DNA from: Acidobacteriota bacterium
Lineage (GTDB): Bacteria > Acidobacteriota > Terriglobia > Acidiferrales > UBA7541
Assembly: GCA_003223245.1 (NCBI GenBank)
Contig: QHYI01000102.1
Coordinates: 1 to 64,000 of the forward strand
Reading direction: 5' to 3'
DNA length: 64,000 nucleotides
The notes beneath the pieces are model-generated. The model was not told the origin of the DNA. It did not search any database and was given only the letters and a program-made list of their open reading frames with translations. The translations under genes were made by a program, and so were the position numbers. Below are positions 1 to 64,000 of this stretch, in pieces. Each line of letters starts with the position of its first letter. Positions within the stretch are counted from its first letter, which is position 1.

Positions 1-609
1 CTTTCTTGTGCGGCTGTTCTTCTCGCTCTTTCTTACCTCTTGGTGGGTGCTCCGCGTTTGGCCGCACAAGAAAGTAAAGTGATGGGCGAGCTGAAGCTCA
101 GTGGCGCCACTGGCGTCGAGAAAGATGCGGGTGTTTGGGTCGATGGCGTCTACCTGGGCTATGTCAAGGAGCTCAAGGGCAACAAGAAAGTACTGCTATT
201 GCCCGGCAAACATCAGGTCACGGTACGGCAGTCGGGCTACGGGGATTTCATCCGCGAAGTGGTGGTGGAACCAGGGCAGGTTCAGAACGTGCGCGTGGCG
301 ATGCACTTGATCCCAGGAGCACGACCGCCCGGCGTCACCGCCGAATTGAAACTAACGGTCGAGCCGGGGCGTGCGGCCGTTTTTATCGACAACAACTATG
401 TGGGCCACGCTAGCGAGTTTGGCGGCGCGCTGCATTCCCTACTCATCAGCCCGGGAAAGCACCGCATCAAAGTCGCCCTGCCTGGTTACCAGACGTTTGA
501 AACTGAAGTGGGGTTGCTTGTCGGGCAGAAGTCAGAAGTGAAAACTGAACTCGTCAAGGGAAGCATCGAGCAGGCAAGTTCGGAAATAAAGGAAATCAAG
601 AACCAGTAG
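1..609 (+). CDS. PEGA-domain protein, 5' end outside the window
   Basis: The reading frame is open from base 1. The first ~20 codons encode a hydrophobic stretch ending in an Ala-rich cleavage-like site (RLAAQE), so this is the tail of a signal peptide and the true start lies upstream. The mature part holds two tandem PEGA-like repeats, roughly residues 35-100 and 115-180. Each has a VxxDGxYxG-type (GVWVDGVYLGY; AVFIDNNYVGH) strand followed by an LxPGKHxxxV turn. PEGA repeats are beta-rich modules of bacterial surface or periplasmic proteins, and no enzymatic motif is visible. The C-terminus is Lys/Glu-rich. The exact role is unknown. Confidence 0.75.
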   Translation, partial: LSCAAVLLALSYLLVGAPRLAAQESKVMGELKLSGATGVEKDAGVWVDGVYLGYVKELKGNKKVLLLPGKHQVTVRQSGYGDFIREVVVEPGQVQNVRVAMHLIPGARPPGVTAELKLTVEPGRAAVFIDNNYVGHASEFGGALHSLLISPGKHRIKVALPGYQTFETEVGLLVGQKSEVKTELVKGSIEQASSEIKEIKNQ

Positions 610-848
610 TCACCTTTTCTGTTGCCGAAGACACCGCTCCCCCGAAGAGAGTCGGAGGTAGTTGGGGGGGGGTTGGTGTGCGATTTTTTCAATGCTGGCT
701 GCGTCTGCCTTCTCCCTCTCGCTATCTCTATGGATTTACAGCACTTCTTGGAAGCAGTAGCGAGTGACGAGTGGCCCTTCGAAGTCAACGAAGTTGACCG
801 TCTCCGGGCCATCAGACACACTAGTCGTAGACTAGTCCTTCCGGAGGG

Positions 849-941
849 ATGGTGGGGTCACGGCGAGGGAGCAATACGGTCGGCGCTGATGAGGCCAAGA
901 CGCATTTGTCCGAACTGCTACCAGTTACCCTTAGGAGCTAG
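849..941 (+). pseudogene. Truncated Phd/YefM-type antitoxin remnant
   Basis: ATG at 849 opens a 30-codon frame containing NTVGADEAKTHLSELL, the N-terminal signature of Phd/YefM antitoxins (typically VGAYEAKTHLSELLDRVE). After LSELL the similarity stops: PVTLRS then TAG, where the family would continue for about 50-60 residues. No toxin gene (PIN or RelE-like) follows. I read this as a relic of a type II toxin-antitoxin locus that lost its 3' part. A coincidental match is unlikely over 16 residues, but no alignment could be run. Confidence 0.5.
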
Positions 942-969
942 CTGGGACTAATTAGGTGACCTCTCCGGT

Positions 970-975
970 TATAAT
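970..975 (+). promoter_or_regulatory. TATAAT -10 hexamer for the PH-domain gene
   Basis: A perfect TATAAT lies 30 bases upstream of the GTG at 1000 and 69 bases upstream of the TTG at 1039. No clear TTGACA-like -35 is visible at the proper distance. Predicted transcription would begin near 982. Confidence 0.4.
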
Positions 976-999
976 TCGCCGCAGCCGCGTGTCCGAGGT

Positions 1000-1551
1000 G
1001 TGTCCGAGAAGCGGCGCCAGCCCTTCGTAGGAGTGTCCTTGAGCTACGTCGAGAAGCACCTCATTCCGGGTGAGGCCGTCGAGTACGAAACCAAGCTGCA
1101 CTGGATCGTCATGCTGGGCCACACGGTCATTGCCATGCTTCTTGCCTTGCTGGCGATTGCCATGCCGATCGTTTGGGCTTCGCTCGGGACAAAAAAGAAA
1201 GGCCCGTCGGTTCCGGGGGCGGTTTATTTGTTTGCCTTGCTGTGTTTCTTTGTCGGAGGGTCATTCTTTTTCGCAGGGTTGTTGAGGCGCAAGGCCACGG
1301 AGATGGCGGTCACCAGCAAACGGGTGATCGTGAAGACGGGCATCGCGGAGCGCCGCACGGTAGAAATTCTGCTTTCAAGGATTGAGAGTGTTGCCGTAGA
1401 TGAGCCCGCGTTGGGGAGATTGCTCGGTTATGGCACGGTCATCGTGCGCGGCACGGGCGGAACTCCCGAAACGTTTGAGAAGATTTATCATCCCTTGGAA
1501 TTCCGTGAACAGGTGCAGCGGCAGATTGCGGGATGGACCAAGCCCGCGTAG
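1000..1551 (+). CDS. Bacterial PH-domain (YdbS-like) membrane protein
   Basis: The protein has two transmembrane helices (about residues 35-60 and 75-97), then a bPH_2-type domain with the motif MAVTSKRVIVKTGI followed by RTVEILLSRIESVAVDEPALGRLLGYGTVIVRGTGG. These are hallmarks of the bacterial PH family (DUF304), membrane-anchored proteins of unclear function. The start may be the GTG at 1000, or the TTG at 1039, which has an AGGAG about 7 bases upstream and begins SYVEKHLIPGE, the usual N-terminus of this family. A TATAAT precedes both. The gene appears monocistronic. Confidence 0.8.
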   Translation: MSEKRRQPFVGVSLSYVEKHLIPGEAVEYETKLHWIVMLGHTVIAMLLALLAIAMPIVWASLGTKKKGPSVPGAVYLFALLCFFVGGSFFFAGLLRRKATEMAVTSKRVIVKTGIAERRTVEILLSRIESVAVDEPALGRLLGYGTVIVRGTGGTPETFEKIYHPLEFREQVQRQIAGWTKPA

Positions 1552-1796
1552 GTAGAAGGATGCGTTTGCTCGACTCTTGGCAATTTGCGTTTGCGTGCGT
1601 TGTCAAAGGCCGAACTTTGAACTGGCTCTGTTGACATCTGCGATCGAGCCTCCGAAAAAGAACCGAAAGCAGATCGTTTCCTGTAAGTTGCGATTCGCTA
1701 GAAGCCTGCGTGCTGGGGATTCAGGTCTTCTGTGGTCTTCTGTTCTTGCCGCATCCGGGAGCTTTAGGCAGAATAGGCTTTTCTGGCGAGCCCTCC

Positions 1797-2432
1797 ATGA
1801 CTCCTTCGCAAGCAACGGCATGCAGGCTGTTCACCATCGGCCATTCCAACCTGGAATTCGACGAGTTTGTTTCCAGACTCGCGGAACATGGCGTTCGGGT
1901 GCTGTGCGATGTGCGCAGCCGGCCAGTCAGCTTTCGGTTTCCGCAGTTCAACCGCGATCCTTTGGAAGTAGGTTTACGAGATGCTGGCTTTGCGTATGAA
2001 TTTCTCGGCGAATCCCTGGGCGGAAGGCCGGCCGACGCGCGAGTTTATCAAGCGAACGGCCTTGTGGATTATTTTCTGCGGCGCAAAGCGCAAGACTTCG
2101 TCGCGGGATTGGTTCGAATTGTGGAGCTTTCGCGAAAACAAACGATTGCATTGATGTGCGCGGAAGAGGATCCCCTGCATTGCCACCGCTTCCTGATGAT
2201 TTGTCCAGAGTTGCTGGCGCGAGAGGTCACGCCGGTCCACATACGGCGCGGCGGGATTCTTGAATCGCAGCGCGAAGCGGAGGACCGTCTTTTAGCGCTG
2301 AATGATCTCACCGCATTTACCAGCGACTCGCTCTTCGCCAGCGAGCGCAGTTCCGCGCTGGAAGACGCGCTCCGCCGACAGGCGCAGGAATACGCTTTCC
2401 GCGGCTCCCCGGAACAAATGGAAGATTTTTAA
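1797..2432 (+). CDS. DUF488 family protein, first copy
   Basis: This 211-residue protein carries the DUF488 signatures: LFTIGHSNLEFDEFV near the N-terminus, the CDVRSRP motif, and a C-terminal CAEEDPLHCHR with the conserved Cys and His pair. DUF488 proteins are small cytosolic proteins whose biochemical activity is not established. The ATG at 1797 was chosen over upstream in-frame codons because the family begins just before TIGHS. The gene opens a compact operon: the next start is 5 bases after its stop, and three more genes follow with overlaps. The C-terminal ~50 residues are charged and lack a family motif. Confidence 0.85.
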   Translation: MTPSQATACRLFTIGHSNLEFDEFVSRLAEHGVRVLCDVRSRPVSFRFPQFNRDPLEVGLRDAGFAYEFLGESLGGRPADARVYQANGLVDYFLRRKAQDFVAGLVRIVELSRKQTIALMCAEEDPLHCHRFLMICPELLAREVTPVHIRRGGILESQREAEDRLLALNDLTAFTSDSLFASERSSALEDALRRQAQEYAFRGSPEQMEDF

Positions 2433-2437
2433 GCGAA

Positions 2438-2947
2438 ATGCAACGGCTGCTTTGCACCATCGGCTTCGCAGGCAAAACGGCGGAGGAGTTTTTTGCCCTG
2501 CTTCGAAGCGCCGGCGTCCAACAGTTGATTGACGTGCGGCAGAACCGCGGCGGACAGCTTTCAGGCTTCGCCAAGCACCCGGACTTGCCGTTTTTTTTGC
2601 GCGCGATCGAAAAGATCGAATATGCGCACGAACCGCTTCTTGCGCCTCCGCCCGAACTCCTCAAAGGCTATCGCAAAACAAAAGACTGGCCGGCGTATGA
2701 ACGGGCTTTTCTGGAAATAATGAAAGAGCGCGGCGTACCCGAAAAGGTGGATGCCAGTTCGTGGGCGCCCCACGTGGCGCTGCTATGTTCCGAAGCGGGT
2801 CCGGAAAAGTGCCACCGCCGCCTGGTGGCGGAGCTTCTGGCCGCACATTGGCGAGCCTGCGGCGACCGAGTGGAAGTTCGACACCTCGTTTTGGAGCGTA
2901 ATGGGAGCGCTGGACGCCGCCGCAAAAAACCGGCGCCTGCCCGATGA
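2438..2947 (+). CDS. DUF488 family protein, second and divergent copy
   Basis: A 169-residue protein with the same plan as its neighbour: LCTIGFAGKTAEEFF, then LIDVRQNRGGQ, and a C-terminal LLCSEAGPEKCHRRLVAELL. The middle is shorter than in the first copy, and identity between the two is limited to the motifs, so this is an old paralogue rather than a recent duplication. The C-terminal tail is basic (GRRRKKP). Its stop overlaps the start of the next gene (ATGA), which suggests translational coupling. Two DUF488 proteins plus a dual-OB protein in one operon suggest a multi-subunit complex, which is an inference. Confidence 0.85.
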   Translation: MQRLLCTIGFAGKTAEEFFALLRSAGVQQLIDVRQNRGGQLSGFAKHPDLPFFLRAIEKIEYAHEPLLAPPPELLKGYRKTKDWPAYERAFLEIMKERGVPEKVDASSWAPHVALLCSEAGPEKCHRRLVAELLAAHWRACGDRVEVRHLVLERNGSAGRRRKKPAPAR

Positions 2948-3657
2948 CGAAGCTTCTAATTACCGAGATCACCCGCATGGGTCCGGCTTTTTGCGTGATC
3001 GGTTTGCAGCGCGAAAATCAGAAGATGCAATCCGTTCGTCCGATTCCGTGTTCCGCTCACAGCTGGACATACTTCCCGCATCGTCGCGGCGACATCCTGG
3101 AGTGTGCTCTTACGCCGTTTCCCGGTACCTTTCCACACGTCGAAGATCGAGTTGTTACCAAAGGCTTCCGAAAGTGCGCCGTGGTTCGCGAAGCGGAAGT
3201 AGCCGGGTATCTTCGCAAAGCGGAATGCTCGGAATCCTTGCGCGGTTTGTTCGAATGTTCGATTTGCGAAAACAAACAGGGAAGCGGCGCCTATGCTCTC
3301 CCGGCCGAGGCCCGGCGTTCGATCAGCGGCTGCCAGACGCAAAATCTTCGACTGGAGCTTTGCGGAAATGAGCTGCGCGCCACCCTTGTACTTTCCTCCG
3401 GCGAGGTCTTGCGGGATCTTCCTGTCGTCGACCGCGATTGGCTCGATTTTGTGGACGCCGCCCTCGCTGCGAATCGAGGAGCAAACCGCGCCGCCCGGCT
3501 CGCGCGTTTCTTGAATTCTCAGTTTCATTGCAAGATCATGTCTTGTGCACATCATTTTGTCCGGATCGGTCTCACCAGGCCCTACCGGGAAGTTTGCTGG
3601 CTCATGCTGGACACGCTGTTTCCACTGCCAAAGGCCGATTGGCTCGAGGAGTTTTGA
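2944..3657 (+). CDS. Dual OB-fold domain (DuOB-like) protein
   Basis: A 237-residue protein beginning KLLITEITRM, then a Cys-Val strand, a SVRP segment and a GDILEC strand. It ends with RIGLTRPYREVCWLMLDTLFPLPK. This pattern matches what I know of the dual-OB domain family found beside DUF488 genes; OB folds usually bind nucleic acids. Several Cys residues (in CSICENK and CGNEL) do not form an obvious zinc site. The start overlaps the DUF488 stop by 4 bases, and the stop overlaps the next ATG by 1 base (TGATG). Family assignment is by memory of the motif order only. Confidence 0.65.
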   Translation: MTKLLITEITRMGPAFCVIGLQRENQKMQSVRPIPCSAHSWTYFPHRRGDILECALTPFPGTFPHVEDRVVTKGFRKCAVVREAEVAGYLRKAECSESLRGLFECSICENKQGSGAYALPAEARRSISGCQTQNLRLELCGNELRATLVLSSGEVLRDLPVVDRDWLDFVDAALAANRGANRAARLARFLNSQFHCKIMSCAHHFVRIGLTRPYREVCWLMLDTLFPLPKADWLEEF

Positions 3658-4958
3658 TGGCCCTGCGCCAGACCTTTTCAGCGAAGGAAAAAGATTCCTT
3701 TCGCCGCATTATTGAAACTTGTTTCCGTCAAGAGGTTGGTCTTTCCGCGCCACTGCCCGATGAAATGGCGGATTTGATTCAAATGGGAATTCTGGACTCC
3801 ATGGCGTGGGTCAGCTTCTTGCGTGCCGTGGAAACGGCAAGCGGCATTTCCGATCTTGCGTCCGGCCTCAATGAGCGCCCGGCAAGCTTAGCCTCAGTGT
3901 TGGCTGCCTTGCGGGAGTCAAGCAAAGGCCCTTTGGCTGCCAATGATCCTCAAAAGGGATTGAATAAATATCTCGGCACAGTCCCGGTGTTTCTAGCGGC
4001 CTCGTCATCGGCGCGAGGTTCGCGTGTGGTGCCATCGGAGGAAGTGGACCGGGCGTTTGGGATGCCTGTCGGGAAGCTTCGCAAACGCGCAGGAATTGAG
4101 TCGCTTGCTTACGCTTCTGAGGAAGAAAACGAATTAACCCTGGGCACGAAGGCGGCGGACGATGCGCTTCGCACTGCCGTGTGTGGACCACAGGAACTGG
4201 ACTGGGTCATTGCCACCAGCGAAACGCATCACGACTATCCGGCGCTTGCCGCGCAACTGCACTCGCGGCTGCTGGCCCGCGAGAACTGCGGCGCGTTGGA
4301 CGTCGGAGGAGGCTGCCTCGGGTTGCTCAACGCGCTGGCGGTGGCACAATCGTTAATTGCTTCGGGCGGGGCTCGAACGGTTGCGGTAGTTACCGCGGAT
4401 GTGCACAGCCGAACTCTGACGCCAGAGCGGGTTGCGGGCGAATTCGGCGGTTTGTTCGGCGACGGCGCGAGCGCCTTCTTGTTACGCCGCGAAGAAAATG
4501 CCCTCGGGGGCTTTGGCTACCAGCTCGGCGAGTTTCTGTTTGGGTGCGCTGGGCAATACGCTGCGGCCATCCGCGTCGCCGGGAAAAAAGGCGGCGGCCT
4601 CGAGGTGCAGTTCGAGGGCGAGGCGCTTTCCCGCGCGGCGATTACGCGCATGGAGAAGGTCATTGCGGCCGTAGAAGCGCGCAGCGGCATTGCCCGTCAG
4701 GCGGTGGGAGGATTCGCGACACACCAACCGAATCCGCGCCTTCTGACTCTTCTGGCGAAGCAGTGCGGCGTTTCGCCGGAGACTTTTCCTCCCATTTGCA
4801 GCACGGCTGGAAATCTTGGCTCTTCGATGTGCGGAGCCGCTCTTCATGCGGCTTTGCAAAACGCGGCAAATGTGGAAGCGCGGCAGCGCAAACCGATTTT
4901 TCTGGTATCGCTTGGCCCGGGTTTGCTGTTTGGCGGGACGTGGCTTACACCTGGTTGA
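3657..4958 (+). CDS. Acyl-carrier-like domain fused to KAS III-type ketosynthase
   Basis: This 433-residue protein has two parts. Residues 1-90 form a helical carrier-like domain with GILDSMAWVSFL, whose Ser48 in the DS(M/L) motif is the likely 4'-phosphopantetheine site. Residues ~100-433 are a FabH/KAS III-like thiolase fold with the triad intact: Cys220 (DVGGGCLG), His356 (THQPNPR) and Asn386 (AGNLGSS). Such enzymes condense or transfer acyl groups from CoA or ACP. The ATG at 3657 overlaps the preceding TGA. A longer in-frame extension upstream (to 3438) overlaps the dual-OB gene and is not credible. A fatty-acid-like enzyme at the end of a DUF488 operon is unusual, and the substrate is unknown. 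Confidence 0.75.
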   Translation: MALRQTFSAKEKDSFRRIIETCFRQEVGLSAPLPDEMADLIQMGILDSMAWVSFLRAVETASGISDLASGLNERPASLASVLAALRESSKGPLAANDPQKGLNKYLGTVPVFLAASSSARGSRVVPSEEVDRAFGMPVGKLRKRAGIESLAYASEEENELTLGTKAADDALRTAVCGPQELDWVIATSETHHDYPALAAQLHSRLLARENCGALDVGGGCLGLLNALAVAQSLIASGGARTVAVVTADVHSRTLTPERVAGEFGGLFGDGASAFLLRREENALGGFGYQLGEFLFGCAGQYAAAIRVAGKKGGGLEVQFEGEALSRAAITRMEKVIAAVEARSGIARQAVGGFATHQPNPRLLTLLAKQCGVSPETFPPICSTAGNLGSSMCGAALHAALQNAANVEARQRKPIFLVSLGPGLLFGGTWLTPG

Positions 4959-5391
4959 GCCGCGCGCCGATTTGTTCGGAAGACATTGTTTCCTCAGAGT
5001 CGGCAGTTACTTCTGGCGGAGGGAAGAACCGATCGGGAAGGTCGGACACTACGAAGAAACTGCTTACGGTCCGAGCCTCGTCCGCGTCGTGAAGGTAATG
5101 TCCACGGCAGGAACGACGCGGGCTTGTAGCGGCGGCCATCCGGCATCGGTCATCGCGTTGCGGCAAAGCGAGGTCGTCGCGCCGGTGAATTGGGCGGTGG
5201 TCGCCCAGCCGAAGATTTTTCCGCGCAAGCTGCGCTACTAGAAACCGGTAAAGGAACGGTTCTCTTGAGACAACATTCGTTCTGATTTGGCATGCACACG
5301 CCGATTGTCTGTTCCATTTCGGCATTTCGACTCAGCCTTCCCTGCAGCCTCTCGCGTTGACTTCCCTCGTTCTCCCGCGAATAATCCCTGC
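4959..5391. other. 433-base stretch without a confident gene
   Basis: Short frames cross the region on both strands. One plus-strand frame runs to a TAG near 5241 and a minus-strand one covers about 5070-5240, but neither has a recognisable domain, a ribosome binding site or a proper start. Some codon-like periodicity around 5090-5240 could mean a decayed gene. No repeat or terminator was identified. Confidence 0.3.
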
Positions 5392-5769
5392 ATGGCTCGC
5401 CCGGATGCCGTCCGCCGCGTCAAAAGCTATTCCGCTGCTGACGGCTTCGTGTATCAGTATTACTTCTTTGAGGGCAGTCGCGGCCAACGCGGAGGATCCC
5501 CTGGGGGCGAGTTCACGTATGTCGTTTCGGTTGACCGCCAAACCGCCTTTCCGTTCAAAATCTTTGTGTATCAGTCCGCGCTCGATCTCTGGGCGGAACA
5601 AAACGGCCGCTCGCTCTCCAGCTCCGAGGAATACGCCGTGGCCAAAATGCGCCTTTTCCACGCTTTTGATGAAGGCGCCGTCCAGGCCAGCCCCAAGGGG
5701 GAGCCGCCCCGCGAAGTCGTCGTCAACGAAGCCAATCTAGAAGACCTGCTGGGCCAGTTGGGGATTTGA
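5392..5769 (+). CDS. Conserved hypothetical protein, 125 aa
   Basis: A small soluble protein with no signal peptide. It starts MARPDAVRRVKSYSAADGFVY and contains an aromatic strand (YQYYFFEGSR), a central FTYVVSVDRQTAFPFKIFVY and an acidic C-terminus. I do not recognise a domain. The ATG at 5392 was preferred because the 35 codons upstream in the same frame look non-coding. It lies alone between a gap and the sigma factor gene. The codon usage fits its neighbours, so a real gene is likely even though no function can be given. Confidence 0.6.
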   Translation: MARPDAVRRVKSYSAADGFVYQYYFFEGSRGQRGGSPGGEFTYVVSVDRQTAFPFKIFVYQSALDLWAEQNGRSLSSSEEYAVAKMRLFHAFDEGAVQASPKGEPPREVVVNEANLEDLLGQLGI

Positions 5770-5910
5770 CCGTCTGAAGCCTGCCTGAAGCGGTACGATC
5801 TATCAGCGTGAACCAAAGTCGCCGCCGCGGCGTCTGGTAGTTTGTACGGAGACGTGTACCGGAGCGTGCTTGCCCGGGCGGCTGCGTGTGTGAGTGTTAA
5901 GAAGGGATCT

Positions 5911-6504
5911 ATGCAGGAGCTGGTTCTGAGCCAACCAGTCAGCACCGTGAGGAGCGAGTTGGTGCGCGAGGCAGCTCGGGCCGATGCCCAACGGGAGTTC
6001 GAAGAGCGCCTCGCCGAATGCGGCCCGCTGGCGTACCGTGTCGCGCGCAGCGTCCTGCGCAACACCGCCGATGCCGAAGACGTGGCCCAGGAAGCTTTGC
6101 TTAGGGCATACAAAGGCTTCGAGCGTCTCCGCGACCGGACCCATTTTCGCGGTTGGCTCGTTCGAATTTCGTTTCGGCTTGCGCTTGACAAGCTGCGCTC
6201 GGGGAAGCGCCGCGAACAGCGCGACACGCTGTGGTCCCAACCGGCGCATCTTCCGCCGCCGCTGACGGCCGAAGATGTCGTGGCTTCGAACCAGTTTCAA
6301 AATCACCTGGAGCGCGCGCTCGACGGGTTGCCGGAGAAGTTCCGCCTGGTGCTTTTGCTCTCTGCCATGGAAGGCTACACGGTCGAGGAAATTGCCGCCA
6401 TGATCGGCGTGCCGCTCGGCACGGTGAAGTCGCGGATTTTCTTGGCACGAAAGAAGTTGGCGGAGAAGTTGCGATGCCATGCAAACACTATAAAGAGGCG
6501 CTAA
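5911..6504 (+). CDS. ECF-type RNA polymerase sigma factor
   Basis: A 197-residue sigma-70 family protein. Region 2 (about residues 35-95) contains LAYRVARSVLRNTADAEDVAQEALLRAY and FRGWLVRISFRLALD. Region 4 (about 130-185) contains LPEKFRLVLLLSAMEGYTVEEIAAMIGV and GTVKSRIFLARKKL, the helix-turn-helix that reads the -35 element. The ATG at 5911 is preceded by GAAGGGA. The 3' end overlaps the anti-sigma gene by 31 bases, so the two are co-translated. The factor is probably held inactive by that membrane protein until an envelope signal arrives. Confidence 0.88.
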   Translation: MQELVLSQPVSTVRSELVREAARADAQREFEERLAECGPLAYRVARSVLRNTADAEDVAQEALLRAYKGFERLRDRTHFRGWLVRISFRLALDKLRSGKRREQRDTLWSQPAHLPPPLTAEDVVASNQFQNHLERALDGLPEKFRLVLLLSAMEGYTVEEIAAMIGVPLGTVKSRIFLARKKLAEKLRCHANTIKRR

Positions 6505-7163
6505 TCGAGGCGGCCGCAAGCGGAGCGGCGCCGTCAGGAGAACTCCGCTTGCATTTCGGCGAATGCGCTTCCTGCCGCGAGGCCTTCGCACAAGAGCAAT
6601 TCTTGTTCTCCGCCATCGATTCCGATCGGCACGCCGCGGCCAACGCCGAAGTTCCAGCTTCGCTCGTTCCTCGCGTTCGTGCGCGCCTAGAGGAAACTAT
6701 TGCTCCGCGGCTCGGTTGGATGCAGCCACTCGTTCTTGCTTCTGCCTGCGTGGCTCTGGCGTTTGCAGTTTTTCTAATGGCGCGGCCTCATCACGCCGCG
6801 CCGGAAGAGGTAGCCAAACAAGGCCCGGTCATGGTCCCGGCGCCAACAGCGCCGAAAACAAACGCAAATCCGGAGAAAATTTCCCCCTCAGGTAGTCAGA
6901 TCGGTGCCCTTCGGGTCAATCATTTTCAGGTGGCGTCTAGCAATCGAGAAGTCCTCGTTCCACCGGATGAGCGCGAAGGACTAGCGCACCTTGTGGCCAC
7001 GCTGAACGAACGCAGAGATTTTGCTGTTGCTTTGCGTGCGCAACGTCCGGAAAAGAAAGACGGGCTCGTAACTGTAGATCCATTGCAGATTTCCGACATC
7101 GAGATCAAGCCACTCGAAGGCACTGAAACCGAAACTTCGGATGGTGCGGGCGAGACACATTAG
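6474..7163 (+). CDS. Membrane anti-sigma factor with zinc-finger motif
   Basis: A 229-residue protein with the ZAS-type motif HFGECASCREAF (HxxxCxxC) at about residues 27-38, a single transmembrane helix near residues 82-102 (LVLASACVALAFAVFLMA) and a periplasmic tail of about 125 residues with a Pro/Ala-rich linker. It begins inside the sigma gene, which identifies its partner. The cytosolic zinc finger should bind the sigma factor and the outer tail should sense the signal. The tail has no recognised domain. Confidence 0.8.
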   Translation: MPCKHYKEALIEAAASGAAPSGELRLHFGECASCREAFAQEQFLFSAIDSDRHAAANAEVPASLVPRVRARLEETIAPRLGWMQPLVLASACVALAFAVFLMARPHHAAPEEVAKQGPVMVPAPTAPKTNANPEKISPSGSQIGALRVNHFQVASSNREVLVPPDEREGLAHLVATLNERRDFAVALRAQRPEKKDGLVTVDPLQISDIEIKPLEGTETETSDGAGETH

Positions 7164-7201
7164 CGAATGGTTGAGCAAAAACGAATCACCGCGGAGGAAA
7201 A

Positions 7202-7795
7202 ATGAAACTCAGTCCGATTCATGTAGCAACACTTCTCTTGCTCGGCATGCTCTCGGCGGTTTGCCGTTCACAGGACAAACCAAAGGCGGAGGATAGGCCG
7301 AAGGCGGAAGCTCAGACCACGCCGGTGAGAGTCACGATTGTGTTCACCGAATACGACGGGGAAAAGAAAATCAAGAGCCTTCCCTACACGATTTATATCA
7401 ATGCTCACGACGCGGCCGATTCGAGAAGCTCCATGACTAAGCTCCGCGTAGGTAGCCGCGTGCCAGTGTACACGGGTGGAAATTCAAACATGACCTATTT
7501 GGACGTGGGGACAAGCATTGACGCGCATGCGACACGCACGGTGGAAGGCCATTTTGTCTTAGCTCTAACCTTGGACCGGTCGTCGGCTGAGGGCTATACC
7601 GTCGTCCCTGTGCAAAGGCCGCCAGAGCAAACAGATCCACACGCGGGATCCTTTCAGGAACCAATCATGCGCAGTTTCCGGTCAGAACTCGACCTCAAGC
7701 TGCGTGATGGCCAGACGCTCGAGACCACGATGGCAACCGACCCCATAAGCAGCAAAGTGATTAAAGTGGAAGTCGGCTTGTCGGTCGTTAAATAG
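7202..7795 (+). CDS. Secreted hypothetical protein in the sigma/anti-sigma cluster
   Basis: A 197-residue protein with a clear signal peptide (MKLSPIHVATLLLLGMLSAVCRSQ). After a Lys/Glu-rich linker there is a beta-rich region with KLRVGSRVPVYTG and MTYLDVGTSIDA. This pair recalls the core strands of secretin-like proteins, but the protein is far too short to be a secretin. It has a GAGG-type ribosome site (GCGGAGGAAAA) before ATG 7202. It lies 38 bases after the anti-sigma gene and is probably in the same operon, perhaps as an envelope target. Function unknown. Confidence 0.65.
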   Translation: MKLSPIHVATLLLLGMLSAVCRSQDKPKAEDRPKAEAQTTPVRVTIVFTEYDGEKKIKSLPYTIYINAHDAADSRSSMTKLRVGSRVPVYTGGNSNMTYLDVGTSIDAHATRTVEGHFVLALTLDRSSAEGYTVVPVQRPPEQTDPHAGSFQEPIMRSFRSELDLKLRDGQTLETTMATDPISSKVIKVEVGLSVVK

Positions 7796-7814
7796 GCTCC
7801 TTTTTTCCTGATCT

Positions 7815-8753
7815 TCATCTTCTTTGCAGGACAGCGTTCAATGCAGCCGATAAATCAGCGTGAAGAAACCGGTATCCCAATTTCTCCAAGACTTGCGGCG
7901 TGACGCGCTGGCTGGATAGCAGCAGCGCGTCGGCCATTTCTCCCAGGGTTAGCCGCAGGGCAAACGCCGGAACAGGGAAGAACGCCGGCCGGCGCAGAGC
8001 CTTTGCCAGCATTTTCGTGAACTCGGCATTTTGAACAGGTTGCGGCGCGACGACATTCATCGCGCCGCGCACCGCGCCGTTCTCAATGGCAAACCTCACG
8101 ACCCCCACGACGTCCTCGAGCGCAATCCAGGACATCCATTGCTTGCCCGACCCAAGCCTGCCTCCCAAACCCAGCTTAAAGGGCAACAGCATCTTGGCCA
8201 GCGCGCCGCCGTGCCGAGACAGAATAATTCCGAAGCGCGCCAATACCACGCGAATTCCGAGCGCCTCTGCTTTCAGTGCTTCCGTTTCCCACTCCCGCGC
8301 TAAACCGGCCAAAAAGTCCGTTCCCGGCTTGCTTTCTTCCGTCAGCACTTCACCTCCGCGATGGCCATAAATCCCGATGGCCGAAGCCGACACCAGCACT
8401 CTCGGCCGCGCATTCATTTTCGCCAACGCATTGATTAGCGCTCGCGTCGTATCGATCCGGCTCGTGCGCAGTAGTTCTTTCCGCGCTTTCGTCCAACGTC
8501 CCCCGGCGATGGATGCGCCCGCCAAATTCACCACGGCATCTGCACCAACGCCCGCACCGCCCAACTCTCCCGCCGCAGGATTCCAGGCCACATCGAATCT
8601 CTCTGTCTTACCATGAATTTCTGCGAACGGCGACGCGCCAGTCACTGCGCTCTGTGGCCGGATCAACCGGCAAACCGTGTGCCCGTCGCGTGCCAGCGCG
8701 CTTGCCAACGATGTTCCCACCAGCCCCGTCGAGCCGGTAATGAGAACTTTCAT
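7815..8753 (-). CDS. TIGR01777-type NAD-dependent epimerase (SDR)
   Basis: A 312-residue extended short-chain dehydrogenase with an N-terminal Rossmann motif MKVLITGSTGLVGTSLASALA, a middle AVVNLAGASIAGGRW and VLVSASAIGIYGHRGGEVLTEE, and a C-terminal RVTPQVLEKLGYRF (DUF1731-like). This combination defines the TIGR01777/YfcH family of sugar-nucleotide-epimerase-like proteins, whose substrate is unknown. The ATG at 8753 was chosen because the Rossmann strand begins there; the 26 upstream codons in the same frame have no support. It diverges from moaD across a repeat-rich intergenic region. Confidence 0.88.
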   Translation of the reverse strand: MKVLITGSTGLVGTSLASALARDGHTVCRLIRPQSAVTGASPFAEIHGKTERFDVAWNPAAGELGGAGVGADAVVNLAGASIAGGRWTKARKELLRTSRIDTTRALINALAKMNARPRVLVSASAIGIYGHRGGEVLTEESKPGTDFLAGLAREWETEALKAEALGIRVVLARFGIILSRHGGALAKMLLPFKLGLGGRLGSGKQWMSWIALEDVVGVVRFAIENGAVRGAMNVVAPQPVQNAEFTKMLAKALRRPAFFPVPAFALRLTLGEMADALLLSSQRVTPQVLEKLGYRFLHADLSAALNAVLQRR

Positions 8754-8881
8754 GTCAAACCTCCACAGTGAGCAATGAGAAGGGAATTGCTCACTTGCTC
8801 GAACGCTAGAAGACCTAAAGGCAGCGGTCAAGTTACCGAACGTTTCAAAAAGTTTTCGTCGGAAAACACCGAACCTGTCGC

Positions 8882-9108
8882 TGTAGCGCAGGGCGTCAGC
8901 CCTGCGGATTTTTTCAACAATTCAAGGCCTTTACAAGAAATCTGCGGGCGCGTGAGGAACTCGCGGGGCTATTCTATTGCGCCACGCCACATGATGCCAG
9001 CCTCTCTCGCTAGCCACGAAGAAGCAATCACCAGTCCCCTTTCCGACTGGTGGCTTCCCGCCGGGCTGGCCGCGAAAGAAAACCCGCAGGGCTCGGCCCT
9101 GCGCTACA
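8882..9108. repeat. Inverted pair of REP-like palindromic units
   Basis: Two units face each other in the intergenic region. Unit one (8882-8911) starts TGTAGCGCAGGGC and ends GCCCTGCGGATTT. Unit two (9081-9108) is nearly its reverse complement, starting AACCCGCAGGGC and ending GCCCTGCGCTACA. Each unit has its own GCAGGGC/GCCCTGC hairpin. Related units are at 38347-38376 and 43000-43090. The intervening 170 bases show no gene. This resembles REP/REPIN elements. Confidence 0.7.
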
Positions 9109-9116
9109 ATTCCTGT

Positions 9117-9383
9117 GTGGCCACTACTTCGCAAAGCGTACGCGTGAAAGTCCTTTTCTTCGGCCGCCTAAAGGAGGTTGTCGGCCAATCCGAAGAATCA
9201 CTGGACCTCGCTAATGCTTCCACCATCGAGCAGCTCTTCGCGCTATATTCCGAGCGAGTTCCTGAGTTTCGTAAATACCGCTCGTCCGTGGTAGCTTCCC
9301 GCAATCAGGAATTCGCTTCCTGGGATACTGTGCTCCATCCTGGCGACGAAATCGCTTTCCTCCCGCCCGTCAGCGGTGGCTGA
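9117..9383 (+). CDS. moaD: MoaD: molybdopterin synthase small subunit
   Basis: An 88-residue ubiquitin-like protein with the beta-grasp start VRVKVLFFGRLKEVVG and the C-terminal LHPGDEIAFLPPVSGG. The terminal Gly-Gly is thiocarboxylated and gives sulfur to precursor Z in molybdenum cofactor synthesis. The GTG at 9117 lies only 7 bases after a TACAAT hexamer (9105-9110), which suggests a leaderless or near-leaderless transcript. A GTG at 9144 is an alternative start. moaE follows 9 bases after the stop. The cofactor would serve the formate dehydrogenase encoded 17 kb downstream. Confidence 0.87.
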   Translation: MATTSQSVRVKVLFFGRLKEVVGQSEESLDLANASTIEQLFALYSERVPEFRKYRSSVVASRNQEFASWDTVLHPGDEIAFLPPVSGG

Positions 9384-9392
9384 AGCAAAGCT

Positions 9393-9869
9393 ATGACCGC
9401 GCCTCGTCACGATGACATCTTCCAACTCGTTCGCGAGCCGATTGATCCTCGGCCCTTGATCAACCATGTGCGCGCCCCCCAAGACGGCGCCATCGTGACC
9501 TTCGACGGTTTCGTCCGCAACCAATCCCACAATCGCCCTACGCTTTACCTTGACTACGAAGCCTACGAGTCCATGGCGCTTGCCAAAATGCGCGAAATTG
9601 CCGCTCAGCTCCGCGAAAAGTATCGCATCCATCGTGTAGCTATCGTCCACCGCCTTGGCCGCCTCCAAATTGGAGAGACCAGCGTGTTTATCGCCGTCAG
9701 CGCCCCTCACCGCGCCGCCGCTTTCGACGCCTGCCGCTTCGCGATTGACACCCTCAAGCGCACAGTGCCCATCTGGAAGAAAGAATACTTCGAGGACGGT
9801 GCGGTCTGGGCCGACGGTGAGCTTCCTCCCGCGCCGGTGGCGACACCGCGCGCCAAACCCGCATCTTAA
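9393..9869 (+). CDS. moaE: MoaE: molybdopterin synthase catalytic subunit
   Basis: A 158-residue protein with the MoaE hallmarks GAIVTFDGFVRN (residues 33-44), YEAYESMALAKMREIA, the strand VAIVHRLGRLQIGETSVFIAVSAPHR and the catalytic PIWKKEYFEDGAVW with its Lys pair. It forms a heterotetramer with MoaD and inserts the two dithiolene sulfurs. It is co-transcribed with moaD and lies 6 bases before the VWA gene. The last ~15 residues are Pro/Ala-rich and variable. Confidence 0.93.
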   Translation: MTAPRHDDIFQLVREPIDPRPLINHVRAPQDGAIVTFDGFVRNQSHNRPTLYLDYEAYESMALAKMREIAAQLREKYRIHRVAIVHRLGRLQIGETSVFIAVSAPHRAAAFDACRFAIDTLKRTVPIWKKEYFEDGAVWADGELPPAPVATPRAKPAS

Positions 9870-9875
9870 TCTTCA

Positions 9876-10979
9876 ATGCGCACCCCGCTCCGCCCCCTTC
9901 GCCTTTTCTTGCTGGCGCTCGTCGTCGCGCTGCTGGGCGGAACCGCCTTTGCCCAGGACGATCCCAACCGCCCGCCCTGGGCGCAAAAGTCCAAGACCAA
10001 GGCGAATTCGCCTTCTAAATCCACCTCGAACTCCGGCGCGAAAACGCCCGCTTCCACTTCCAGTTCCGTCGGTGAACCCGGCAAAATCGTGCAACCAACT
10101 CCGCCGCCCACGAAGGAAGATCCCCAAGAGGCTGCGGTCCAGCGTGGGCGCATTCGCGTCAACGTCAATCTCGTCACGGTTCTTGTCAGTGTCTTGGACG
10201 ACCACAATCGCCCGGCGCCCGATCTGCCGCGGGACGCCTTTCAGCTTTTCGACGAAGGGAAACAACAGGAAATCTCTATTTTCGAGCCGGAAACTTCACA
10301 ACCAATCGACTTGGCCCTGATGATTGACGCCAGCCTCAGCGCACACAAAGAAATTTCATTTGAGCAGGAAGCGGCCGCTCATTTTATCCGGCAAGTCGTC
10401 CGGCCTGGTGATCGTCTAGCCGTTTTTTCGTTTGACGAGAACGTGAGAATGCACCAGCCGGGATTTTCCGACAATGTCGCCGCTCTTCAAGAGGCCGTTC
10501 GAAAGGTCCCGAATGGCGCCGGCACTTCCATCTACGACGCTGTTCTTTTAGCCTCTCGCTCCCTTGCCCAGCGCGAAGAGGACCGCCGCCGCGTGATCGT
10601 TCTCGTTACCGATGCTGGAGAAACGACCAGCCATTACGACTTTGACGCCGCTCGCCGGGAAGCCGTCAGCGCCAACGTGCTCCTTTACACCATCGTGATT
10701 CGTCCCGTCAAAAACGAAAACGGCCGCAACACCGCCGGTGAACATGCCCTTGAAACCATGACCGACACGACCGGCGGCGCGATGTTTTATCCGGACACGC
10801 CCCAGGAGCTTACCGCCATTTTCGATCGCATCGACCGCGAGCTTCGCACCCAGTACAGGCTTGCTTACTATCCCAATCCGCGCGGTCCTACCAACACTTA
10901 CCGCTCCATCGAAGTTAAGGTCACTACCGGCAACTACCAGGTCCGTCATCGCAAGAGCTATCTCACGGCCCCACAGTAG
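9876..10979 (+). CDS. Secreted VWFA-related acidobacterial protein
   Basis: A 367-residue protein with a signal peptide (LFLLALVVALLGGTAFAQ), a low-complexity Ser/Pro/Lys linker to about residue 90, then VNLVTVLVSVLDDHNRPAPDLPRDAF and a von Willebrand A domain. The MIDAS motif is DLALMIDASLSAHKE (DxSxS), with a Thr at GAGTSIYDAVLLAS and an Asp at VLVTDAGETT. This is the VWFA-related Acidobacterial domain family (TIGR03436), abundant in this phylum. It probably binds a metal and a protein ligand outside the cytoplasm. It may share a transcript with moaDE by proximity alone. Confidence 0.88.
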   Translation: MRTPLRPLRLFLLALVVALLGGTAFAQDDPNRPPWAQKSKTKANSPSKSTSNSGAKTPASTSSSVGEPGKIVQPTPPPTKEDPQEAAVQRGRIRVNVNLVTVLVSVLDDHNRPAPDLPRDAFQLFDEGKQQEISIFEPETSQPIDLALMIDASLSAHKEISFEQEAAAHFIRQVVRPGDRLAVFSFDENVRMHQPGFSDNVAALQEAVRKVPNGAGTSIYDAVLLASRSLAQREEDRRRVIVLVTDAGETTSHYDFDAARREAVSANVLLYTIVIRPVKNENGRNTAGEHALETMTDTTGGAMFYPDTPQELTAIFDRIDRELRTQYRLAYYPNPRGPTNTYRSIEVKVTTGNYQVRHRKSYLTAPQ

Positions 10980-11191
10980 GTTGTCTTCTCGGATTGCGCT
11001 GGGCCCTTACATGTGAAGTCGGTCTTTCCCTAGCGAGCCGTTCATTATGGCAGCCCGATCCCCGGGTCGAGTCGTGCCGCTTTAGATACTTCAGTACTCC
11101 TCGCCTATAGCTTCTTACTGTTCTGGACGACAGCCTGAAGGAACGGGGTACGTGTTTCCACGCAAGGTCAGGAACTTGTAGGGAGGCAATC

Positions 11192-11827
11192 ATGTCGCGA
11201 CTAACGAGTCTGCTGGCGGCCACGTTTCTTTGTGCTGGCCTTTCCTGGACGCCTGCCGACGCCCAGGATTCATCTCAGGCTCAGCCTTCGCTGGGCGATA
11301 TTGCCCGTCAAGCGCGCAAGGACAAGGAAAAGAACGCCGCTAGGTCCAAGATGGTGATCACCGACGACACTCTTCCTTCCAGCATGGCGCTCGCTGGCTT
11401 GGGCGACCTTGGCAGTGCGCAAGCTGGTGGGAGCGGCAGCGCGATGGACAAGGCGCTGGCCAAAGTCGCCGAGGCTGAAACCGCGCTCAAGCAGCTAGAG
11501 TCGCTTGACCGCGCTACGCTGGCGAAAGCTGTTTTGTTGGATCACGATGTCGATTTCGCTAATCGCCGCGCTTGGGAAGACAAGCTCTATGCCGCGAGAG
11601 AGCACTATGTCTCGCACGAAGCCGAGTTGATCGTCGAGCTAAAGCAGATTCTGGCCCGAATACAGTCGCGGCAGCTCGGTCCAACCAAGTTGGATCCCAA
11701 CGACCCCCGTGCCCAGCAAATGAAGAACAGGCTCATGGAAATCGTGCAAGACGCTCTGCGCACCGAACAGGACTATCGCGCGGTGGTCATGGAAGGCTGG
11801 GACCTGGCCAAACAGGCCCAGCATTAG
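11192..11827 (+). CDS. Secreted hypothetical protein with QPSLGDIARQARKDKEK motif
   Basis: A 211-residue protein with a signal peptide (SLLAATFLCAGLSWTPADA), followed by QPSLGDIARQARKDKEK, a segment I have seen near the start of many acidobacterial secreted proteins. It continues with a helical region rich in Ala, Glu and Lys (about 80-200) that could form a coiled coil. No catalytic motif is visible. The ribosome site TAGGGAGGCA precedes the ATG at 11192. The 212 bases upstream hold no gene. Function unknown. Confidence 0.7.
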   Translation: MSRLTSLLAATFLCAGLSWTPADAQDSSQAQPSLGDIARQARKDKEKNAARSKMVITDDTLPSSMALAGLGDLGSAQAGGSGSAMDKALAKVAEAETALKQLESLDRATLAKAVLLDHDVDFANRRAWEDKLYAAREHYVSHEAELIVELKQILARIQSRQLGPTKLDPNDPRAQQMKNRLMEIVQDALRTEQDYRAVVMEGWDLAKQAQH

Positions 11828-12059
11828 ACAGATGGCTATGCCAGGGAATAACCCGGTATCTTTTCATTTTGTCGTAAGCCGTTCTGCTTCGCGAGGCACG
11901 CTAGCGCAAGAAACGTTCAGGCGAGCGCAGGCCCCGGCCCTGCCACAGATGTAGCGCTGGCCCGCCACTCGTTTACCCCGCCTGTTTACCCTGAGCCTTG
12001 AAGGGCCCCGAGCCGCGATAGGAGCTTCGAGGGGTCACTCGCCACTTTTCTTGGAACGC

Positions 12060-13643
12060 CTAGAACGGGCTGGTGCGCTTGGGCCGCGTCTTTTCTAGCG
12101 GCTTACGCGGAACCATTTCGTCGCGGTTCGCGGTCAGGTACACGAACGAAGCCACAATCGCCGCCATCTGCTTCATGTCCGGTTCCTGGATGCGTTCATA
12201 CACGTCCATGTTGGAGTGGTGCGTGCGCGTGTCGTAATCGAGCGGATCCTGGATGAATTGAAAGCCCGGCAGGCCCACGGCGTCGAAGGAAAGATGATCG
12301 GTGCCGCCGGTGTTGCGAATGGTCAGCGTGGTCATGCCCAAATTGTGGAACGGTTCCATCCACTGCGCGAAGAGCGGCGCGATGGCTTCGTTGCCTTGCA
12401 AATAAATGCCGCGAATTTTTCCTGAGCCGTTGTCCACGTTGTAATACGCGTCGAGCTTGGCGTGCTCGGACAAAATCTTGATTTTTTCCGTGGTGGCGGT
12501 GTCAGGTTCCCAATCCGCGAAATGCTGCTTCACATACGCGCGCGAGCCGAGCAAGCCCTGCTCTTCTCCGGTCCACAAGCCAATGCGCACGGTGCGGCGC
12601 AGCCTCACGCCGGTGGTCTTGAGGATGCGCATGGCTTCCAGCATCACACCGGAGCCCGCGCCGTTGTCGGTGGCGCCCGTTCCAGAGTGCCAGGAATCGA
12701 AGTGCGCGCCAATCATCACGATTTCGTCGGCCTTGGCTTTATCGGAGCCGGGCATTTCGCCAATGATGTTGAAAGAGTTCAAGTCATCTTCATAAAACTT
12801 GTTTTGAATGTCGGCTTGTAGCGTGACGGGAACTTTCTTTTCCAGCATGCGCACGAGCCGGCCATAGTTTTCATTCGCCACGGCCACGCGTGGCGGAGCG
12901 GGAGGGTCTTTGGGCTCGCGTCCCCCGCCGCCCGACACGTATACCGTTCCATCGTCTCCCGGCGAAGGTTCGAGCCAAACGGCGACGCCTTCCTCGACGA
13001 GAAATTTCTGAATCTTTTCGTTGAGCTCCCGCTGCGCCCGGAACCGGGCAAAGCGATCCTCAGCCCGCGCCGTCGGCACCGGCTCAGTGGCCTCCTCCGC
13101 GAGTTCGGCATCGGTATAACGATGGAACTGCGCTTCGGTGCGTGAAGGAATTTCCGGTTGCTGCGCCGTCAGGACAAATTTTCCTTTGAGCTTGCCGCGA
13201 TACTGCTCGATGTCCTCTGCTTTCTGAATGGGGGCCCACGCGGCTTCTCCTGTGACCACGCCATTGGTCCCCGGCGTCCAAGCCTTTGCATAAGCGATCA
13301 GCGGAAACGGCTGCGGCGAAATCACTTGCAGCGAGAAACGCTCGTTCGACCAGCCTCTGCCGAAAGGTCCCCACGGCTCGAGATGCACGTTGACTAGCTG
13401 CCATTCTTTCATTTTGCTCATGGTCCAGTCGGCGGCCTGTTTGATATTGGGCGAATTCGTGAGCCGCGGGCCGTAGACGTCCGTGAGATAGCTCATGATG
13501 TCCATGACCTGCGAATGATTGAAGCCTTCGTCCTTGATTTGTTGGATCGCGTTCAGGTCCGCAGTGCTCGGCGCTTGCGCGCGCAGCGGCCGTACCCCGA
13601 CGACCAACAAGAGAATCAGTAAGGCATTCCTATGCTTTCGCAC
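12060..13643 (-). CDS. Secreted M28 family zinc aminopeptidase
   Basis: A 527-residue protein with a signal peptide (ALLILLLVVGVRPLRAQ), a protease-associated-like insertion in the middle and an M28 catalytic domain from about residue 300. The two-zinc ligands are visible: His in MIGAHFDSW, Asp in GATDNGAGSG, Glu-Glu in GLWTGEEQGLLGSRAY, Asp in YNVDNGSG and His in TRTHHSNMDVYE. M28 enzymes remove N-terminal residues from peptides in the periplasm or outside the cell. It is transcribed toward the 11192 gene. The C-terminal tail is basic. Confidence 0.9.
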   Translation of the reverse strand: MRKHRNALLILLLVVGVRPLRAQAPSTADLNAIQQIKDEGFNHSQVMDIMSYLTDVYGPRLTNSPNIKQAADWTMSKMKEWQLVNVHLEPWGPFGRGWSNERFSLQVISPQPFPLIAYAKAWTPGTNGVVTGEAAWAPIQKAEDIEQYRGKLKGKFVLTAQQPEIPSRTEAQFHRYTDAELAEEATEPVPTARAEDRFARFRAQRELNEKIQKFLVEEGVAVWLEPSPGDDGTVYVSGGGGREPKDPPAPPRVAVANENYGRLVRMLEKKVPVTLQADIQNKFYEDDLNSFNIIGEMPGSDKAKADEIVMIGAHFDSWHSGTGATDNGAGSGVMLEAMRILKTTGVRLRRTVRIGLWTGEEQGLLGSRAYVKQHFADWEPDTATTEKIKILSEHAKLDAYYNVDNGSGKIRGIYLQGNEAIAPLFAQWMEPFHNLGMTTLTIRNTGGTDHLSFDAVGLPGFQFIQDPLDYDTRTHHSNMDVYERIQEPDMKQMAAIVASFVYLTANRDEMVPRKPLEKTRPKRTSPF

Positions 13644-14460
13644 GACTCGCCTCCAGGCTTTGTTTTTGTTCCGCCAAACTTGCTGGATGGGAATGAACCG
13701 ACCCGGGAAATGTTAGACCAAAAGTGAGACGGCTGAATCGCGCCTTGCGTTTCAGCCATGCTTCTGTTCTGACTAAAACGGCAACTCCGATTTTCGTCAG
13801 GGTGCCGCTTTTTAGCCGTGCCGTAAGTAGCGTGGAGTCAACTCTGCTCTTGTAGCCCTGGGCTCCTAGACTCTGGGCTTTAGACCGGCATCCTCATGTT
13901 CATTCGTGTCATTATCCTAGCGCTGGCATCCTTGTCGGCTCTCTGGTTTTCCGAGTGCAGCTGCTTGGCCGCCGCTTTCTTTCTTCAAACAAAACTGCGG
14001 TCTCTTCTCTCGTTCATCGAGAAACGGATGATAATTCTAACTCCGCGGACGGGCGGAGGGCCTCAACAAGGCCGGATGCCGCATGCGCCGGTTTTGCCCC
14101 TGGGGCTTTTGACGTTCCTTGGCCTCCCGCTAAAGTCTGGAGCAAAACGAGTATCCGGCAAGAAAACGAGTCCTTGGGCGAGCGCCTGACGCGGGCCCCG
14201 TTTGAGCGGCAGCGAAGCAAAGGAACTCTCCCTGTGCTCTTTGCTTGCACATTCTTACGAAAACTGCCGGGGTAGGCGGGTATTCTTTCTTCCCATTCTC
14301 GAACCGAGCACAGCGGTACTCCTCATCAGGCGTTGCCCCATGCGGGAATTCTTCTCCGCTTCACCGGCCACGGGTCACGGGTCCGCCGCCTCGCGCGTCG
14401 GATTCTTTGGTTTCGATGGTTTCGACCAATCACCAGTCACGCGGCTGCCCGCGTGCTACA
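13644..14460. other. 817-base gap without a confident gene
   Basis: Two overlapping plus-strand frames (13896-14189 and 13955-14275) cover part of the region, but neither has a known domain or a good ribosome site, and they contradict each other. The visible features are a hairpin GGCTGAA...TTCAGCC near 13730-13760 and a REP-like unit at 13851-13881. The end of the region, around 14456, has TACAAT touching the ATG of the next gene. Confidence 0.35.
13851..13881. repeat. Degenerate REP-like unit
   Basis: The unit begins TGTAGCCCTGGGCTCC and ends CTCTGGGCTTT. It keeps the TGTAGC head and the TTT end of the family seen at 8882, 38347 and 43000, but the internal stem is imperfect. Confidence 0.35.
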
Positions 14461-16233
14461 ATGGCGGCACTGGAAGTGCCTGTGCCAGATACCGTTCCTC
14501 CCGGCGAAGATGCCGTTCTCGAAGTCGTCTCCCCGGACGGCGCGCGGCGCTACGTGCGCGTGACGCAATCGCCCTTCCTGATCGGCCGTGGCGCGGAAAC
14601 CGGCAACCATTTACAGCTCTCCGACCGCCGCATCTCGCGCAACTGCGCCGCCCTCGTCATCGAAACGAACCGCTTTTATCTCGAGGATCGCGGCCAGCGC
14701 CGCGGGCTCTTCGTCAACGGCGAAAAGGTGGAGAGCCGCGAGCTCCAGGACGGCGACGTCATCACCTTTGGCCTCGAAGATTCCTACGAAATTCTTTTCC
14801 GCTTCGCGAGCGGTTCAGGCGAAGAATCCATTCCGCATTTGCTCACACGCATCGAGCACATTACCAGCACCGAACCCAGCGGTGGCCTGAGCAAGTTGAA
14901 CCGGTTGCTCGAAGCCATGGCGCTGCTGCATTCCCAGCGTCCTCTGGACGAAGTGCTGGCATACATGCTGGATCACGCCGTTTCGATCACCGATGCGGAC
15001 CGCGGCTTGCTGCTCGAAGCGGACGCTGCCGGGTCGCTCAAGGTGAAGCTGGCACGCCGCAGCGGCGGCCTCCGTCTTCCTCCTGAAAGCATGACGCCCA
15101 GCCAAACGGCCATCCAGCTCGCGCTCCGTCAGCAGTCGCCTGTTATCACCGAAGATCTCGCGCAGGCGGACATGGATTTGCAGGCGGCACAAAGTGTCGT
15201 GGCGCAGCGGCTCCGCGCCGTGGTGGTGATTCCCCTGTGGGCCATGACGCGCGCGAACACGCAAGAGTCCTTGCTCGACATCAAGCGCGGCGAACTCCTT
15301 GGGGTTCTCTATCTGGACTCGCGCCGCCCTACGGCGTTCTCCCGGCTCGACCGGCAAATTTTGGACGCGCTTGCGGCGGACGCTGCCAGCATTCTCGACA
15401 ATGCGCGCTTAGTCGAGCGCGAACGCGAGCGCCAGCGCCTGGAACAGGAAATCAACATCGCGCGCGACATTCAGCAGGCGCTTCTGCCGCGCAATTTCCC
15501 CAATACGCGAAATTTCTGCGTCACCGGCGTGAATTTTCCCTGCCTGTCCGTCGGGGGCGACTACTTCGATGTTTTCCCCTTGAGCGATGGCCGCACCGCG
15601 TTCGTCATTGCCGACGTTTCCGGCAAAGGGCTGGGCGCCGCCATCCTCACCACCATGCTCCAGGGCGCTCTCTCTGGCATGACCCTCGGCACCGATCCCG
15701 CGCGCGTCTTCAATCACGTGAACCGCTTTCTTTGCGATCACTCCGAAGTGGGCCGCTACGCAACCGTGTTTTTTGGCCTGCTCGATAATGATGGCCACCT
15801 GGAATTTATCAACGCCGGGCATCCTTCGCCGTTTCTCATCCGCCGCGGCAAGGCCGAGGAAGCGTTCACCGAAGGTTCCTACCCCGTAGGACTGGTGCCC
15901 GAGGCGCAATACACCGCAACGTGCCTGAAACTCGAACCGGGCGACACCCTCGTGCTTTTCACCGATGGCGTGACGGAAGCGATGGATCCGGACGAAGAAC
16001 TTTTTGGTATGCCGCGCCTGAAGCAGGTTCTCACCGGCCAGATGGAGTGCCCGTTGGAACAACTGCAGAAATGCGTGCTGGAAGCCGTTGAGAATTTCAC
16101 CCGCGGCGCGCGCCAAGCCGATGATCTCACGCTGCTGATCGTGCGCTACCGAGCCACCGCCGCTTCGGCCACCACGGATACCGATGTTCCGGCATCGGCA
16201 GCTTCATCGGCATCAGCGGCTTCGGGTTCGTAG
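14461..16233 (+). CDS. FHA-GAF-PP2C (SpoIIE-type) serine phosphatase
   Basis: A 590-residue signalling protein. Residues ~20-120 form an FHA domain (FLIGRGAETGNHLQLSDRRISRNCA). Residues ~150-330 form a GAF domain (LDHAVSITDADRGLLLEADAAG; LLGVLYLDSR). A linker helix leads to a SpoIIE-type PP2C domain with VGGDYFDVFPL, FVIADVSGKGLGAA, FINAGHPSPFL, LVLFTDGVTEAMD and the terminal QADDLTLLIVR. The metal-binding Asp residues are intact. Such proteins dephosphorylate anti-anti-sigma or similar partners on a signal sensed by GAF or phosphopeptide binding. ATG 14461 is chosen because TACAAT directly overlaps it and the frame upstream is not coding-like. The C-terminal Ala/Ser tail is low complexity. 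Confidence 0.9.
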   Translation: MAALEVPVPDTVPPGEDAVLEVVSPDGARRYVRVTQSPFLIGRGAETGNHLQLSDRRISRNCAALVIETNRFYLEDRGQRRGLFVNGEKVESRELQDGDVITFGLEDSYEILFRFASGSGEESIPHLLTRIEHITSTEPSGGLSKLNRLLEAMALLHSQRPLDEVLAYMLDHAVSITDADRGLLLEADAAGSLKVKLARRSGGLRLPPESMTPSQTAIQLALRQQSPVITEDLAQADMDLQAAQSVVAQRLRAVVVIPLWAMTRANTQESLLDIKRGELLGVLYLDSRRPTAFSRLDRQILDALAADAASILDNARLVERERERQRLEQEINIARDIQQALLPRNFPNTRNFCVTGVNFPCLSVGGDYFDVFPLSDGRTAFVIADVSGKGLGAAILTTMLQGALSGMTLGTDPARVFNHVNRFLCDHSEVGRYATVFFGLLDNDGHLEFINAGHPSPFLIRRGKAEEAFTEGSYPVGLVPEAQYTATCLKLEPGDTLVLFTDGVTEAMDPDEELFGMPRLKQVLTGQMECPLEQLQKCVLEAVENFTRGARQADDLTLLIVRYRATAASATTDTDVPASAASSASAASGS

Positions 16234-16280
16234 TCGATTAGGCAGTTCGCTTGCGAACGGATGGGCTGTTTGCGCGTTGA

Positions 16281-18914
16281 CTACTCTTCCCGGAGCAATC
16301 GCGCGGGATGAACGCGCAAGGCGCGCTGCGCAGGAATCCACGTGGCCGCTAGACCTAACAGGGCCATGGTGATCACCGCTCCCGCAAGCACCAACGGGTC
16401 GCGCGGCGTGGCTTGATACACGATTTGCGCCAGCAATCGGCTGGCAATCACGCCAAGGAGCAAGCCGGCCGCGGAACCGGAAAGCAGCAGAAGGAGAGGA
16501 CGGCTCAGCGCCGAGCCCATGAGCTGCACCGGTTGCGCGCCCACGGCCGCACGGATGCCAAACTCTCTCATGCGCTTGGAGACGGCGTACATGGCCATAC
16601 CGAAAACTCCGGTAACCGCGAGCATGGCGGCGAGCAGTCCCATCACACCCAGAGTGGCGGTGGCAATGCGAGCAGGAAACTGAACGAACGCCAGCGCGTC
16701 CGGCCAGGAGTGAAATACAAACGGCAAGCTCGGATCGATTTGCCCGAGCGTGCGGCGAAGCTCGGGGAGGATTTCGGCGGGCGGCAACGGCGAACGGACC
16801 AGCAGGGAGGTGTCGCTATCGGGATTCTGTTCTAGGGGGAAGAACACGGCCGCCCAAGGAGCTTCTGTCAGCGAGTCGTACTTCCCGTTTTCAACCACGC
16901 CGACAATCTCATGAGAAATCTTGTCACCCATCATGAATTCCTGGCCTAACGCGGAAGCGCTTCCAAACATAGAACGGGCGAACGTCTCGTTGACAATCGC
17001 GACTTTCGGCGATTTGGCATCGTCGTGCCAGGTAAAGTCGCGCCCCTTCAGCAACTGGGTTCCCGCTGCGTGCAGATAACCGGGCGAGATGGAGAAATAT
17101 TTTGCGCCGACCGCCATGTTGGACGGGCGAAAATCGATCGTGCCCATGCGATAAATGTACGTGCTGCTTCCGCCGGTGCCCAGCGGAGTCTCATCGATGA
17201 TTCCGACCGAGGTAACACCGGGAATGCGGCCAACTTCTTCGAGCATGCGCTTGCGAACCGGCGTGACGGAAGCACCAGAGTGTCCGCCCATGTGCAAATC
17301 GGTATCGGCCAGGACCACGCCTTGCGGCTGAAATCCCAGCGGCGCGTGGAGCGAGCGCTGCATGCCACGCAAAGCCACAAAGGAAGCAGTCACCAACAAC
17401 GTGCAGAGCGTGATTTGCACGCCCAGGAGAAGATCACGAAGTGTGAAACGGCGGAAAGCAAGCGTGCCTGCTCCGCCAATCTTCATAACTTGCACGGAGT
17501 CGGTGGCCCAGATTTGCCGAATCGGAACCAGGCCCCACACCATGCCGCTGCAAATAGACAACAGCAGGGCTACGAAGTAGACCTTTGGGTCGGGGCTGAC
17601 GGTCACATGAACCGGATATTCCCGAAACGGTTGCCAACGCGTCAAAGCATTCAGCAAGGTCGTAGAAAAAAGTGTTCCCAAAGCGCCGCCGAGAACAGAG
17701 AGGAGTACCGCCTCAGAAAGCAGCTGCCGAAGGACATCCCATCGGCTAGAACCGATGGCCAGCCGGATCGCGAGTTCGCGGCTGCGATCCGCGGTGCGCG
17801 CTGCAAAGAGGGCGAGGTTCGTGCAGGCCGCAAGGAGCACAAGAAATGCGAGGAGCATGATGCCCGCCAAAAACGCTCTGGCCGGGTCACCAAACATGTC
17901 GCCCATCAATCCAGGTTTTACCAGCCGTGCGCTCAAGTAATCATCCTCCGGATACTGACGTGCGAGTTCGCGCGCAATTGCATTGAGATTATCGGTGGCT
18001 TGCTGTGGAGTGACGCCGGGCTTCAGCTTTCCCAGAATCCAGAGGTTATGCATGCCGCGAATCGAAAGAAAATTTGTGCCCTCGTCGTCGGGGCTGTCAA
18101 CGATGGGCATCCAAAAATCCGGCCATAGGAACAAGTCAGTTCCGTGAAACGTGACCGGCGCCACTCCGATTACCGTAAAGGGATGCTTGTTTATGTCGAC
18201 CGTCGTCCCGACGATTTTGGGGTCGGAATCGAAATGTCGGCGCCAAAAGTCATGGCTCAAGACAAGGTAGGGAGCGGAGTTCGGCCCATGCTCGTCACTC
18301 GCATGAAAGAACCGGCCTTGCGCAGGCTGCACCCCCAGCATGTCAAAGTAATTTCCTGAGACTCTGTAGTACCAGCATAAGTAAGCGGCGTCTCTCGTGG
18401 TGAACCCCGCGCTTTGGAAACGATAGGCGGCCATATCGGTGAAGGTGGAGTTTTTGCTCCGAAAATCCACGTAGTCGGGGTAGGACTGATTGTCATCTCC
18501 CGGGGATTTGTGCACGACGTTGTAAAGCCCCGTGGGTTGTGGCACATCGAGGGGCCGTAGAACCAAGGCATTCAGAACACTGAACACCACCACGTTGGCG
18601 CCGATTCCCAGAATCAGCGTCACCAGAGCGGTCGCGGTGAATGCCGGGGAGCGACGCAACTGGCGCGCGGCGTAGCGCAGGTCGCGCCCAAACGCATCGA
18701 AAGCCGTCGCCGCGTCCATCGCCGTCATTCGTTCTCGCATCACGGTTCGATTCCCGAAACGAATCAGCGCATCGCGGCGAGCTTCTTCCGGTGACATTCG
18801 CGCGGCGATGTTGTCGGCCATGCGCATTTCGACGTGCGCTTGGATTTCCGCATCGATTTCCTGGTGTAATTTCGAGCGGGAGCAGGTGTTCACGATGCGG
18901 CGAAAGATGTGCAT
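16281..18914 (-). CDS. ADOP-type ABC permease (MacB_PCD plus two FtsX domains)
   Basis: An 877-residue protein. The N-terminal 90 residues hold a soluble helical region (KLHQEIDAEIQAHVEMRMADNIAARGMSPEEAR-like) typical of the acidobacterial ADOP permeases. A transmembrane helix, a MacB periplasmic core (about 115-380), a first FtsX domain (LLAFLVLLAACTNLALFAARTADRSRELAIRLAIG), a second periplasmic core and a second FtsX domain (FGIRAAVGAQPVQLM) follow. No ATPase is adjacent. The ATG at 18914 gives the usual length. The PadR gene ends 8 bases upstream and probably controls it. The substrate is unknown. Confidence 0.88.
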   Translation of the reverse strand: MHIFRRIVNTCSRSKLHQEIDAEIQAHVEMRMADNIAARMSPEEARRDALIRFGNRTVMRERMTAMDAATAFDAFGRDLRYAARQLRRSPAFTATALVTLILGIGANVVVFSVLNALVLRPLDVPQPTGLYNVVHKSPGDDNQSYPDYVDFRSKNSTFTDMAAYRFQSAGFTTRDAAYLCWYYRVSGNYFDMLGVQPAQGRFFHASDEHGPNSAPYLVLSHDFWRRHFDSDPKIVGTTVDINKHPFTVIGVAPVTFHGTDLFLWPDFWMPIVDSPDDEGTNFLSIRGMHNLWILGKLKPGVTPQQATDNLNAIARELARQYPEDDYLSARLVKPGLMGDMFGDPARAFLAGIMLLAFLVLLAACTNLALFAARTADRSRELAIRLAIGSSRWDVLRQLLSEAVLLSVLGGALGTLFSTTLLNALTRWQPFREYPVHVTVSPDPKVYFVALLLSICSGMVWGLVPIRQIWATDSVQVMKIGGAGTLAFRRFTLRDLLLGVQITLCTLLVTASFVALRGMQRSLHAPLGFQPQGVVLADTDLHMGGHSGASVTPVRKRMLEEVGRIPGVTSVGIIDETPLGTGGSSTYIYRMGTIDFRPSNMAVGAKYFSISPGYLHAAGTQLLKGRDFTWHDDAKSPKVAIVNETFARSMFGSASALGQEFMMGDKISHEIVGVVENGKYDSLTEAPWAAVFFPLEQNPDSDTSLLVRSPLPPAEILPELRRTLGQIDPSLPFVFHSWPDALAFVQFPARIATATLGVMGLLAAMLAVTGVFGMAMYAVSKRMREFGIRAAVGAQPVQLMGSALSRPLLLLLSGSAAGLLLGVIASRLLAQIVYQATPRDPLVLAGAVITMALLGLAATWIPAQRALRVHPARLLREE

Positions 18915-18922
18915 GGCATGCC

Positions 18923-19249
18923 TCACGCGTACCGCAGGATGGCGCGGACGCCTTTGACGAGATGTTCGAAACTCTTCTCCGCATTCTGCAGTTCTTTTTG
19001 CCCGGCGGGAGTCAGCCGGTAATATTTGGCTTTGCGATTCGTGTCCGTCACTTTCCACTCGGAGCGGATCCATCCGCTCATTTCCATGCGGTGGAGGGCG
19101 GGATACAGCGAACCCTCTTCGACCGACAGCAGTTCGTCGGAGGCTCTTTGGATGTGCAGCACAATTCCGTAGCCGTGCAGTTCGCCCAGTTGCGAGAGGG
19201 TTTTCAAAACGAGGAGGTCGAGAGTTCCCTGAAGGTCATTTCTTGCCAT
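18923..19249 (-). CDS. PadR family transcriptional regulator
   Basis: A 108-residue winged-helix protein: LQGTLDLLVLKTLSQLGELHGYGIVLHI, then EEGSLYPALHRMEMSGWIRSEW and RKAKYYRLTPAGQKEL. This is the PadR signature, with the SLYPALHRLE recognition helix. ATG 19249 is used; a GTG three codons upstream is an alternative. It is translated into the ADOP permease gene with an 8-base gap, the typical acidobacterial PadR-ADOP pair, and presumably represses that operon until a ligand binds. Confidence 0.9.
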   Translation of the reverse strand: MARNDLQGTLDLLVLKTLSQLGELHGYGIVLHIQRASDELLSVEEGSLYPALHRMEMSGWIRSEWKVTDTNRKAKYYRLTPAGQKELQNAEKSFEHLVKGVRAILRYA

Positions 19250-19312
19250 GCGGCGCACCCCTAGGCAACTTAGTACGGGCGAAGCTTAAGCCTAGAAGCG
19301 GAGGTATGTCAA

Positions 19313-19363
19313 GAGGGGAGGTTCAACACGAGGGGAGGTTCAACAGGAGGGGAGGGGCAATAT
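19313..19363. repeat. 17-bp tandem repeat, about 2.6 copies
   Basis: The unit GAGGGGAGGTTCAACAC occurs at 19313-19329 and, with one change at the end, at 19330-19346. A third, partly diverged copy (GAGGGGAGG then GGCAATAT) is at 19347-19363. It lies just upstream of the PadR start and is purine-rich on the plus strand. Confidence 0.8.
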
Positions 19364-19486
19364 CGGCATTTGCTTTCTGGGGAGTTCCCTAAGAATTGCT
19401 TACCACAGAAGGCGCAAGTTGATCGACGCTCAATGATCCACACGGTTTCAGTGCTCGGAATTTTGTTAGCGACCCGGAAAAAGCAA

Positions 19487-19517
19487 AGGCGAGGAGCGTA
19501 TTCCGTGCTCCTCGCCT
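19487..19517 (-). terminator. Rho-independent terminator of the 19572-20120 gene
   Basis: A perfect 11-bp stem AGGCGAGGAGC / GCTCCTCGCCT with a 9-base loop lies 55 bases after the stop of the minus-strand gene. On that strand the stem is followed by a T-rich tract (TTGCTTTTTCC). Stem, loop and tract all fit an intrinsic terminator. Confidence 0.85.
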
Positions 19518-19571
19518 CGGATAGAGAGTAAGAACGACAGTTAATGCGAAAAATCGATTTAGAAATCGATG

Positions 19572-20120
19572 CTAGGAACCGAGGCTGCTGAGGTCATCTT
19601 TGGCCTGCTGCTCGGAGTTTTTGGTGGCGCCTTTGGCATCGGCCTCAGGATTCATGGCGTGAATCGCTTTGTTCAAAGGCAGCGCTTTTTCGCTGTCAGC
19701 CACTTTGCATGAGGAAACATCGGCGTTGGTATGCACGCCGGTCATGGCGGCGCTCAAGCAGGTGAAGTTCAGTCCAAGATTGTGGCTGGCGTGAAGAGCG
19801 GCAAGGCATTCATTGAGAGCAGTAAATGCTGAGCAAGCCTCTTTCGCGTTGGAGCCGGCTGGCAGCAGTCCCTGCGCCTGCAACCTGGGCGTGAGTTTCT
19901 TCTCAATGTCAGCGCGGCTCGTGCTGGAATCTTCAGACTTCTTGTCTTTCTTGACCCACTTGATAGGATTCAGCGAATGCGGAGTGTGCACAGACTCCTT
20001 TGCCGCTTCCGATGCGCCCACTCCGGCAGGCCCCTGCGCTGCCACGCGCTGCGCGCCAAGAATAAGGAAAGCCGACAAGCTTACAGCTAAAAGACAGGTA
20101 TTGGAGAAATTTGCTTTCAT
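19572..20120 (-). CDS. Secreted hypothetical protein, Cys-containing, 182 aa
   Basis: Start ATG 20120 with GAGGTAAAC upstream. The signal peptide runs to about residue 27 (LLAVSLSAFLILGAQRVAAQ). The mature protein contains PHSLNPIKWVKKDKKSEDSS, a helical middle (EACSAFTALNECLAALHASHNLGLNF) and a C-terminal helix. Four mature-region Cys residues (ACS, ECL, TCL, SCK) could form two disulfides. I do not recognise a family. It is monocistronic and ends with a strong terminator. A longer in-frame extension upstream of 20120 lacks a ribosome site and would bury the signal peptide. Confidence 0.7.
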   Translation of the reverse strand: MKANFSNTCLLAVSLSAFLILGAQRVAAQGPAGVGASEAAKESVHTPHSLNPIKWVKKDKKSEDSSTSRADIEKKLTPRLQAQGLLPAGSNAKEACSAFTALNECLAALHASHNLGLNFTCLSAAMTGVHTNADVSSCKVADSEKALPLNKAIHAMNPEADAKGATKNSEQQAKDDLSSLGS

Positions 20121-20431
20121 GTTTACCTCGTCGAGGATTTTTGAATGCGGAGAGGGCCGCCGCATCCGGCCTCGCTTCCAGTAAGCCACAGGCCGTTCCG
20201 CGGGCCTCGACTTGGGTGGGAAGTACTCCCCGAATCGGTCACATTGTCCCTCCGTACAGGGGAGTGTGGCAAGGACCGTCAATTCAGGGCCACGAGCATC
20301 CCCAAATACCTTAAGACGGTATGAATCTTTTTTTGCAGAGAGGCTGTCAGATAATTTGGGTCCGGAGAATTTCGAGCGATTGTATTTACGGACGCTTCCA
20401 GGCAAAGGGAAGGAGTAAGCGAAGGGGCAGA
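20121..20431. other. 311-base intergenic region
   Basis: This region lies upstream of the secreted-protein gene and downstream of the zinc-ribbon gene, both on the minus strand. A small ATACC...GGTAT inverted repeat followed by a T-run is present near 20302-20333 on the plus strand. No gene or repeat family was identified. Confidence 0.3.
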
Positions 20432-20779
20432 TCAGGATTTAGCCTTCAGAATCAGGCCGTAAAGAGTCAGGCCGAGGCTGCCCAGGAACAGCAGAGGCGC
20501 CAGGTAATTCACTACAGCGGGCTGAATCGTGATGGGAATTTCCAGCGGTTTGGCATATCCTGCGGCGAAGTAATAGATGACCCCGGCGAGCAGCATGTAC
20601 AGGAGCCCGCGGCGGATTTGCCCACCCCCAGCGCCGCTCGAAGTGCGAGACAACCGCAGCTGAGGCACCTGAGGCACCATCTCGCGGCAGAAGGGACACT
20701 GGTTCAGGTGTCCGGCAATCATCTTTCCGCAGAAAGCACACTGCCGCATCTGCATTGCATGATGTCCGATAGCGCTCAT
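20432..20779 (-). CDS. Small zinc-ribbon membrane protein
   Basis: A 115-residue protein with an N-terminal zinc ribbon CAFCGK...CPFCRE (CxxC-x10-CxxC, residues ~14-31) and two transmembrane helices, about residues 58-73 (LLYMLLAGVIYYFAAG) and 90-110 (YLAPLLFLGSLGLTLYGLIL). This layout is seen in many small bacterial membrane proteins of unknown role. It starts at ATG 20779 with a GGGG-rich upstream region, and no operon partner is evident. Confidence 0.7.
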   Translation of the reverse strand: MSAIGHHAMQMRQCAFCGKMIAGHLNQCPFCREMVPQVPQLRLSRTSSGAGGGQIRRGLLYMLLAGVIYYFAAGYAKPLEIPITIQPAVVNYLAPLLFLGSLGLTLYGLILKAKS

Positions 20780-21126
20780 GAATACCCCGGGGAAGGTCCC
20801 TCTTTCAGGCTAAAAGGGCGCTCCAGCGAGGTCAAGCCGGTGTGATGTACATGGCAACAGGTTGAGACCTGACGGCCGTAGCGCCTTGAAAATGCCTAAC
20901 CATTCCCTGTCGGCCTGAGGTTCGAGCCTGCGAGGAATTTGCAGGCAAAGAGGTTGGCTTGAAGGACTTGCATGAAAAGTGCGAATCCCGTTGCCTGTTT
21001 GCTAACAGAGGCTGTTTCGTTCAGGACCCGAGGCCAGTCTACCTGTGCTAAAAAATGCGAAAGAGAATCGGCCACGTCCTTTCTTCTCTGAGGAAGAGAT
21101 TCGCCCACGGGCAGGAGAAAACCACA
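20780..21126. other. 347-base intergenic region
   Basis: This is a divergent region between the zinc-ribbon gene (minus) and the 21127 gene (plus). No domain-bearing frame, hairpin of note or repeat was seen. A 72-base in-frame extension of the next gene (from 21055) is possible but lacks a signal-peptide-like start. Confidence 0.3.
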
Positions 21127-21552
21127 ATGAGACATTCCTGGCAAAAGCCAATGCGAACCCGTCTTTTCCTGGCATTTGCGCTGCTGATCGGCACCCGTGG
21201 TAGTGCGGCTTCCGCCCAAGAGAGGAAAGTCGCGCAAGTCAAGGGCGTGGACAACAGTAAAATGGGGCCGTACCGGGCGCTGGCGCAGCATATTTACTCG
21301 GATTTCCAAAAGGGGGACGTTGCCGCAGCCGCCGAAATGGGTCGGGTGCTAGAACGTTTGTGGGACAAAGCGGAAGACTATGGAGGGGACACCGCGCTTT
21401 CGAAGACCAATCACAAACTTTTCGAGGAAATTGACAAAGCGATGGACGAGTTCCTGACACCCCTCTGGGAAGCCAAGGGAAAACCGCCGGATGCCGCGAA
21501 AGTCAAGGCGGCTTACAACCATTATCCGGAAACGCTGAAGCTGGCAGCTTAG
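21127..21552 (+). CDS. Secreted hypothetical protein, 141 aa
   Basis: ATG 21127 follows GCAGGAGAAAA and gives a basic n-region and a signal peptide (LFLAFALLIGTRGSAASAQ). The mature part is helical (YRALAQHIYSDFQKGDVAAAAEMGRVLERLWDKAEDYGGD and FEEIDKAMDEFLTPLW), suggesting a small periplasmic helical bundle. No Cys or catalytic motif is visible. An ATG at 21151 is an alternative start. Family not recognised. Confidence 0.65.
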   Translation: MRHSWQKPMRTRLFLAFALLIGTRGSAASAQERKVAQVKGVDNSKMGPYRALAQHIYSDFQKGDVAAAAEMGRVLERLWDKAEDYGGDTALSKTNHKLFEEIDKAMDEFLTPLWEAKGKPPDAAKVKAAYNHYPETLKLAA

Positions 21553-21718
21553 AGGAACAGGCAGTTTTCACCTCTCGGTTGTAAGTTCTAACCATTTTAT
21601 AAAGATGCAAGACGAGAGTTTTTTGAAGCCTCTGCTCTTTGCTTTCGTGAGATTGAAATTTCAGGTAGCCCAGACGAAGACAAACCAGGCCGCCGCACGG
21701 CTGGGAAACGGCGAAACC

Positions 21719-22894
21719 TTACAGTTCGCGAAGGGCGGTGGCCACAGGAAGCCGCGCGGCACGAACAGCTGGGAAGAAGCCGCCGAGTACTCCCATCACC
21801 AAAGCAAAAATAACTCCCTCCACGAGGAGGCTAGCAGTGATCTTGAAAGCGAAAGCGAGATTGGAAAAGGTCTGAAAATTGATGGTGCTGGTGGTCACAC
21901 CGTTCAAGCGAAGAACGGCAAGGCAGCCCAGCAGGCCACCGGCGAAGGAAATCAGGAGCGCTTCGACGAGAAATGAGAAAACAACCGAAGGGCCGCCAAA
22001 ACCGAGAGCGCGCATGGTGGCAATTTCCTTTCCACGATCCGCGACCGCGGAATACATAGTGTTGAGCGCGCCGAAAACGGCTCCGATGGCCATAATGAAG
22101 GCGACGAAACCGCCGAGCGTAGTAATCAGAGTCGTCATGTTGGTGGACTGCTTGGCGTAATAATCAATTTCTCGCATCACATCCACGTTCAGACGCGGGT
22201 CGGTGGTAAGCGCGTCCTTCAACTGCTTTAAGGCATCGGGCGAAGCCAAGTGGGCGGTAACGGATTGGAAGAACGTATCGGGCCGGTTGTAGGCGCCAGT
22301 CAGCAGATGCGGGTCCGCCCAAACCTCGGAGTCGAAGGAGCTGCCGCCGGCGTCAAAAACCCCGACAACTTTCCAGTTCATGGTGCCGAGGCTAATGGTG
22401 TTGCCCAGCGTCAAGCCGGAGTACGTGGTATTTGCGTTCTTGCCCACTACGACTTCAGCAAGGCCGGGCGTGAACATGCGTCCCTGGACGATCTTGACTT
22501 GCTTACGGATCTCCAGGACGTTCGGCGAGACGCCGCGGACTTCAACGTTTGCGTCCGTGCCTGTAGAGCGCAGCGGGATGGGCGCCATAAGGACGGCTTC
22601 CGCAGTCACCAACGGACCGTTGGGCCCGCGCGCAATGCCGGGAGCATCTTGAATGATCTTGACGGAATCGAGCCCGACGCCACTGGTCATTTCGGAAGTC
22701 GCGCCCGCGCGGAGGATCAGCGCATTGTCGGGTGAACCGGAGGCAACGAGCGTAGCCCTAAAACCGTGGGCTAAGGAAAGCATGGCGACAAACACTCCCA
22801 CCGTGCCGGCAATCCCGACGACCGCAACGATGGCCGAAGTCCAGCGCGCTTTGACGCTGCGGAGGTTGTAGATAATCGGAATGGCCATGGTCAC
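21719..22894 (-). CDS. FtsX/MacB-type ABC permease (second permease)
   Basis: A 391-residue protein with an N-terminal helix (AIVAVVGIAGTVGVFVAMLSLAHG), a periplasmic MacB core (about 50-255) and three C-terminal helices with the FtsX motif EIATMRALGFGGPSVVFSFLVEALLIS. Its start overlaps the stop of the upstream permease by 4 bases, so the two are coupled and probably form a heterodimer. It is the last gene of a membrane fusion/ATPase/permease operon. Such systems export lipids, antimicrobials or peptides. Confidence 0.88.
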   Translation of the reverse strand: MTMAIPIIYNLRSVKARWTSAIVAVVGIAGTVGVFVAMLSLAHGFRATLVASGSPDNALILRAGATSEMTSGVGLDSVKIIQDAPGIARGPNGPLVTAEAVLMAPIPLRSTGTDANVEVRGVSPNVLEIRKQVKIVQGRMFTPGLAEVVVGKNANTTYSGLTLGNTISLGTMNWKVVGVFDAGGSSFDSEVWADPHLLTGAYNRPDTFFQSVTAHLASPDALKQLKDALTTDPRLNVDVMREIDYYAKQSTNMTTLITTLGGFVAFIMAIGAVFGALNTMYSAVADRGKEIATMRALGFGGPSVVFSFLVEALLISFAGGLLGCLAVLRLNGVTTSTINFQTFSNLAFAFKITASLLVEGVIFALVMGVLGGFFPAVRAARLPVATALREL

Positions 22895-24039
22895 ACCCTC
22901 CGGAGCGCATTCACCACGCGCATGCGCATGGCGCCAATTCCGGGAAGCAGGCCACTGGCAGCACCGACAAATAGCGCGAAGACGAGGCCCAAGGCCAGCA
23001 CGGGCTTGGACAAAAAGAGCGGAGGCAGCAAGCCGACTATTTTAGAGCTAACCCAAGGAATCGAGGCAATGGCCAGGAGCAGACCCAGGGCACCGCCGAA
23101 GAAAGCAATGGCCAGCGACTCGGAGAGAACCAGGAAAAGAACAGAGTGATCGGTGAAACCGATAGCCTTTAAGACACCCAGTTCGCTGATGCGTTCGCGG
23201 ACCGAAATCGCCATCGTGTTGCCAGTGACAAGCAGCAAAGTGAAAAAGACTACGCCCCCGATGGTCAAGATCAAAAATTCGATGTTTCCAAACTGCTTGG
23301 CAAAGCCCGCGGCAAAGGCGGACTCGGTTTCCGTCTTGGTTTCGTGGGACGAGTTGGCAAATTTCTCGTCAATGGCCTTGGCGACGCGAACGGCGTCATC
23401 GGGGCTATCGAGCTTGAGGATGTACCATCCGGCAGTGCTCTTAATCACGCTAGGAACGTTCTCGTCAAAGTATTTCCATTGCAGCCAGAATTGACCCATG
23501 TCACCGTCGGGCTTGTCGGTATGATAGATGCCATCCAAGTTGAATTCCCAGGTTGCGCCGCCGTAGAGAGTGGTCTTCAAAGGGATGCGCTCGCCGACTT
23601 TCCAGTGAAAACGCTCGGCAAGGCGAGCTCCCGCGATAGCGCCCTGGCGATCTTTCACGAAGTTGTTCCACTGCTCGTCGGGAACTTTGAATTCCGGATA
23701 CACCTTGCGGTGGTTTTCTACGTCGATCACGAATTGAGGAAAGAAGTTCTTCTCGTCCTGATAAACGCCGCCGAACCAGTGATCGTGCGTGACCGCTTTC
23801 ACCCCGGGAATTGCGGCGATTTTATCGGCGTATGAGATGGGCATCAGGTTCATTAAGCCAACGCGATCAACTACGATCAGGCGGTCGGCACCGGCAATAT
23901 CGATGCCCCGGTTGAAGGCGCTCTTCACCACCGCCAGAAACGTAAACAGAACCAATGCAATGGCGAAGGAACCGACCGTCAGGATGAGGCGAATCTTTTT
24001 GCGAAACAGGTTGGCAAAGATGAGTCGGCGGAACCTCAT
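22891..24039 (-). CDS. FtsX/MacB-type ABC permease (first permease)
   Basis: A 382-residue paralogue of the next gene. It has an N-terminal helix (LTVGSFAIALVLFTFLAVVKSAF), a periplasmic core (about 50-255) and C-terminal helices with RISELGVLKAIGFTDHSVLFLVLSESL. The start overlaps the ATPase stop by 4 bases. A single ATPase with two different permeases and one adaptor resembles DevBCA or Lol-type machines more than homodimeric MacB. Confidence 0.88.
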   Translation of the reverse strand: MRFRRLIFANLFRKKIRLILTVGSFAIALVLFTFLAVVKSAFNRGIDIAGADRLIVVDRVGLMNLMPISYADKIAAIPGVKAVTHDHWFGGVYQDEKNFFPQFVIDVENHRKVYPEFKVPDEQWNNFVKDRQGAIAGARLAERFHWKVGERIPLKTTLYGGATWEFNLDGIYHTDKPDGDMGQFWLQWKYFDENVPSVIKSTAGWYILKLDSPDDAVRVAKAIDEKFANSSHETKTETESAFAAGFAKQFGNIEFLILTIGGVVFFTLLLVTGNTMAISVRERISELGVLKAIGFTDHSVLFLVLSESLAIAFFGGALGLLLAIASIPWVSSKIVGLLPPLFLSKPVLALGLVFALFVGAASGLLPGIGAMRMRVVNALRRV

Positions 24040-24782
24040 GCCGCACCCCCGGCAAGAACGCTTTGGCGAGAAGAAGCTTTACCCTCGACGAGCACGCCTT
24101 TCTCGAGATGGAGCGTGGTGTGGGCGCGCGCGGCCACGACCGGGTCGTGGGTGACCATCAAAACCGTTTTGCCATACTTAGCCACGAGTTCCTCGATGAG
24201 GGCCATGATTTCGTCGGCGCTTTTGCGGTCGAGGTCGCCGGTGGGCTCATCGCAGAGCAGGAAGGTCGGGTCGGAAACAATGGCGCGGGCGATGGTTACG
24301 CGCTGCTCCTGACCGCCGGAAAGTTGCCGCGGGTAGTGATGCATGCGGTCGGCAAGACCGACGACAGCAAGCGCAGTTTCGACGTGCTTGCGGCGCTCAG
24401 AGCCGGAGAGTTTGGTTAGAAGCAGAGGAAGCTCGACGTTCTGGTAAGCGGTGAGAACGGGAATCAGGTTGTACATCTGAAAGATGAAGCCGACGTGGCG
24501 GGCGCGCCATTGCGTGAGCTTGCTGCCGGACATGTGCGTGATTTCGTCGCCCGCCACGGTGATGCTCCCGGCGGAGGGTACGTCGAGGCCGCCGAGAAGA
24601 TTGAGCAGCGTGGTTTTGCCGGAACCGCTGGGCCCCATGAAAGCGACAAAGTCGCCCTTGTCGACATCCAGGTTAAGCCCCTGTAGGACCTGGATTTTTT
24701 CCCCGCCGCGGCTGTAAGTCTTGTTTAGACCCCGGACGCGGATGAGGCTCTGCGAACCACCGTTTCCATCAACTCGGACCAT
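24036..24782 (-). CDS. ABC transporter ATPase (MacB/LolD-like)
   Basis: A 248-residue nucleotide-binding subunit with Walker A GPSGSGKTTL (about residues 51-60), the Q-loop at FQMYNLIPVLTAYQNVELPLL, the signature LSGGQEQRVTIARAIV, Walker B LLCDEPTGDLD and the switch His in VTHDPVVAARA. It belongs to the LolD/MacB subfamily that drives FtsX-type permeases. It starts 9 bases after the membrane fusion protein and overlaps the permease gene, so all four genes form one operon. Confidence 0.92.
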   Translation of the reverse strand: MVRVDGNGGSQSLIRVRGLNKTYSRGGEKIQVLQGLNLDVDKGDFVAFMGPSGSGKTTLLNLLGGLDVPSAGSITVAGDEITHMSGSKLTQWRARHVGFIFQMYNLIPVLTAYQNVELPLLLTKLSGSERRKHVETALAVVGLADRMHHYPRQLSGGQEQRVTIARAIVSDPTFLLCDEPTGDLDRKSADEIMALIEELVAKYGKTVLMVTHDPVVAARAHTTLHLEKGVLVEGKASSRQSVLAGGAA

Positions 24783-24791
24783 GCTTTTCTC

Positions 24792-26036
24792 CTATTGGCG
24801 GATTTCGACTTTGTCACCATCACGCAAACTCTCGGGACCTTTGACGACGACCGAATCACCGGGCGTGACGCCGGCGAGCACGGCAACCTCCCTACCGCGA
24901 TCCGTTCCGAGGCTAACGGCGCGGCGCTCGATTTTTCCGTCGCGCAGCAAATACACAAACGAGCTGCTGGAATCGGAGTGAACCGCGCTTTTCGGGATGA
25001 AGGCGACAGCTTGGGGACCCTTTTCTTTCTCCTTACCTTTCGCGGCAGGTTTTTCCTCTTCCAGGAACGCCACCTTGACACCCATGTCGGGGAGAATGCG
25101 TGGGTCCAGCTTTAAGAACGAAATGCGAACCTTAACGGTTGCTTTCTGGCGGTCCGCGGTGGGGATAACGGTGCGCACCTTGCAAGGAATTTGCCAGTCA
25201 GGGTAAGCGTCCAGCGTGGCCGTGACCGGCTGCTCCGGCTTAACGCGAGCAATGTAAGACTCATTGACGTCCACTTCAATTTCGTTGGAATTCATATCCA
25301 CGATAGTGGCAATGCCAGTGCGCGTGAAGCCACCGCCTGCAGAGTTGGGTGATACCATCTCACCGACTTGCGCGTCTTTGGAGACCACAATCCCTGGAAA
25401 GGGCGCGCGGATGGTGCAATTGTCTACAGCCTGCTGTGCTACGCCGATGCGGGCCACAGCGGCGACCACTTGTTGTTTGGCCAGAGCAATTTTTGCGCGC
25501 AGGCTATCGGCGGCGGTAACGGCATTGTCCAGCGCCTCTTGGGTCTGAATGCCTGAGTCTCGTAACTGCTGGGCGCGCTTTAGCTGGATTCCCGCGTTAC
25601 GAAGCTGGACTTCCAGGTCCGCAATGGTGGCTTGCGAGGCATCGCGGTCTGCCTTCGCAGAATCGAGAGCCCGTTTGTAATCGGAATCGTCGAGCGTGGC
25701 CAGTAGCTGGCCCTCTTTGACCCGCGTGCCCTCGTCAAAGAAAACGCCGGTGACGCGACCGGTAATCTTGGCAGCGATGGTGGCACGGCGGCGGGGCGTG
25801 ACGTAACCGCTGGCGTTCAGGGCGGTTAGCGGGCCTTGGGCATCCGGCTTGGCGGCCGTGGCCACCTCCACGACGGGCTTCTGGTTCCGCAGAGCGAAAG
25901 CCGTGGCAACAATGGCAGCGAAAATGAGCACCGGGATGGCGGCATAAAAGACGCGCTTGCCCATACCGGATTTGCTGCGCTGGCGATCATGGATGCGAAG
26001 CGAGCCCAGGTCAGGTTTTGGCGAATCCGCAGGCAT
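24792..26036 (-). CDS. HlyD/MacA-type membrane fusion protein
   Basis: A 414-residue periplasmic adaptor with one N-terminal transmembrane helix (VFYAAIPVLIFAAIVATAFAL), a barrel/lipoyl half (VTPRRRATIAAKITGRVTGVFFDEG), a long alpha-helical hairpin (about 115-205) and the second half (CTIRAPFPGIVVSKDAQVGEMV), ending with a GDSVVVKGPESLRDGDKVEI strand. It links the inner-membrane permease to an outer-membrane channel, which is not encoded nearby. ATG 26036 is used; a TTG 9 codons upstream (26063) is an alternative. First gene of the exporter operon. Confidence 0.9.
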   Translation of the reverse strand: MPADSPKPDLGSLRIHDRQRSKSGMGKRVFYAAIPVLIFAAIVATAFALRNQKPVVEVATAAKPDAQGPLTALNASGYVTPRRRATIAAKITGRVTGVFFDEGTRVKEGQLLATLDDSDYKRALDSAKADRDASQATIADLEVQLRNAGIQLKRAQQLRDSGIQTQEALDNAVTAADSLRAKIALAKQQVVAAVARIGVAQQAVDNCTIRAPFPGIVVSKDAQVGEMVSPNSAGGGFTRTGIATIVDMNSNEIEVDVNESYIARVKPEQPVTATLDAYPDWQIPCKVRTVIPTADRQKATVKVRISFLKLDPRILPDMGVKVAFLEEEKPAAKGKEKEKGPQAVAFIPKSAVHSDSSSSFVYLLRDGKIERRAVSLGTDRGREVAVLAGVTPGDSVVVKGPESLRDGDKVEIRQ

Positions 26037-26475
26037 TACCAAAGACTCTCCGTAGTCGCTCAAGGCGGTGCTCCGTATACTTTTACGAAAGGCGCGTGGC
26101 TAAAATTACAGATGCATTCCGCCCGTCTGGGGGCACATTGATTCTAACGCGCAAAACCCCGCTTTACTCTCGGCGGGCCTCGACGTTCAGGCGGGATAAG
26201 CCGCAGCCCAGACATCCCTTAGCCTGTGAGGGAGCACGCCAGATATTGTAGTCGATTGCGCCCGTTTTTTGATGGAGCAGGGCCCCGGGTTCGGCTGCTC
26301 GATATTCAGGGGTGGCACAACTGCCGGCAGCACGGTCTGCTGAGTTGGTTCCTAGGAGCAGGTTTCCTTTTTGCCCTTCCTTATTATTTGTCGCTCTTCG
26401 AGTGATTCGGCCCCTTATGGAGACACTGGAAATGCCTCTCTGCCGCACGGGCGCACCAACGCCTCCTCAAAATAC
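26037..26475. other. Intergenic region between exporter and formate dehydrogenase operons
   Basis: A divergent region of about 440 bases. Short frames in both directions have no domain. Several GC-rich inverted segments are present (for example around 26275-26330), but I could not fold a known riboswitch such as the Moco motif. The promoter and hairpins nearest the formate dehydrogenase gene are listed separately. Confidence 0.35.
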
Positions 26476-26505
26476 TTGACAGGTGGGGATGCCAAGCTTT
26501 ATGAA
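26476..26505 (+). promoter_or_regulatory. Candidate sigma-70 promoter of the formate dehydrogenase operon
   Basis: A perfect TTGACA (26476-26481) is followed after 18 bases by TATGAA (26500-26505). Transcription would start near 26512, right at the first hairpin of the leader and about 35 bases before the start codon. Confidence 0.5.
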
Positions 26506-26512
26506 AGAGGCT

Positions 26513-26546
26513 CCGCAGGCGTATTTCCTGCCTCATCCTCCTGCGG
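26513..26546 (+). promoter_or_regulatory. Competing hairpins just before the formate dehydrogenase start
   Basis: CCGCAGG (26513-26519) can pair with CCTGCGG (26540-26546), which abuts the ATG at 26547. The inner GCAGG (26515-26519) can instead pair with CCTGC (26527-26531). The two structures exclude each other, so this short leader could act as a translation switch. No Shine-Dalgarno sequence is obvious. Confidence 0.4.
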
Positions 26547-29500
26547 ATGGGGGTCCCCATGACGAGCCCTACCCGCCGTGATTTTCTCAAACTTACGACC
26601 GTTGGCGGAGCCGCGGCTGCGCTGTTTGGTTTTGACTTGAAACCGGCTTATGCGCAGTTGCGGACATTGAAGATCGCGCGTGCCAACGAGACGCGCTCTA
26701 CGTGTCCATACTGCTCGGTGAGCTGCGGCATCATCATTTACACCATCGGCGACCGCGCAAAGAACGTCACCCCGCAGGTCGTGCACGTGGAAGGCGACCC
26801 GGATCATCCCATTAATCGCGGGACACTCTGCCCGAAGGGCGCTTCGCTTGAACAGGACATCCTGAACGAGCGGCGCTTGCTGAAGCCGCAAGTGCGGCGC
26901 CCCGGCGGAACGGATTGGGAGGATATTTCCTGGGACGAGGCCATCAGCGAAATCGCGCAACAAGTGAAGAAAACGCGTGACGATACCTTTATCGAGAAGG
27001 ACGCGACCGGGCACACCGTGAACCGCCTGGAATCGATCGCCTTCTCCGGCGGCTGCACGGACACCAATGAGTTCAACTATCTGATCGTCAAAACCATGCG
27101 CGCCTTGGGGGTCGTGCACTTAGAAAACCAGGCCAGGGTTTGACACGGCCCCACGGTCTCAAGTTTGGGACCAACGTTCGGCCGGAGCGCAATGACCAAT
27201 GGGTGGATCGACATCAAGAACACCGACATGATGTTGATTATGGGCGGGAATCCTGCTGAGAATCATCCCTGCGGCTTCAAGTGGGTGGTGGAAGCCAAGC
27301 GCAACCGCAACGCGAAACTGATCGTCGTGGATCCGCGCTTTACGCGCACAGCTTCGGTTGCCGATTTGTTCTGCCAGATTCGCGCGGGTTCGGACATTGC
27401 GTTCCTTGGCGGCTTGATTCAGTACGCCATCGAGAACCATCGCGTCGCAAAAGACTACCTGCTCAACTACACCAACGCCGCGTTTGTCGTCAAAGAAGGA
27501 TTCAAGCTGCCTGAGGACGGGCTCTATTCGGGCTTCGACGCGGCAACACAGACGTACGATAAGACCACCTGGAATTACCAAGAAGGCGGCGACCTGAGCG
27601 GGAAAGCCGCAAGGGCGACAGGCGATCCGCCAGGGAAAGAGAACAAAGCAGGGGGCCAGCCAGCGGCGCCACCGCATCTCCCCGAGAACGTGGCCTACGA
27701 CCTGACGCTGCAGCACCCGAATTGCGTGTTCCAACTGCTACGGAAGCAATATTCGCGGTACACGCCGGAAATGGTTGAGCGTATCACAGGGATACCCAAA
27801 GCTCAGTTTGAGAAAATCGCGGACCTGTTCACTTCCGTGCGTAAAGACGGCGACATGAAAAAGGTCGCCACGATTATTTACGCCGTGGGATGGACGCAGC
27901 ACACGGCCGGCACGCAGACTATCCGAACGGCCGCGATGCTGCAGCTGTTGCTTGGCAACGTAGGCCGCTCGGGCGGCGGCGTGAACGCGCTGCGCGGCCA
28001 CTCCAACATTCAGGGCGCGACCGACATGGCCGGAATTTTTGAAATTCTCCCCGGCTATCTCAAGGTTCCCGTGCCCACCGACACTGATTTCAAAACCTAT
28101 TTGGAGCGCATCACGCCAAAGTCCTCGAAGCCGCACATTTGGGATTCGTGGAACTACTGGTCGAACACGCCGAAATTCGCGGTCAGCTTTATGAAAGCAA
28201 TGTATGGCGATGCCGCCACTAAGCAAAGTGACTGGGCCTTCCACTACCTGCCCAAGGTCGACCGCAATTATTCCTGGGCCTACATCTGGGACGACATGTA
28301 CCGCGGCAACGTTAAAGGGCTGTTCGCGTTCGGCATGAACGGCGTGGCTATCGGTCCCGATTCCAACAAAAACATCGCGGCCCTGAAGAAAGCCGATTGG
28401 CTGGTGGTCGGAGAAATCTATCCCGACGAAACCAGCGAATTCTGGAAGTCGCCGGGAATTACGCAAGACGAAATGAAAAAAATCCAGACCACGGTTTATC
28501 GCCTGCCGTGCGCGGGCTTCGCGGAAAAAGACGGCACCTTCGTCAACTCCGCGCGTTGGCTGCAATGGAAGAACGCGGCTTTGCCTCCGCCGGGAGACGC
28601 AAAACTGGATCAAGAAATCCTCGCGCGCATCTTCCTGAAGGTTCGCGAGTTGTACCAGAAGGAAGGCGGTAAGTTTCCCGACGCGATTCTGCACGCAACG
28701 TGGAGCTATACGAACCCGCAGAATCCCGCGCTTGCCGAAGTGGCCAAGGAAATCAACGGCAAGGCGCTGGCGGATTTGGAAGATCCCGTCACCAAGCAGC
28801 AGGTCAAAGCGGGACAGCAACTCCCCGGTTATGCCTGGTTGAAAGATGACGGCACCACGGCTTGCGGGAACTGGCTGTACTCAGGCTCCTTCACCGAGGC
28901 CGGAAACATGATGGCCCGCCGCGGCACGGAGGATCCTTCCGGGCTGGGCATCTATCCCAACTGGGGTTTCTCCTGGCCCGCCAACCGCCGCGTGATGTAC
29001 AACCGCGCTTCGTGCGACCTCCAAGGCAAACCCTGGGATCTTTCGCGCAAGCAAGTTTGGTGGAACGAAGCGACGCAAAAATGGGTCGGCAACGACGTGC
29101 CCGATTTCAAGGCGGATTCGAAACCCAAGGACCACATGGGCCCGTTCATCATGAATCCGGAAGGAGTCGGGCGCTTGTTTGTCCCGATTGGCGCTGTGGC
29201 CGACGGTCCCTTCCCGGAGCATTACGAGCCGATCGAAAGCCCGGTCGAGAACCCGCTGCACCCGCAGCAATCCAGCAATCCCATCGTGAAAAAATTCAAG
29301 ACCGATGCCGACAAGTACGGCACGGCCAAGGATTACAACATCGTTTGCACCACCTATCGACTGACAGAGCATTACCACTATTGGACGAAAAACAATCCGA
29401 TGAACGTGCAGCTCGTGCCGGAGCCGTTCGTCGAAGTACCCGCGGAGCTCGCCGACAAAATGGGCATCCGTGGCGGCGAGGTGTTGAAAGTCACCAGCGC

Positions 29501-29735
29501 ACGCGGCGTGTATCAAGCGAAAGCCATGGTCACAAAACGGATTAAACGCATGATGATCGATGGCAAAGAAACCTTTCAGATCGGCATCCCGATTCACTGG
29601 GGCTATCGCGGCATTGCCGAAGACGAGGGTAAAACGTGGAAAACTGCCGCAAACCTACTGTCGCCGACGGTCATCGATCCGAACGCGTGGACACCGGAAT
29701 TTAAAGGCTTCCTCGTGAAACTCGAGAAAGCGTAG
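26547..29735 (+). CDS. fdnG: Formate dehydrogenase alpha subunit, selenoprotein (TGA = Sec199)
   Basis: The protein has 1062 residues if the in-frame TGA at 27141-27143 is read as selenocysteine. The context ENQARV-TGA-HGPTVSS matches the Sec site of E. coli FdnG/FdoG, and both flanks are in the same frame. The N-terminus has a Tat signal (TRRDFLKLT). The 4Fe-4S site is CPYCSVSC then TLCPKG, and the molybdopterin domains follow. It oxidises formate in the periplasm and passes electrons to the beta subunit. An insertion of about 30 Gly/Pro/Lys-rich residues (~346-382) is absent from the E. coli protein. ATG 26559 is an alternative start, which would make the Sec residue 195. Conventional annotation would split the gene in two. 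Confidence 0.93.
27141..27172 (+). promoter_or_regulatory. Selenocysteine codon and bacterial SECIS-like hairpin
   Basis: The UGA is followed by an 11-base spacer, then GGTCTC (27155-27160), the loop AAGTTT (27161-27166) and GGGACC (27167-27172): a 6-bp stem with one G-T pair. E. coli fdhF has the same 11-base spacing to an upper stem starting GGUU, with GU in the loop. SelB would bind here to recode the UGA. Confidence 0.8.
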
Positions 29736-29745
29736 GAGCCGAGCC

Positions 29746-30645
29746 ATGAGCCAAGCCACGCTACGCGTTCAAAAAATTTCGGGACACGCCGGCAGCGTGC
29801 CCGGTCAAGACACCCAGCGCGAATACACCGTCTGCAAGCTCATTGACACCACTACCTGCATCGGCTGCAAGGCCTGTGAAGTGGCCTGCATGGAGTGGAA
29901 CGACCTGCCTTTTGGCGAAACCGTTTTCGACAACACTTACCAGACGATGCCCGAGACGCGCTGGAACTACTGGAACCTGATCCTCTTCAACGAACACGAG
30001 CGCGATGACGGCTCCCTGATGTGGCTGATGCGCAAGAACCAATGCATGCACTGCGGGGAGCCCGGCTGCCTGGCCGCGTGTCCCGCCGATGGCGCCATCA
30101 TCCAGTACACCAACGGCATCGTGGATTTCCAGCAGGCCAATTGCATTGGCTGCGGCTACTGCATCACCGGCTGCCCGTTCGACATTCCGAAGATGAATCC
30201 GAAAACACATCGCGTGTTCAAGTGCACGCTCTGCACCGACCGCGTGAGTGAGGGGCTCGAACCGGCATGCATCAAGTCCTGCCCGACCGGCTGCCTGCAC
30301 TTCGGCATAAAAGACGACATGAAGGAACTAGCAGAGAGTCGCGCAAAGCAGCTCCGCGATTATTCGAATTTCCCGAATGCCGGTGTGTACGATCCTCCGG
30401 GTGTCGGCGGCACCGGGGTAATTTACGTGCTGCACGACGCGACGCAGCCCGAACTTTATGGCGGCTTACCCAAGAATCCGCACGTTCCGTGGTCCGTGAA
30501 ATTGTGGAAGGGTCCGCTGAAGTGGTTTGGCAACGTGGCAATGATCGGCGGATTGATCGGATTGTTCGTCCACTATTTGCGGTACGGACCCAAGGCGCGC
30601 GAAGAGGAGGATCTGGCAACCGGACCGAGAGGAGGAAGAACGTGA
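29746..30645 (+). CDS. fdnH: Formate dehydrogenase beta (iron-sulfur) subunit
   Basis: A 299-residue ferredoxin-like subunit with four Cys clusters: CIGCKACEVAC (about 43-53), CMHCGEPGCLAACP (about 98-111), CIGCGYCITGCP (about 134-145) and CTLCTDRVSEGLEPACIKSCP (about 162-182). A C-terminal transmembrane helix (GNVAMIGGLIGLFVHYL) anchors it to the inner membrane facing the periplasm. It wires electrons from the alpha subunit to the cytochrome. It starts 10 bases after the alpha stop. Its own stop overlaps the gamma GTG (GTGA). Confidence 0.93.
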   Translation: MSQATLRVQKISGHAGSVPGQDTQREYTVCKLIDTTTCIGCKACEVACMEWNDLPFGETVFDNTYQTMPETRWNYWNLILFNEHERDDGSLMWLMRKNQCMHCGEPGCLAACPADGAIIQYTNGIVDFQQANCIGCGYCITGCPFDIPKMNPKTHRVFKCTLCTDRVSEGLEPACIKSCPTGCLHFGIKDDMKELAESRAKQLRDYSNFPNAGVYDPPGVGGTGVIYVLHDATQPELYGGLPKNPHVPWSVKLWKGPLKWFGNVAMIGGLIGLFVHYLRYGPKAREEEDLATGPRGGRT

Positions 30646-31304
30646 GCCGCCAAGAACAAATCCTTCCTCACGGGCAGGTCCTCCGGTACACGCTGCGCGA
30701 GCGAATTACTCACTGGGCCGCGGGAGTGACCTACCTCTATTTGCTCGGGACGGGACTGGCGTTCTGGTCGCCGTGGTTATTTTGGCTTGCTGTGGCGCTC
30801 GGCGGAACGCAGGTGTCGAGAACGCTCCATCCTTGGGCTGGCCTGATCTTTTTCGGGTCCGTCTGGTATATGTACGTAATGTGGGCGCCCCAGATGACGC
30901 ACACCGACGACGACCGCAGGTGGTGGAAAGCTTTGAAATACTACAGCACCAATCAGGATGACAAAATGCCCCCCGCCGGGCGTTACAACGCCGGCCAGAA
31001 ATTTCTGTTTTGGGGATTTTTCTGGGCCAACCTCTTGCTATTCCTGAGCGGCATCTTCCTGTGGGCTCCGCAGTATTTTGCTTGGCATTCCCTTGTCGCG
31101 ATGCGCATCTCCGTGCTTGTTCATGCTGCGGCCGCACTGTTCACCATCGGGCTTTTCATGATTCATCTGTATATGGGGCTTTTTGCCGAGCGCGGCGCGT
31201 TTGGGTCCGTCATCCGCGGTGACGTTTCCATCGCGTTTGCCAAGCGCTATCACCCGGCCTGGTATAAGGAAATCGCAGGCGAGGCTGCCTCGCCGCGCAA
31301 GTGA
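30642..31304 (+). CDS. fdnI: Formate dehydrogenase gamma subunit (cytochrome b556)
   Basis: A 220-residue membrane protein of four helices. His ligands for two b hemes are expected in ERITHWAAGVTYLYLL (helix 1), TLHPWAGLIFFG (helix 2) and VHAAAALFTIGLFMIHLYMG (helix 4). Length agrees with E. coli FdnI (217). The GTG at 30642 overlaps the beta stop and has GAGGAAG upstream; longer frames reaching further upstream are overlap artefacts. It passes electrons to the quinone pool, making formate oxidation energy-conserving. Confidence 0.9.
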   Translation: MSRQEQILPHGQVLRYTLRERITHWAAGVTYLYLLGTGLAFWSPWLFWLAVALGGTQVSRTLHPWAGLIFFGSVWYMYVMWAPQMTHTDDDRRWWKALKYYSTNQDDKMPPAGRYNAGQKFLFWGFFWANLLLFLSGIFLWAPQYFAWHSLVAMRISVLVHAAAALFTIGLFMIHLYMGLFAERGAFGSVIRGDVSIAFAKRYHPAWYKEIAGEAASPRK

Positions 31305-32131
31305 TGCCGTCACAAACCGGTGGGGAGGAATACGACGCGCGCATTCGGCGCGCCGAGAACCTGAGTTCACGACATCCTGCAGCCGCTGAATTTCTCAAGT
31401 TCTATAAGCACGTCGCTTCCTTTCAAAAACTGCTGCACGCGAGTCTTGCTGCAGCACAAGGGAAAGAGAACGCGGCGGTTCCTCCCGGGAAACTGCGCAG
31501 CGAACTCGACTTCACCTTACTTCTTCCTCATTTTCGCGGCTATCTTTCCGTCATCGAAGCCCACGCTCCTCCCGCCCTTGCTGAGTCGGCGGGACAAATG
31601 GGAGGGCTCCCGTCGGGGTCTTGGATCGCGAGCCTGGAAGGCTATTGGCAGCACGCCGGAAGATCCGACCAGCCCGTCAACGCCTTTGCGCAATTTCTTC
31701 CTCGCGCGTTTCTGCAACCCTGCGCGGAGTTTCGCGCTTCTCTGATAGCGCGCGCCCCGCAAGTGACAACACCGCGGCTCTGCCCGCTTTGCGGCTCCCC
31801 GCCGTTACTCGGAGTTCTGCGCCCCGAAGGTGACGGCGGAAAACGTTTCCTGCTGTGTTCGTTCTGCTTGCAGGAATGGGAGTTTCGCCGAATTGTGTGT
31901 CCAACCTGCGGTGAAGAAGCGGAAGACAAGCTGGCGGTGTACGTTGCCGAGGATTCCCCGCATGTGCGCGTCGAGGCCTGCGACACCTGCAAGTTTTATT
32001 TGCGGACCATTGATTTGACGAAGGATGGCAACGCTGTTCCTCTGGTCGACGACCTTGCGGCCATTACGCACACCTTGTGGACAAACGAGCAAGGTTATTC
32101 GCGGCTGCAGCCAAACCTCTTGGGCACATAG
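31301..32131 (+). CDS. fdhE: FdhE: formate dehydrogenase accessory protein
   Basis: A 276-residue cytosolic protein with rubredoxin-like CxxC pairs: CPLCGSPPLLG, CSFCLQEW, CPTCGEEAED and CDTCKFYL, each expected to hold iron. FdhE interacts with the catalytic subunit before Tat export and is needed for active periplasmic FDH. The start (GTG 31301 or ATG 31304) overlaps the gamma stop. fdhD, which sulfurates the cofactor, is not seen in the window. Confidence 0.9.
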   Translation: MMPSQTGGEEYDARIRRAENLSSRHPAAAEFLKFYKHVASFQKLLHASLAAAQGKENAAVPPGKLRSELDFTLLLPHFRGYLSVIEAHAPPALAESAGQMGGLPSGSWIASLEGYWQHAGRSDQPVNAFAQFLPRAFLQPCAEFRASLIARAPQVTTPRLCPLCGSPPLLGVLRPEGDGGKRFLLCSFCLQEWEFRRIVCPTCGEEAEDKLAVYVAEDSPHVRVEACDTCKFYLRTIDLTKDGNAVPLVDDLAAITHTLWTNEQGYSRLQPNLLGT

Positions 32132-32210
32132 CAAGAGAGGTCCCGACTTCCGGAGAAGGAATAAATAGCTACTTTCTGGGTCTCACCTCAAAAAGGTCCT
32201 TGGGGGAGGT

Positions 32211-32741
32211 ATGGCCATGAAAATCGCGTTTTTCTTGCTTCTTTTACTGGGATTTGTCGCGCTCCCGATGTTGGCGCAGTCTGCCCCGGAAGGGCTCTGG
32301 CAGGGCTACGACGGAGAGTGGCGCCACGTTTCGAGCCAACTGATCGCCCTCGCTGAAGCCACGCCGGAAGAAAAGTTTGCCTGGCGTCCCGCGCCGGGCG
32401 TGCGCTCCACCAGTGAAGTCTACATGCATATTGTCATGGCGAATTTCTATCTGCTGAGTGTCACCGGCCCCAAAATGCCCGCGGACTTGAAAGAAGGAAT
32501 GGAGAAGTCCGTCACCTCGAAGGCCGAGGTGATCAGCTGGTTGAAGCGCTCCCTTGAAGCGGTCAAGCAAGCGCACTTGGCGGTCACGCCGAAGGACTTT
32601 CAACGTAAAGTCCACACCATGGATAGCGTCGCCACGGTTGACGGCATGTATTTGCGAATCATTATCCACGCCAACGAGCACATGGGCCAGCTCGTAGCCT
32701 ACGCGCGCATGACCGGTGTCGTCCCGCCCTGGTCCAAGTAA
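32211..32741 (+). CDS. Secreted DinB-family protein
   Basis: A 176-residue protein with a signal peptide (IAFFLLLLLGFVALPMLAQ) followed by a DinB-like four-helix bundle: HVSSQLIALAEATPEEKFAWRPAPGVRS, YMHIVMANFYLL and IIIHANEHMGQLVAYARMTG. The putative metal ligands are the three His in MHIVM, IHANEH and EHMGQ. DinB/YfiT proteins are thiol- or metal-dependent enzymes, and the exported type is common in Acidobacteria. Start ATG 32211 follows GGGGGAGGT. The substrate is unknown. Confidence 0.8.
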   Translation: MAMKIAFFLLLLLGFVALPMLAQSAPEGLWQGYDGEWRHVSSQLIALAEATPEEKFAWRPAPGVRSTSEVYMHIVMANFYLLSVTGPKMPADLKEGMEKSVTSKAEVISWLKRSLEAVKQAHLAVTPKDFQRKVHTMDSVATVDGMYLRIIIHANEHMGQLVAYARMTGVVPPWSK

Positions 32742-33014
32742 GCGCAATGAGGAGCCAGGCTCGTCTCGCTCTTTCTTCCACGGAATCTTGAGTCCGCTTT
32801 CTTTCGTGAGCGAGCGTAGCCGTGGCAGTTCCGGCAGCGGCAGCACCTTTTGCGACAAGACTCCCTCAGTACCGGCGATCGGAAGAAGCAATTGATGACT
32901 TCCTAATCCACACCATTAAGCGCGATGGCTCCATTGCCATGGAACCTTTTCCCCGAACCCCGGTATTCACTCTTTGTAAGGGCAAGCACAGCCGTTTAGG
33001 GCCATAATTCGGCG

Positions 33015-33620
33015 ATGACTTTTGCTCCCGATGAGGATGTGATGCTGCAAGTGCGCGATGGCGCGGGCGAAATGCTAGGCGTGTTGTTCGATCGCTACCA
33101 AACGCCGCTCTTCAATTTTTATTCGAAGCTCACCGGCGACCGGACCCTCAGCGAAGACCTGGTCCAAGAGGTTTTTCTGCGCATCCTGAAATACCGCCAG
33201 AGTTACCGCCCCGGGACGCCCTTCCGCGCTTGGATTTACCAAATTGCCCGCAACGCCCGCATCGATCATTTTCGGAAGTTTCCTCGCGAGCGCGTCTTCG
33301 AGCCAGAAATGCTCCCTCCTGTCATTCCCGCCGACTCCGCCCAGGAACAACAGGAAGTGGAACTTTTGCAACGCGCTCTCGCGCTGTTGCCAGAAGACAA
33401 GCGGGAAATCCTTCTTCTCTGCCGCTTTCAAGAACTGAAGTACGAGGAAATTGCGGAACTTCTCGGCTGCCAACTCAACACCGTTAGAACGCGCATTCAT
33501 CGCGCTTTGCAGGAGCTGCGCAAATCCTTTCATCAGCTCACCCAAGGCACCGCGCTAAAGCGAGCCAATTCTGCAGCTCCGGGAAATATTTCTCCTCGAG
33601 GAGGTTGCCGTGAAGTGTGA
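33015..33620 (+). CDS. ECF-type RNA polymerase sigma factor
   Basis: A 201-residue sigma-70 protein. Region 2 holds LFDRYQTPLFNFYSKLTGDRTLSEDLVQEVFLRILKY and FRAWIYQIARNARIDHFRK. Region 4 holds LALLPEDKREILLLCRFQELKYEEIAELLGC and NTVRTRIHRALQELRK. The ATG is 7 bases after CATAAT (33003-33008), so the transcript may be leaderless. The anti-sigma gene overlaps its 3' end by 11 bases. The operon continues with two DUF4097 proteins. Confidence 0.9.
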   Translation: MTFAPDEDVMLQVRDGAGEMLGVLFDRYQTPLFNFYSKLTGDRTLSEDLVQEVFLRILKYRQSYRPGTPFRAWIYQIARNARIDHFRKFPRERVFEPEMLPPVIPADSAQEQQEVELLQRALALLPEDKREILLLCRFQELKYEEIAELLGCQLNTVRTRIHRALQELRKSFHQLTQGTALKRANSAAPGNISPRGGCREV

Positions 33621-34416
33621 ACAAATCGCCGAACTCTTGCCGGACTACCTAGAAGGAAGTCTGGCCCCCGATCAGCTTCGCGACGTCGAAGCGCACCTCG
33701 AACAGTGTGCGGATTGCTCGGAAGAAGTCGCACTCTGGAAGAAGCTCTCGCTTCTCCCCGTCGAGCAGCCAAGCACCGCATCCCGCGTGCGTTTTGAAGC
33801 GATGCTGCAGGCTTATCAAGCGGGCCGCTCGAATCAGCCGGCCGGCAACCCGGAATGGAAGAAACGAGCCTCCACAGCGAGCGTGTTCCACTGGCTTCGT
33901 TCCCCACTCGGTGCTGCCGCTTGGAGCGCCGCGTTGCTGGCCATTGGTATATTCACTGGACTTCGCCTGGCCGGCCCTAAGCCCCCTTCCCCGGACATGG
34001 CTGCGATTCAATCCGAACTCACCAATATGAAGCAATTGGTCGTGCTTTCCATGTTGCAGCAGCAATCGGCCAGCGCGCGCCTGGAGGGCGTGACCTGGAG
34101 CACCCGCGACCAGCATCTTGATCCCCAGGTGCTTTCGGCGCTTCTCCACACCTTGCGCTACGACCCAAGCGTCGACGTTCGTTTGGCCGCGCTCGACGCT
34201 CTCAGCCGCCACTCCGCGCAGCCGCAAGTACGCAGCAGCGTGGTGAACGCGTTGCAAGAGCAACAATCGCCCCTTGTCCAAGTGGCGCTGATCGATCAGC
34301 TGGTGGAATGGCACGACCGCGAAGCCAAGCCGCACCTCGAAAAACTTCGCCAGTCTCCGGATCTCAATCCTACCGTGCGGCAGCGCGCCGACTGGGCTAT
34401 CGGCAAGCTCAACTGA
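33610..34416 (+). CDS. Anti-sigma factor with zinc finger, membrane helix and HEAT-like repeats
   Basis: A 268-residue protein starting at GTG 33610 (GAGGAGG upstream). The zinc finger HLEQCADC is at about residues 29-36. One transmembrane helix lies near residues 100-117 (AAWSAALLAIGIFTGLRL). The periplasmic part from about 165 has HEAT-like repeats (LRYDPSVDVRLAALDALSRHSAQPQVRSSVVNAL; SPLVQVALIDQLVEWHDREAKPHLEKL). HEAT repeats bind proteins, so the sensor probably reads a protein partner. It overlaps the sigma gene. Confidence 0.85.
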   Translation: MKCEQIAELLPDYLEGSLAPDQLRDVEAHLEQCADCSEEVALWKKLSLLPVEQPSTASRVRFEAMLQAYQAGRSNQPAGNPEWKKRASTASVFHWLRSPLGAAAWSAALLAIGIFTGLRLAGPKPPSPDMAAIQSELTNMKQLVVLSMLQQQSASARLEGVTWSTRDQHLDPQVLSALLHTLRYDPSVDVRLAALDALSRHSAQPQVRSSVVNALQEQQSPLVQVALIDQLVEWHDREAKPHLEKLRQSPDLNPTVRQRADWAIGKLN

Positions 34417-34427
34417 AGGAGTAGATC

Positions 34428-35414
34428 ATGCCAACTGCGCACGCTTTCCTTATGTTGATCCTCGGTGGTCTGTTTCCCGTTTCTTTGACTGCTCAGTACG
34501 CAAGCCCGGCGCCGACTCCGCAGCCGGTGCCGATGCCGGGACCGGTAATAAACGCAAGACCTCTTCCTTTGGATCTGCATCTTCTCTCGGTTTTCCCCGT
34601 GACTTTCGACGAATCCGATCGCGATCTGCCGGTGCAGGAGCAAGAGACCATTCAAAAGTCCTTTTCAATGGCGGGTGTCCAGCATCGGTCGCTCGAGATC
34701 GATAACGTCTGGGGCTCTATTGAAGTCGTGGGCGCAAATTCCGACCAGGCGCAGCTTACTCTCAGCAAATCCATCCGCGCGGAATCCAAAGACAAACTCG
34801 AGCAGGCACGCAAACAAGTCACACTCGACATTACCGACCAGCCAGACCTTCTGAAGTTCTATGTCAACGGCCCTTTCCGCTGCCATTGCGACGACGGGTG
34901 CGGCCATCGCGAATTCGAAGGCTACATCGTCAAGATGGACTTTCAGCTGCGCGTGCCCCGCGACATGGACATCAAGCTGAAGACGGTGAACCAGGGCCGC
35001 GTTTTGGTCCGCGACATCAACGGAAATTTCCTTGTGCGCAACGTCAATGGCGACGTCGAAATGGACAACATCTCCGGCTCTGGCACGGCGCGCACCGTCA
35101 ACGGCCCGGTGAAAGTTTCGTTTCGGCAGAATCCTCGCGAAGCTTCCGACTTCAAGACGATTAACGGCGCCGTGGAACTGCGTTTCGTCGAAGGCTTGGC
35201 CGCGGATTTTCGGTTCAAGACCTTCAACGGCGGCATCTACAGCGATTTTCCCGTTTCCGCTTTGCCAGTGCGCGCCATGCAGGAAGAGCATCACGGCGCC
35301 AAGGTCGTTTTTCGCGCGGATCGGTACACCGGGGTGCGTATCGGTTCCGGCGGGCCGGAGATCAAAGTTGAAAATCTAAATGGAGATATTCGCATTCTCG
35401 AAAACCATGAATAA
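34428..35414 (+). CDS. Secreted DUF4097 beta-helix protein, first copy
   Basis: A 328-residue protein with a signal peptide (FLMLILGGLFPVSLTAQ), then a DUF4097 region from about residue 85. It has repeated strands such as SLEIDNVWGSIEVVG, KTVNQGRVLVRDINGNFLVRNVNGDVEMDNISGSG and KTINGAVELRF. The pattern of N-G-x-V repeats is typical of the DUF4097 adhesin-like beta-helix. It lies 11 bases after the anti-sigma gene and overlaps the second copy by 8 bases. It is likely a regulon member or envelope ligand of the sensor. A Cys/His cluster, CHCDDGCGH, near residue 155 is unusual. Confidence 0.8.
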   Translation: MPTAHAFLMLILGGLFPVSLTAQYASPAPTPQPVPMPGPVINARPLPLDLHLLSVFPVTFDESDRDLPVQEQETIQKSFSMAGVQHRSLEIDNVWGSIEVVGANSDQAQLTLSKSIRAESKDKLEQARKQVTLDITDQPDLLKFYVNGPFRCHCDDGCGHREFEGYIVKMDFQLRVPRDMDIKLKTVNQGRVLVRDINGNFLVRNVNGDVEMDNISGSGTARTVNGPVKVSFRQNPREASDFKTINGAVELRFVEGLAADFRFKTFNGGIYSDFPVSALPVRAMQEEHHGAKVVFRADRYTGVRIGSGGPEIKVENLNGDIRILENHE

Positions 35415-36264
35415 CCCAAGTCAGCGTTTCCCATCCCACGTTGTGGCAGTTTCTCTTTTGTGTGTTGCACTCGGCGCTGCGCCCGTCCGCGGACAAACGC
35501 AGACTCCGGGCGAGGACCGCGCTTCGGTTCCTCTCAGCGATCCCTCGCAGCCCGCTTTGGTGAAAGCCAGCCTGATCAATGGCGGTATCACCGTCAAGGC
35601 GTACGACGGCAAAGAAATTATCGTGGAAGCACATGCGCGCAATCATGACCGCGAATCCGCGCGCTCCGATTCCAACATGAAGCGCATCGTCGTTTCCTCT
35701 ACGGGGCTTTCCGTGGAAGAGGAAAACAACGAGGTGCGTATCAATTCCGACTCCTACATGCGCCCGATTGATTTGACCATTTCTGTTCCCGTTCACACTT
35801 CTCTCAAACTGAGCGCGGTGAACGACGGCAACATCGTCGTGACCGGGGTTGACGGCGAATTGGACGTCAACGATGTGAACGGTTCCGTCACCTTAAACAA
35901 CGTCTCCGGCAGCGCCATCGCGCATGCGCTGAACGGCCGTCTCTTGGCCACCTTCACGCATGTCAATCAGAAGCCGATGGCCTTCAGTTCCTTGAACGGC
36001 GACATTGATGTGACCTTTCCCGCTGATCTGAAGGCCAACCTCAGTCTCAAGTCTGATCGCGGTGAGATCTTTACCGATTTCGATGTGCAGATGCAGGCTG
36101 CCCCGGTGCAGCAAACTGTCGAGGATGGCCGCGCCCACGGAGGGAAGTACCTCGTCAAGATCGACAAGGCGGTCCACGGAACCATCAACGGCGGCGGCCC
36201 CGAATTGCAGTTCACCAATTTCAATGGGAGCATCTACATCCGGAAAGCGGGCGCTCCTCGCTAA
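35407..36264 (+). CDS. Secreted DUF4097 beta-helix protein, second copy
   Basis: A 285-residue protein with a signal peptide (VVAVSLLCVALGAAPVRG). DUF4097-type strands follow: LINGGITVKAYDGKEIIVEA, KLSAVNDGNIVVTGVDGELDVNDVNGSVTLNNVSGSA and SLNGDIDVTF. ATG 35407 overlaps the end of the first copy; a longer frame from 35380 has no support. The two copies share the repeat pattern with weak identity. This is the last gene of the sigma-factor operon. Confidence 0.8.
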   Translation: MNNPSQRFPSHVVAVSLLCVALGAAPVRGQTQTPGEDRASVPLSDPSQPALVKASLINGGITVKAYDGKEIIVEAHARNHDRESARSDSNMKRIVVSSTGLSVEEENNEVRINSDSYMRPIDLTISVPVHTSLKLSAVNDGNIVVTGVDGELDVNDVNGSVTLNNVSGSAIAHALNGRLLATFTHVNQKPMAFSSLNGDIDVTFPADLKANLSLKSDRGEIFTDFDVQMQAAPVQQTVEDGRAHGGKYLVKIDKAVHGTINGGGPELQFTNFNGSIYIRKAGAPR

Positions 36265-36328
36265 CGCCAGGCGTTGTTCAGCATTTGAGTGGCGTTGCGG
36301 GAGCCGCGCGGCGTGTGAGAACTGCCGC

Positions 36329-36964
36329 TCACTTCTTGAGAAACAGCACACAGTAATCGTCGTCGGGCCAGTCGTTCACCACTTTTTCCATTTCTAGGCC
36401 GGCCGCAGTCAGCTCTTCGATCACAATTTTTTGCGGGATGCCGTGCCCGCCTCGGTTGGCGGGAACCCCTTCTACTGGTTCCAACCCGGAACGTGGCGGA
36501 AAATCAATAATCGCCAGACGCCCTCCCGGCTTCAGCGACCGCACGATATTCGCATCGAATTCCGCCGGCTTGGTCAAGTGATGGTAAACGCGCCGCAGGA
36601 AAATCGCGTCACAGCAAGCCGTCGGTAAATCCGTGTCTGCTTCTTTGCTTTCGACCACGACCACATTGTGCAGCTTACGCTTGGCCACCTCGGCCCGCAG
36701 CTCTTCAAGTTTCTTCGCGTCGATCTCGGTCGCGTATACTTTTCCACCGGCGCCCACCTTTTCCGCTGCTGCAAACGAATATCGGCCGTCTCCTGCACCG
36801 ACATCCGCCACAACCGTCCCGGGTCTCCAATCCATCAGTGCTCGGAGCCGCTTGATCTCGTCGGCGGCATTCGCTTTCGCCTGTACCGCGAAGATCGTTG
36901 CCGCGGCGCAGGCCAAAACCATCAACCACAACCGTTTCTGCCTCGTTTTTCTGTTCCTGGTCAT
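36329..36964 (-). CDS. Exported class I SAM-dependent methyltransferase-like protein
   Basis: A 211-residue protein starting at ATG 36964 with a basic n-region and a hydrophobic core (LWLMVLACAAATIFAVQAKA) like a signal peptide. It then has the Rossmann motif I VVADVGAGDGRYSF, VYATEIDAKKL (motif II), DAIFLRRVYHHL and GGRLAIIDFPPR. A methyltransferase outside the cytoplasm is puzzling, since SAM is cytosolic; the N-terminus may be an anchor instead. It starts 4 bases after the aldo/keto reductase stop, so it is in its operon. The target is unknown. Confidence 0.78.
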   Translation of the reverse strand: MTRNRKTRQKRLWLMVLACAAATIFAVQAKANAADEIKRLRALMDWRPGTVVADVGAGDGRYSFAAAEKVGAGGKVYATEIDAKKLEELRAEVAKRKLHNVVVVESKEADTDLPTACCDAIFLRRVYHHLTKPAEFDANIVRSLKPGGRLAIIDFPPRSGLEPVEGVPANRGGHGIPQKIVIEELTAAGLEMEKVVNDWPDDDYCVLFLKK

Positions 36965-36968
36965 TGGG

Positions 36969-37964
36969 TCATTGGCTCCATTTGGTCCGTGTGCGGACCC
37001 AGCGGTGGGTACGGAGCTTAGCGTGAAGGTCTGCAGGAAGTGGGCCTTGGTTACTGGCGGCGAGATTGGATTCGACATGTTTGCGTTTGCGCATGCCGGG
37101 AATGGTGGTGTGTACGTCGGGATTGTTCAGGATGAAGCGCAGAGCCATTTCAGGCATCGTCATGCCGTCCGGCAGAAGCGGTTTGAGAGCGTCGGCGCGC
37201 GCGACGCTGGCCTTGAGATTTTCGGGAACAAAATAGCTGTTGCGCCAATCTCTCCAGGGCCACTTGCTGTTGAGCGTGAGCGTTCCCGTGAGAGAGCCTT
37301 CGTCAAAAGGAACGCGGGCGATGATGCCGACGTCTTTTTCGCGGCACGCGGGAAAAAGCTCGTCTTCGGGGTTTTGGTCGAAGATGTTGTAGATGACCTG
37401 GACGGCATCGATGCGGCCGGTACGGACCGCGCGGATGCCATTCGCGGGCTCCCAGCGGTTGAGGCTGAGGCCAATGGCGCGCACTTTTCCGCTGCTGCGC
37501 AGTTTTTCGATGGCGGACGGAATCCGCTCGTCATCAAGCCAAAGGTCTTCCCAAGTGTGAAGCTGAATGAGGTCGAGCGCATCGACGCCGACATTTTTTA
37601 GGCTCTTGTCGACATATTTGAAAATGTAGTCGGGCGGGTAGCTGTCGTCGAGAGAAAACTCGGGGCGGGCAGGCCAGCGGCGGTTTTTCGGTGGAACCTT
37701 AGTGGCGACGTACAGCTTCTTATCAGGCCCGCCGGCTGAGGCGTTATTCTTGTTCTTGCGAAGAATTTTCCCCAGCAGCTCCTCGCTGTGCCCGTCACCG
37801 TAGGCCCAGGCAGTGTCGAAAAAATTGCAGCCGAGATCAATGGCGCGCTGTAGCGAATCGAGCGACTCCTGGTCGTCAGAACCGGTCCAGCCAGCCATGC
37901 CCCACATGCCATAGCCGATTTCGCTGACGTTCCATCCGGTGCGGCCAAAGCGGCGGTAGCGCAT
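36969..37964 (-). CDS. Aldo/keto reductase
   Basis: A 331-residue NADPH-dependent reductase: MRYRRFGRTGWNVSEIGYGMWGMAGW, LGCNFFDTAWAYGDGHSEELLGK with the catalytic Asp and Tyr, LYVATKVPPKN with the Lys, DLIQLHTWEDLW with the His, and the C-terminal NNPDVHTTIPGMRKRKHVESNLAA cofactor site. The ATG at 37964 has AGGAGATTC upstream. It reduces an unknown aldehyde or ketone. It is followed by the exported methyltransferase. Confidence 0.9.
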   Translation of the reverse strand: MRYRRFGRTGWNVSEIGYGMWGMAGWTGSDDQESLDSLQRAIDLGCNFFDTAWAYGDGHSEELLGKILRKNKNNASAGGPDKKLYVATKVPPKNRRWPARPEFSLDDSYPPDYIFKYVDKSLKNVGVDALDLIQLHTWEDLWLDDERIPSAIEKLRSSGKVRAIGLSLNRWEPANGIRAVRTGRIDAVQVIYNIFDQNPEDELFPACREKDVGIIARVPFDEGSLTGTLTLNSKWPWRDWRNSYFVPENLKASVARADALKPLLPDGMTMPEMALRFILNNPDVHTTIPGMRKRKHVESNLAASNQGPLPADLHAKLRTHRWVRTRTKWSQ

Positions 37965-38045
37965 GAGCGAATCTCCTCCAGATCGCACGCACATTATACT
38001 TGGACGGACGCGCGTGCGGGACGGATGGTCCAAACGAAGATGATT

Positions 38046-38336
38046 TTAGGCGGTTTGCTTGAGGGCGCGCTCGACGAGGGTGAGGCAGCGTTCGGCCTGC
38101 TCGCGCAGCAACTCTTCTTCTTCGGTAACTTCCGTCTTCAGGCTGTGAAGTTCGTCCGCGATGGCCAGCGCCGCGAGCACGGCAAGTTTCTGAGTGTCTA
38201 CAATTCCGGTGGCTTCGGCGATGGCGTGCATTTTTTCGTCGACGAATTTGGCAAGCTTCTGTACGTATTTTTCTTCTAATTCACCACGGATGGAGTAGAC
38301 CTGACCGAAGATTTGTACTTTTACGGGAGCGCTCAT
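38046..38336 (-). CDS. zapA: ZapA-like cell division protein
   Basis: A 96-residue protein: VKVQIFGQVYSIRGE, then KLAKFVDEKMHAIAEATGIVDTQKLAVLAALAIADELH and a coiled-coil tail rich in Glu. This is the ZapA fold, which promotes FtsZ bundling at midcell. Its place next to pheT is usual in Acidobacteria and many other phyla. A REP-like unit lies in the 45 bases between the two genes. Confidence 0.85.
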   Translation of the reverse strand: MSAPVKVQIFGQVYSIRGELEEKYVQKLAKFVDEKMHAIAEATGIVDTQKLAVLAALAIADELHSLKTEVTEEEELLREQAERCLTLVERALKQTA

Positions 38337-38346
38337 GTGCGAGGAT

Positions 38347-38376
38347 TGTAGCGCGGAGCGAAGCTCCGCGGAATTT
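38347..38376. repeat. Single REP-like palindromic unit
   Basis: TGTAGCGCGGAGC-GAA-GCTCCGCG, then GAATTT. It has the same TGTAGC head, GC-rich stem and ATTT end as the units at 8882 and 43000. It sits between pheT and zapA without interrupting either. Confidence 0.7.
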
Positions 38377-38381
38377 ATTCT

Positions 38382-40481
38382 TTAGCTTGCCCGCCGTTGG
38401 GCGTTGTGACGATGTTCGAGAACGGAAATGATTTTTCCGGCGAAATGATTGATTTGCGCGTCGGTCAGCGTGACTTCGCGGCTTTGAAAGGTCACTCGAA
38501 CGAGCAACGAATAGTTGCCGGCGGGGACATTTTTCCCCCGGAACAAGTCAACAGCTTTGATCGATACAACTTCCGGGATATTGAGCGAGCTGATGGACTC
38601 CTTAATTTCACCGAAAGTGATTCCCTCCGCCAGCAACAAGGAAAAATCGCGCTCCACGGCCGGAAAACGCGGAAGCCGTTGATAGCGCCATGCAGCTTTT
38701 GTGGCTTGCATCGCGGCACAAAGTGGGTCGAGCTCCAGTTCGGCAAGAAAAACGTCCTGGCGCAACTTCAAGCGATCGGCGACGCGGCGCGCGAGTTGGC
38801 CGGCCACACCAAGCTCGCCTTTGCCTAGCTGGACTTTCCCACGCCTGGCGGCGTGCAGCCATTCGGGACCGCCGTTCGACCATTCAAGTCCGCGAGCATC
38901 CCGGCCAGCAGCGAGTTCGCCCAGCGCGTCCAAGGTACCTTTCAGGTCAGCAAAGGAAAACTCGCGTGGGGAGTCGTAAAGACCTTTCTCGCGAGCTTCG
39001 CCGGTGCCTCCGATGGTAAGCACGGGTGTTTCGACCGATTTGTCCCCTTGCAGGCGATAGTGGCGGCCGATTTCGAACAGCCGCGCGTTGCGCTGGCCGT
39101 GGTTGAGGTTCCATTCCAAGGCCGCGGCCATGGTGACGATTCCGGTGGACTTGAGCACGCTGGCTTCTTCCGAGAGCGGATTCGCAAGCCGCGCGGGCGA
39201 GACATTCGCAGGGCGAAACAACGCATCCCGGTCCTCCGCGACGTGCGGAATCGTGACGATTTCGCAGTAGCCCAAACCGATAAGGCGTTCACGCAAACGC
39301 GTTTCCGCTTCGTGATGCGGCAAGCGCGCCGCTCCCTGCCGGGCGGCGGGCAAGCGCGGGGGAAATTTGTCGAGCCCATAAATGCGCGCGATTTCCTCGA
39401 TCAAATCAATTTCGCGTTCGACTTCAGCGCGCCACGGAGGCTGTGCACATTCCCACGCGGCAAGGAGCGAGCCTTCCGCGCCGCGATTGTGGTCAACGCG
39501 CACAGGGGCGAACCCGAGGGCACTGAGGCTAGCTTCGATTTGCTTATCAGGAACGTCCGCGCCCATGACGCGCAGGAGTTCCTTGCGAGTGACCTGAATT
39601 TTCTTCGGCGCGCGCTTGCCGGGATAAACATCGACGACTCCGGCAAGCAACTCGCCACCAGCCAGTTGCAGAATCAGTTCCGCGCAGCGGCGTGAAGCCA
39701 ACTCAGCCATTTCCGGATCGGCGCCGCGCCCAAAGCGCGTCGAGGCTTCCGTATGCAACTTCAGAAAGCGGGTGGCGCGGCGAATGGCCACCGGATCGAA
39801 CCAGGCGCACTCGATCAGGACATTCTTGGTCGAGAAGGAAATTTCCGTTTCCGCGCCACCCATAATGCCGCCGATGCCGATGGCGCGCGAGGCGTCGCCA
39901 TCGGAAATCATGCAGATGCCGGGATCGAACTCGCGCTCCACGCCATCCAGAGTGCGCATTTTTTCCTTGAGCTTGGCGGCGCGGACCACGATTTTGTGGT
40001 CGCGCACTTTGTCGTAATCAAACGTATGCAGCGCATGACCCAGTTCAAGCATTACGTAATTCGAAATATCCACGACGTTGCTGATGCTGGCCACGCCGGA
40101 GGCTTCGAGGCGGTCCTTCAGCCACTTGGGCGAAGGCTGAATCTTGACGTTGCGGATCACACGCGCAGTGAAGCGGCCGCAAAGCTCCGGCGCCTGGATT
40201 TCGACTTTGACGGCGTCGCTGACCTTGTTTTTGCTTTCTGCGGGCTTTGGTGAAACGGGCTTCAGCACGAGCTTGTGGATGGCGCCGACTTCCCGCGCGA
40301 TGCCGTAGTGCCCGAGGCAGTCGGGGCGGTTGGAGCCGACTTCCGCGTCCATCACGACGCCGTGCGGACCGTTTTCGACGCTGCCGATATTCGTGCCAGA
40401 GAGCGCGAGGCGCGAGGCGAGTTCCTGCGGCGCCGCCGTCACGTCGACAAAGTCCTTCAGCCAGTTGTAAACGACCTTCAT
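38382..40481 (-). CDS. pheT: Phenylalanyl-tRNA synthetase beta subunit
   Basis: A 699-residue protein with an N-terminal B1-like region (MKVVYNWLKDFVDV), B3/B4 (RFTARVIRNVKI...ISNVVDISNYVMLELGHALHTFD), B5 (GKRAPKKIQVTRKELLRVMG) and a C-terminal ferredoxin-like anticodon-binding domain (LPRFPAVERDFSLLLAEGITFGEIKESI). It is shorter than the ~790-residue bacterial average because the N-terminal EMAP/tRNA-binding insert is missing. It edits mischarged tRNA and binds tRNA(Phe). The methyltransferase gene ends 3 bases before its ATG. Confidence 0.95.
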   Translation of the reverse strand: MKVVYNWLKDFVDVTAAPQELASRLALSGTNIGSVENGPHGVVMDAEVGSNRPDCLGHYGIAREVGAIHKLVLKPVSPKPAESKNKVSDAVKVEIQAPELCGRFTARVIRNVKIQPSPKWLKDRLEASGVASISNVVDISNYVMLELGHALHTFDYDKVRDHKIVVRAAKLKEKMRTLDGVEREFDPGICMISDGDASRAIGIGGIMGGAETEISFSTKNVLIECAWFDPVAIRRATRFLKLHTEASTRFGRGADPEMAELASRRCAELILQLAGGELLAGVVDVYPGKRAPKKIQVTRKELLRVMGADVPDKQIEASLSALGFAPVRVDHNRGAEGSLLAAWECAQPPWRAEVEREIDLIEEIARIYGLDKFPPRLPAARQGAARLPHHEAETRLRERLIGLGYCEIVTIPHVAEDRDALFRPANVSPARLANPLSEEASVLKSTGIVTMAAALEWNLNHGQRNARLFEIGRHYRLQGDKSVETPVLTIGGTGEAREKGLYDSPREFSFADLKGTLDALGELAAGRDARGLEWSNGGPEWLHAARRGKVQLGKGELGVAGQLARRVADRLKLRQDVFLAELELDPLCAAMQATKAAWRYQRLPRFPAVERDFSLLLAEGITFGEIKESISSLNIPEVVSIKAVDLFRGKNVPAGNYSLLVRVTFQSREVTLTDAQINHFAGKIISVLEHRHNAQRRAS

Positions 40482-40484
40482 CGG

Positions 40485-41261
40485 CTAGTTTGCGCTCCCT
40501 GGAAGTTGTCCAAAATAAATGTGCGTTGTGTAATTCCAAGTCACGCGGCCGTTTTCCTGATGCTTGAGAAAGAGTTCGCGAAGCGCACCCATCATAGCAG
40601 CGAAATTGGCATCGCTCTTCTGTGGCGTGTAAGAGGCGCTCTGCAGGAGCCCGGCGAGTTCGTCCCAGCTCAACACACGTGTGCCAGGCAACGTCCGCTC
40701 AAACAGTTTGCCACCGGCAAAAAAGCCTGACAGGTCATGACCGGCGGGATAGGACCCGCGCACACGCTGGTAATCCGTTCCGTATTTCACGAGAATGTCT
40801 TCATAGGCCATGCCAAAGGGAGTCTCGCGATCCCGGAAGTTCCAGATGGCAACGACCCAGCCTTGCGACCGCAGAATCCGGCGGAACTCCGCACGCGTTT
40901 TTCCCGGTTCAAACCAATGAAACGCTTGTCCGGCCGCGACAAAATCCACACTCCGGTCGCTCAATAAAGTGTTCTCAGCAGCGCCATCGACACTGCAGAA
41001 GCCGTCGTACGCGGCAAGGTATTCTTCCCCGGCGGCACGCATGTCTTTGTTCGGCTCGACACCGTAGACGCGATTGCCGTTTTTTAGAAAGAGCTCACTC
41101 AGCAAACCCGTGCCGGAGCCAATATCCGCAATGACGTGGCCGGGACTCAGGTCGCATTCCGTGCGCAATACCGTGAGCACTTCGCTCGGATAGCTCGGTC
41201 GATAACGAACGTAATCGGCTACGCGATTCGAGAAACGCTGCTGGGCATTGGTGAAAGTCAT
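40485..41261 (-). CDS. SAM-dependent methyltransferase between pheS and pheT
   Basis: A 258-residue class I methyltransferase: RFSNRVADYVRYRPSYPSEVL, then motif I VIADIGSGTGLLSELFL, VYGVEPNKDM, DFVAAGQAFHWF and GWVVAIWNFRD. This layout (AdoMet domain followed by FHWF) matches a large family of unknown substrate. ATG 41261 overlaps the pheS stop (ATGA), so the gene is translationally coupled to pheS and sits inside the pheST operon, which is unusual. pheT follows with a 3-base gap. Confidence 0.88.
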   Translation of the reverse strand: MTFTNAQQRFSNRVADYVRYRPSYPSEVLTVLRTECDLSPGHVIADIGSGTGLLSELFLKNGNRVYGVEPNKDMRAAGEEYLAAYDGFCSVDGAAENTLLSDRSVDFVAAGQAFHWFEPGKTRAEFRRILRSQGWVVAIWNFRDRETPFGMAYEDILVKYGTDYQRVRGSYPAGHDLSGFFAGGKLFERTLPGTRVLSWDELAGLLQSASYTPQKSDANFAAMMGALRELFLKHQENGRVTWNYTTHIYFGQLPGSAN

Positions 41262-42388
41262 GGAAATTGGCGCAGGAAGCGTACATCGTTTTGAAAAAAC
41301 ACCTGGATGTCGTCGATGCCGTAGCGCAGCATGGCTAACCGGTCGATGCCCATGCCGAAGGCGAAACCGCTGACTTTTTTCGCGTCGTAATTGACGAAGC
41401 CGTAGACGGCGGGATCGACCATTCCCGCCCCGAAAAGCTCGATCCAGCCCGCGCCCTTGCACTTCGAGCAGGTTCCGCCGCCCGCGGCGTTGCCGCTGCC
41501 GCCGCAGAAAATGCAGGAAACGTCGAATTCCACGGACGGTTCGGTGAATGGGAAATAGCTCGGCCGAAAACGCGTTTTCACACTGGGACCGAAAAACTGC
41601 TTCACAAAATATTCGATGGTGCCGGTGAAATCGCAAAAAGTGATGTCGGTGTCCACGGCGAGCCCTTCGACTTGATGGAACATGAAGGAGTGCGTGGCGT
41701 CGGGATTGTCCCGGCGGTAGACCTTGCCAGGAACGATGACGCGGACGGGCGGCTTTTGCTTCTCCATGGTGCGAATCTGCATCGGGGAAGTGTGCGTGCG
41801 CAGAAGAAGCGGCCTAGCCGCACCCTTTGGCAGATCGATGTAGAACGTGTCCATGTCGTCGCGCACGGGGTGAAACTCAGGGATATTCAGCGCTTCAAAA
41901 TTGTAATAAGGCGTTTCGATTTCCGGGCCGTCCACGACAGAGAAGCCAATGGAGAAGAAAATGTCTTCAATTTCCTGAAACACCTGGCTGATCAGGTGGT
42001 GGGAGCCGATGGGATGGATGACACCGGGAAGAGAGAGGTCCACGCGCTCGCGAGTGAGAACCGCTTCTTCCGCGCCCGGTTCGATTCGTTGCCGATGTTC
42101 CTCAAACTTCGTTTCGACATACAATTTCAATTGATTAAACTGTTTCCCAACATCGCCTCTCAGCGAAGCAGGAGCCTTCTTAAGCCAGTTGTCCCCGATC
42201 ATAGTTAGCACGCCAGTTCTGCGTCCTAACCACGCGTTCCGCCAATCCGCCAGTGCACTTTCATCGCTCACCTGCAATGCCGCGTCATCAAACATCTGCC
42301 GGACCGTTGTGAACAGCGAAGCGACTTGTTGCGGCGTTTCGATACCCTGATCGGCTAGCGAAAGGCCGAAGTTTGGGGGATTCTTCAT
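41258..42388 (-). CDS. pheS: Phenylalanyl-tRNA synthetase alpha subunit
   Basis: A 376-residue catalytic subunit with an N-terminal coiled coil, motif 2 (VRVIVPGKVYRRDNPDATHSFMFHQVEGL) and motif 3 (FGMGIDRLAMLRYGIDDI). A C-terminal insert has CIFCGGSG and CSKCKGAG, a zinc-ribbon-like pair. The start is not strongly marked. Its stop overlaps the methyltransferase gene. It charges tRNA(Phe) as an alpha2beta2 enzyme. Confidence 0.94.
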   Translation of the reverse strand: MKNPPNFGLSLADQGIETPQQVASLFTTVRQMFDDAALQVSDESALADWRNAWLGRRTGVLTMIGDNWLKKAPASLRGDVGKQFNQLKLYVETKFEEHRQRIEPGAEEAVLTRERVDLSLPGVIHPIGSHHLISQVFQEIEDIFFSIGFSVVDGPEIETPYYNFEALNIPEFHPVRDDMDTFYIDLPKGAARPLLLRTHTSPMQIRTMEKQKPPVRVIVPGKVYRRDNPDATHSFMFHQVEGLAVDTDITFCDFTGTIEYFVKQFFGPSVKTRFRPSYFPFTEPSVEFDVSCIFCGGSGNAAGGGTCSKCKGAGWIELFGAGMVDPAVYGFVNYDAKKVSGFAFGMGIDRLAMLRYGIDDIQVFFQNDVRFLRQFP

Positions 42389-42485
42389 TTCTCAAGTCCA
42401 AGTCGTAAAAAGAAGGCTAATCTGACCGTTCCTTGCCTAAATGCGAAAATCCTCGATAAAGAATCATGGCTATCCACAATGTTCA

Positions 42486-42503
42486 GGCGGGGCAAGCCCC
42501 GCC
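42486..42503. repeat. GC-rich palindrome upstream of pheS
   Basis: GGCGGGGC-AA-GCCCCGCC, a perfect 8-bp stem with a 2-base loop, lies between rplT and pheS. On either strand it is not followed by a T-run, so a REP-like element is more likely than a terminator. Confidence 0.6.
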
Positions 42504-42575
42504 CCCCTGCACAAAGAAAATATCACGCGTCCACGGAGGGCCCTGGTAGCAAAGCGAGTGCGGCTCTCTCGGTGT

Positions 42576-42594
42576 AAATCCGCCCTGCGCTACA
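42576..42594. repeat. Truncated REP-like unit
   Basis: AAATCCGCCCTGCGCTACA matches the outer arms of the REP family (AAATCC...CTACA) but lacks the full internal stem. It lies 15 bases from the rplT stop. Confidence 0.5.
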
Positions 42595-42608
42595 CCGGCG
42601 CTACGGGG

Positions 42609-42983
42609 CTAAGATTTTTTCGCGGCAGCACCCGCCGCGGCTTTGGCTTTTTCCACGAGCTGCGCGAAGCCGGCGGCGTCCTTGACGGCAATGTCCGCGA
42701 GAATCTTGCGGTCGAGCGCCACACCGGCGGCTTTCAGGCCATGGATCAACTGGCCGTAGCTTAAGCCGTTGAGACGAGCGGCGGCGCCGATGCGTTGAAT
42801 CCACAGGCGGCGATATTGCCGCTTCTTGTTGCGTCGGTCGCGGTAAGCATAACGATCGGCGCGATTGGCCGCTTCCTGTGCGGACTGATAGAGCTTGCTC
42901 TTGGTTAGGAAAAAGCCTTTCGTCCTCTTGAGATACTTCTTGCGCCGAGCCCGGCGCTTGGTGCCGCGTTTTACGCGTGCCAT
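42609..42983 (-). CDS. rplT: 50S ribosomal protein L20
   Basis: A 124-residue protein with the L20 signature [21 protein letters not shown], then [28 protein letters not shown] and a Lys/Ala-rich tail. L20 binds 23S rRNA early in large-subunit assembly. It is separated from rpmI by 396 bases that hold a REPIN-like element, which is longer than the usual spacing in infC-rpmI-rplT operons. Confidence 0.97.
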
Positions 42984-43379
42984 GAGTTTGCTCCTTTTTT
43001 GTAGCTCATCCCTGTAGGGGTGAGGATTTTGTTCCGCTGCGTGGCAACACCCAGGTAGAGAAATCCTCAGGCCTAAAGGCCTGAGCTACATGTTTCGGGG
43101 AAACAAAACACGCTGTCGGGACGCCCAGAAACGCGTCGCACAACGGGTTTGTTTCCGGCGTGATGCGCGCGGGCATCGCCGCGCGATCGCATCACGATCG
43201 CGTTAGCGAAGTCGTCCGCGAAGCGCGGACGAGGCCGAGGCTACCCTATAACTCAGGGCAAAGCCTGGCCCCTAGAAGTGTCCCGACCAGGCGGGACGGT
43301 TCGGCCGGCAGGCACCCGTGAAGCGCTGCCTGGCACGAAATTCGAACTGCGAAATTCGGAACAGAAGCCCGCGGCAATT
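42984..43379. other. 396-base spacer between rpmI and rplT
   Basis: The spacer contains a REPIN-like element (43000-43090) and further GC-rich hairpins around 43170-43260 and 43300-43350. The latter has a GCAGGCACC / GGTGCCTGC-like arm and two copies of CGAAATTCG (43334-43360). No gene is visible. The spacer may decouple rplT from the upstream genes. Confidence 0.5.
43000..43090. repeat. REPIN-like inverted pair of palindromic units
   Basis: Unit one (43000-43029) begins TGTAGCTCATCCC and ends GGTGAGGATTT. Unit two (43061-43090) is its near reverse complement, AAATCCTCAGGCC...GGCCTGAGCTACA. Each unit has its own hairpin, and the pair as a whole forms a 30-bp inverted repeat with a 31-base spacer. 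Confidence 0.8.
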
Positions 43380-43601
43380 TCAGCCGTAAGGCAGCATCTG
43401 CCTGATGCTAGCGGCGTCGGCATGACTCACCGTCGTCAGCTTCTTCAGCTTGCGCATGCGCCCCGACGCTTTCAAGCCGGTAAAGTGACGCTTTGCGGTA
43501 TGGCCGCGCAAAATTTTGCCCGTAGCAGTCACCTTGAAGCGTTTGCGCGCGCCGCGATGCGTCTTCAACTTCATCTTCGGTTTTGATGCATTCCTTGGCA
43601 T
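43380..43601 (-). CDS. rpmI: 50S ribosomal protein L35
   Basis: A 73-residue basic protein: PKMKLKTHRGARKRFKVTATGKILRGHTAKRHFTGLKASGRMRKLKKLTTV, the full L35 pattern. ATG 43601 has GGAGGAAAGG upstream. It follows infC after about 107 bases, which hold a short repeat (43643-43680). Confidence 0.95.
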   Translation of the reverse strand: MPRNASKPKMKLKTHRGARKRFKVTATGKILRGHTAKRHFTGLKASGRMRKLKKLTTVSHADAASIRQMLPYG

Positions 43602-43642
43602 TTCGAAACCTTTCCTCCATTCCTTCAGAAAACGGCGGAAGA

Positions 43643-43680
43643 GAGATTCTTCACTCCGCTTCGCGCCGTTCAGAATGACA
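43643..43680. repeat. Short repeat between infC and rpmI
   Basis: On the minus strand the segment reads TGTCATTCTGAACGG, then CGCGAAGCGGAG and TGAAGAATCTC. The TCATTCTGA...GAAGAATCTC pattern is a dispersed element I recognise from other soil bacterial genomes. Copies elsewhere in this window were not seen. Confidence 0.5.
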
Positions 43681-43708
43681 AACAGGCACGAAGCCAAATA
43701 CGTGCGGG

Positions 43709-44296
43709 TCACTGCGATTGCTGCGCGCCGGAAGCTGCTTGCCCCGCCGGTCGGGAAGTCGTTGCGCCTTTCTTGGGCGCCAGAAGCGCAACCAGAACAT
43801 TACCTTCCATGCGCGGCATAGCCTCAATCTGCCCCTGATCGCCGATTTCCGTCAGCAACCGGTCCATCTTGGCGCGGCCCACTTCCTGGTGCGCCATTTC
43901 GCGGCCACGATGAAAAATCATGGCGCGCACTTTGTGGCCGTCGCCTAAGAAACGGATGATCTGATTCTTGCGAACCTGATAATCGTGTTCCGCGGTGTTG
44001 GGCCGAAACTTCACTTCTTTCAATTGCGAACCGCGGCTGCTTTTGCGCTGTTCGTGGGCCTTCTTGTTCTGCTGGTACTGATATTTGCCGTAGTCGGTGA
44101 TTTTACAAACCGGCGGGTCGGCGGTGGGCGAAATTTCCACCAAATCGAGTCCCCGTTCCCGCGCCAATTTCATGGCCTCGAAAGGCTGCATGACACCGAG
44201 CTGCGCGCCGTCTTCGTCAATTACCCGGATTTCGCGCGCCCGGATGCGCTCGTTGACGCGCGTGCGGTCACCTGGCCGGAAGTTGCGATCAGCGAT
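43709..44296 (-). CDS. infC: Translation initiation factor IF-3, ATC start
   Basis: A 195-residue protein. The reading frame upstream of the internal ATG (44191) encodes DRNFRPGDRTRVNERIRARE and IRVIDEDGAQLGV, the conserved IF3 N-domain start, so the gene must begin earlier. In that frame there is no ATG, GTG or TTG before a TGA; an ATC at 44296 with GAGGGGG four bases upstream is the only good start. Rare AUU/AUC starts in infC are known and allow IF3 to limit its own synthesis. The N- and C-terminal domains bind the 30S subunit. It heads infC-rpmI-rplT. Confidence 0.93.
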   Translation of the reverse strand: MADRNFRPGDRTRVNERIRAREIRVIDEDGAQLGVMQPFEAMKLARERGLDLVEISPTADPPVCKITDYGKYQYQQNKKAHEQRKSSRGSQLKEVKFRPNTAEHDYQVRKNQIIRFLGDGHKVRAMIFHRGREMAHQEVGRAKMDRLLTEIGDQGQIEAMPRMEGNVLVALLAPKKGATTSRPAGQAASGAQQSQ

Positions 44297-44307
44297 AAAT
44301 CCCCCTC
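44294..44307 (-). promoter_or_regulatory. Shine-Dalgarno and non-canonical ATC start of infC
   Basis: GAGGGGG (44307-44301), a 4-base spacer (ATTT), then ATC (44296-44294). This is the only plausible initiation site for a full-length IF3, and the strong Shine-Dalgarno would compensate for the weak codon. Confidence 0.75.
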
Positions 44308-44405
44308 AAGAGCGTTAGGCACCTGCTTTCCCTTAAACCGGGAGCTGGCCCCGAATCCAAAAGCGCCGGTCCACGAGGCAAAAAGCCGACGGGGACAGGT
44401 TCCAA

Positions 44406-44436
44406 AGTATAGCATGGCCGATATGTTGCACTGCAA
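44406..44436 (-). promoter_or_regulatory. Candidate promoter of infC
   Basis: On the minus strand TTGCAG (44436-44431) is followed after 19 bases by TATACT (44411-44406), about 110 bases upstream of the ATC. The spacing is longer than ideal and the -35 is weak. Confidence 0.35.
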
Positions 44437-44469
44437 TAGGGCGGAAAGTGGCGGAAAGGCGCTCGGAGG

Positions 44470-45186
44470 TTAACTAGTCAGGGCGAAATCGCCTTTCGGG
44501 CCGACGATGGTGGCGCGGAGGGAGGGTTCGTTGGCCGTTGAGACGTATAGATCGATATGGATGCGGCAAGCGGCGACCAACAAATCCTCCCCCTGGGGAG
44601 TGGTGGCCTCGAAACGCGTCAGTGTGCAGCCCTTGGGTGCATCCACCGATGGATGAACGGAACCCTTGCTCCATTCAATGAAGAACGGAAGCAGGCCGCC
44701 GTGATCGTCCTTGAGACGAAGAGCCTTCCAACGAAGAACTTGGCCATCGGGACGCTGGCGCGAACCGGGCTGCGGGCCTTCGAATTCAATCCCCGCTTGG
44801 CGAAGCTGAGCGGCAAATTGTTCCAGGTCGTCGCGATGCGCGGCCCAACCGATGAGGCGCGGCTCCTTGAGCGTGGTAATGACGGAGTATTGTTCCACAC
44901 CCGCTTGTTTGGGATCGGGCGCGATAATCTCGAGATAGCGGCGCGTCCCGAGAGAGAGCAAAGCGTTTTGCGTGCCTCGACCGGGGTGGACGCCCCCAAA
45001 CGCGGCGCGAACGCCGCTGTGCTCTTCAACGAACGCGATGCCGCGTTCGAGATCGCTGCAGCCGAGAAGAAGGTGATCGAGCAATGCAGGAACCTCGGCA
45101 ATCTTTGGCCAAGCTCTTAAAGCACGAGGCGCCATCGCGGTGCCCGCTGTAAACGCTAGAAAAGCCCGGCGTGAGATGCTTTCCAT
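44470..45186 (-). CDS. Exported VOC (glyoxalase-like) domain protein
   Basis: A 238-residue protein with a Tat-like leader (SISRRAFLAFTAGTAMAPRALRA), then LDHLLLGCSDLERGIAFVEEHSGVRAAFGGVHPGRGTQNALLSLGTRRYLEIIAPD, the VOC/glyoxalase-3 fold. A further beta-alpha half ends near the stop. The metal-binding positions of classical glyoxalase are only partly present, so the function is unclear. ATG 45186 places the twin Arg close to the start; 45219 is an alternative. It lies between infC and a methyltransferase. Confidence 0.78.
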   Translation of the reverse strand: MESISRRAFLAFTAGTAMAPRALRAWPKIAEVPALLDHLLLGCSDLERGIAFVEEHSGVRAAFGGVHPGRGTQNALLSLGTRRYLEIIAPDPKQAGVEQYSVITTLKEPRLIGWAAHRDDLEQFAAQLRQAGIEFEGPQPGSRQRPDGQVLRWKALRLKDDHGGLLPFFIEWSKGSVHPSVDAPKGCTLTRFEATTPQGEDLLVAACRIHIDLYVSTANEPSLRATIVGPKGDFALTS

Positions 45187-45282
45187 TTCCGTTTGCACCT
45201 TTTGAACTTGCCTCTCCATTCGAAGACTACACTTCCAGGCTGAAATTGTGGACCGCCATAGCCTCCTTCGATTTATGCCCCG

Positions 45283-45942
45283 CTACACCGATCCGGGCTT
45301 GCGCGCGCGAATATAAGCTCTGCGGCTCTGGTACTCAACCTCCGGCGCATAAGGCTCCCGCTCGAGAGAATCTTCAACGGCAAAGCCGGCGAGACTGAGG
45401 TAGCGCTCTACTTCTTTCCTGCTGAAGAGAACCAAATCCAGCGAGACCTGGTGGCCCCAACAATTTTCTTCGTGCAGCACTTCCAGGCCAATGTGAAACG
45501 CCAGAAAAAGCTGGCCGGCAGGCTGAAGGACCCGGCTCATCTCGCGAAAGGCTTGCAGAATGTCGGTTTTCGGAATGTGCACGATGGAGTAAAAAGCCAC
45601 AATTCCAGCCCAGGCGCCGTCTTCCACATCGAGCGCCAGCATGTTGCCCTGCTGAAATTCAATGCCCGGATTCAATTTGCGCGCTTGCTCGAGCATCCCA
45701 GGAGAAAGATCGATCCCGAAGATGTCGACGCCGCGATCATGCAGGTAGCGTGCCACGTGGCCGGGACCACAGCCCAGGTCGCAAACACGGCCGGTTCCAT
45801 TGACGCGCGTGGCGAAGTCATCAAGCAGCATGCGATCGAGCGGTTTATTCGCCAGTTCACCCGCGATGCGGGCGGCGTATTCCTCGGCAATTTCGTCATA
45901 GCTGGACCGATAGTCCGAGAGTCTCTGAGGATCCATGGGCAC
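45283..45942 (-). CDS. Class I SAM-dependent methyltransferase
   Basis: A 219-residue enzyme: SYDEIAEEYAARIAGEL, motif I VCDLGCGPGHVARYLHDRG, FGIDLSPGMLEQARK, GIVAFYSIVHI, LQPAGQLFLAFHIG and a C-terminal RAYIRARKPG. The target is unknown. It is one of three genes inserted between thrS and infC relative to the common arrangement. ATG 45942 is preferred; an ATG two codons later also fits. Confidence 0.88.
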   Translation of the reverse strand: MPMDPQRLSDYRSSYDEIAEEYAARIAGELANKPLDRMLLDDFATRVNGTGRVCDLGCGPGHVARYLHDRGVDIFGIDLSPGMLEQARKLNPGIEFQQGNMLALDVEDGAWAGIVAFYSIVHIPKTDILQAFREMSRVLQPAGQLFLAFHIGLEVLHEENCWGHQVSLDLVLFSRKEVERYLSLAGFAVEDSLEREPYAPEVEYQSRRAYIRARKPGSV

Positions 45943-45986
45943 CCTGAAGAACCGTAATAAGCCATGGGGATTATGTCAGATTTTGG

Positions 45987-46643
45987 CTAGAGGGAAACGG
46001 TGGAAGACTTCAGTCCGCGTTTGCAGAGATAGGCGTGCCAGAACAGACGCGCAGCGACAGCGCGCCAGGGCCGCCAGGGCGCACTGAGAGCTTCGAGCTT
46101 TTCTGGCGACGGCCGCTTGCGGAGTCGCTTCACTTCCTGAACTGCCGTGGCAAGAGCAAGATCGCCCGTAGGCCAGATATCCGGGCGGCGCAGCGCGCTT
46201 AGTAGATAAATGTCGGCGGTCCAGCGACCGATGCCCTTGAAAGCGATGAGCATTTTGTGCGCGGAGTCGTCCGGAAGGTCATGCAGGTAGCCCAGATCGA
46301 AGTGGCGGCGAACAAGAGATTCCGCCAGCAAGCGAGTGTAAAGAGTTTTCTGCCTGCTGAAGCCGATGCGAAGCAGTTCGGCGTCCCTGAGTGTCAGAAA
46401 GCGTTTTGGTGTGACGGGACTAATGGCGGCCTCGAGGCGGTCAAAAGCAGCTTTCGCGGAGGCTAAGGACACCTGCTGCTCAAGTATGATGTAAACCAGC
46501 GTGGGAAACCCCGGCTCACGCACCCACAGCGGCGGCCGGCCGTAGGTCTTCACCACTTCCGCCAAATGCGCGTCGCGTGCTGTAAGTAAGCGCACTCCTT
46601 GCGCGAAGGCTTCTTCGTTCAAGATGGTTTGCGGATTTTGCAT
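45987..46643 (-). CDS. DNA-3-methyladenine glycosylase (AlkA-like, HhH-GPD)
   Basis: A 218-residue DNA repair enzyme: PGFPTLVYIILEQQVSLASAKAAFDRL, LRDAELLRIGFSRQKTLYTRLLAESL and the helix-hairpin-helix FKGIGRWTADIYLLSALRRPDIWPTGD with the catalytic Asp in WPTGDLALA. It removes alkylated bases. It is shorter than E. coli AlkA and lacks the N-terminal domain. It lies just after thrS. Confidence 0.88.
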   Translation of the reverse strand: MQNPQTILNEEAFAQGVRLLTARDAHLAEVVKTYGRPPLWVREPGFPTLVYIILEQQVSLASAKAAFDRLEAAISPVTPKRFLTLRDAELLRIGFSRQKTLYTRLLAESLVRRHFDLGYLHDLPDDSAHKMLIAFKGIGRWTADIYLLSALRRPDIWPTGDLALATAVQEVKRLRKRPSPEKLEALSAPWRPWRAVAARLFWHAYLCKRGLKSSTVSL

Positions 46644-46673
46644 GGCTGGAAGGCAGTGAAGTCTGGTAACAAT

Positions 46674-48629
46674 TCAGCTTATGGCCCGAGTCTCGACTTC
46701 GCGCTGCAGGGTTGCGACAACATCAGCGAGCGGCTTGGGGCCGAGGTCGCCTTTCGAGCGATGGCGGACCGAAACAGTGCCGGCTTCCGCTTCTTTCGCG
46801 CCGACCACCAGCATGTAGGGAATTTTCTGGAGCTGGGCATCGCGGATTTTGGCGGGCAACTTTTCGTTGCGCTCGTCCAGATGTACGCGAAGGCCATGGC
46901 CCTTGAGCATCTCCATAACGTGCTTCGCATAATCCGCCACTTTTTCGCTGACGGGGCAAATTTCGACCTGCACTGGCGCGAGCCAGAGCGGAAACGCTCC
47001 CGCATAGTGCTCGATGAGGATGCCGAAGAAGCGCTCGACGGAGCCCAGCAAGGCGCGGTGCACCATCAACGGCTGATGTTTGGCGCCGTCTTCCGCAACG
47101 TATTGCAGACCAAAGCGCGCGGGCAAATTGAAGTCAAACTGCACCGTGGTGAGCTGCCACGGTCGGCCGATGGCGTCAATCAGCTTGACGTCGATCTTCG
47201 GGCCGTAGAACGCGGCCTCCCCGGCAATGGTTTTGTACGGGATATTCATGCGCTTCATGGTCGCGGCGAGCGCGGCGGTGGCGCGATGCCAATCTTCCGG
47301 CTTGCCCGCATAGTTTTCCGGGTGCGCAGCGTCCCAGTCGGAAAGCTCGACTTCGAATTTGTCGAAACCAAAATTCTTCATCACCGCGAACGCGAAATCG
47401 ACGCAGGCCTCGACTTCGCTTTCGATTTGCGAGGGCATGCAGAAAATGTGCGCGTCGTCCTGCGTAAAACCGCGCACGCGCAGCAAGCCGTGCAGCACGC
47501 CGCTGCGTTCATAACGATAAACTGTGCCTAGTTCAGCAAGCCGAACCGGCAGCTCGCGGTAGCTGTGCAGCTTGGACTTGTAAATCAAAATGTGGCCCGG
47601 GCAATTCATGGGCTTGAGCTGGTAATCCGCCTTTTCCACTTCCACCGGGCCGAACATGCTGTCCTTATAAAAGCCGGTGTGGCCGCTGGTTTTCCACAGA
47701 TCGAGCCGCATGACGTGCGGCGTGAAGACGAGATCATAGCCCCGCCTCAAAAGTTCCTCGCGCAGCCAATCCTCGACAATTTTGCGAATCAGGCCGCCCT
47801 TGGGGTGCCAGAAAACAAGGCCCGGGCCGGCTTCCTCCTCGATACTGAAGAGGTCCAGCTCGGCTCCGAGCCTGCGATGATCGCGCCGCTTGGCTTCTTC
47901 CAGGCGATGCAAGTATTCGTCTAGCTCTTTTTGCGTAAAAAATGCTACGGCATAAATGCGCTGGAGCTGTGGATTCCCTTCTTGACCCTTCCAGTAAGCC
48001 CCCGCGACGTTCATTAGTTTGAAAGCTTGAATGCGTTTGGTCGAAGGAATGTGTGGGCCACGGCAAAAGTCTATGAATTTCCCGGTGGCGTAAAAGGAAA
48101 CCATGGGCTCGGCGGCTTTCTCTTCCACCAACTCGCACTTGAAAACCTGATTGGACTTTCTGTAGAGGTCGAGAGCTTCCCGTTTGGGAATCAGCTTGCG
48201 CTCGTTCGGTAAGTCCTGTGCGGCAAGCTCGTGCATCTTTTTCTCGATTTTCGCGAGGTCTTCTTGCGTAAAAGGTTCATCGCGCAGAAATTCATAGAAA
48301 AAGCCGGTGTCGATCGGCGGACCAATACCCAGCTTGACGTTGGGATAAAGCTCCATCACCGCAGCCGCAAGCAAATGCGCTGCGGAATGGCGGAAAACGA
48401 AAAGCGCGTCGGGATCTTTTTCGGTGAGGATTTGCAACTTGACGTCCCGCTCAAGAGGGCGGCGCAGATCGATCAGTTCGCCCTCGCCGTCGTTCGGTTG
48501 AGCCACACGGGCAACCAGGGCGGCGTCGGCGAGGCGCGGCGAAATGCTGCGCGCGATGTCCGCAGGCGTAGTGCCCTTCGGGACATCTTTGACGCTTCCG
48601 TCCGGCAATGTGATGTGAATCTGCTCCAT
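46674..48629 (-). CDS. thrS: Threonyl-tRNA synthetase
   Basis: A 651-residue class II synthetase: a TGS domain (IHITLPDGSVKDVPKGTT; residues 1-65), a second N-terminal editing domain with HSAAHLLAAAV, and the catalytic core with PMNCPGHILIYK (zinc Cys), VYRYERSGVLHGLLRVRGFTQDDAHIFC (motif 2), HRALLGSVERFFGILIEHYAG (motif 3) and the anticodon-binding domain. Length is typical. It heads the translation cluster on the minus strand. Confidence 0.97.
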   Translation of the reverse strand: MEQIHITLPDGSVKDVPKGTTPADIARSISPRLADAALVARVAQPNDGEGELIDLRRPLERDVKLQILTEKDPDALFVFRHSAAHLLAAAVMELYPNVKLGIGPPIDTGFFYEFLRDEPFTQEDLAKIEKKMHELAAQDLPNERKLIPKREALDLYRKSNQVFKCELVEEKAAEPMVSFYATGKFIDFCRGPHIPSTKRIQAFKLMNVAGAYWKGQEGNPQLQRIYAVAFFTQKELDEYLHRLEEAKRRDHRRLGAELDLFSIEEEAGPGLVFWHPKGGLIRKIVEDWLREELLRRGYDLVFTPHVMRLDLWKTSGHTGFYKDSMFGPVEVEKADYQLKPMNCPGHILIYKSKLHSYRELPVRLAELGTVYRYERSGVLHGLLRVRGFTQDDAHIFCMPSQIESEVEACVDFAFAVMKNFGFDKFEVELSDWDAAHPENYAGKPEDWHRATAALAATMKRMNIPYKTIAGEAAFYGPKIDVKLIDAIGRPWQLTTVQFDFNLPARFGLQYVAEDGAKHQPLMVHRALLGSVERFFGILIEHYAGAFPLWLAPVQVEICPVSEKVADYAKHVMEMLKGHGLRVHLDERNEKLPAKIRDAQLQKIPYMLVVGAKEAEAGTVSVRHRSKGDLGPKPLADVVATLQREVETRAIS

Positions 48630-48740
48630 GGCGCCTTCGCGAAAGAAGAAACATTAAGCTTATCGGCGCTGTTTACTCAGGTCAAGACAAGTGAAATACG
48701 GTGCAAAATTCCGCCGCGACCGCTAGAAAACAGCGTTCGG

Positions 48741-50399
48741 TTACCATTCGAACGTCCACCGGCCGCCGGCCATGGTGCGCTCGACGGGGATGGTGACGAG
48801 GGTCGAAGGATCCTCTTTCAAAGGATCGCGGCCAAGAATGACAAGGTCGGCGAGCTTGCCCGCCTCAATAGAACCTTTGAGGTTTTCTTCGTACGAAGCA
48901 TACGCGCCGTTCAACGTGCCCACGCGAATGGCCTCTTCCACAGTGATGCGCTGCTTTGGTCCCCAGACGTTGCCCTTCATGTCCGTTCGCGTGACTTCGG
49001 ATTGCAGCGCCATCATGGGGGCAAATTCTCCTGGCGGATAATCCGAGGCTTGCGTTGCACGAATTCCGGCGTCCAGAAAACTTCGCAGCGCAAACATGTG
49101 GTTCAGCCGCTCGGCGCCGTAGTAGCGCATCTTTTCGCCGTGATAGTAAACGTAAGTCGAGAACGGCGTAGGAATGGCGCCAAGCGCCTTGATGCGCGCG
49201 ATGAGATTGTCGTTCACCACGGTGCAATGCTCAAGGCGGAAGCGCGGGTCGTGTCGCGGGTTCTCTTTTTGTAGGCGTTCGTAAACACGCAGAGTATTGC
49301 CGATAGCGACGTCTCCGTTCGCATGCGTGCCAACCTGCCAACCCGCCAAATGGGCTTTGCGGCCATGCGTGTAGAGTTCTTCCTCGCTCATTACCAAAAT
49401 GCCGTAATCGTTGGGGCGGCCCTGGTAGGGCGCGGAAAGGCGCGCGGTGCGTTCAGAAATCGAGCCATCGCAAACCAGCTTGACCGCTCCGACACGCACC
49501 CACTCATCGCCAAGGCCTGTGCGGTTTCCGGCGGCGATCATCGCATCGAGGTAATGAAAATTGATGAAGCAGTAAGCGCGGTAGAGCAAATCGCCCGACT
49601 CGTAAGCGTCCTGATACGCAAGAAGGTCTGTAGGCGTGCCTTGTGCCTCCGTGGCCGAAGTGATTCCCGTGCGCGCCAACATCTTGGAGATGAGCTTCAC
49701 ACCCTCGCGGTGGTCGTCGCGCGTGAAATTGTGGGGAATTGCCTTGTCGAAGAGATCGTTTGCGCTTTCCGCGACGCGGCCCGTGAGCTTGCCGGTTGCC
49801 GGATCCCGATCGATCTTGCCGCCTGGTGGATCGGCCGTCTTCTCATCGATGCCGGCTTTTCGAAACGCCAGCGAATTCGAATAGCTAGTATGGCCGCCGC
49901 GATGCTCGATATGCACCGGATGATCCGGGACTGCGGCGTCCAGGTCGGCAACGGTCAGCGGGCGGCCTTCTTCCGTTTTCGTATCGTCGTACTTGAACCC
50001 GAGAACCCATTCTCCCGCGGGGGTTTTCGCGGCCCGCTCGCGTAACGCAACCTGAATTGCGGAAATCGAACGCAGGTCGCAATCCACCATGCGCAGATGC
50101 ATTAGCCCAGCTTCTGCGGGATGCGAATGCGCGTCGATAAAACCAGGAGTAATGGTCTTTCCGCCGAGATCGATCTTCTTGGACCCAGCACCGGCAAGAT
50201 TCAGCACGTCAGAATCACTGCCGACGGCAAGAAACCGGCCGCGCGCAATAGCCACTGCCTGCGCGCGTGGTTCCTGGTCATTCACCGTCAGGATGTTTCC
50301 GTTGTGCAGAATCAGATCCGGCTTTTGCTGCTCCAGCGGAAAAAGCGAAAACGCAGCAAGTGCGCCGAGAAATTCCCGGCGGGAAGTTCCTTCGTTCAT
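48741..50399 (-). CDS. Exported YtcJ-type amidohydrolase
   Basis: A 552-residue protein with a Tat motif (TSRREFLGALAAFS). The metal-dependent hydrolase core has TPGFIDAHSHPAEAGL, EWVLGFKYDDTKTEE, FRLEHCTVVNDNL and TQASDYPPGEFAP. Members of this amidohydrolase-3 family act on amides or N-acyl compounds of unknown nature. ATG 50399 follows AAAGGA; another ATG two codons upstream is possible. It is not co-transcribed with thrS. Confidence 0.88.
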   Translation of the reverse strand: MNEGTSRREFLGALAAFSLFPLEQQKPDLILHNGNILTVNDQEPRAQAVAIARGRFLAVGSDSDVLNLAGAGSKKIDLGGKTITPGFIDAHSHPAEAGLMHLRMVDCDLRSISAIQVALRERAAKTPAGEWVLGFKYDDTKTEEGRPLTVADLDAAVPDHPVHIEHRGGHTSYSNSLAFRKAGIDEKTADPPGGKIDRDPATGKLTGRVAESANDLFDKAIPHNFTRDDHREGVKLISKMLARTGITSATEAQGTPTDLLAYQDAYESGDLLYRAYCFINFHYLDAMIAAGNRTGLGDEWVRVGAVKLVCDGSISERTARLSAPYQGRPNDYGILVMSEEELYTHGRKAHLAGWQVGTHANGDVAIGNTLRVYERLQKENPRHDPRFRLEHCTVVNDNLIARIKALGAIPTPFSTYVYYHGEKMRYYGAERLNHMFALRSFLDAGIRATQASDYPPGEFAPMMALQSEVTRTDMKGNVWGPKQRITVEEAIRVGTLNGAYASYEENLKGSIEAGKLADLVILGRDPLKEDPSTLVTIPVERTMAGGRWTFEW

Positions 50400-50620
50400 A
50401 CCCATCCTTTGCAAACCCACGGGAACACGAGAATCGAGCGGATGCTACGACGTTGCAGCGCCTAGCGTCAACGTGCCAAATGCAAATGAGCGCATGACTC
50501 CGGGGTCCACGCTCTGGAGGGATATCCAGGTCTCTTGTGAGTTAGAGGCCGCGAGGAACTATTAGGTCAATAAAAAGACTGCCGGGAGCACACGTGCCAG
50601 GCAGGTTGATATCAGAAGTT

Positions 50621-50914
50621 TCAGAAATTAGGGTCAATATTGCGCTGCGCACAGCGGAGCCGTGCTTCCAGAGTTGTTACGAAGGGGTTCTTGCCGATTT
50701 GCACCAGTCGGGAGGCGCCGGTGCTTTCCTTGTGAATGACGGGAGAGCCACCGGGGATGATGGCCGCCTTGGGTACGCGATAAACAGCGCCCGTGCCACG
50801 CTCGACGTAGGCCCCGGGCTCATTAAGTTCTTCCCAGCTGACTTCCGTCAAAACAGACCGCTGCTGGGGTTCTACCGGGTTTTTAAAGGCTGCGTAGAAG
50901 TTTGTACAGTTCAT
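50621..50914 (-). CDS. Conserved hypothetical protein overlapping tyrA, 97 aa
   Basis: ATG 50914 opens inside the 3' end of tyrA (32-base overlap). The frame reads VSWEELNEPGAYVERGTGAVYRVPKAAIIPGG, then KESTGASRLVQIGKNPFVTTLEARLRCAQRNIDPNF. The mix of turns and hydrophobic strands is protein-like, and I recall similar small acidobacterial proteins, but no domain name. It is the last gene of the aromatic cluster. Longer readings in this frame reach into tyrA and are not credible. It could bind or regulate the pathway, but this is only a guess. Confidence 0.7.
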   Translation of the reverse strand: MNCTNFYAAFKNPVEPQQRSVLTEVSWEELNEPGAYVERGTGAVYRVPKAAIIPGGSPVIHKESTGASRLVQIGKNPFVTTLEARLRCAQRNIDPNF

Positions 50915-51749
50915 TTGCGGCGTCGAAGTCAGCTTCGAGCTCACGGGAGCCAAGGCGCTCGCGGAGATCGTCGAGGCGGCGCGCGAGGAGGTCCAGCGCG
51001 GCAGAGAGGACTTCCTGATTCGTAAGAACGATGTCGCGCCAAGTGGCATAAGAACTTCCTGCGAGCCGCAGCGAATCGCGCAGGCCGGGACCCGCCAGCG
51101 TGATCGGCAGGCCGTTTTCGTCGAGCCGGTCGTAGAGAAATCCCGCCAGCGCGACGGCAGCAAGTTGCGGAAGATGCGAAGCAAGGCCGACCGCGTAGTC
51201 ATGCTGCGGCGGGCCGAGCCAAAGCGGGCGCGCGCCAATTTTTTCGAGGATTTTCACGAAGGCAGAAGCGCGCGGATCTTTTGCGCGCGATTCCCCAATC
51301 AGCGCGTAAGTGTTCCCGCGGAAGAGCTCGGCATCAGCCTGTGTGATGCCGGAAAGCTCCTTGCCCGCCATGGGATGACCGCCGAGGAAAAGCGGGCCAT
51401 TTTCGTTTGAAAAATGCTCCCCGGCCGCCTGCATGATCCGCACTTTGGTACTGCAAGCATCCGTGATAAGGGCATGCGCAGGGGCGTGGCGGGCGATTTC
51501 GGGAAGAAGATCGAGCGTTGCCGCGATGGGGAGGGCGATATAAATCAGATCCGCTTCTTGTAGCGCTGGAGCAATGTCTCCAGAAAAGAATTTGTCAATC
51601 GCAGCGCGGGATTGGGCTTCGCGAACAATCTCGGGGCGATCCCAGCCGGAAACGCAAATGTCCGTAGTGTCTTTGTGAAGAGCCAGGCCAAACGAGCCGC
51701 CGATCAGGCCGGTACCGAGAATCGTGACGCGATGGATTAGATGTCCCAT
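50883..51749 (-). CDS. tyrA: Prephenate dehydrogenase
   Basis: A 288-residue enzyme with an NAD-binding motif VTILGTGLIGGSFGLAL, DAD-like strands, ALITDACSTKVRIMQAA, FLGGHPMAGKELSGI with the catalytic His, and the helical dimerisation domain. It makes 4-hydroxyphenylpyruvate for tyrosine. No ACT or chorismate mutase domain is attached; the mutase is separate here. ATG 51749 follows the DAHP synthase stop by 4 bases; a TTG 4 codons upstream (51761) would overlap it. Confidence 0.93.
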   Translation of the reverse strand: MGHLIHRVTILGTGLIGGSFGLALHKDTTDICVSGWDRPEIVREAQSRAAIDKFFSGDIAPALQEADLIYIALPIAATLDLLPEIARHAPAHALITDACSTKVRIMQAAGEHFSNENGPLFLGGHPMAGKELSGITQADAELFRGNTYALIGESRAKDPRASAFVKILEKIGARPLWLGPPQHDYAVGLASHLPQLAAVALAGFLYDRLDENGLPITLAGPGLRDSLRLAGSSYATWRDIVLTNQEVLSAALDLLARRLDDLRERLGSRELEADFDAANELYKLLRSL

Positions 51750-51753
51750 CAGC

Positions 51754-52773
51754 TCAGGCAACGCGCCGGCCGATCGCTGGCGCGATGATGCGCAACTCCG
51801 CCATCAGTTGCACGAAGGCGGACGGTTCAAGCGACTGGGCGCCATCGGATAGCGCACGGTCGGGATCGTTGTGAACTTCAATGATCAATCCGTCGGCCCC
51901 GGCAGCTACAGCGGCGCGCGCCATCGGCGGAACCTTGTCGCGACGGCCGGTGGCATGCGAAGGGTCCCCGACAATGGGCAGGTGCGAAAGCTTCTTGATG
52001 ACGGGGATGGCGGCAAGATCGAAGGTGTTCCGCGTGTAGGTTTCGAAAGTTCGAATGCCGCGCTCGCAGAGCACGACATTGTAGTTGCCGCCCGACAGAA
52101 TGTACTCGGCGCTAAGCAGCAGCTCTTCCATCGTGGCGGAAAGGCCGCGCTTGAGCAGCACGGGTTTGCGAATTTCTCCTAGCGCGCGTAGGAGATAATA
52201 GTTCTGCATGTTGCGCGCGCCCACCTGGAACATATCCACGTACTGCATCATCATCGAAATTTGCGACGTGTCCATTACTTCGCTCACCGTGCAAAGGTGG
52301 AATTTGTCAGCTGCCTCGCGCATCAGCTTGAGCCCTGGTTCGCCCATGCCCTGAAAAGCGTACGGAGACGTTCGTGGCTTGAACGCGCCGCCACGAAGGA
52401 TTTTTGCGCCGGCTTTCGCAACGCTCTCCGCCACGCAGAAAATTTGTTCCCGGGACTCCACCGAACACGGCCCGGCGGCGACGATCACCTCCGGTCCGCC
52501 GATTTTTACTCCACGCCCGAGATCGACGATCGTGCCCTCCGGCCGGAACTGCCGGCTGGCTAGCTTGAAAGGCTGCGTGATGCGCACGACTTCGCGCACG
52601 CCCTCCAGCAGCTCGAAGTCGCGATGATCGAAATCGCGGTGCACGCCAACGGCGCCGAGTACGGTGTGCGATTCGCCGGTCGAACGGTGCACGTTAAAGC
52701 CGTGGGCAATGAGGCGGTCGATGACGTGCTGGATGTGGGCCTCGGTGGCCCCTTCTTGCATCACAATGACCAT
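51754..52773 (-). CDS. aroF: 3-deoxy-7-phosphoheptulonate (DAHP) synthase
   Basis: A 339-residue type I-beta enzyme: the N-terminal ferredoxin-like domain (residues ~1-70, [21 protein letters not shown]) and a TIM barrel with [59 protein letters not shown] and [10 protein letters not shown]. It condenses PEP and erythrose-4-phosphate, the first step of the shikimate pathway. The N-terminal domain probably mediates allosteric control. It lies between the chorismate mutase and tyrA. Confidence 0.93.
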
Positions 52774-52911
52774 AAGGTTTGCTGTTCCTTCCGCGATAGG
52801 GTTCGATCTACGCCAGTTTCACTCCAAGTGAAAATCCCCGGGCTGGGTCTACCGAGGCGAACCCGGCTCTCCGCAAAAACCTTCGTATCTCAGACTGCGA
52901 AACCGGCTTAT

Positions 52912-53208
52912 TCATTCCCCTTTTTCACCTTCCGCACCATCGGGGTGCATGGCGTCGCGTTCCGCGGCGCGCGCTTCGTCGATGATGCGCTCGAACAGGC
53001 GGCGAATGGCCGCGTCGGTCAGCGGACCACAATTGTTACTCTCGGCGTTCGCTAGCACTTCATTTTCACGCTCGGGCTGATACAGGGGGATATTGGCCGC
53101 TTGCTTGAGCTTGCCGATTTCGAGCGCGCAGCGCGAGCGTTCGTTGAGCAGCTCGACCAGTTTCTTGTCGATTTCGTCGATGCGGCGGCGCCAGTCCGCA
53201 AGGTTCAT
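52912..53208 (-). CDS. Chorismate mutase, AroQ type
   Basis: A 98-residue helical protein: WRRRIDEIDKKLVELLNERSRCALEIGKLKQ, then LYQPERENEVLANAES and LTDAAIRRLFERIIDEARAAE, the AroQ fold with Arg, Lys and Glu of the active site. It makes prephenate, which tyrA downstream uses. ATG 53208 is supported by the family start; a long in-frame extension upstream has no homology. A gap of 153 bases separates it from trpA. Confidence 0.9.
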   Translation of the reverse strand: MNLADWRRRIDEIDKKLVELLNERSRCALEIGKLKQAANIPLYQPERENEVLANAESNNCGPLTDAAIRRLFERIIDEARAAERDAMHPDGAEGEKGE

Positions 53209-53362
53209 GGCGTTGCCTCGCAGCAAGAACGGGCGTCTATCGAAATTGCAGCGAACCCTTCCCCGCTTGCCATCCGGAGGCGATTCGACAAGGTTCGCCG
53301 AAGGATCTCCACGGCAGACATGGCCGCCAAAGCAACTTCCCCGTTCCGAGGCGGCGCAAAGC

Positions 53363-54211
53363 TCATGGCGCCACCTCGCGCCGCGAGAGCCCGTGCCGAG
53401 CAGCATGCTTCAAAACCTGAACTTTTTCGGTGAGGGCCAAAACCGCAGCATCGATGGCACTCCGAGACACTCCGGCCTTCGTAGCTTTCTCGATTTCAGA
53501 AACCAGCGCGGAACCAGCGACCGCCGCATCGGCAAGACCGCCAAGAACGGAAACGTGAACGGGGAGCGAAATTCCGAAGCCCACCGCCAGAGGCAGTTGC
53601 GTGACCGCGCGGGCGCGGCGCACCAGCGCAGGGAGATCGTCGGGAAGAGAATCTTTGGCCCCGGTAACTCCGGTTCGAGAAATGAGATAGAGAAAACCCG
53701 AGGAGCACGCCGCGATTTTCGCCAAGCGCTCGTCGGTAGACGTTGGCGCGCCAAGAAAAATCGTATCCAGATGGTGCGCGCCAAGAATGCGTCGATAGTC
53801 CTCGGATTCTTCCGGCGTGAGATCCGTCGCGAGAACGCCATCTGCGCCCGCAGCCTCGGCGGTCGAAGCAAATTTCTCAAGTCCCATCTGCAGGATGGGA
53901 TTGTAGTAGCTGAAAAGGACGAGCGGCACTTGGGAGGACTTGCGAATTCGGCGAACGAGATCGAGAACCCTGGCCAGCGTTGTGCCGGACTTCAGAGCCC
54001 GCTCCGAAGCGCGCTGAATGGTCGGCCCATCGGCGAGCGGGTCGCTGAAAGGCACGCCCAGCTCGATGACGTCTGCACCGGCCTCGGCAAGAGACAAAAC
54101 GAACTGCAGCGTGGCGTCGAGCGAAGGATCGCCCGCCGTGATGTACGCGACGAGGCCCAACTCGCCCACGTTTCGTAAAGTCTTAAACCGTTCGTGGATT
54201 CTCGTCTCCAA
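53363..54211 (-). CDS. trpA: Tryptophan synthase alpha subunit
   Basis: A TIM-barrel protein of 282 residues: LGLVAYITAGDPSLDATLQFV, GADVIELGVPFSDPLADGPTIQRASERAL with the catalytic Glu and Asp, FSYYNPILQMGLEKF, GVLATDLTPEES and GFLYLISRTGVTG. It splits indole-3-glycerol phosphate and channels indole to TrpB. No ATG is near the family start; the TTG at 54211 (ETRIHERF) fits best. A palindrome lies 13 bases upstream. A lipoprotein gene separates it from trpB. Confidence 0.93.
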   Translation of the reverse strand: METRIHERFKTLRNVGELGLVAYITAGDPSLDATLQFVLSLAEAGADVIELGVPFSDPLADGPTIQRASERALKSGTTLARVLDLVRRIRKSSQVPLVLFSYYNPILQMGLEKFASTAEAAGADGVLATDLTPEESEDYRRILGAHHLDTIFLGAPTSTDERLAKIAACSSGFLYLISRTGVTGAKDSLPDDLPALVRRARAVTQLPLAVGFGISLPVHVSVLGGLADAAVAGSALVSEIEKATKAGVSRSAIDAAVLALTEKVQVLKHAARHGLSRREVAP

Positions 54212-54223
54212 GATCAGCTCTGT

Positions 54224-54237
54224 GTGAAAATTTTCAC
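54224..54237. promoter_or_regulatory. 14-bp perfect palindrome upstream of trpA
   Basis: GTGAAAATTTTCAC lies between the trpA TTG start and the lipoprotein stop. It is an operator-like inverted repeat with no spacer, or may be chance AT-rich symmetry. Confidence 0.4.
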
Positions 54238-54251
54238 GCAACTTTGGGCCA

Positions 54252-54854
54252 TCAATAGTGCCAAGTGCACGCACTAACGTCTTTCGCCTCTTCCCACCGG
54301 CCGGCATTCTTCACCAGGAGATGAAAGCCGCCCCAGCCGCAAAGATTGCCGCAGATGTAGTTTTCGTAAGCGATAGCGTGAGTATGATTGGCGTCGAACC
54401 CCACCGGCGAGAGATAAAACACTCCGCTCGACATTTTCGCCATAGTATCCGCGCCGGGCGCAGAAGAAGGCTGGGCCTTCGTCCCGACAATACGCGTCTC
54501 CCCGGCAAGGTCGTAAGGCGTCTTCATCGTGAACTTCTTCCTGAGCACCAAGGCCGTTCCTGCCCTTCGCTCGTAATCATTTGCGGCTTCGCGGAATTCT
54601 TCGGGGATTTTCATGCAGTCTTCCAGCGAGTGGGTCCCATTCACGGACTCCACGTGCGTGAGCATGTTGATTCGAATGATTCCCCCGTGTGATTCCTGAG
54701 TTGCGCCGCTCAGCAGCATGGACAGCACCGCGTATCCTTCCGCGTCCTCATAAACGCCCGCATTGGCCGGGATGTGATTCCTTACTCGCTCGTGCGCACC
54801 GCACCCGTAAAGCAAGAGGCTCAGAACGAGGGTGCTGGAAAGGGCGATCTTCAT
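54252..54854 (-). CDS. Lipoprotein of unknown function inserted between trpB and trpA
   Basis: A 200-residue protein with a lipoprotein signal: LSSTLVLSLLLYGCGAHERV, where the Cys of the LYGC lipobox would be lipidated. The mature part has VYEDAEGYAVLSMLLSG, a basic region and a C-terminal ENYICGNLCGWGGFHLLVKNAG. No enzymatic motif is recognised. It starts at ATG 54854. It is co-oriented with trpB (62 bases apart) and trpA but has no evident link to tryptophan synthesis. Confidence 0.75.
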   Translation of the reverse strand: MKIALSSTLVLSLLLYGCGAHERVRNHIPANAGVYEDAEGYAVLSMLLSGATQESHGGIIRINMLTHVESVNGTHSLEDCMKIPEEFREAANDYERRAGTALVLRKKFTMKTPYDLAGETRIVGTKAQPSSAPGADTMAKMSSGVFYLSPVGFDANHTHAIAYENYICGNLCGWGGFHLLVKNAGRWEEAKDVSACTWHY

Positions 54855-54916
54855 AGGACTCTGTGTCTGGAAATAGTACACCAACCTGTTCCACTTTCCC
54901 GTGTGGCGAAACCCGG

Positions 54917-56128
54917 TTAGAGCAGGCGGGAATACGTGTCCATGTCCTTGTCGCCCCGCCCGGAGAGGTTGAGGATGACGAGATCGCTCTTGGTCATTTT
55001 GGGCAGGCGCTCCACGAGCCCGGCAATCGCGTGCGCGGATTCCAGCGCCGGAATAATCCCTTCGGTGCGCGAAAGCAGCCGTGCCGCGTCCAGCGCAGCT
55101 TGATCGGACACCGCAGAGTATTCCGCGCGGTGCTGGTCCGCCAGCCAGGCATGTTCGGGACCAATCGCTGGATAGTCAAGCCCGGCGGAAATGGAATGCG
55201 TTGTCGCGATTTGCCCGTCTTCATTTTGTAAAACGTACGTATAGGTTCCCTGGAGAACACCCGGCCGCGCGCCAGTAAACCCTTGATGTGCCGCAAGGCG
55301 TGCCGCGTGCTCGCCGAGCTGTCCGCCGCGCCCGCCCGCCTCAATGCCGATCAGCTTCACGTCCGGGTCGCAGAGGAACTGATGGAACAAGCCGATGGAA
55401 TTCGAACCCCCGCCCACGCATGCGAATAGATGGGTGGGCAAGCGCTTTTCCGCCGCGAGGATTTGCTCCCGCGCTTCACGGCCAATGACGGAGTGGAAAT
55501 CGCGCACCATCGTCGGATAAGGGTGCGCGCCAAGAACGGAGCCAAGCAAATAATGGGTAGTGCGCACGTTGGTGACCCAGTCGCGCATCGCTTCGTTGAT
55601 GGCGTCCTTGAGCGTGCGGCTCCCGGAATCTACCGCGACTACTTGCGAGCCAAGCATCCGCATGCGCGCGACGTTCAGCGCCTGCCGCGCCATGTCTTCC
55701 GTGCCCATGTACACCACGCATTCCAGTCCAAGGTGCGCCGCGACTGTGGCGGTAGCGACACCATGTTGGCCCGCACCGGTCTCCGCAATGATGCGCGGTT
55801 TGCCGATCTTCACGGCCAACAGGCCCTGGCCGATGGCATTATTGATTTTGTGCGCGCCCGTATGCAGCAAATCTTCGCGCTTGAGGTAGATGCGCGGCCC
55901 GCCTAGTCTCTCCGTCAAGCGCGAAGCAAACTGCAGCGGCGTAGGACGCCCGGCAAAGTTCTTCAGCAAGTTCTGGAATTGCGCTTGGAACGAAGCATCG
56001 CCTTTCGCTGCTTCGTAAGCGCGCTCGAGCTCGAACAGCGGCACCATGAGGGTCTCTGGAACGTAGCGGCCGCCATAGGGACCGAATCGCCCCGGTGCCG
56101 TCGTCGGCGATGGAAGAATGGTGCTCAC
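54917..56128 (-). CDS. trpB: Tryptophan synthase beta subunit
   Basis: A 403-residue PLP enzyme: [14 protein letters not shown], the active-site Lys in [36 protein letters not shown], the phosphate loop [11 protein letters not shown] and [14 protein letters not shown]. It condenses indole with serine. It starts 30 bases after trpF on the minus strand. Confidence 0.97.
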
Positions 56129-56158
56129 GGGCTCCCCGATTCCCTCTGCACGAAAAAT

Positions 56159-56788
56159 TTACTTGCGCTCTGCCCGCCGCACTTCCTGAATGAATGCACG
56201 CAGCAAACCATGATCTTTTTTGCCCGGACTCGATTCCACTCCGCTGGCAACGTCAATCCCGTACGGGCGCACGATGCGAACCGCCGCCGCCACGTTTTCT
56301 ACCTTTAAGCCACCTGCCAAGATAATACGGTGCTTCAGCGCCGCGCGCCGGGCCACATCCCAATCTGTAATGCGCCCGGTACCGCCATATTGGTCGGTGT
56401 GTGCCGCGTCGAACAAAAATGCAAATGCCTGCGCGTAGGGATCGAGGGTCGTCAGGGGGAATTCAGGCTCGACGCGGAAGGCTTTGATGACCGGCACCAC
56501 AGGAGCGATTTCCGCCACCGTCTCGGGTGGTTCGTCGCCATGGAGTTGCACCGCATCAAGATCAAGCCTACTTTGCAGCGTAATCACGTCTGCTGCCAAC
56601 CGGTTGACGAAGATACCCACCGCTTTCACCTTCTTGGGCAGCTCGGAACGGATTTTAGCGGCCTCACCTTCCGCGATGTGACGCGGGCTCTTCGCATAAA
56701 AATTGAAGCCCAGCAGATTGGCTCCTGCGTCGATGGCTGCCTGCGCATCGGCGGTGCTGGTAATGCCACAAATTTTCACGCGAACCAT
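56159..56788 (-). CDS. trpF: Phosphoribosylanthranilate isomerase
   Basis: A 209-residue TIM barrel: VRVKICGITSTADAQAAIDAGANLLGFNFYAKSPRHI with the catalytic Cys, LDAVQLHGDEPPE, FLFDAAHTDQYGGTG and the phosphate-binding IILAGGLKVENV, with GIDVASGVESSPGKKD at the end. It isomerises PRA in tryptophan synthesis. It lies 14 bases after trpC. Confidence 0.96.
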   Translation of the reverse strand: MVRVKICGITSTADAQAAIDAGANLLGFNFYAKSPRHIAEGEAAKIRSELPKKVKAVGIFVNRLAADVITLQSRLDLDAVQLHGDEPPETVAEIAPVVPVIKAFRVEPEFPLTTLDPYAQAFAFLFDAAHTDQYGGTGRITDWDVARRAALKHRIILAGGLKVENVAAAVRIVRPYGIDVASGVESSPGKKDHGLLRAFIQEVRRAERK

Positions 56789-56802
56789 TGCGCCTACTTC
56801 TC

Positions 56803-57606
56803 CTAGGCTGCAGCGCCGAGCAACTCCCTGAGAACTGTTGCGGGATCGGATGAAAGCATCAGGCGCGTGCCGATCAAAAAAGCGTCAAATCCCGCCGCGC
56901 GAAGCCTGGCCAGTTCGCCATTGGTGGCGATGCCCGATTCGCTGATGGCGATGCAATCTTGAGGGATATGCTCAATGAGCTCGAAAGAAGTCTCCGCACG
57001 AACTTCCAGCGTTTTGAGGTCGCGGTTGTTGACACCGATGATCCGCGCTTCCGCCGCGAGCGCGCGATCCAGCTCTTCCCGAGTGTGGACCTCCACGACC
57101 GGTTCCATCCCCAGCTCCCGCCCGAGTGCGAGCAGTTCCTTTAACTGAGCATCCGCTAACGTCGCAACAATCAGCAAAAAACTGTCCGCGTCATTGGCGC
57201 GCGTTTCCCACACTTGCCACGAATCGAAGATAAAGTCTTTTCGCAGGACAGGAAGTTTCACGCTTTTCCGCGCGTCGCGAAGGTTCTTGAGCGAGCCGCG
57301 AAAGAACTCCGGCTCGGTCAGGACCGAAAGGGCCGCCGCGCCGACGCTTTCGAGCGATGCCGCCAGACCGACGGGGTCAAACGGCTCGCGCAGCAGCCCG
57401 CGGCTTGGCGAAGCCGGCTTGAGCTCGGCCATCACATTAATTCCAGGGCCCGAGAGCGCGCTTATAAGGTCCCGCAACGGCGAAGCCGCTTGGACGCCAT
57501 ACTTGAGCGCCGTTTCCGGCAGCACTTTCTTGCGATGTTCGACCTCGGCGCGCCGCGCCTCCAGGATACGGCCGAGCACGGGTCCAGCGTTGTCTTGAGC
57601 GCACAT
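56803..57606 (-). CDS. trpC: Indole-3-glycerol phosphate synthase
   Basis: A 267-residue enzyme: ISALSGPGINVMAELKPASPSRG with the catalytic Lys and Glu, VLTEPEFFRGSLKNL, LPVLRKDFIFDSWQVWE, GVNNRDLKTLEV and AISESGIATNGEL. It forms the indole ring. It is the first gene of the trp part of the cluster; trpD, trpE and trpG are not in the window. Confidence 0.96.
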   Translation of the reverse strand: MCAQDNAGPVLGRILEARRAEVEHRKKVLPETALKYGVQAASPLRDLISALSGPGINVMAELKPASPSRGLLREPFDPVGLAASLESVGAAALSVLTEPEFFRGSLKNLRDARKSVKLPVLRKDFIFDSWQVWETRANDADSFLLIVATLADAQLKELLALGRELGMEPVVEVHTREELDRALAAEARIIGVNNRDLKTLEVRAETSFELIEHIPQDCIAISESGIATNGELARLRAAGFDAFLIGTRLMLSSDPATVLRELLGAAA

Positions 57607-57750
57607 GAGGGTAACTTTTGTATGCTAGAGAGGGAAAGCAAGAGAGTCAAATCGGAAAGAGCCGAAGATTTATATTAGTAGGTTGAACTTCGACGGACAA
57701 GAAACGATAGCCAAGTCCAGCCAGGCGGAGATCTTGAGGAAGAGGAATGG

Positions 57751-58545
57751 ATGAGCAGGACCGCGGGATATGTCGAAACCTATGGCATACTGCTGAACGA
57801 AATCGCCGAACAGGCAGATGCCATTGCCATGCGCTACTTCCGTTCGAATGGCCTCCGCGTCGAGCGCAAACCGGACGGCACTGCCGTTACGCCCGCCGAC
57901 CGCGCCATCGAGGAGATGGCGCGTGGCAGTGTGGCGAACAGCGGGCTGCCACTGGATGTGTTGGGTGAGGAATTGGGTGGAGCCAATGCCAAATCCGCAC
58001 CGAATGCGGGCCGCGCGCGCATGATTATTGATCCTATTGACGGCACGGAAGAGTTTTCGCGCGGGATTCCAACCTTTGGAACGCTCCAGGCCATCGAAGA
58101 GGGCGGCGAGATTGTCGCGGCGATGGTCAGCGCACCCGGTTTGCGTTCGCGCTGGTGGGCTTATCGCGGCGAAGGCGCCTATCGCGACGGGACGAAGCTG
58201 CGCGTTTCGAACGTGGACCAGCTCAGCAACGCCATGGTGTTCACCACCGGCACCGGCCCCAGCAAGAACGCCGCGGACCTGGCAAAAATCCGCAGGCTGC
58301 TGGACGCCTCCCGAAACAGCCGCTCCTTTGGCGGATTCTGGCAGCACATGCTGGTCGCCGAAGGCTCGATTGAAGTTGCGCTGGATTGGACCTCCAAGCC
58401 CTGGGACCTTGCTCCCCTGGGCATCATCGTCGAAGAAGCGGGTGGCCGCTCCACAAATGCGCGCGGCGAGCGAACTATTTACACGGGGCAGCTCATCAGC
58501 ACGAATGGAAAAATCCACGATCAAGTCCTCCAGCTTTTGCAGTGA
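57751..58545 (+). CDS. Inositol-monophosphatase-family phosphatase, possibly histidinol-phosphatase
   Basis: A 264-residue protein with the family motifs: GTAVTPADRAIEEM, EELGG, IDPIDGTEEFSRGIPTFGTL (two metal-binding Asp) and SKPWDLAPLGIIVEEAGGRS. The DGTEEFSRGIPTFGT spacing is close to the HisN-type histidinol-phosphatases, but inositol-1-phosphatase or PAP phosphatase activity cannot be excluded. It starts at ATG 57751 after GAGGAAGAGG. It diverges from trpC. A YeaO-type gene follows after 9 bases. Confidence 0.85.
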   Translation: MSRTAGYVETYGILLNEIAEQADAIAMRYFRSNGLRVERKPDGTAVTPADRAIEEMARGSVANSGLPLDVLGEELGGANAKSAPNAGRARMIIDPIDGTEEFSRGIPTFGTLQAIEEGGEIVAAMVSAPGLRSRWWAYRGEGAYRDGTKLRVSNVDQLSNAMVFTTGTGPSKNAADLAKIRRLLDASRNSRSFGGFWQHMLVAEGSIEVALDWTSKPWDLAPLGIIVEEAGGRSTNARGERTIYTGQLISTNGKIHDQVLQLLQ

Positions 58546-58554
58546 GGAACCCCA

Positions 58555-58902
58555 ATGGTACGCATCAAACGAGTCTATGAAGAAGCCAGCAAAGAAGACG
58601 GCTACCGTGTGCTGGTGGATCGCCTCTGGCCACGCGGCATGAAAAGAGAGCAAGCGAAAATCGACGTGTGGATGAAGGACGTGGCTCCGAGCGACGCTCT
58701 GCGCAAAACTTTCCACCACGATGTGATGAAATGGCCCGATTTCGAGAAGAAGTATCGGGCCGAGTTGAAGAAGAAAGAAGAGTCGCTTGCACAATTGAAG
58801 AAATTGGAGAAGGAGCATGGGACCGTGACGCTCTTGTTTGGCGCCCGTGATCCGGAACACAACCAGGCCGTCCTCATTGCCGAAGCGCTGAACAAGAAAT
58901 GA
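58555..58902 (+). CDS. YeaO-type DUF488 protein
   Basis: A 115-residue protein: VRIKRVYEEASKEDGYRVLVDRLWPRGMKREQAKIDVWMKDVAPSDALRKTF, then FEKKYRAEL and VTLLFGARDPEHNQAVLIAEAL. This is the shorter YeaO class of DUF488, distinct from the two proteins at 1797-2947. Function unknown. Its stop overlaps the GrpB frame by 4 bases. Confidence 0.9.
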   Translation: MVRIKRVYEEASKEDGYRVLVDRLWPRGMKREQAKIDVWMKDVAPSDALRKTFHHDVMKWPDFEKKYRAELKKKEESLAQLKKLEKEHGTVTLLFGARDPEHNQAVLIAEALNKK

Positions 58903-59476
58903 CGCCAGAGGCGACCGCAACCGGCGCAAGGAACAAGCCCGCCGTCATCGAGGATTACAGCCCGCTCTGGGCCCAACAATTCGAAAGCTCCGCGCCAGGC
59001 TCGCTAACGTGCTAAAGGACCTTGCCGTCAGGATCGCGCACGTTGGCAGCACCGCTGTTCCCGGCCTCGCGGCCAAGCCCCTCATCGACATCGACGTGCT
59101 CTTGCGGTCGGTCAGCGATCTTCCGCAGGTCATCGCGGCATTAGCGTCTATTGGATATCGGCGCCGCGGCGATTTAGGCATCTTGGGCCGCGAAGCTTTC
59201 CGAGCTCCCGCTAGCGCTTTCCCTCACCACCTTTATGTCCGTACGGAGGGCCGAGAATACGGACGCCACCTTGCGTTCCGAGACTATCTTCGGACACATC
59301 CTGAGGACGCCGCCGCGTATGCCAGCTTGAAACGAGAGCTAGCCGGAACACTTCGCGACCATCGCGAAGCCTACAACAATGCCAAGGCGGAGTTTGTCGA
59401 GAAGATTCTTCGAAAAGCTTCCTCCCCAGAAATGCTCTCCAAATTGGCCGTTCCCTCCAAGGCTGGCAGCGCCTAA
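58899..59476 (+). pseudogene. GrpB-family protein, single-base frameshift
   Basis: ATG 58899 (overlapping the previous stop) opens a frame with VIEDYSPLWAQQFES, the expected GrpB/UPF0157 N-terminus, but it ends at a TAA soon after. The rest continues in another frame: KLRARLANVLKDLAVRIAHVGSTAVPGLAAKPLIDIDVLLR and FPHHLYVRTEGREYGRHLAFRDYLRTHPEDAAAYASLK. Inserting one A into the AAA run at 58984-58986 restores a continuous protein, so this is a -1 frameshift: a recent mutation or a sequencing error. GrpB proteins resemble nucleotidyltransferases of unknown role. Confidence 0.8.
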
Positions 59477-59518
59477 ATTCGATGGCAAAATGTAGCCTGT
59501 TCCTCTATGGAGGTTCCT

Positions 59519-60379
59519 ATGGATATTCGCGCACAAGCCCAAAAAGCCGAGCAATTCGGGAAACTTCACCACGGTCCGCGGCTCGTTCTGCTCCCCAACG
59601 CTTGGGACGTCGTTAGCGCGCGCATTCTGGAAGAATGCGGTCATCCGGCCATTGCCACCAGCAGCGCCGCGGTAGCTTTTTCTCTCGGCTACCCGGACGG
59701 CCAGCGCATCTCCCGCGACGAAATGCTGGAAGTCGCCGGACGAATCGCTCGTGCCGTGAACATTCCCGTCACCGCCGATCTCGAGGCAGGCTACGGCACA
59801 ACCGTCAAAGACATGGTCGAAACGGTGAAAGCCGCCATCGCCACGGGCGTTGTCGGCATGAACCTTGAGGACGTGACCGGAGATGAGGAAAGCTCGCTCG
59901 TCGACCTGCCCTTGCAGGTGGAAAAAATTCGCGCCATCTGCGAGACCGCGAAGTCCCTGGGCGTCCCATTCGTGCTGAACGCGCGCACTGACATTTACTT
60001 GATGCCCATCGGCCCGGAAGCCACGCGCTTCGACCGCACCGTCGAGCGGCTGCGCGCTTATCGTGACGCCGGAGCGTCTTGCCTGTTTGCTCCGGGCGTC
60101 TACGATCGCGAAACGATCGCCAAACTCGTCAAAGCCGTCGAGGCTCCCATCAACATCCTCGCGAATCCCGCCTGCCCCCCGATTTCCGAACTGGAAAAAA
60201 TTGGCGTGGCCCGCGTCAGCGCCGGCTCCGGCATCATGCGCGCCTCTCTGGGTCTTGTGCGAAGGATTGGAAAAGAGATGCTGGAATCGCGGTCTTGCGA
60301 GATGATGTTCGCGGGATCAATTCCGCACTCCGAACTGAATCGCATGATGCAACGCCGCACCCATGAGGCCAATGCCTGA
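59519..60379 (+). CDS. ICL/PEPM-family C-C lyase (oxaloacetate decarboxylase-like)
   Basis: A 286-residue TIM-barrel protein: LVLLPNAWDVVSARILEECGHPAIATSSAAVAFSLGYPDG, VTADLEAGYG with the metal-binding Asp and Glu, GVVGMNLEDVTGDEESSLVD and FVLNARTDIYL. It lacks the isocitrate lyase KKCGH active-site loop, so a PEP mutase or oxaloacetate decarboxylase-like function is more likely. ATG 59519 has TGGAGG upstream; 59507 is an alternative. A hairpin terminator follows. Confidence 0.87.
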   Translation: MDIRAQAQKAEQFGKLHHGPRLVLLPNAWDVVSARILEECGHPAIATSSAAVAFSLGYPDGQRISRDEMLEVAGRIARAVNIPVTADLEAGYGTTVKDMVETVKAAIATGVVGMNLEDVTGDEESSLVDLPLQVEKIRAICETAKSLGVPFVLNARTDIYLMPIGPEATRFDRTVERLRAYRDAGASCLFAPGVYDRETIAKLVKAVEAPINILANPACPPISELEKIGVARVSAGSGIMRASLGLVRRIGKEMLESRSCEMMFAGSIPHSELNRMMQRRTHEANA

Positions 60380-60380
60380 G

Positions 60381-60436
60381 TCCCCAACATATTTGGGGAG
60401 GTTATTTGGAGTGCGGCAGCTTGGCTGCCGCTTTTC
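60381..60436 (+). terminator. Two tandem hairpins, the second with a T-run
   Basis: TCCCCAA-CATAT-TTGGGGA (60381-60399) is followed by GCGGCAGC-TTG-GCTGCCGC (60413-60431) and then TTTTCTG. The second hairpin plus T-run fits an intrinsic terminator for the preceding gene. The GCGGCAGCTTGGCTGCCGC core is also a widespread REP-like sequence. Confidence 0.6.
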
Positions 60437-60483
60437 TGCCGATTGGCACGGCACCACACGGGGAGGCGGGTTCCACTAAGCGA

Positions 60484-61179
60484 ATGGCGGAAAACCTCGC
60501 CCAGCTTCGCGTTTTAAACGATGAGGTTGTCGCCTGCGCCAAGTGCCCGCGCCTGGTAAAGTATCGCGAGAAGGTCGCGCGCGAAAAGCGCCGCGCCTAT
60601 CGCGCTTGGGAATACTGGGGCAAGCCGGTTCCAGGATTTGGTGATGCCCAGGCCCAGTTGCTGATTCTGGGGCTCGCTCCCGCAGCTCATGGAGCGAACC
60701 GTACCGGGCGAATGTTCACGGGTGACCGTTCTGGCGACTTTCTCTACGCCGCGCTGCACAAAGCCGGCTTCGCGAATCAGCCTACTTCTCTCCACCGCGA
60801 CGATGGCTTGCAGCTCGATCGCGTCTACACCACGGCCACCTGCCGTTGTGCGCCGCCGGACAACCAACCCCTTCCTCGTGAAGTTTCGAATTGCCGCGCC
60901 TACCTTGAGCGAGAGCTGGAAATCCTGAAGCCCAAGGCGGTTCTCGCTCTCGGAAAGATCGCCTGGGACGCCTACCTCGAAATCTTGAAGCAGCGCGGCG
61001 TCATCGCTTCGCGCGCGCTTTACAAATTCGCGCATGGCGCCGAAGCCGAATTCGCGCCGGGAACTCCGCGCTTATTCGGCGTCTACCATCCCAGTCAGCA
61101 GAACACACAAACCGGCCGCGTCACTCCCGCCATGTACGCCAAAGTCCTCCACAAAATCCGCCGCTTCCTCGAAAACTAG
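60484..61179 (+). CDS. Uracil-DNA glycosylase, family 5 (UDGb)
   Basis: A 231-residue DNA repair enzyme: CAKCPRLVKYREKV (first iron-sulfur Cys pair), GLAPAAHGANRTGRMFTGDRSGDFL (motif A), TATCRCAPPDNQPLPREVSNC with two more Cys ligands, and HPSQQNTQTGR (motif B). These place it in the UDGb family, which removes uracil and other deaminated bases. ATG 60484 is preferred because upstream codons cover the terminator hairpin. Confidence 0.9.
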   Translation: MAENLAQLRVLNDEVVACAKCPRLVKYREKVAREKRRAYRAWEYWGKPVPGFGDAQAQLLILGLAPAAHGANRTGRMFTGDRSGDFLYAALHKAGFANQPTSLHRDDGLQLDRVYTTATCRCAPPDNQPLPREVSNCRAYLERELEILKPKAVLALGKIAWDAYLEILKQRGVIASRALYKFAHGAEAEFAPGTPRLFGVYHPSQQNTQTGRVTPAMYAKVLHKIRRFLEN

Positions 61180-61490
61180 CGCCTCTCCCGTTGCATTTCA
61201 GCTCATGCTGCCCCTCTTCCTGCGATCCGTTCATTGCGGCGTTCCCCGGTGTTTGTAGGGGCGCTCCATGCTGCGCCCCATCTCCGCCACCTGCTAAATG
61301 TGTCGGCAGGCCCTTGCGGCTCGATGGTGGGAATTGCCGACAGGTTAGGGTTTCCCTTCGCTACCTCCGCCCGACAGCAATGCCAAGTACCCGCATTTTC
61401 AGCCTCTTCCGGCCTGTCGAATCGACGCTCGCCTGGCCCGCCACCTGCACGAAGTTAAGCACACATGGCAACATTCCGTTGGAGAGAGAA
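61180..61490. other. 311-base intergenic region
   Basis: No domain-bearing frame. A palindromic unit at 61254-61279 (TGTAGGGGCGC...GCGCCCC) is the only structure; it shares the TGTAG head of the REP family but not its 3' end. A frame extending upstream from 61491 to 61191 is not supported. Confidence 0.4.
61254..61279. repeat. TGTAG-headed palindromic unit
   Basis: TGTA, then GGGGCGC (61258-61264), the loop TCCATGCT and GCGCCCC (61273-61279): a 7-bp stem. It is possibly a divergent member of the REP-like family. Confidence 0.45.
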
Positions 61491-62231
61491 ATGAACCGTC
61501 TGACAGCCCGAGCACTCTTCGCCTCGACGACAATTCTTGCAATCGTCCTCAGTGAGGCAATTGCATTGCGCGCGCAAGAACCTTCGCAAGAGCCAAATAA
61601 AGAGACCATCCCTCAAGCTTCCGAGCCGGCGCGCTACAAAGTGGACGGCGAGCGCCATGGTCTGCCGCCGGAAACCTTCGCGGTTGCTCCCGGCACCAAA
61701 TTCTTAGTCGGCCTAGAAGATGGATTGAACACCAAAGGCACGCAAGAAAACTCCCCATTCAAAGTGAAAACGTTAGAACCGCTCGAAGCGGGCAGCGGCT
61801 TTTACTTGCCCCCCGGCGCCGAGATAGTAGGCCATGTCAGTCGGGTCGAGCCTGCGGGCGTTGCCGGTCGCGCCAAACTCTGGCTCACCTTTGACGAAAT
61901 GCATACGAAATTTGGTGCCTTGCCCATCGTCGCCGAAGTCGTCAGCGTCCCTGGCGACCACAGCGTAAAGACCGTCCCCCATCAGGAAGGTCTCATCGCC
62001 GGCCGCACCGGCACGCAGCAGGACGCGGCGGCCGCGGCAGCGGCGGGCGCGGCCACCGGCGCGGTCAAAGGCGTAAAAGATAAAGACAAGAAAGAAGCCG
62101 CCGAAGGCGCGGCGCTCGGCGCCATTACCGCCTATTTGATGGAATCCGGCCGCGGCCACGAATTGAACCTCCCCAAAGGCGCCAAGCTTGAACTCGAGTT
62201 GGAAAGAACTCTTTACCTTCTCAGGGATTGA
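61491..62231 (+). CDS. Secreted protein with glycine/alanine-rich segment
   Basis: A 246-residue protein with a signal peptide (LFASTTILAIVLSEAIALRAQ). The mature part has VAPGTKFLVGLEDGLNTKG, FKVKTLEPLEAGSGFYLPPGAEIVGHVSRVEPAG and an Ala/Gly-rich segment (AAAAAGAATGAVKGVKD then KKEAAEGAALGAITAYLM) that resembles a glycine-zipper membrane segment. Start ATG 61491 has GGAGAGAGAA upstream. It is likely an outer-membrane or periplasmic protein, and the function is unknown. Confidence 0.72.
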   Translation: MNRLTARALFASTTILAIVLSEAIALRAQEPSQEPNKETIPQASEPARYKVDGERHGLPPETFAVAPGTKFLVGLEDGLNTKGTQENSPFKVKTLEPLEAGSGFYLPPGAEIVGHVSRVEPAGVAGRAKLWLTFDEMHTKFGALPIVAEVVSVPGDHSVKTVPHQEGLIAGRTGTQQDAAAAAAAGAATGAVKGVKDKDKKEAAEGAALGAITAYLMESGRGHELNLPKGAKLELELERTLYLLRD

Positions 62232-62454
62232 ACACCGCCTTTTCATTTCCACAGACGTCAGCGCCCGCGACGCACGACCGCCCGCCTCGGTCGTTCCGGA
62301 CGCCTGGCGTTCGGTGGCGCCAGCCAGTAGCCTCAAGGAAACTCAAGGAAATGCCTGTCTTGGCATCTTCTTCGGGGCTTGCTACAGTTGAAAAATCCGG
62401 CAAAAATAATCCTAGAACGATTTCACCAAGAAAGCCCGAGAGAGGCTGGTAGCC

Positions 62455-63879
62455 ATGGGGGAAGAAACACGCGCGGCCGTGAGGGCCGTCGAGACGCTCG
62501 AACGCAAAGACCGCATTCTCATCGTCGAGGATGAGGACAACGCGCGCAAAGGCTACGAACAGCTCCTGCAGCGCTGGGGTTACGACGTTTTAGGCGTAGC
62601 GTCCGCCGAGGAAGTGCTTGCCAAGTTTGCCGGCTATCAGCCGGACACGCTCATTGCCGACGTCGAACTGCCCGGAATGAACGGCCTCGACCTTCTCAAG
62701 CAGTTGGGGCCGGACCTCCATGGCGTCCCCGCCATCATCATCACTGGCAAAGGAAACGATGAACGCGCGGTCGCCGCGATCGAAGCCGGCGCCTTCTGGT
62801 ACATCGAGAAGCCGCTGAAAGGGCCGGTGTTGCGCGCGCTGCTCGACCGCGCCCTCAGCAAGGCCCGCGATTCGCGGCAACTGGCCGTGCTCCAGCGGCA
62901 ACTCCGAGAAACAGGTCGCCTCGGCGAACTTGTCGGCGCGACGAAACAGATGCAAGAAGTGATGCGTGTCGTGGAGATGGCCGCGCCCAGTTCCGCTTCG
63001 GTCTTAATCACCGGAGAAACCGGTGCCGGCAAAGAAATTGTCGCGCGGACCATTCACCGCCTTTCGCCGCGCGCCAGCGGCCCTTTCGTCGCCATCAACT
63101 GCTCCGCAATTCCCGAAACGCTCATGGAGAGTGAAATCTTCGGTCATGAGCGCGGCGCATTTACCGGCGCGGCCGAGCGCCGCATCGGCTGTTTTGAATT
63201 GTCCGACGCCGGCACTCTGCTTCTCGATGAAATCGGCGAAATGCCCGCTCCCACGCAGGCGAAATTGCTTCGCGTCCTGGAAGACCGCAAAGTGCGCCGC
63301 CTCGGAAGCAAAACCGAAACTCCGGTAGACGTACGCGTCGTCGCGGCAACCAACAAAGATCCCGAGCAGGCTGTCGGCAGCGGCCAGTTGCGGCAGGACC
63401 TCTATTTCCGCCTGAACGTTTTTCACATCCACCTGCCGCCGCTCCGCGAACACAAAGACGACATTCCTCTCCTTGTCGAGCACATCCTGCGCGACGTCAA
63501 CGCCAAGCACGGCAAGCACGTCCGCGGAATTGGCGCTGAAGTGATGGACATTTTCATGGGCCACACCTGGCCCGGAAATATCCGCGAATTGCGCAATGCC
63601 ATCGAGCGCGCCGCGATCATGTGCGAAAAGGATTTGATCACCCGGGCGTGCCTCCCGCAGGAATTCGGCAAGATCGCTGCAAAGGGGCCGAGTGATCTCT
63701 CGACCATTAAGTTTCCCCCGGGCACCACTGTGGACGCCATGGAACGCGAGCTCATCCTGCAAACGCTGAGCAACACCGGCAACAACAAAACGCGCGCCGC
63801 CGAACTGCTCGGCATCAGCTTGAAAACACTTCACAACAAACTCAAGGAATACGGCACCGACCGCCCCGACTCCGACTGA
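62455..63879 (+). CDS. NtrC-type sigma-54-dependent response regulator
   Basis: A 474-residue protein. The receiver domain (about 20-130) has ILIVEDEDNA and the phosphoacceptor Asp69 in LIADVELPGMNG. The AAA+ domain (about 155-390) has GETGAGKE (Walker A), GAFTGA (sigma-54 contact), LLLDEIGEM (Walker B) and REL-type arginine fingers. The C-terminal Fis-like HTH contains NNKTRAAELLGISLKTLHNKL. It activates sigma-54 promoters on phosphorylation. No histidine kinase is adjacent. It starts at ATG 62455 following a weak ribosome site. Confidence 0.94.
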   Translation: MGEETRAAVRAVETLERKDRILIVEDEDNARKGYEQLLQRWGYDVLGVASAEEVLAKFAGYQPDTLIADVELPGMNGLDLLKQLGPDLHGVPAIIITGKGNDERAVAAIEAGAFWYIEKPLKGPVLRALLDRALSKARDSRQLAVLQRQLRETGRLGELVGATKQMQEVMRVVEMAAPSSASVLITGETGAGKEIVARTIHRLSPRASGPFVAINCSAIPETLMESEIFGHERGAFTGAAERRIGCFELSDAGTLLLDEIGEMPAPTQAKLLRVLEDRKVRRLGSKTETPVDVRVVAATNKDPEQAVGSGQLRQDLYFRLNVFHIHLPPLREHKDDIPLLVEHILRDVNAKHGKHVRGIGAEVMDIFMGHTWPGNIRELRNAIERAAIMCEKDLITRACLPQEFGKIAAKGPSDLSTIKFPPGTTVDAMERELILQTLSNTGNNKTRAAELLGISLKTLHNKLKEYGTDRPDSD

Positions 63880-64000
63880 GACTCGTGACGGGTAACCCGG
63901 GTAAAACCTCCGAATCTCCACAAAGTGATTTGTGCCACAGGGTGTGCAGAAGAGCGAGCGTCCCACTCCGGAGTACTACCGTGCCTTGCAGAAGCTTGGA

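What the first reader, a model, noticed from the sequence alone, without database searches (positions are those of the whole stretch)
1797..4958. Four-gene coupled operon of two DUF488 proteins, a dual-OB protein and a carrier-ketosynthase fusion
The four genes are joined by a 5-base gap and by 4-base and 1-base overlaps, so they are almost certainly co-translated. Two divergent DUF488 copies and a probable nucleic-acid-binding OB protein sit with an enzyme that has an intact Cys-His-Asn triad and a phosphopantetheine-type Ser. I know of no described pathway combining these. One hypothesis is acyl modification of a nucleic acid or nucleotide, or an acyl-based immune signal.
Basis: partly seen in the sequence, partly recalled or inferred. 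Interest (0 to 1): 0.68.

Follow-up and report, generated by a model that had tools for sequence, protein, structure and literature searches.

The report
PDC-M45-like operon fused to ketosynthase
Four tightly packed soil-Acidobacteria genes join a module resembling a catalogued candidate phage-defence system (two DUF488 enzymes and a probable nucleic-acid-binding dual-OB protein) to a carrier-plus-ketosynthase enzyme; close relatives have often swapped out or lost the defence-like half while keeping the ketosynthase.

Summary
Window 1797-4958 holds DUF488 (A), DUF488 (B), a dual-OB protein (C) and a carrier-KASIII fusion (D), with a 5-base gap and 4- and 1-base overlaps. The order and near-identical junctions recur in 9 congeners and in a second family of the same class (C about 37% identical); C was not found outside these two families. 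A and B are strong matches to PADLOC's candidate defence proteins PDC-M45B and PDC-M45C. PDC-M45A turns out to be the DuOB domain (PF22557), and C is a remote DuOB relative below every family cut-off, with two OB folds in its model. Three of the four genes are therefore a divergent relative of a catalogued candidate defence module. The new part is the carrier-ketosynthase. It is not a fixed partner: 17 of 31 congeners with the ketosynthase lack A, B, C and the carrier domain. Two sister species differ by a clean replacement of that whole block, with a breakpoint inside the ketosynthase reading frame. Plain PDC-M45 loci without a ketosynthase occur in the same genus. Most likely this is a swappable nucleic-acid-directed conflict cassette coupled to a resident KASIII enzyme. 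Its chemistry and any phage resistance are inferred, not shown.

The parts
1746..1775 (+). likely promoter of the operon: TTGCCG, 17-base spacer, CAGAAT
   Evidence: The same CTTGCCG...GGCAAAATA/GGCAGAATA block lies upstream of A in nearly all cassette-bearing congeners (position). The consensus scan did not flag it, so it rests on conservation.
1797..2432 (+). gene A, DUF488 protein (211 aa), PDC-M45B-like; conserved CAEEDPLHCHR (Cys121, His130, Arg131)
   Evidence: PF04343 75.4 bits; PDC-M45B E 5.4e-54; motif present in the A genes checked
2438..2947 (+). gene B, second DUF488 protein (169 aa), PDC-M45C-like; conserved CSEAGPEKCHR
   Evidence: PF04343 65.7 bits, PF22751 'active DUF488-N3 subclade' 45.9 bits over its cut-off of 27; PDC-M45C E 1.3e-47
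2944..3657 (+). gene C, divergent dual-OB (DuOB-like) protein, 237 aa
   Evidence: AF2 model with two OB folds; family profile matches an accepted DuOB protein at 19.0 bits against at most 4.1 bits in 2000 shuffled sequences; below the PF22557 cut-off
3657..4958 (+). gene D, carrier-KASIII fusion (433 aa)
3657..3926 (+). carrier domain of D; Ser48 codon at 3798-3800
   Evidence: Ser invariant in the aligned intact copies; family profile matches a peptidyl carrier protein of known structure at E 1.8e-5; PF00550 below cut-off
3984..4955 (+). KASIII-like ketosynthase domain of D; Cys220 4314-4316, His356 4722-4724, Asn386 4812-4814
   Evidence: ACP_syn_III and ACP_syn_III_C over cut-off; triad kept in all 43 homologues where all three positions could be read

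Best explanation
This is a divergent relative of the candidate defence module PDC-M45 (DUF488 + DUF488 + DuOB) that is transcribed, and through its carrier domain physically joined, with a resident KASIII-like ketosynthase. SHOWN by sequence: the operon, the domains, conserved catalytic residues, deep conservation of the order, and loss or exchange of the A-B-C-carrier block as a unit with the ketosynthase kept. INFERRED: C binds nucleic acid through its OB folds and brings the two DUF488 enzymes (each with a conserved Cys...Cys-His-Arg loop; weakly PTP/Rossmann-like model) to a foreign nucleic acid or nucleotide; the carrier, loaded through a phosphopantetheine arm on Ser48, presents an acyl or aminoacyl group to the ketosynthase active site, which makes or transfers an acyl product used by, or released by, the response. 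The cassette is under gain/loss selection like other conflict systems, while the ketosynthase also has a use of its own.
For: A and B match PDC-M45B and PDC-M45C. The PADLOC PDC-M45A models hit proteins that are PF22557 DuOB. C is linked to DuOB by profile and fold. Canonical DuOB-DUF488-DUF488 loci on plasmids lie beside Cas1/Csm6/Csx16/type III-B CRISPR genes, beside a HORMA-domain gene and TcmP, and beside an SNF2-related gene. The four-gene order is conserved in two families with short gaps or overlaps. Presence of the block flickers on the ketosynthase tree (10 changes) and is a clean allele replacement between G027 and G013 with flanks 92-93% identical. Triad kept in 43 of 43 readable homologues; carrier Ser kept in every intact fusion. 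A and B Cys/His/Arg motifs kept.
Against: No phage-resistance data for PDC-M45 could be found in the papers held. The window locus is not in an obvious defence island; its neighbours are PEGA, bPH_2 and an ECF sigma factor. C and D were not found outside two or three families of one class. The ketosynthase persists without the cassette, and G011 keeps A and B with a truncated C and no ketosynthase, so the two halves are separable.
Confidence: 0.4

Rival explanations
1. The ketosynthase is an autonomous metabolic enzyme (for example making a special fatty acyl or beta-keto product with a carrier supplied in trans), and the DUF488/DuOB cassette merely shares its promoter and position.
For: 17 of 31 congeners with the ketosynthase keep it alone, with the triad residues in place. 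In G030, B and the carrier serine are deleted while the ketosynthase triad is intact. KS-only genes sit in ordinary chromosomal context such as BaxI_1, HD_4 and TonB-receptor-like genes.
Against: In every intact cassette the carrier domain is fused to the ketosynthase and gained or lost with A-B-C (one exception, G061, has the fusion without A-B-C). The order is kept across deep divergence, and two lineages keep one DUF488 directly before the ketosynthase (G034/G035, G002), which a bystander would not predict.
Confidence: 0.27
2. The operon is a nucleic-acid or nucleotide modification pathway rather than defence: DUF488 enzymes activate or modify a base, the OB protein holds the RNA or DNA, and the carrier-ketosynthase supplies the acyl group.
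For: Dual OB fold, conserved DUF488 Cys-His-Arg motif, carrier profile nearest to peptidyl, D-alanyl and aminoacyl carriers.
Against: Patchy presence between sister species is unusual for a housekeeping modification; no known modification enzyme is present; no direct evidence of substrate.
Confidence: 0.18
3. The carrier-ketosynthase makes a diffusible acyl signal that activates the DUF488 proteins on infection (signal-effector design).
For: Only the general logic of a synthase next to putative effectors; no sequence evidence beyond domain content.
Against: No sensor domain for an acyl signal was recognised; the ketosynthase persists without DUF488 genes; the presumed sensor (OB protein) is not fused to the synthase.
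Confidence: 0.1

Closest known systems
PADLOC candidate defence system PDC-M45 (A = DuOB, B and C = DUF488)
   Same: Two DUF488 proteins matching the B and C models, adjacent to a dual-OB protein, in one operon
   Different: C is below the PDC-M45A and PF22557 cut-offs; the order is DUF488-DUF488-OB instead of OB-DUF488-DUF488 as on plasmids (though L095 of Acidobacteriota has the window's order); a fourth carrier-ketosynthase gene is added
DuOB domain (PF22557)
   Same: Two OB folds; N-terminal OB alignable with DuOB of L095 and L096
   Different: Best of the 11 C proteins first scanned reaches only E 0.009
KASIII / FabH-type 3-oxoacyl-ACP synthases
   Same: Fold family, Cys-His-Asn triad
   Different: 117.5 bits against a cut-off of 292.1 for FabH; fused to a carrier; the genome has two other KASIII-like genes elsewhere, only 25-26% identical to D
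Stand-alone carrier proteins (peptidyl, D-alanyl, aminoacyl)
   Same: D-S-M phosphopantetheine motif; PDB profile match E 1.8e-5
   Different: N-terminally fused to a KASIII enzyme; PF00550 below cut-off

Membership tests
PDC-M45 (PADLOC) | DUF488 protein matching PDC-M45B | tested here: met
   A: E 5.4e-54, 180.9 bits
PDC-M45 (PADLOC) | DUF488 protein matching PDC-M45C | tested here: met
   B: E 1.3e-47, 159.3 bits
PDC-M45 (PADLOC) | protein matching a PDC-M45A (DuOB) model | tested here: not met
   C and its relative in L033 have no PADLOC hit; hence called PDC-M45-like, not a member
PDC-M45 (PADLOC) | protection against phage | not testable with these tools
   PDC systems are candidates; no assay data found
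DuOB (PF22557) | score over the Pfam cut-off | tested here: not met
   0 hits for the window protein, best family member E 0.0092
DuOB (PF22557) | two OB folds and detectable homology to accepted members | tested here: met
   AF2 model and fold hits; profile hit to L095 DuOB 19.0 bits, best of 2000 shuffles 4.1
DUF488 (PF04343) | score over the Pfam cut-off | tested here: met
   75.4 and 65.7 bits against 22.2
DUF488-N3a (PF22751, 'active' subclade) | score over the Pfam cut-off | tested here: met
   B 45.9 bits against 27; A is below at 21.4
KASIII | ACP_syn_III and ACP_syn_III_C domains with Cys-His-Asn triad | tested here: met
FabH (NCBIfam TIGR00747) | score over curated cut-off | tested here: not met
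   117.5 bits against 292.1
Carrier protein (PF00550) | score over the Pfam cut-off | tested here: not met
   window 12.6 bits, best relative 18.4, cut-off 20.8
Carrier protein (PF00550) | invariant phosphopantetheine Ser after Asp | tested here: met
   DS motif in all intact fusions; deleted only in the decayed G030 copy
Carrier protein (PF00550) | phosphopantetheinylation | not testable with these tools
   needs PPTase assay and mass spectrometry

The most novel reading that the evidence does not exclude
An immune system that couples nucleic-acid recognition by a DuOB-like sensor and DUF488 enzymes to carrier-bound acyl (or aminoacyl) Claisen chemistry, so that infection is met by making or attaching an acyl product; no described defence system that I know of uses a ketosynthase with a carrier.
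Probability: 0.18. Interest if true: 0.85.

Novelty: new variant of a known kind. Interest (0 to 1): 0.5.

Why it matters
DUF488 is widespread and its function is unknown to me. The finding ties two of its members and a dual-OB protein to fatty-acid-type chemistry, giving a concrete hypothesis about what the group acts with. The natural pair of near-identical loci with and without the cassette (G027 and G013) and the ketosynthase-only relatives are ready-made controls for experiments.

Tried and rejected
Fixed four-part system: rejected, ketosynthase alone in 17 congeners. Cassette simply elsewhere in the KS-only genomes: C was not found in those sampled, and most have no A-like gene at all; G003 has a canonical PDC-M45 instead, as does G004, which has no ketosynthase of this kind. 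Many independent deletions only: disfavoured, because short-allele leaders are homologous among KS-only species that surround the cassette-bearing G027 on the KS tree. C related to a solved structure by sequence: none. DUF488 related to a solved structure by sequence: none. Fold search for A gives only middling PTP-like and methyltransferase matches (Foldseek E 2.8e-4 for DUF442; VIA Z 7-8), so no mechanism is taken from it. Profile-profile comparison of C with five DuOB proteins was weak (3.8% probability); the bridge through L095 was needed. Spread to viruses: none for C in viral contigs; a DuOB alignment could not be used there. Literature: no paper held on PDC-M45 or DuOB was found, and DUF488 appears only in passing.

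Full report
WHAT IS THERE. A (1797-2432) and B (2438-2947) are DUF488 proteins over the Pfam cut-off. C (2944-3657) has no family, PDB or PADLOC match on its own. D (3657-4958) is a KASIII-type ketosynthase (ACP_syn_III and ACP_syn_III_C) with an N-terminal carrier-like domain. A conserved promoter-like block, TTGCCG-17-CAGAAT at 1746-1774, precedes A and recurs upstream of A in nearly all cassette-bearing congeners.

C IS A DIVERGENT DUAL-OB PROTEIN. An AlphaFold2 model from 11 relatives (pLDDT 81.6) has two OB folds. Foldseek and VIA matches are almost all OB proteins: RecO, telomere end-binding proteins, RPA, and the dual-OB HIN-200 DNA sensors (best E about 1e-3; Z 5.6-6.8), so the fold class is supported but no particular relative is. 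By sequence, the C profile hits the DuOB protein of another Acidobacteriota genome (L095, itself 61.7 bits against PF22557) at 19.0 bits, where the best of 2000 shuffled sequences reached 4.1. It stays below the DuOB cut-off.

THREE OF FOUR GENES RESEMBLE A CATALOGUED CANDIDATE DEFENCE SYSTEM. A matches PADLOC PDC-M45B (E 5.4e-54) and B matches PDC-M45C (E 1.3e-47). The PDC-M45A models and DuOB hit the same proteins, so PDC-M45 is DuOB + DUF488 + DUF488. Plasmid examples run DuOB-DUF488-DUF488 and lie beside type III-B CRISPR genes with Csm6, Csx16 and Cas1 (Allochromatium), beside a HORMA-domain gene and TcmP (Agrobacterium), and beside an SNF2-related gene (Rhodovastum). L095 has the window's order DUF488-DUF488-DuOB, without a ketosynthase. 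I do not file the window as a PDC-M45 member, because C fails the PDC-M45A models.

THE CARRIER-KETOSYNTHASE. The carrier serine (Ser48, LDSM) is kept in every intact fusion across both families; only the decayed copy of G030 has lost it. A family profile matches a peptidyl carrier protein of known structure at E 1.8e-5, followed by D-alanyl and aminoacyl carriers. The Cys-His-Asn triad is kept in all 43 homologues where it could be read; one of these, G025, has in-frame stops and is probably a pseudogene. It is KASIII but not FabH.

CONSERVATION. In a class sample of 299 genomes, C occurs in 21, all in families f1 and f6. Wherever the contig allows, and apart from the truncated copy in G011, the order is A-B-C-carrier/KS, in the genus with A-B gaps of 3-6 bases (7 in G045 of f6) and usually 4-base and 1-base overlaps. 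The G045 (f6) proteins are 37% (C) and 36% (D) identical to the window's, so the arrangement is old. In phylum samples of 396 genomes, C was otherwise absent, apart from one marginal partial match, and no other genome had more than a distant ketosynthase relative.

SEPARABILITY. Of 35 congeners, 31 have the orthologous ketosynthase. Nine have the full cassette on one contig, one is split by a contig end and one (G030) is decayed. Seventeen have the ketosynthase alone, without the carrier domain. Two keep only A before it, one keeps only B. G011 has A, B and a truncated C but no ketosynthase. G061, another genus of the family, has the fusion without A-B-C. On the ketosynthase tree the cassette changes state 10 times. 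The clearest case is G027 (cassette) against G013 (none): flanks are 92-93% identical, and 2459 bases (leader, A, B, C, carrier) are replaced by 424 unrelated bases, with the right breakpoint inside the ketosynthase frame. Leaders of the short form are homologous among KS-only species that surround G027 on the tree, so exchange by recombination, not only deletion, is likely (inference). Within the same genus G003 and G004 carry a canonical DuOB-DUF488 locus elsewhere with no ketosynthase in it (the second DUF488 of G004 is).

HOW IT MOST LIKELY WORKS. Inferred: C binds nucleic acid, the two DUF488 enzymes act on it or on nucleotides through their conserved Cys...Cys-His-Arg loop, and the carrier and ketosynthase make or transfer an acyl or aminoacyl group coupled to this. 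Gain and loss of the cassette between sister species is the pattern expected of a conflict system. Nothing here shows phage resistance, acyl transfer or nucleic-acid binding. The main rival is an independent metabolic ketosynthase that shares a locus with the cassette; single DUF488 genes kept before the ketosynthase in two lineages argue against pure chance, but weakly.

LIMITS. Most genomes appear to be metagenome-assembled (record titles), so missing genes at contig ends were not counted as losses where this could be seen; some KS-only loci lie on short contigs (for example L123, L071, L116), and there absence of the cassette rests on the missing carrier domain and on the genome-wide search for C. 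The trees concern one class. Defence is by family resemblance. The DUF488 fold matches are too weak to assign an activity.

Noticed in passing
L020 (oriented 5236-7694) and L117 (oriented 4995-5418): Two sister species differ by replacement of the whole A-B-C-carrier block by 424 unrelated bases, with a breakpoint inside the ketosynthase gene: a two-allele locus that looks exchanged by recombination.
   Followed up: yes
L126 7730-9522 and L127 7276-8987: Canonical PDC-M45 loci (DuOB-DUF488-DUF488) without ketosynthase in two congeners (G003, G004), at other chromosomal places.
   Followed up: partly
window 58555-58902: A third, stand-alone DUF488 protein (115 aa), the strongest PF04343 match in the genome (2.4e-33), just after an inositol-monophosphatase-like gene.
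   Followed up: no
L018 (G030): Decaying copy: most of B and the carrier serine segment are deleted while the ketosynthase triad is intact.
   Followed up: partly
L097 634-6669: A DUF488-DuOB pair beside a large protein with weak HSDR_N and AAA matches and an RRM at its end, and a DUF2779 protein: possible further conflict locus.
   Followed up: no
L093 5943-7882: A DuOB gene directly after a Schlafen AlbA_2 / HATPase_c_4 protein.
   Followed up: no
plasmid CP052514 (Klebsiella pneumoniae, 4167 bases), 2373-2981: A DuOB-like protein on a very small plasmid record.
   Followed up: no
window 5287-5769: A conserved ORF of unknown family downstream of the operon, kept at this place with the ECF sigma factor (5842-6504) in several congeners.
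   Followed up: no
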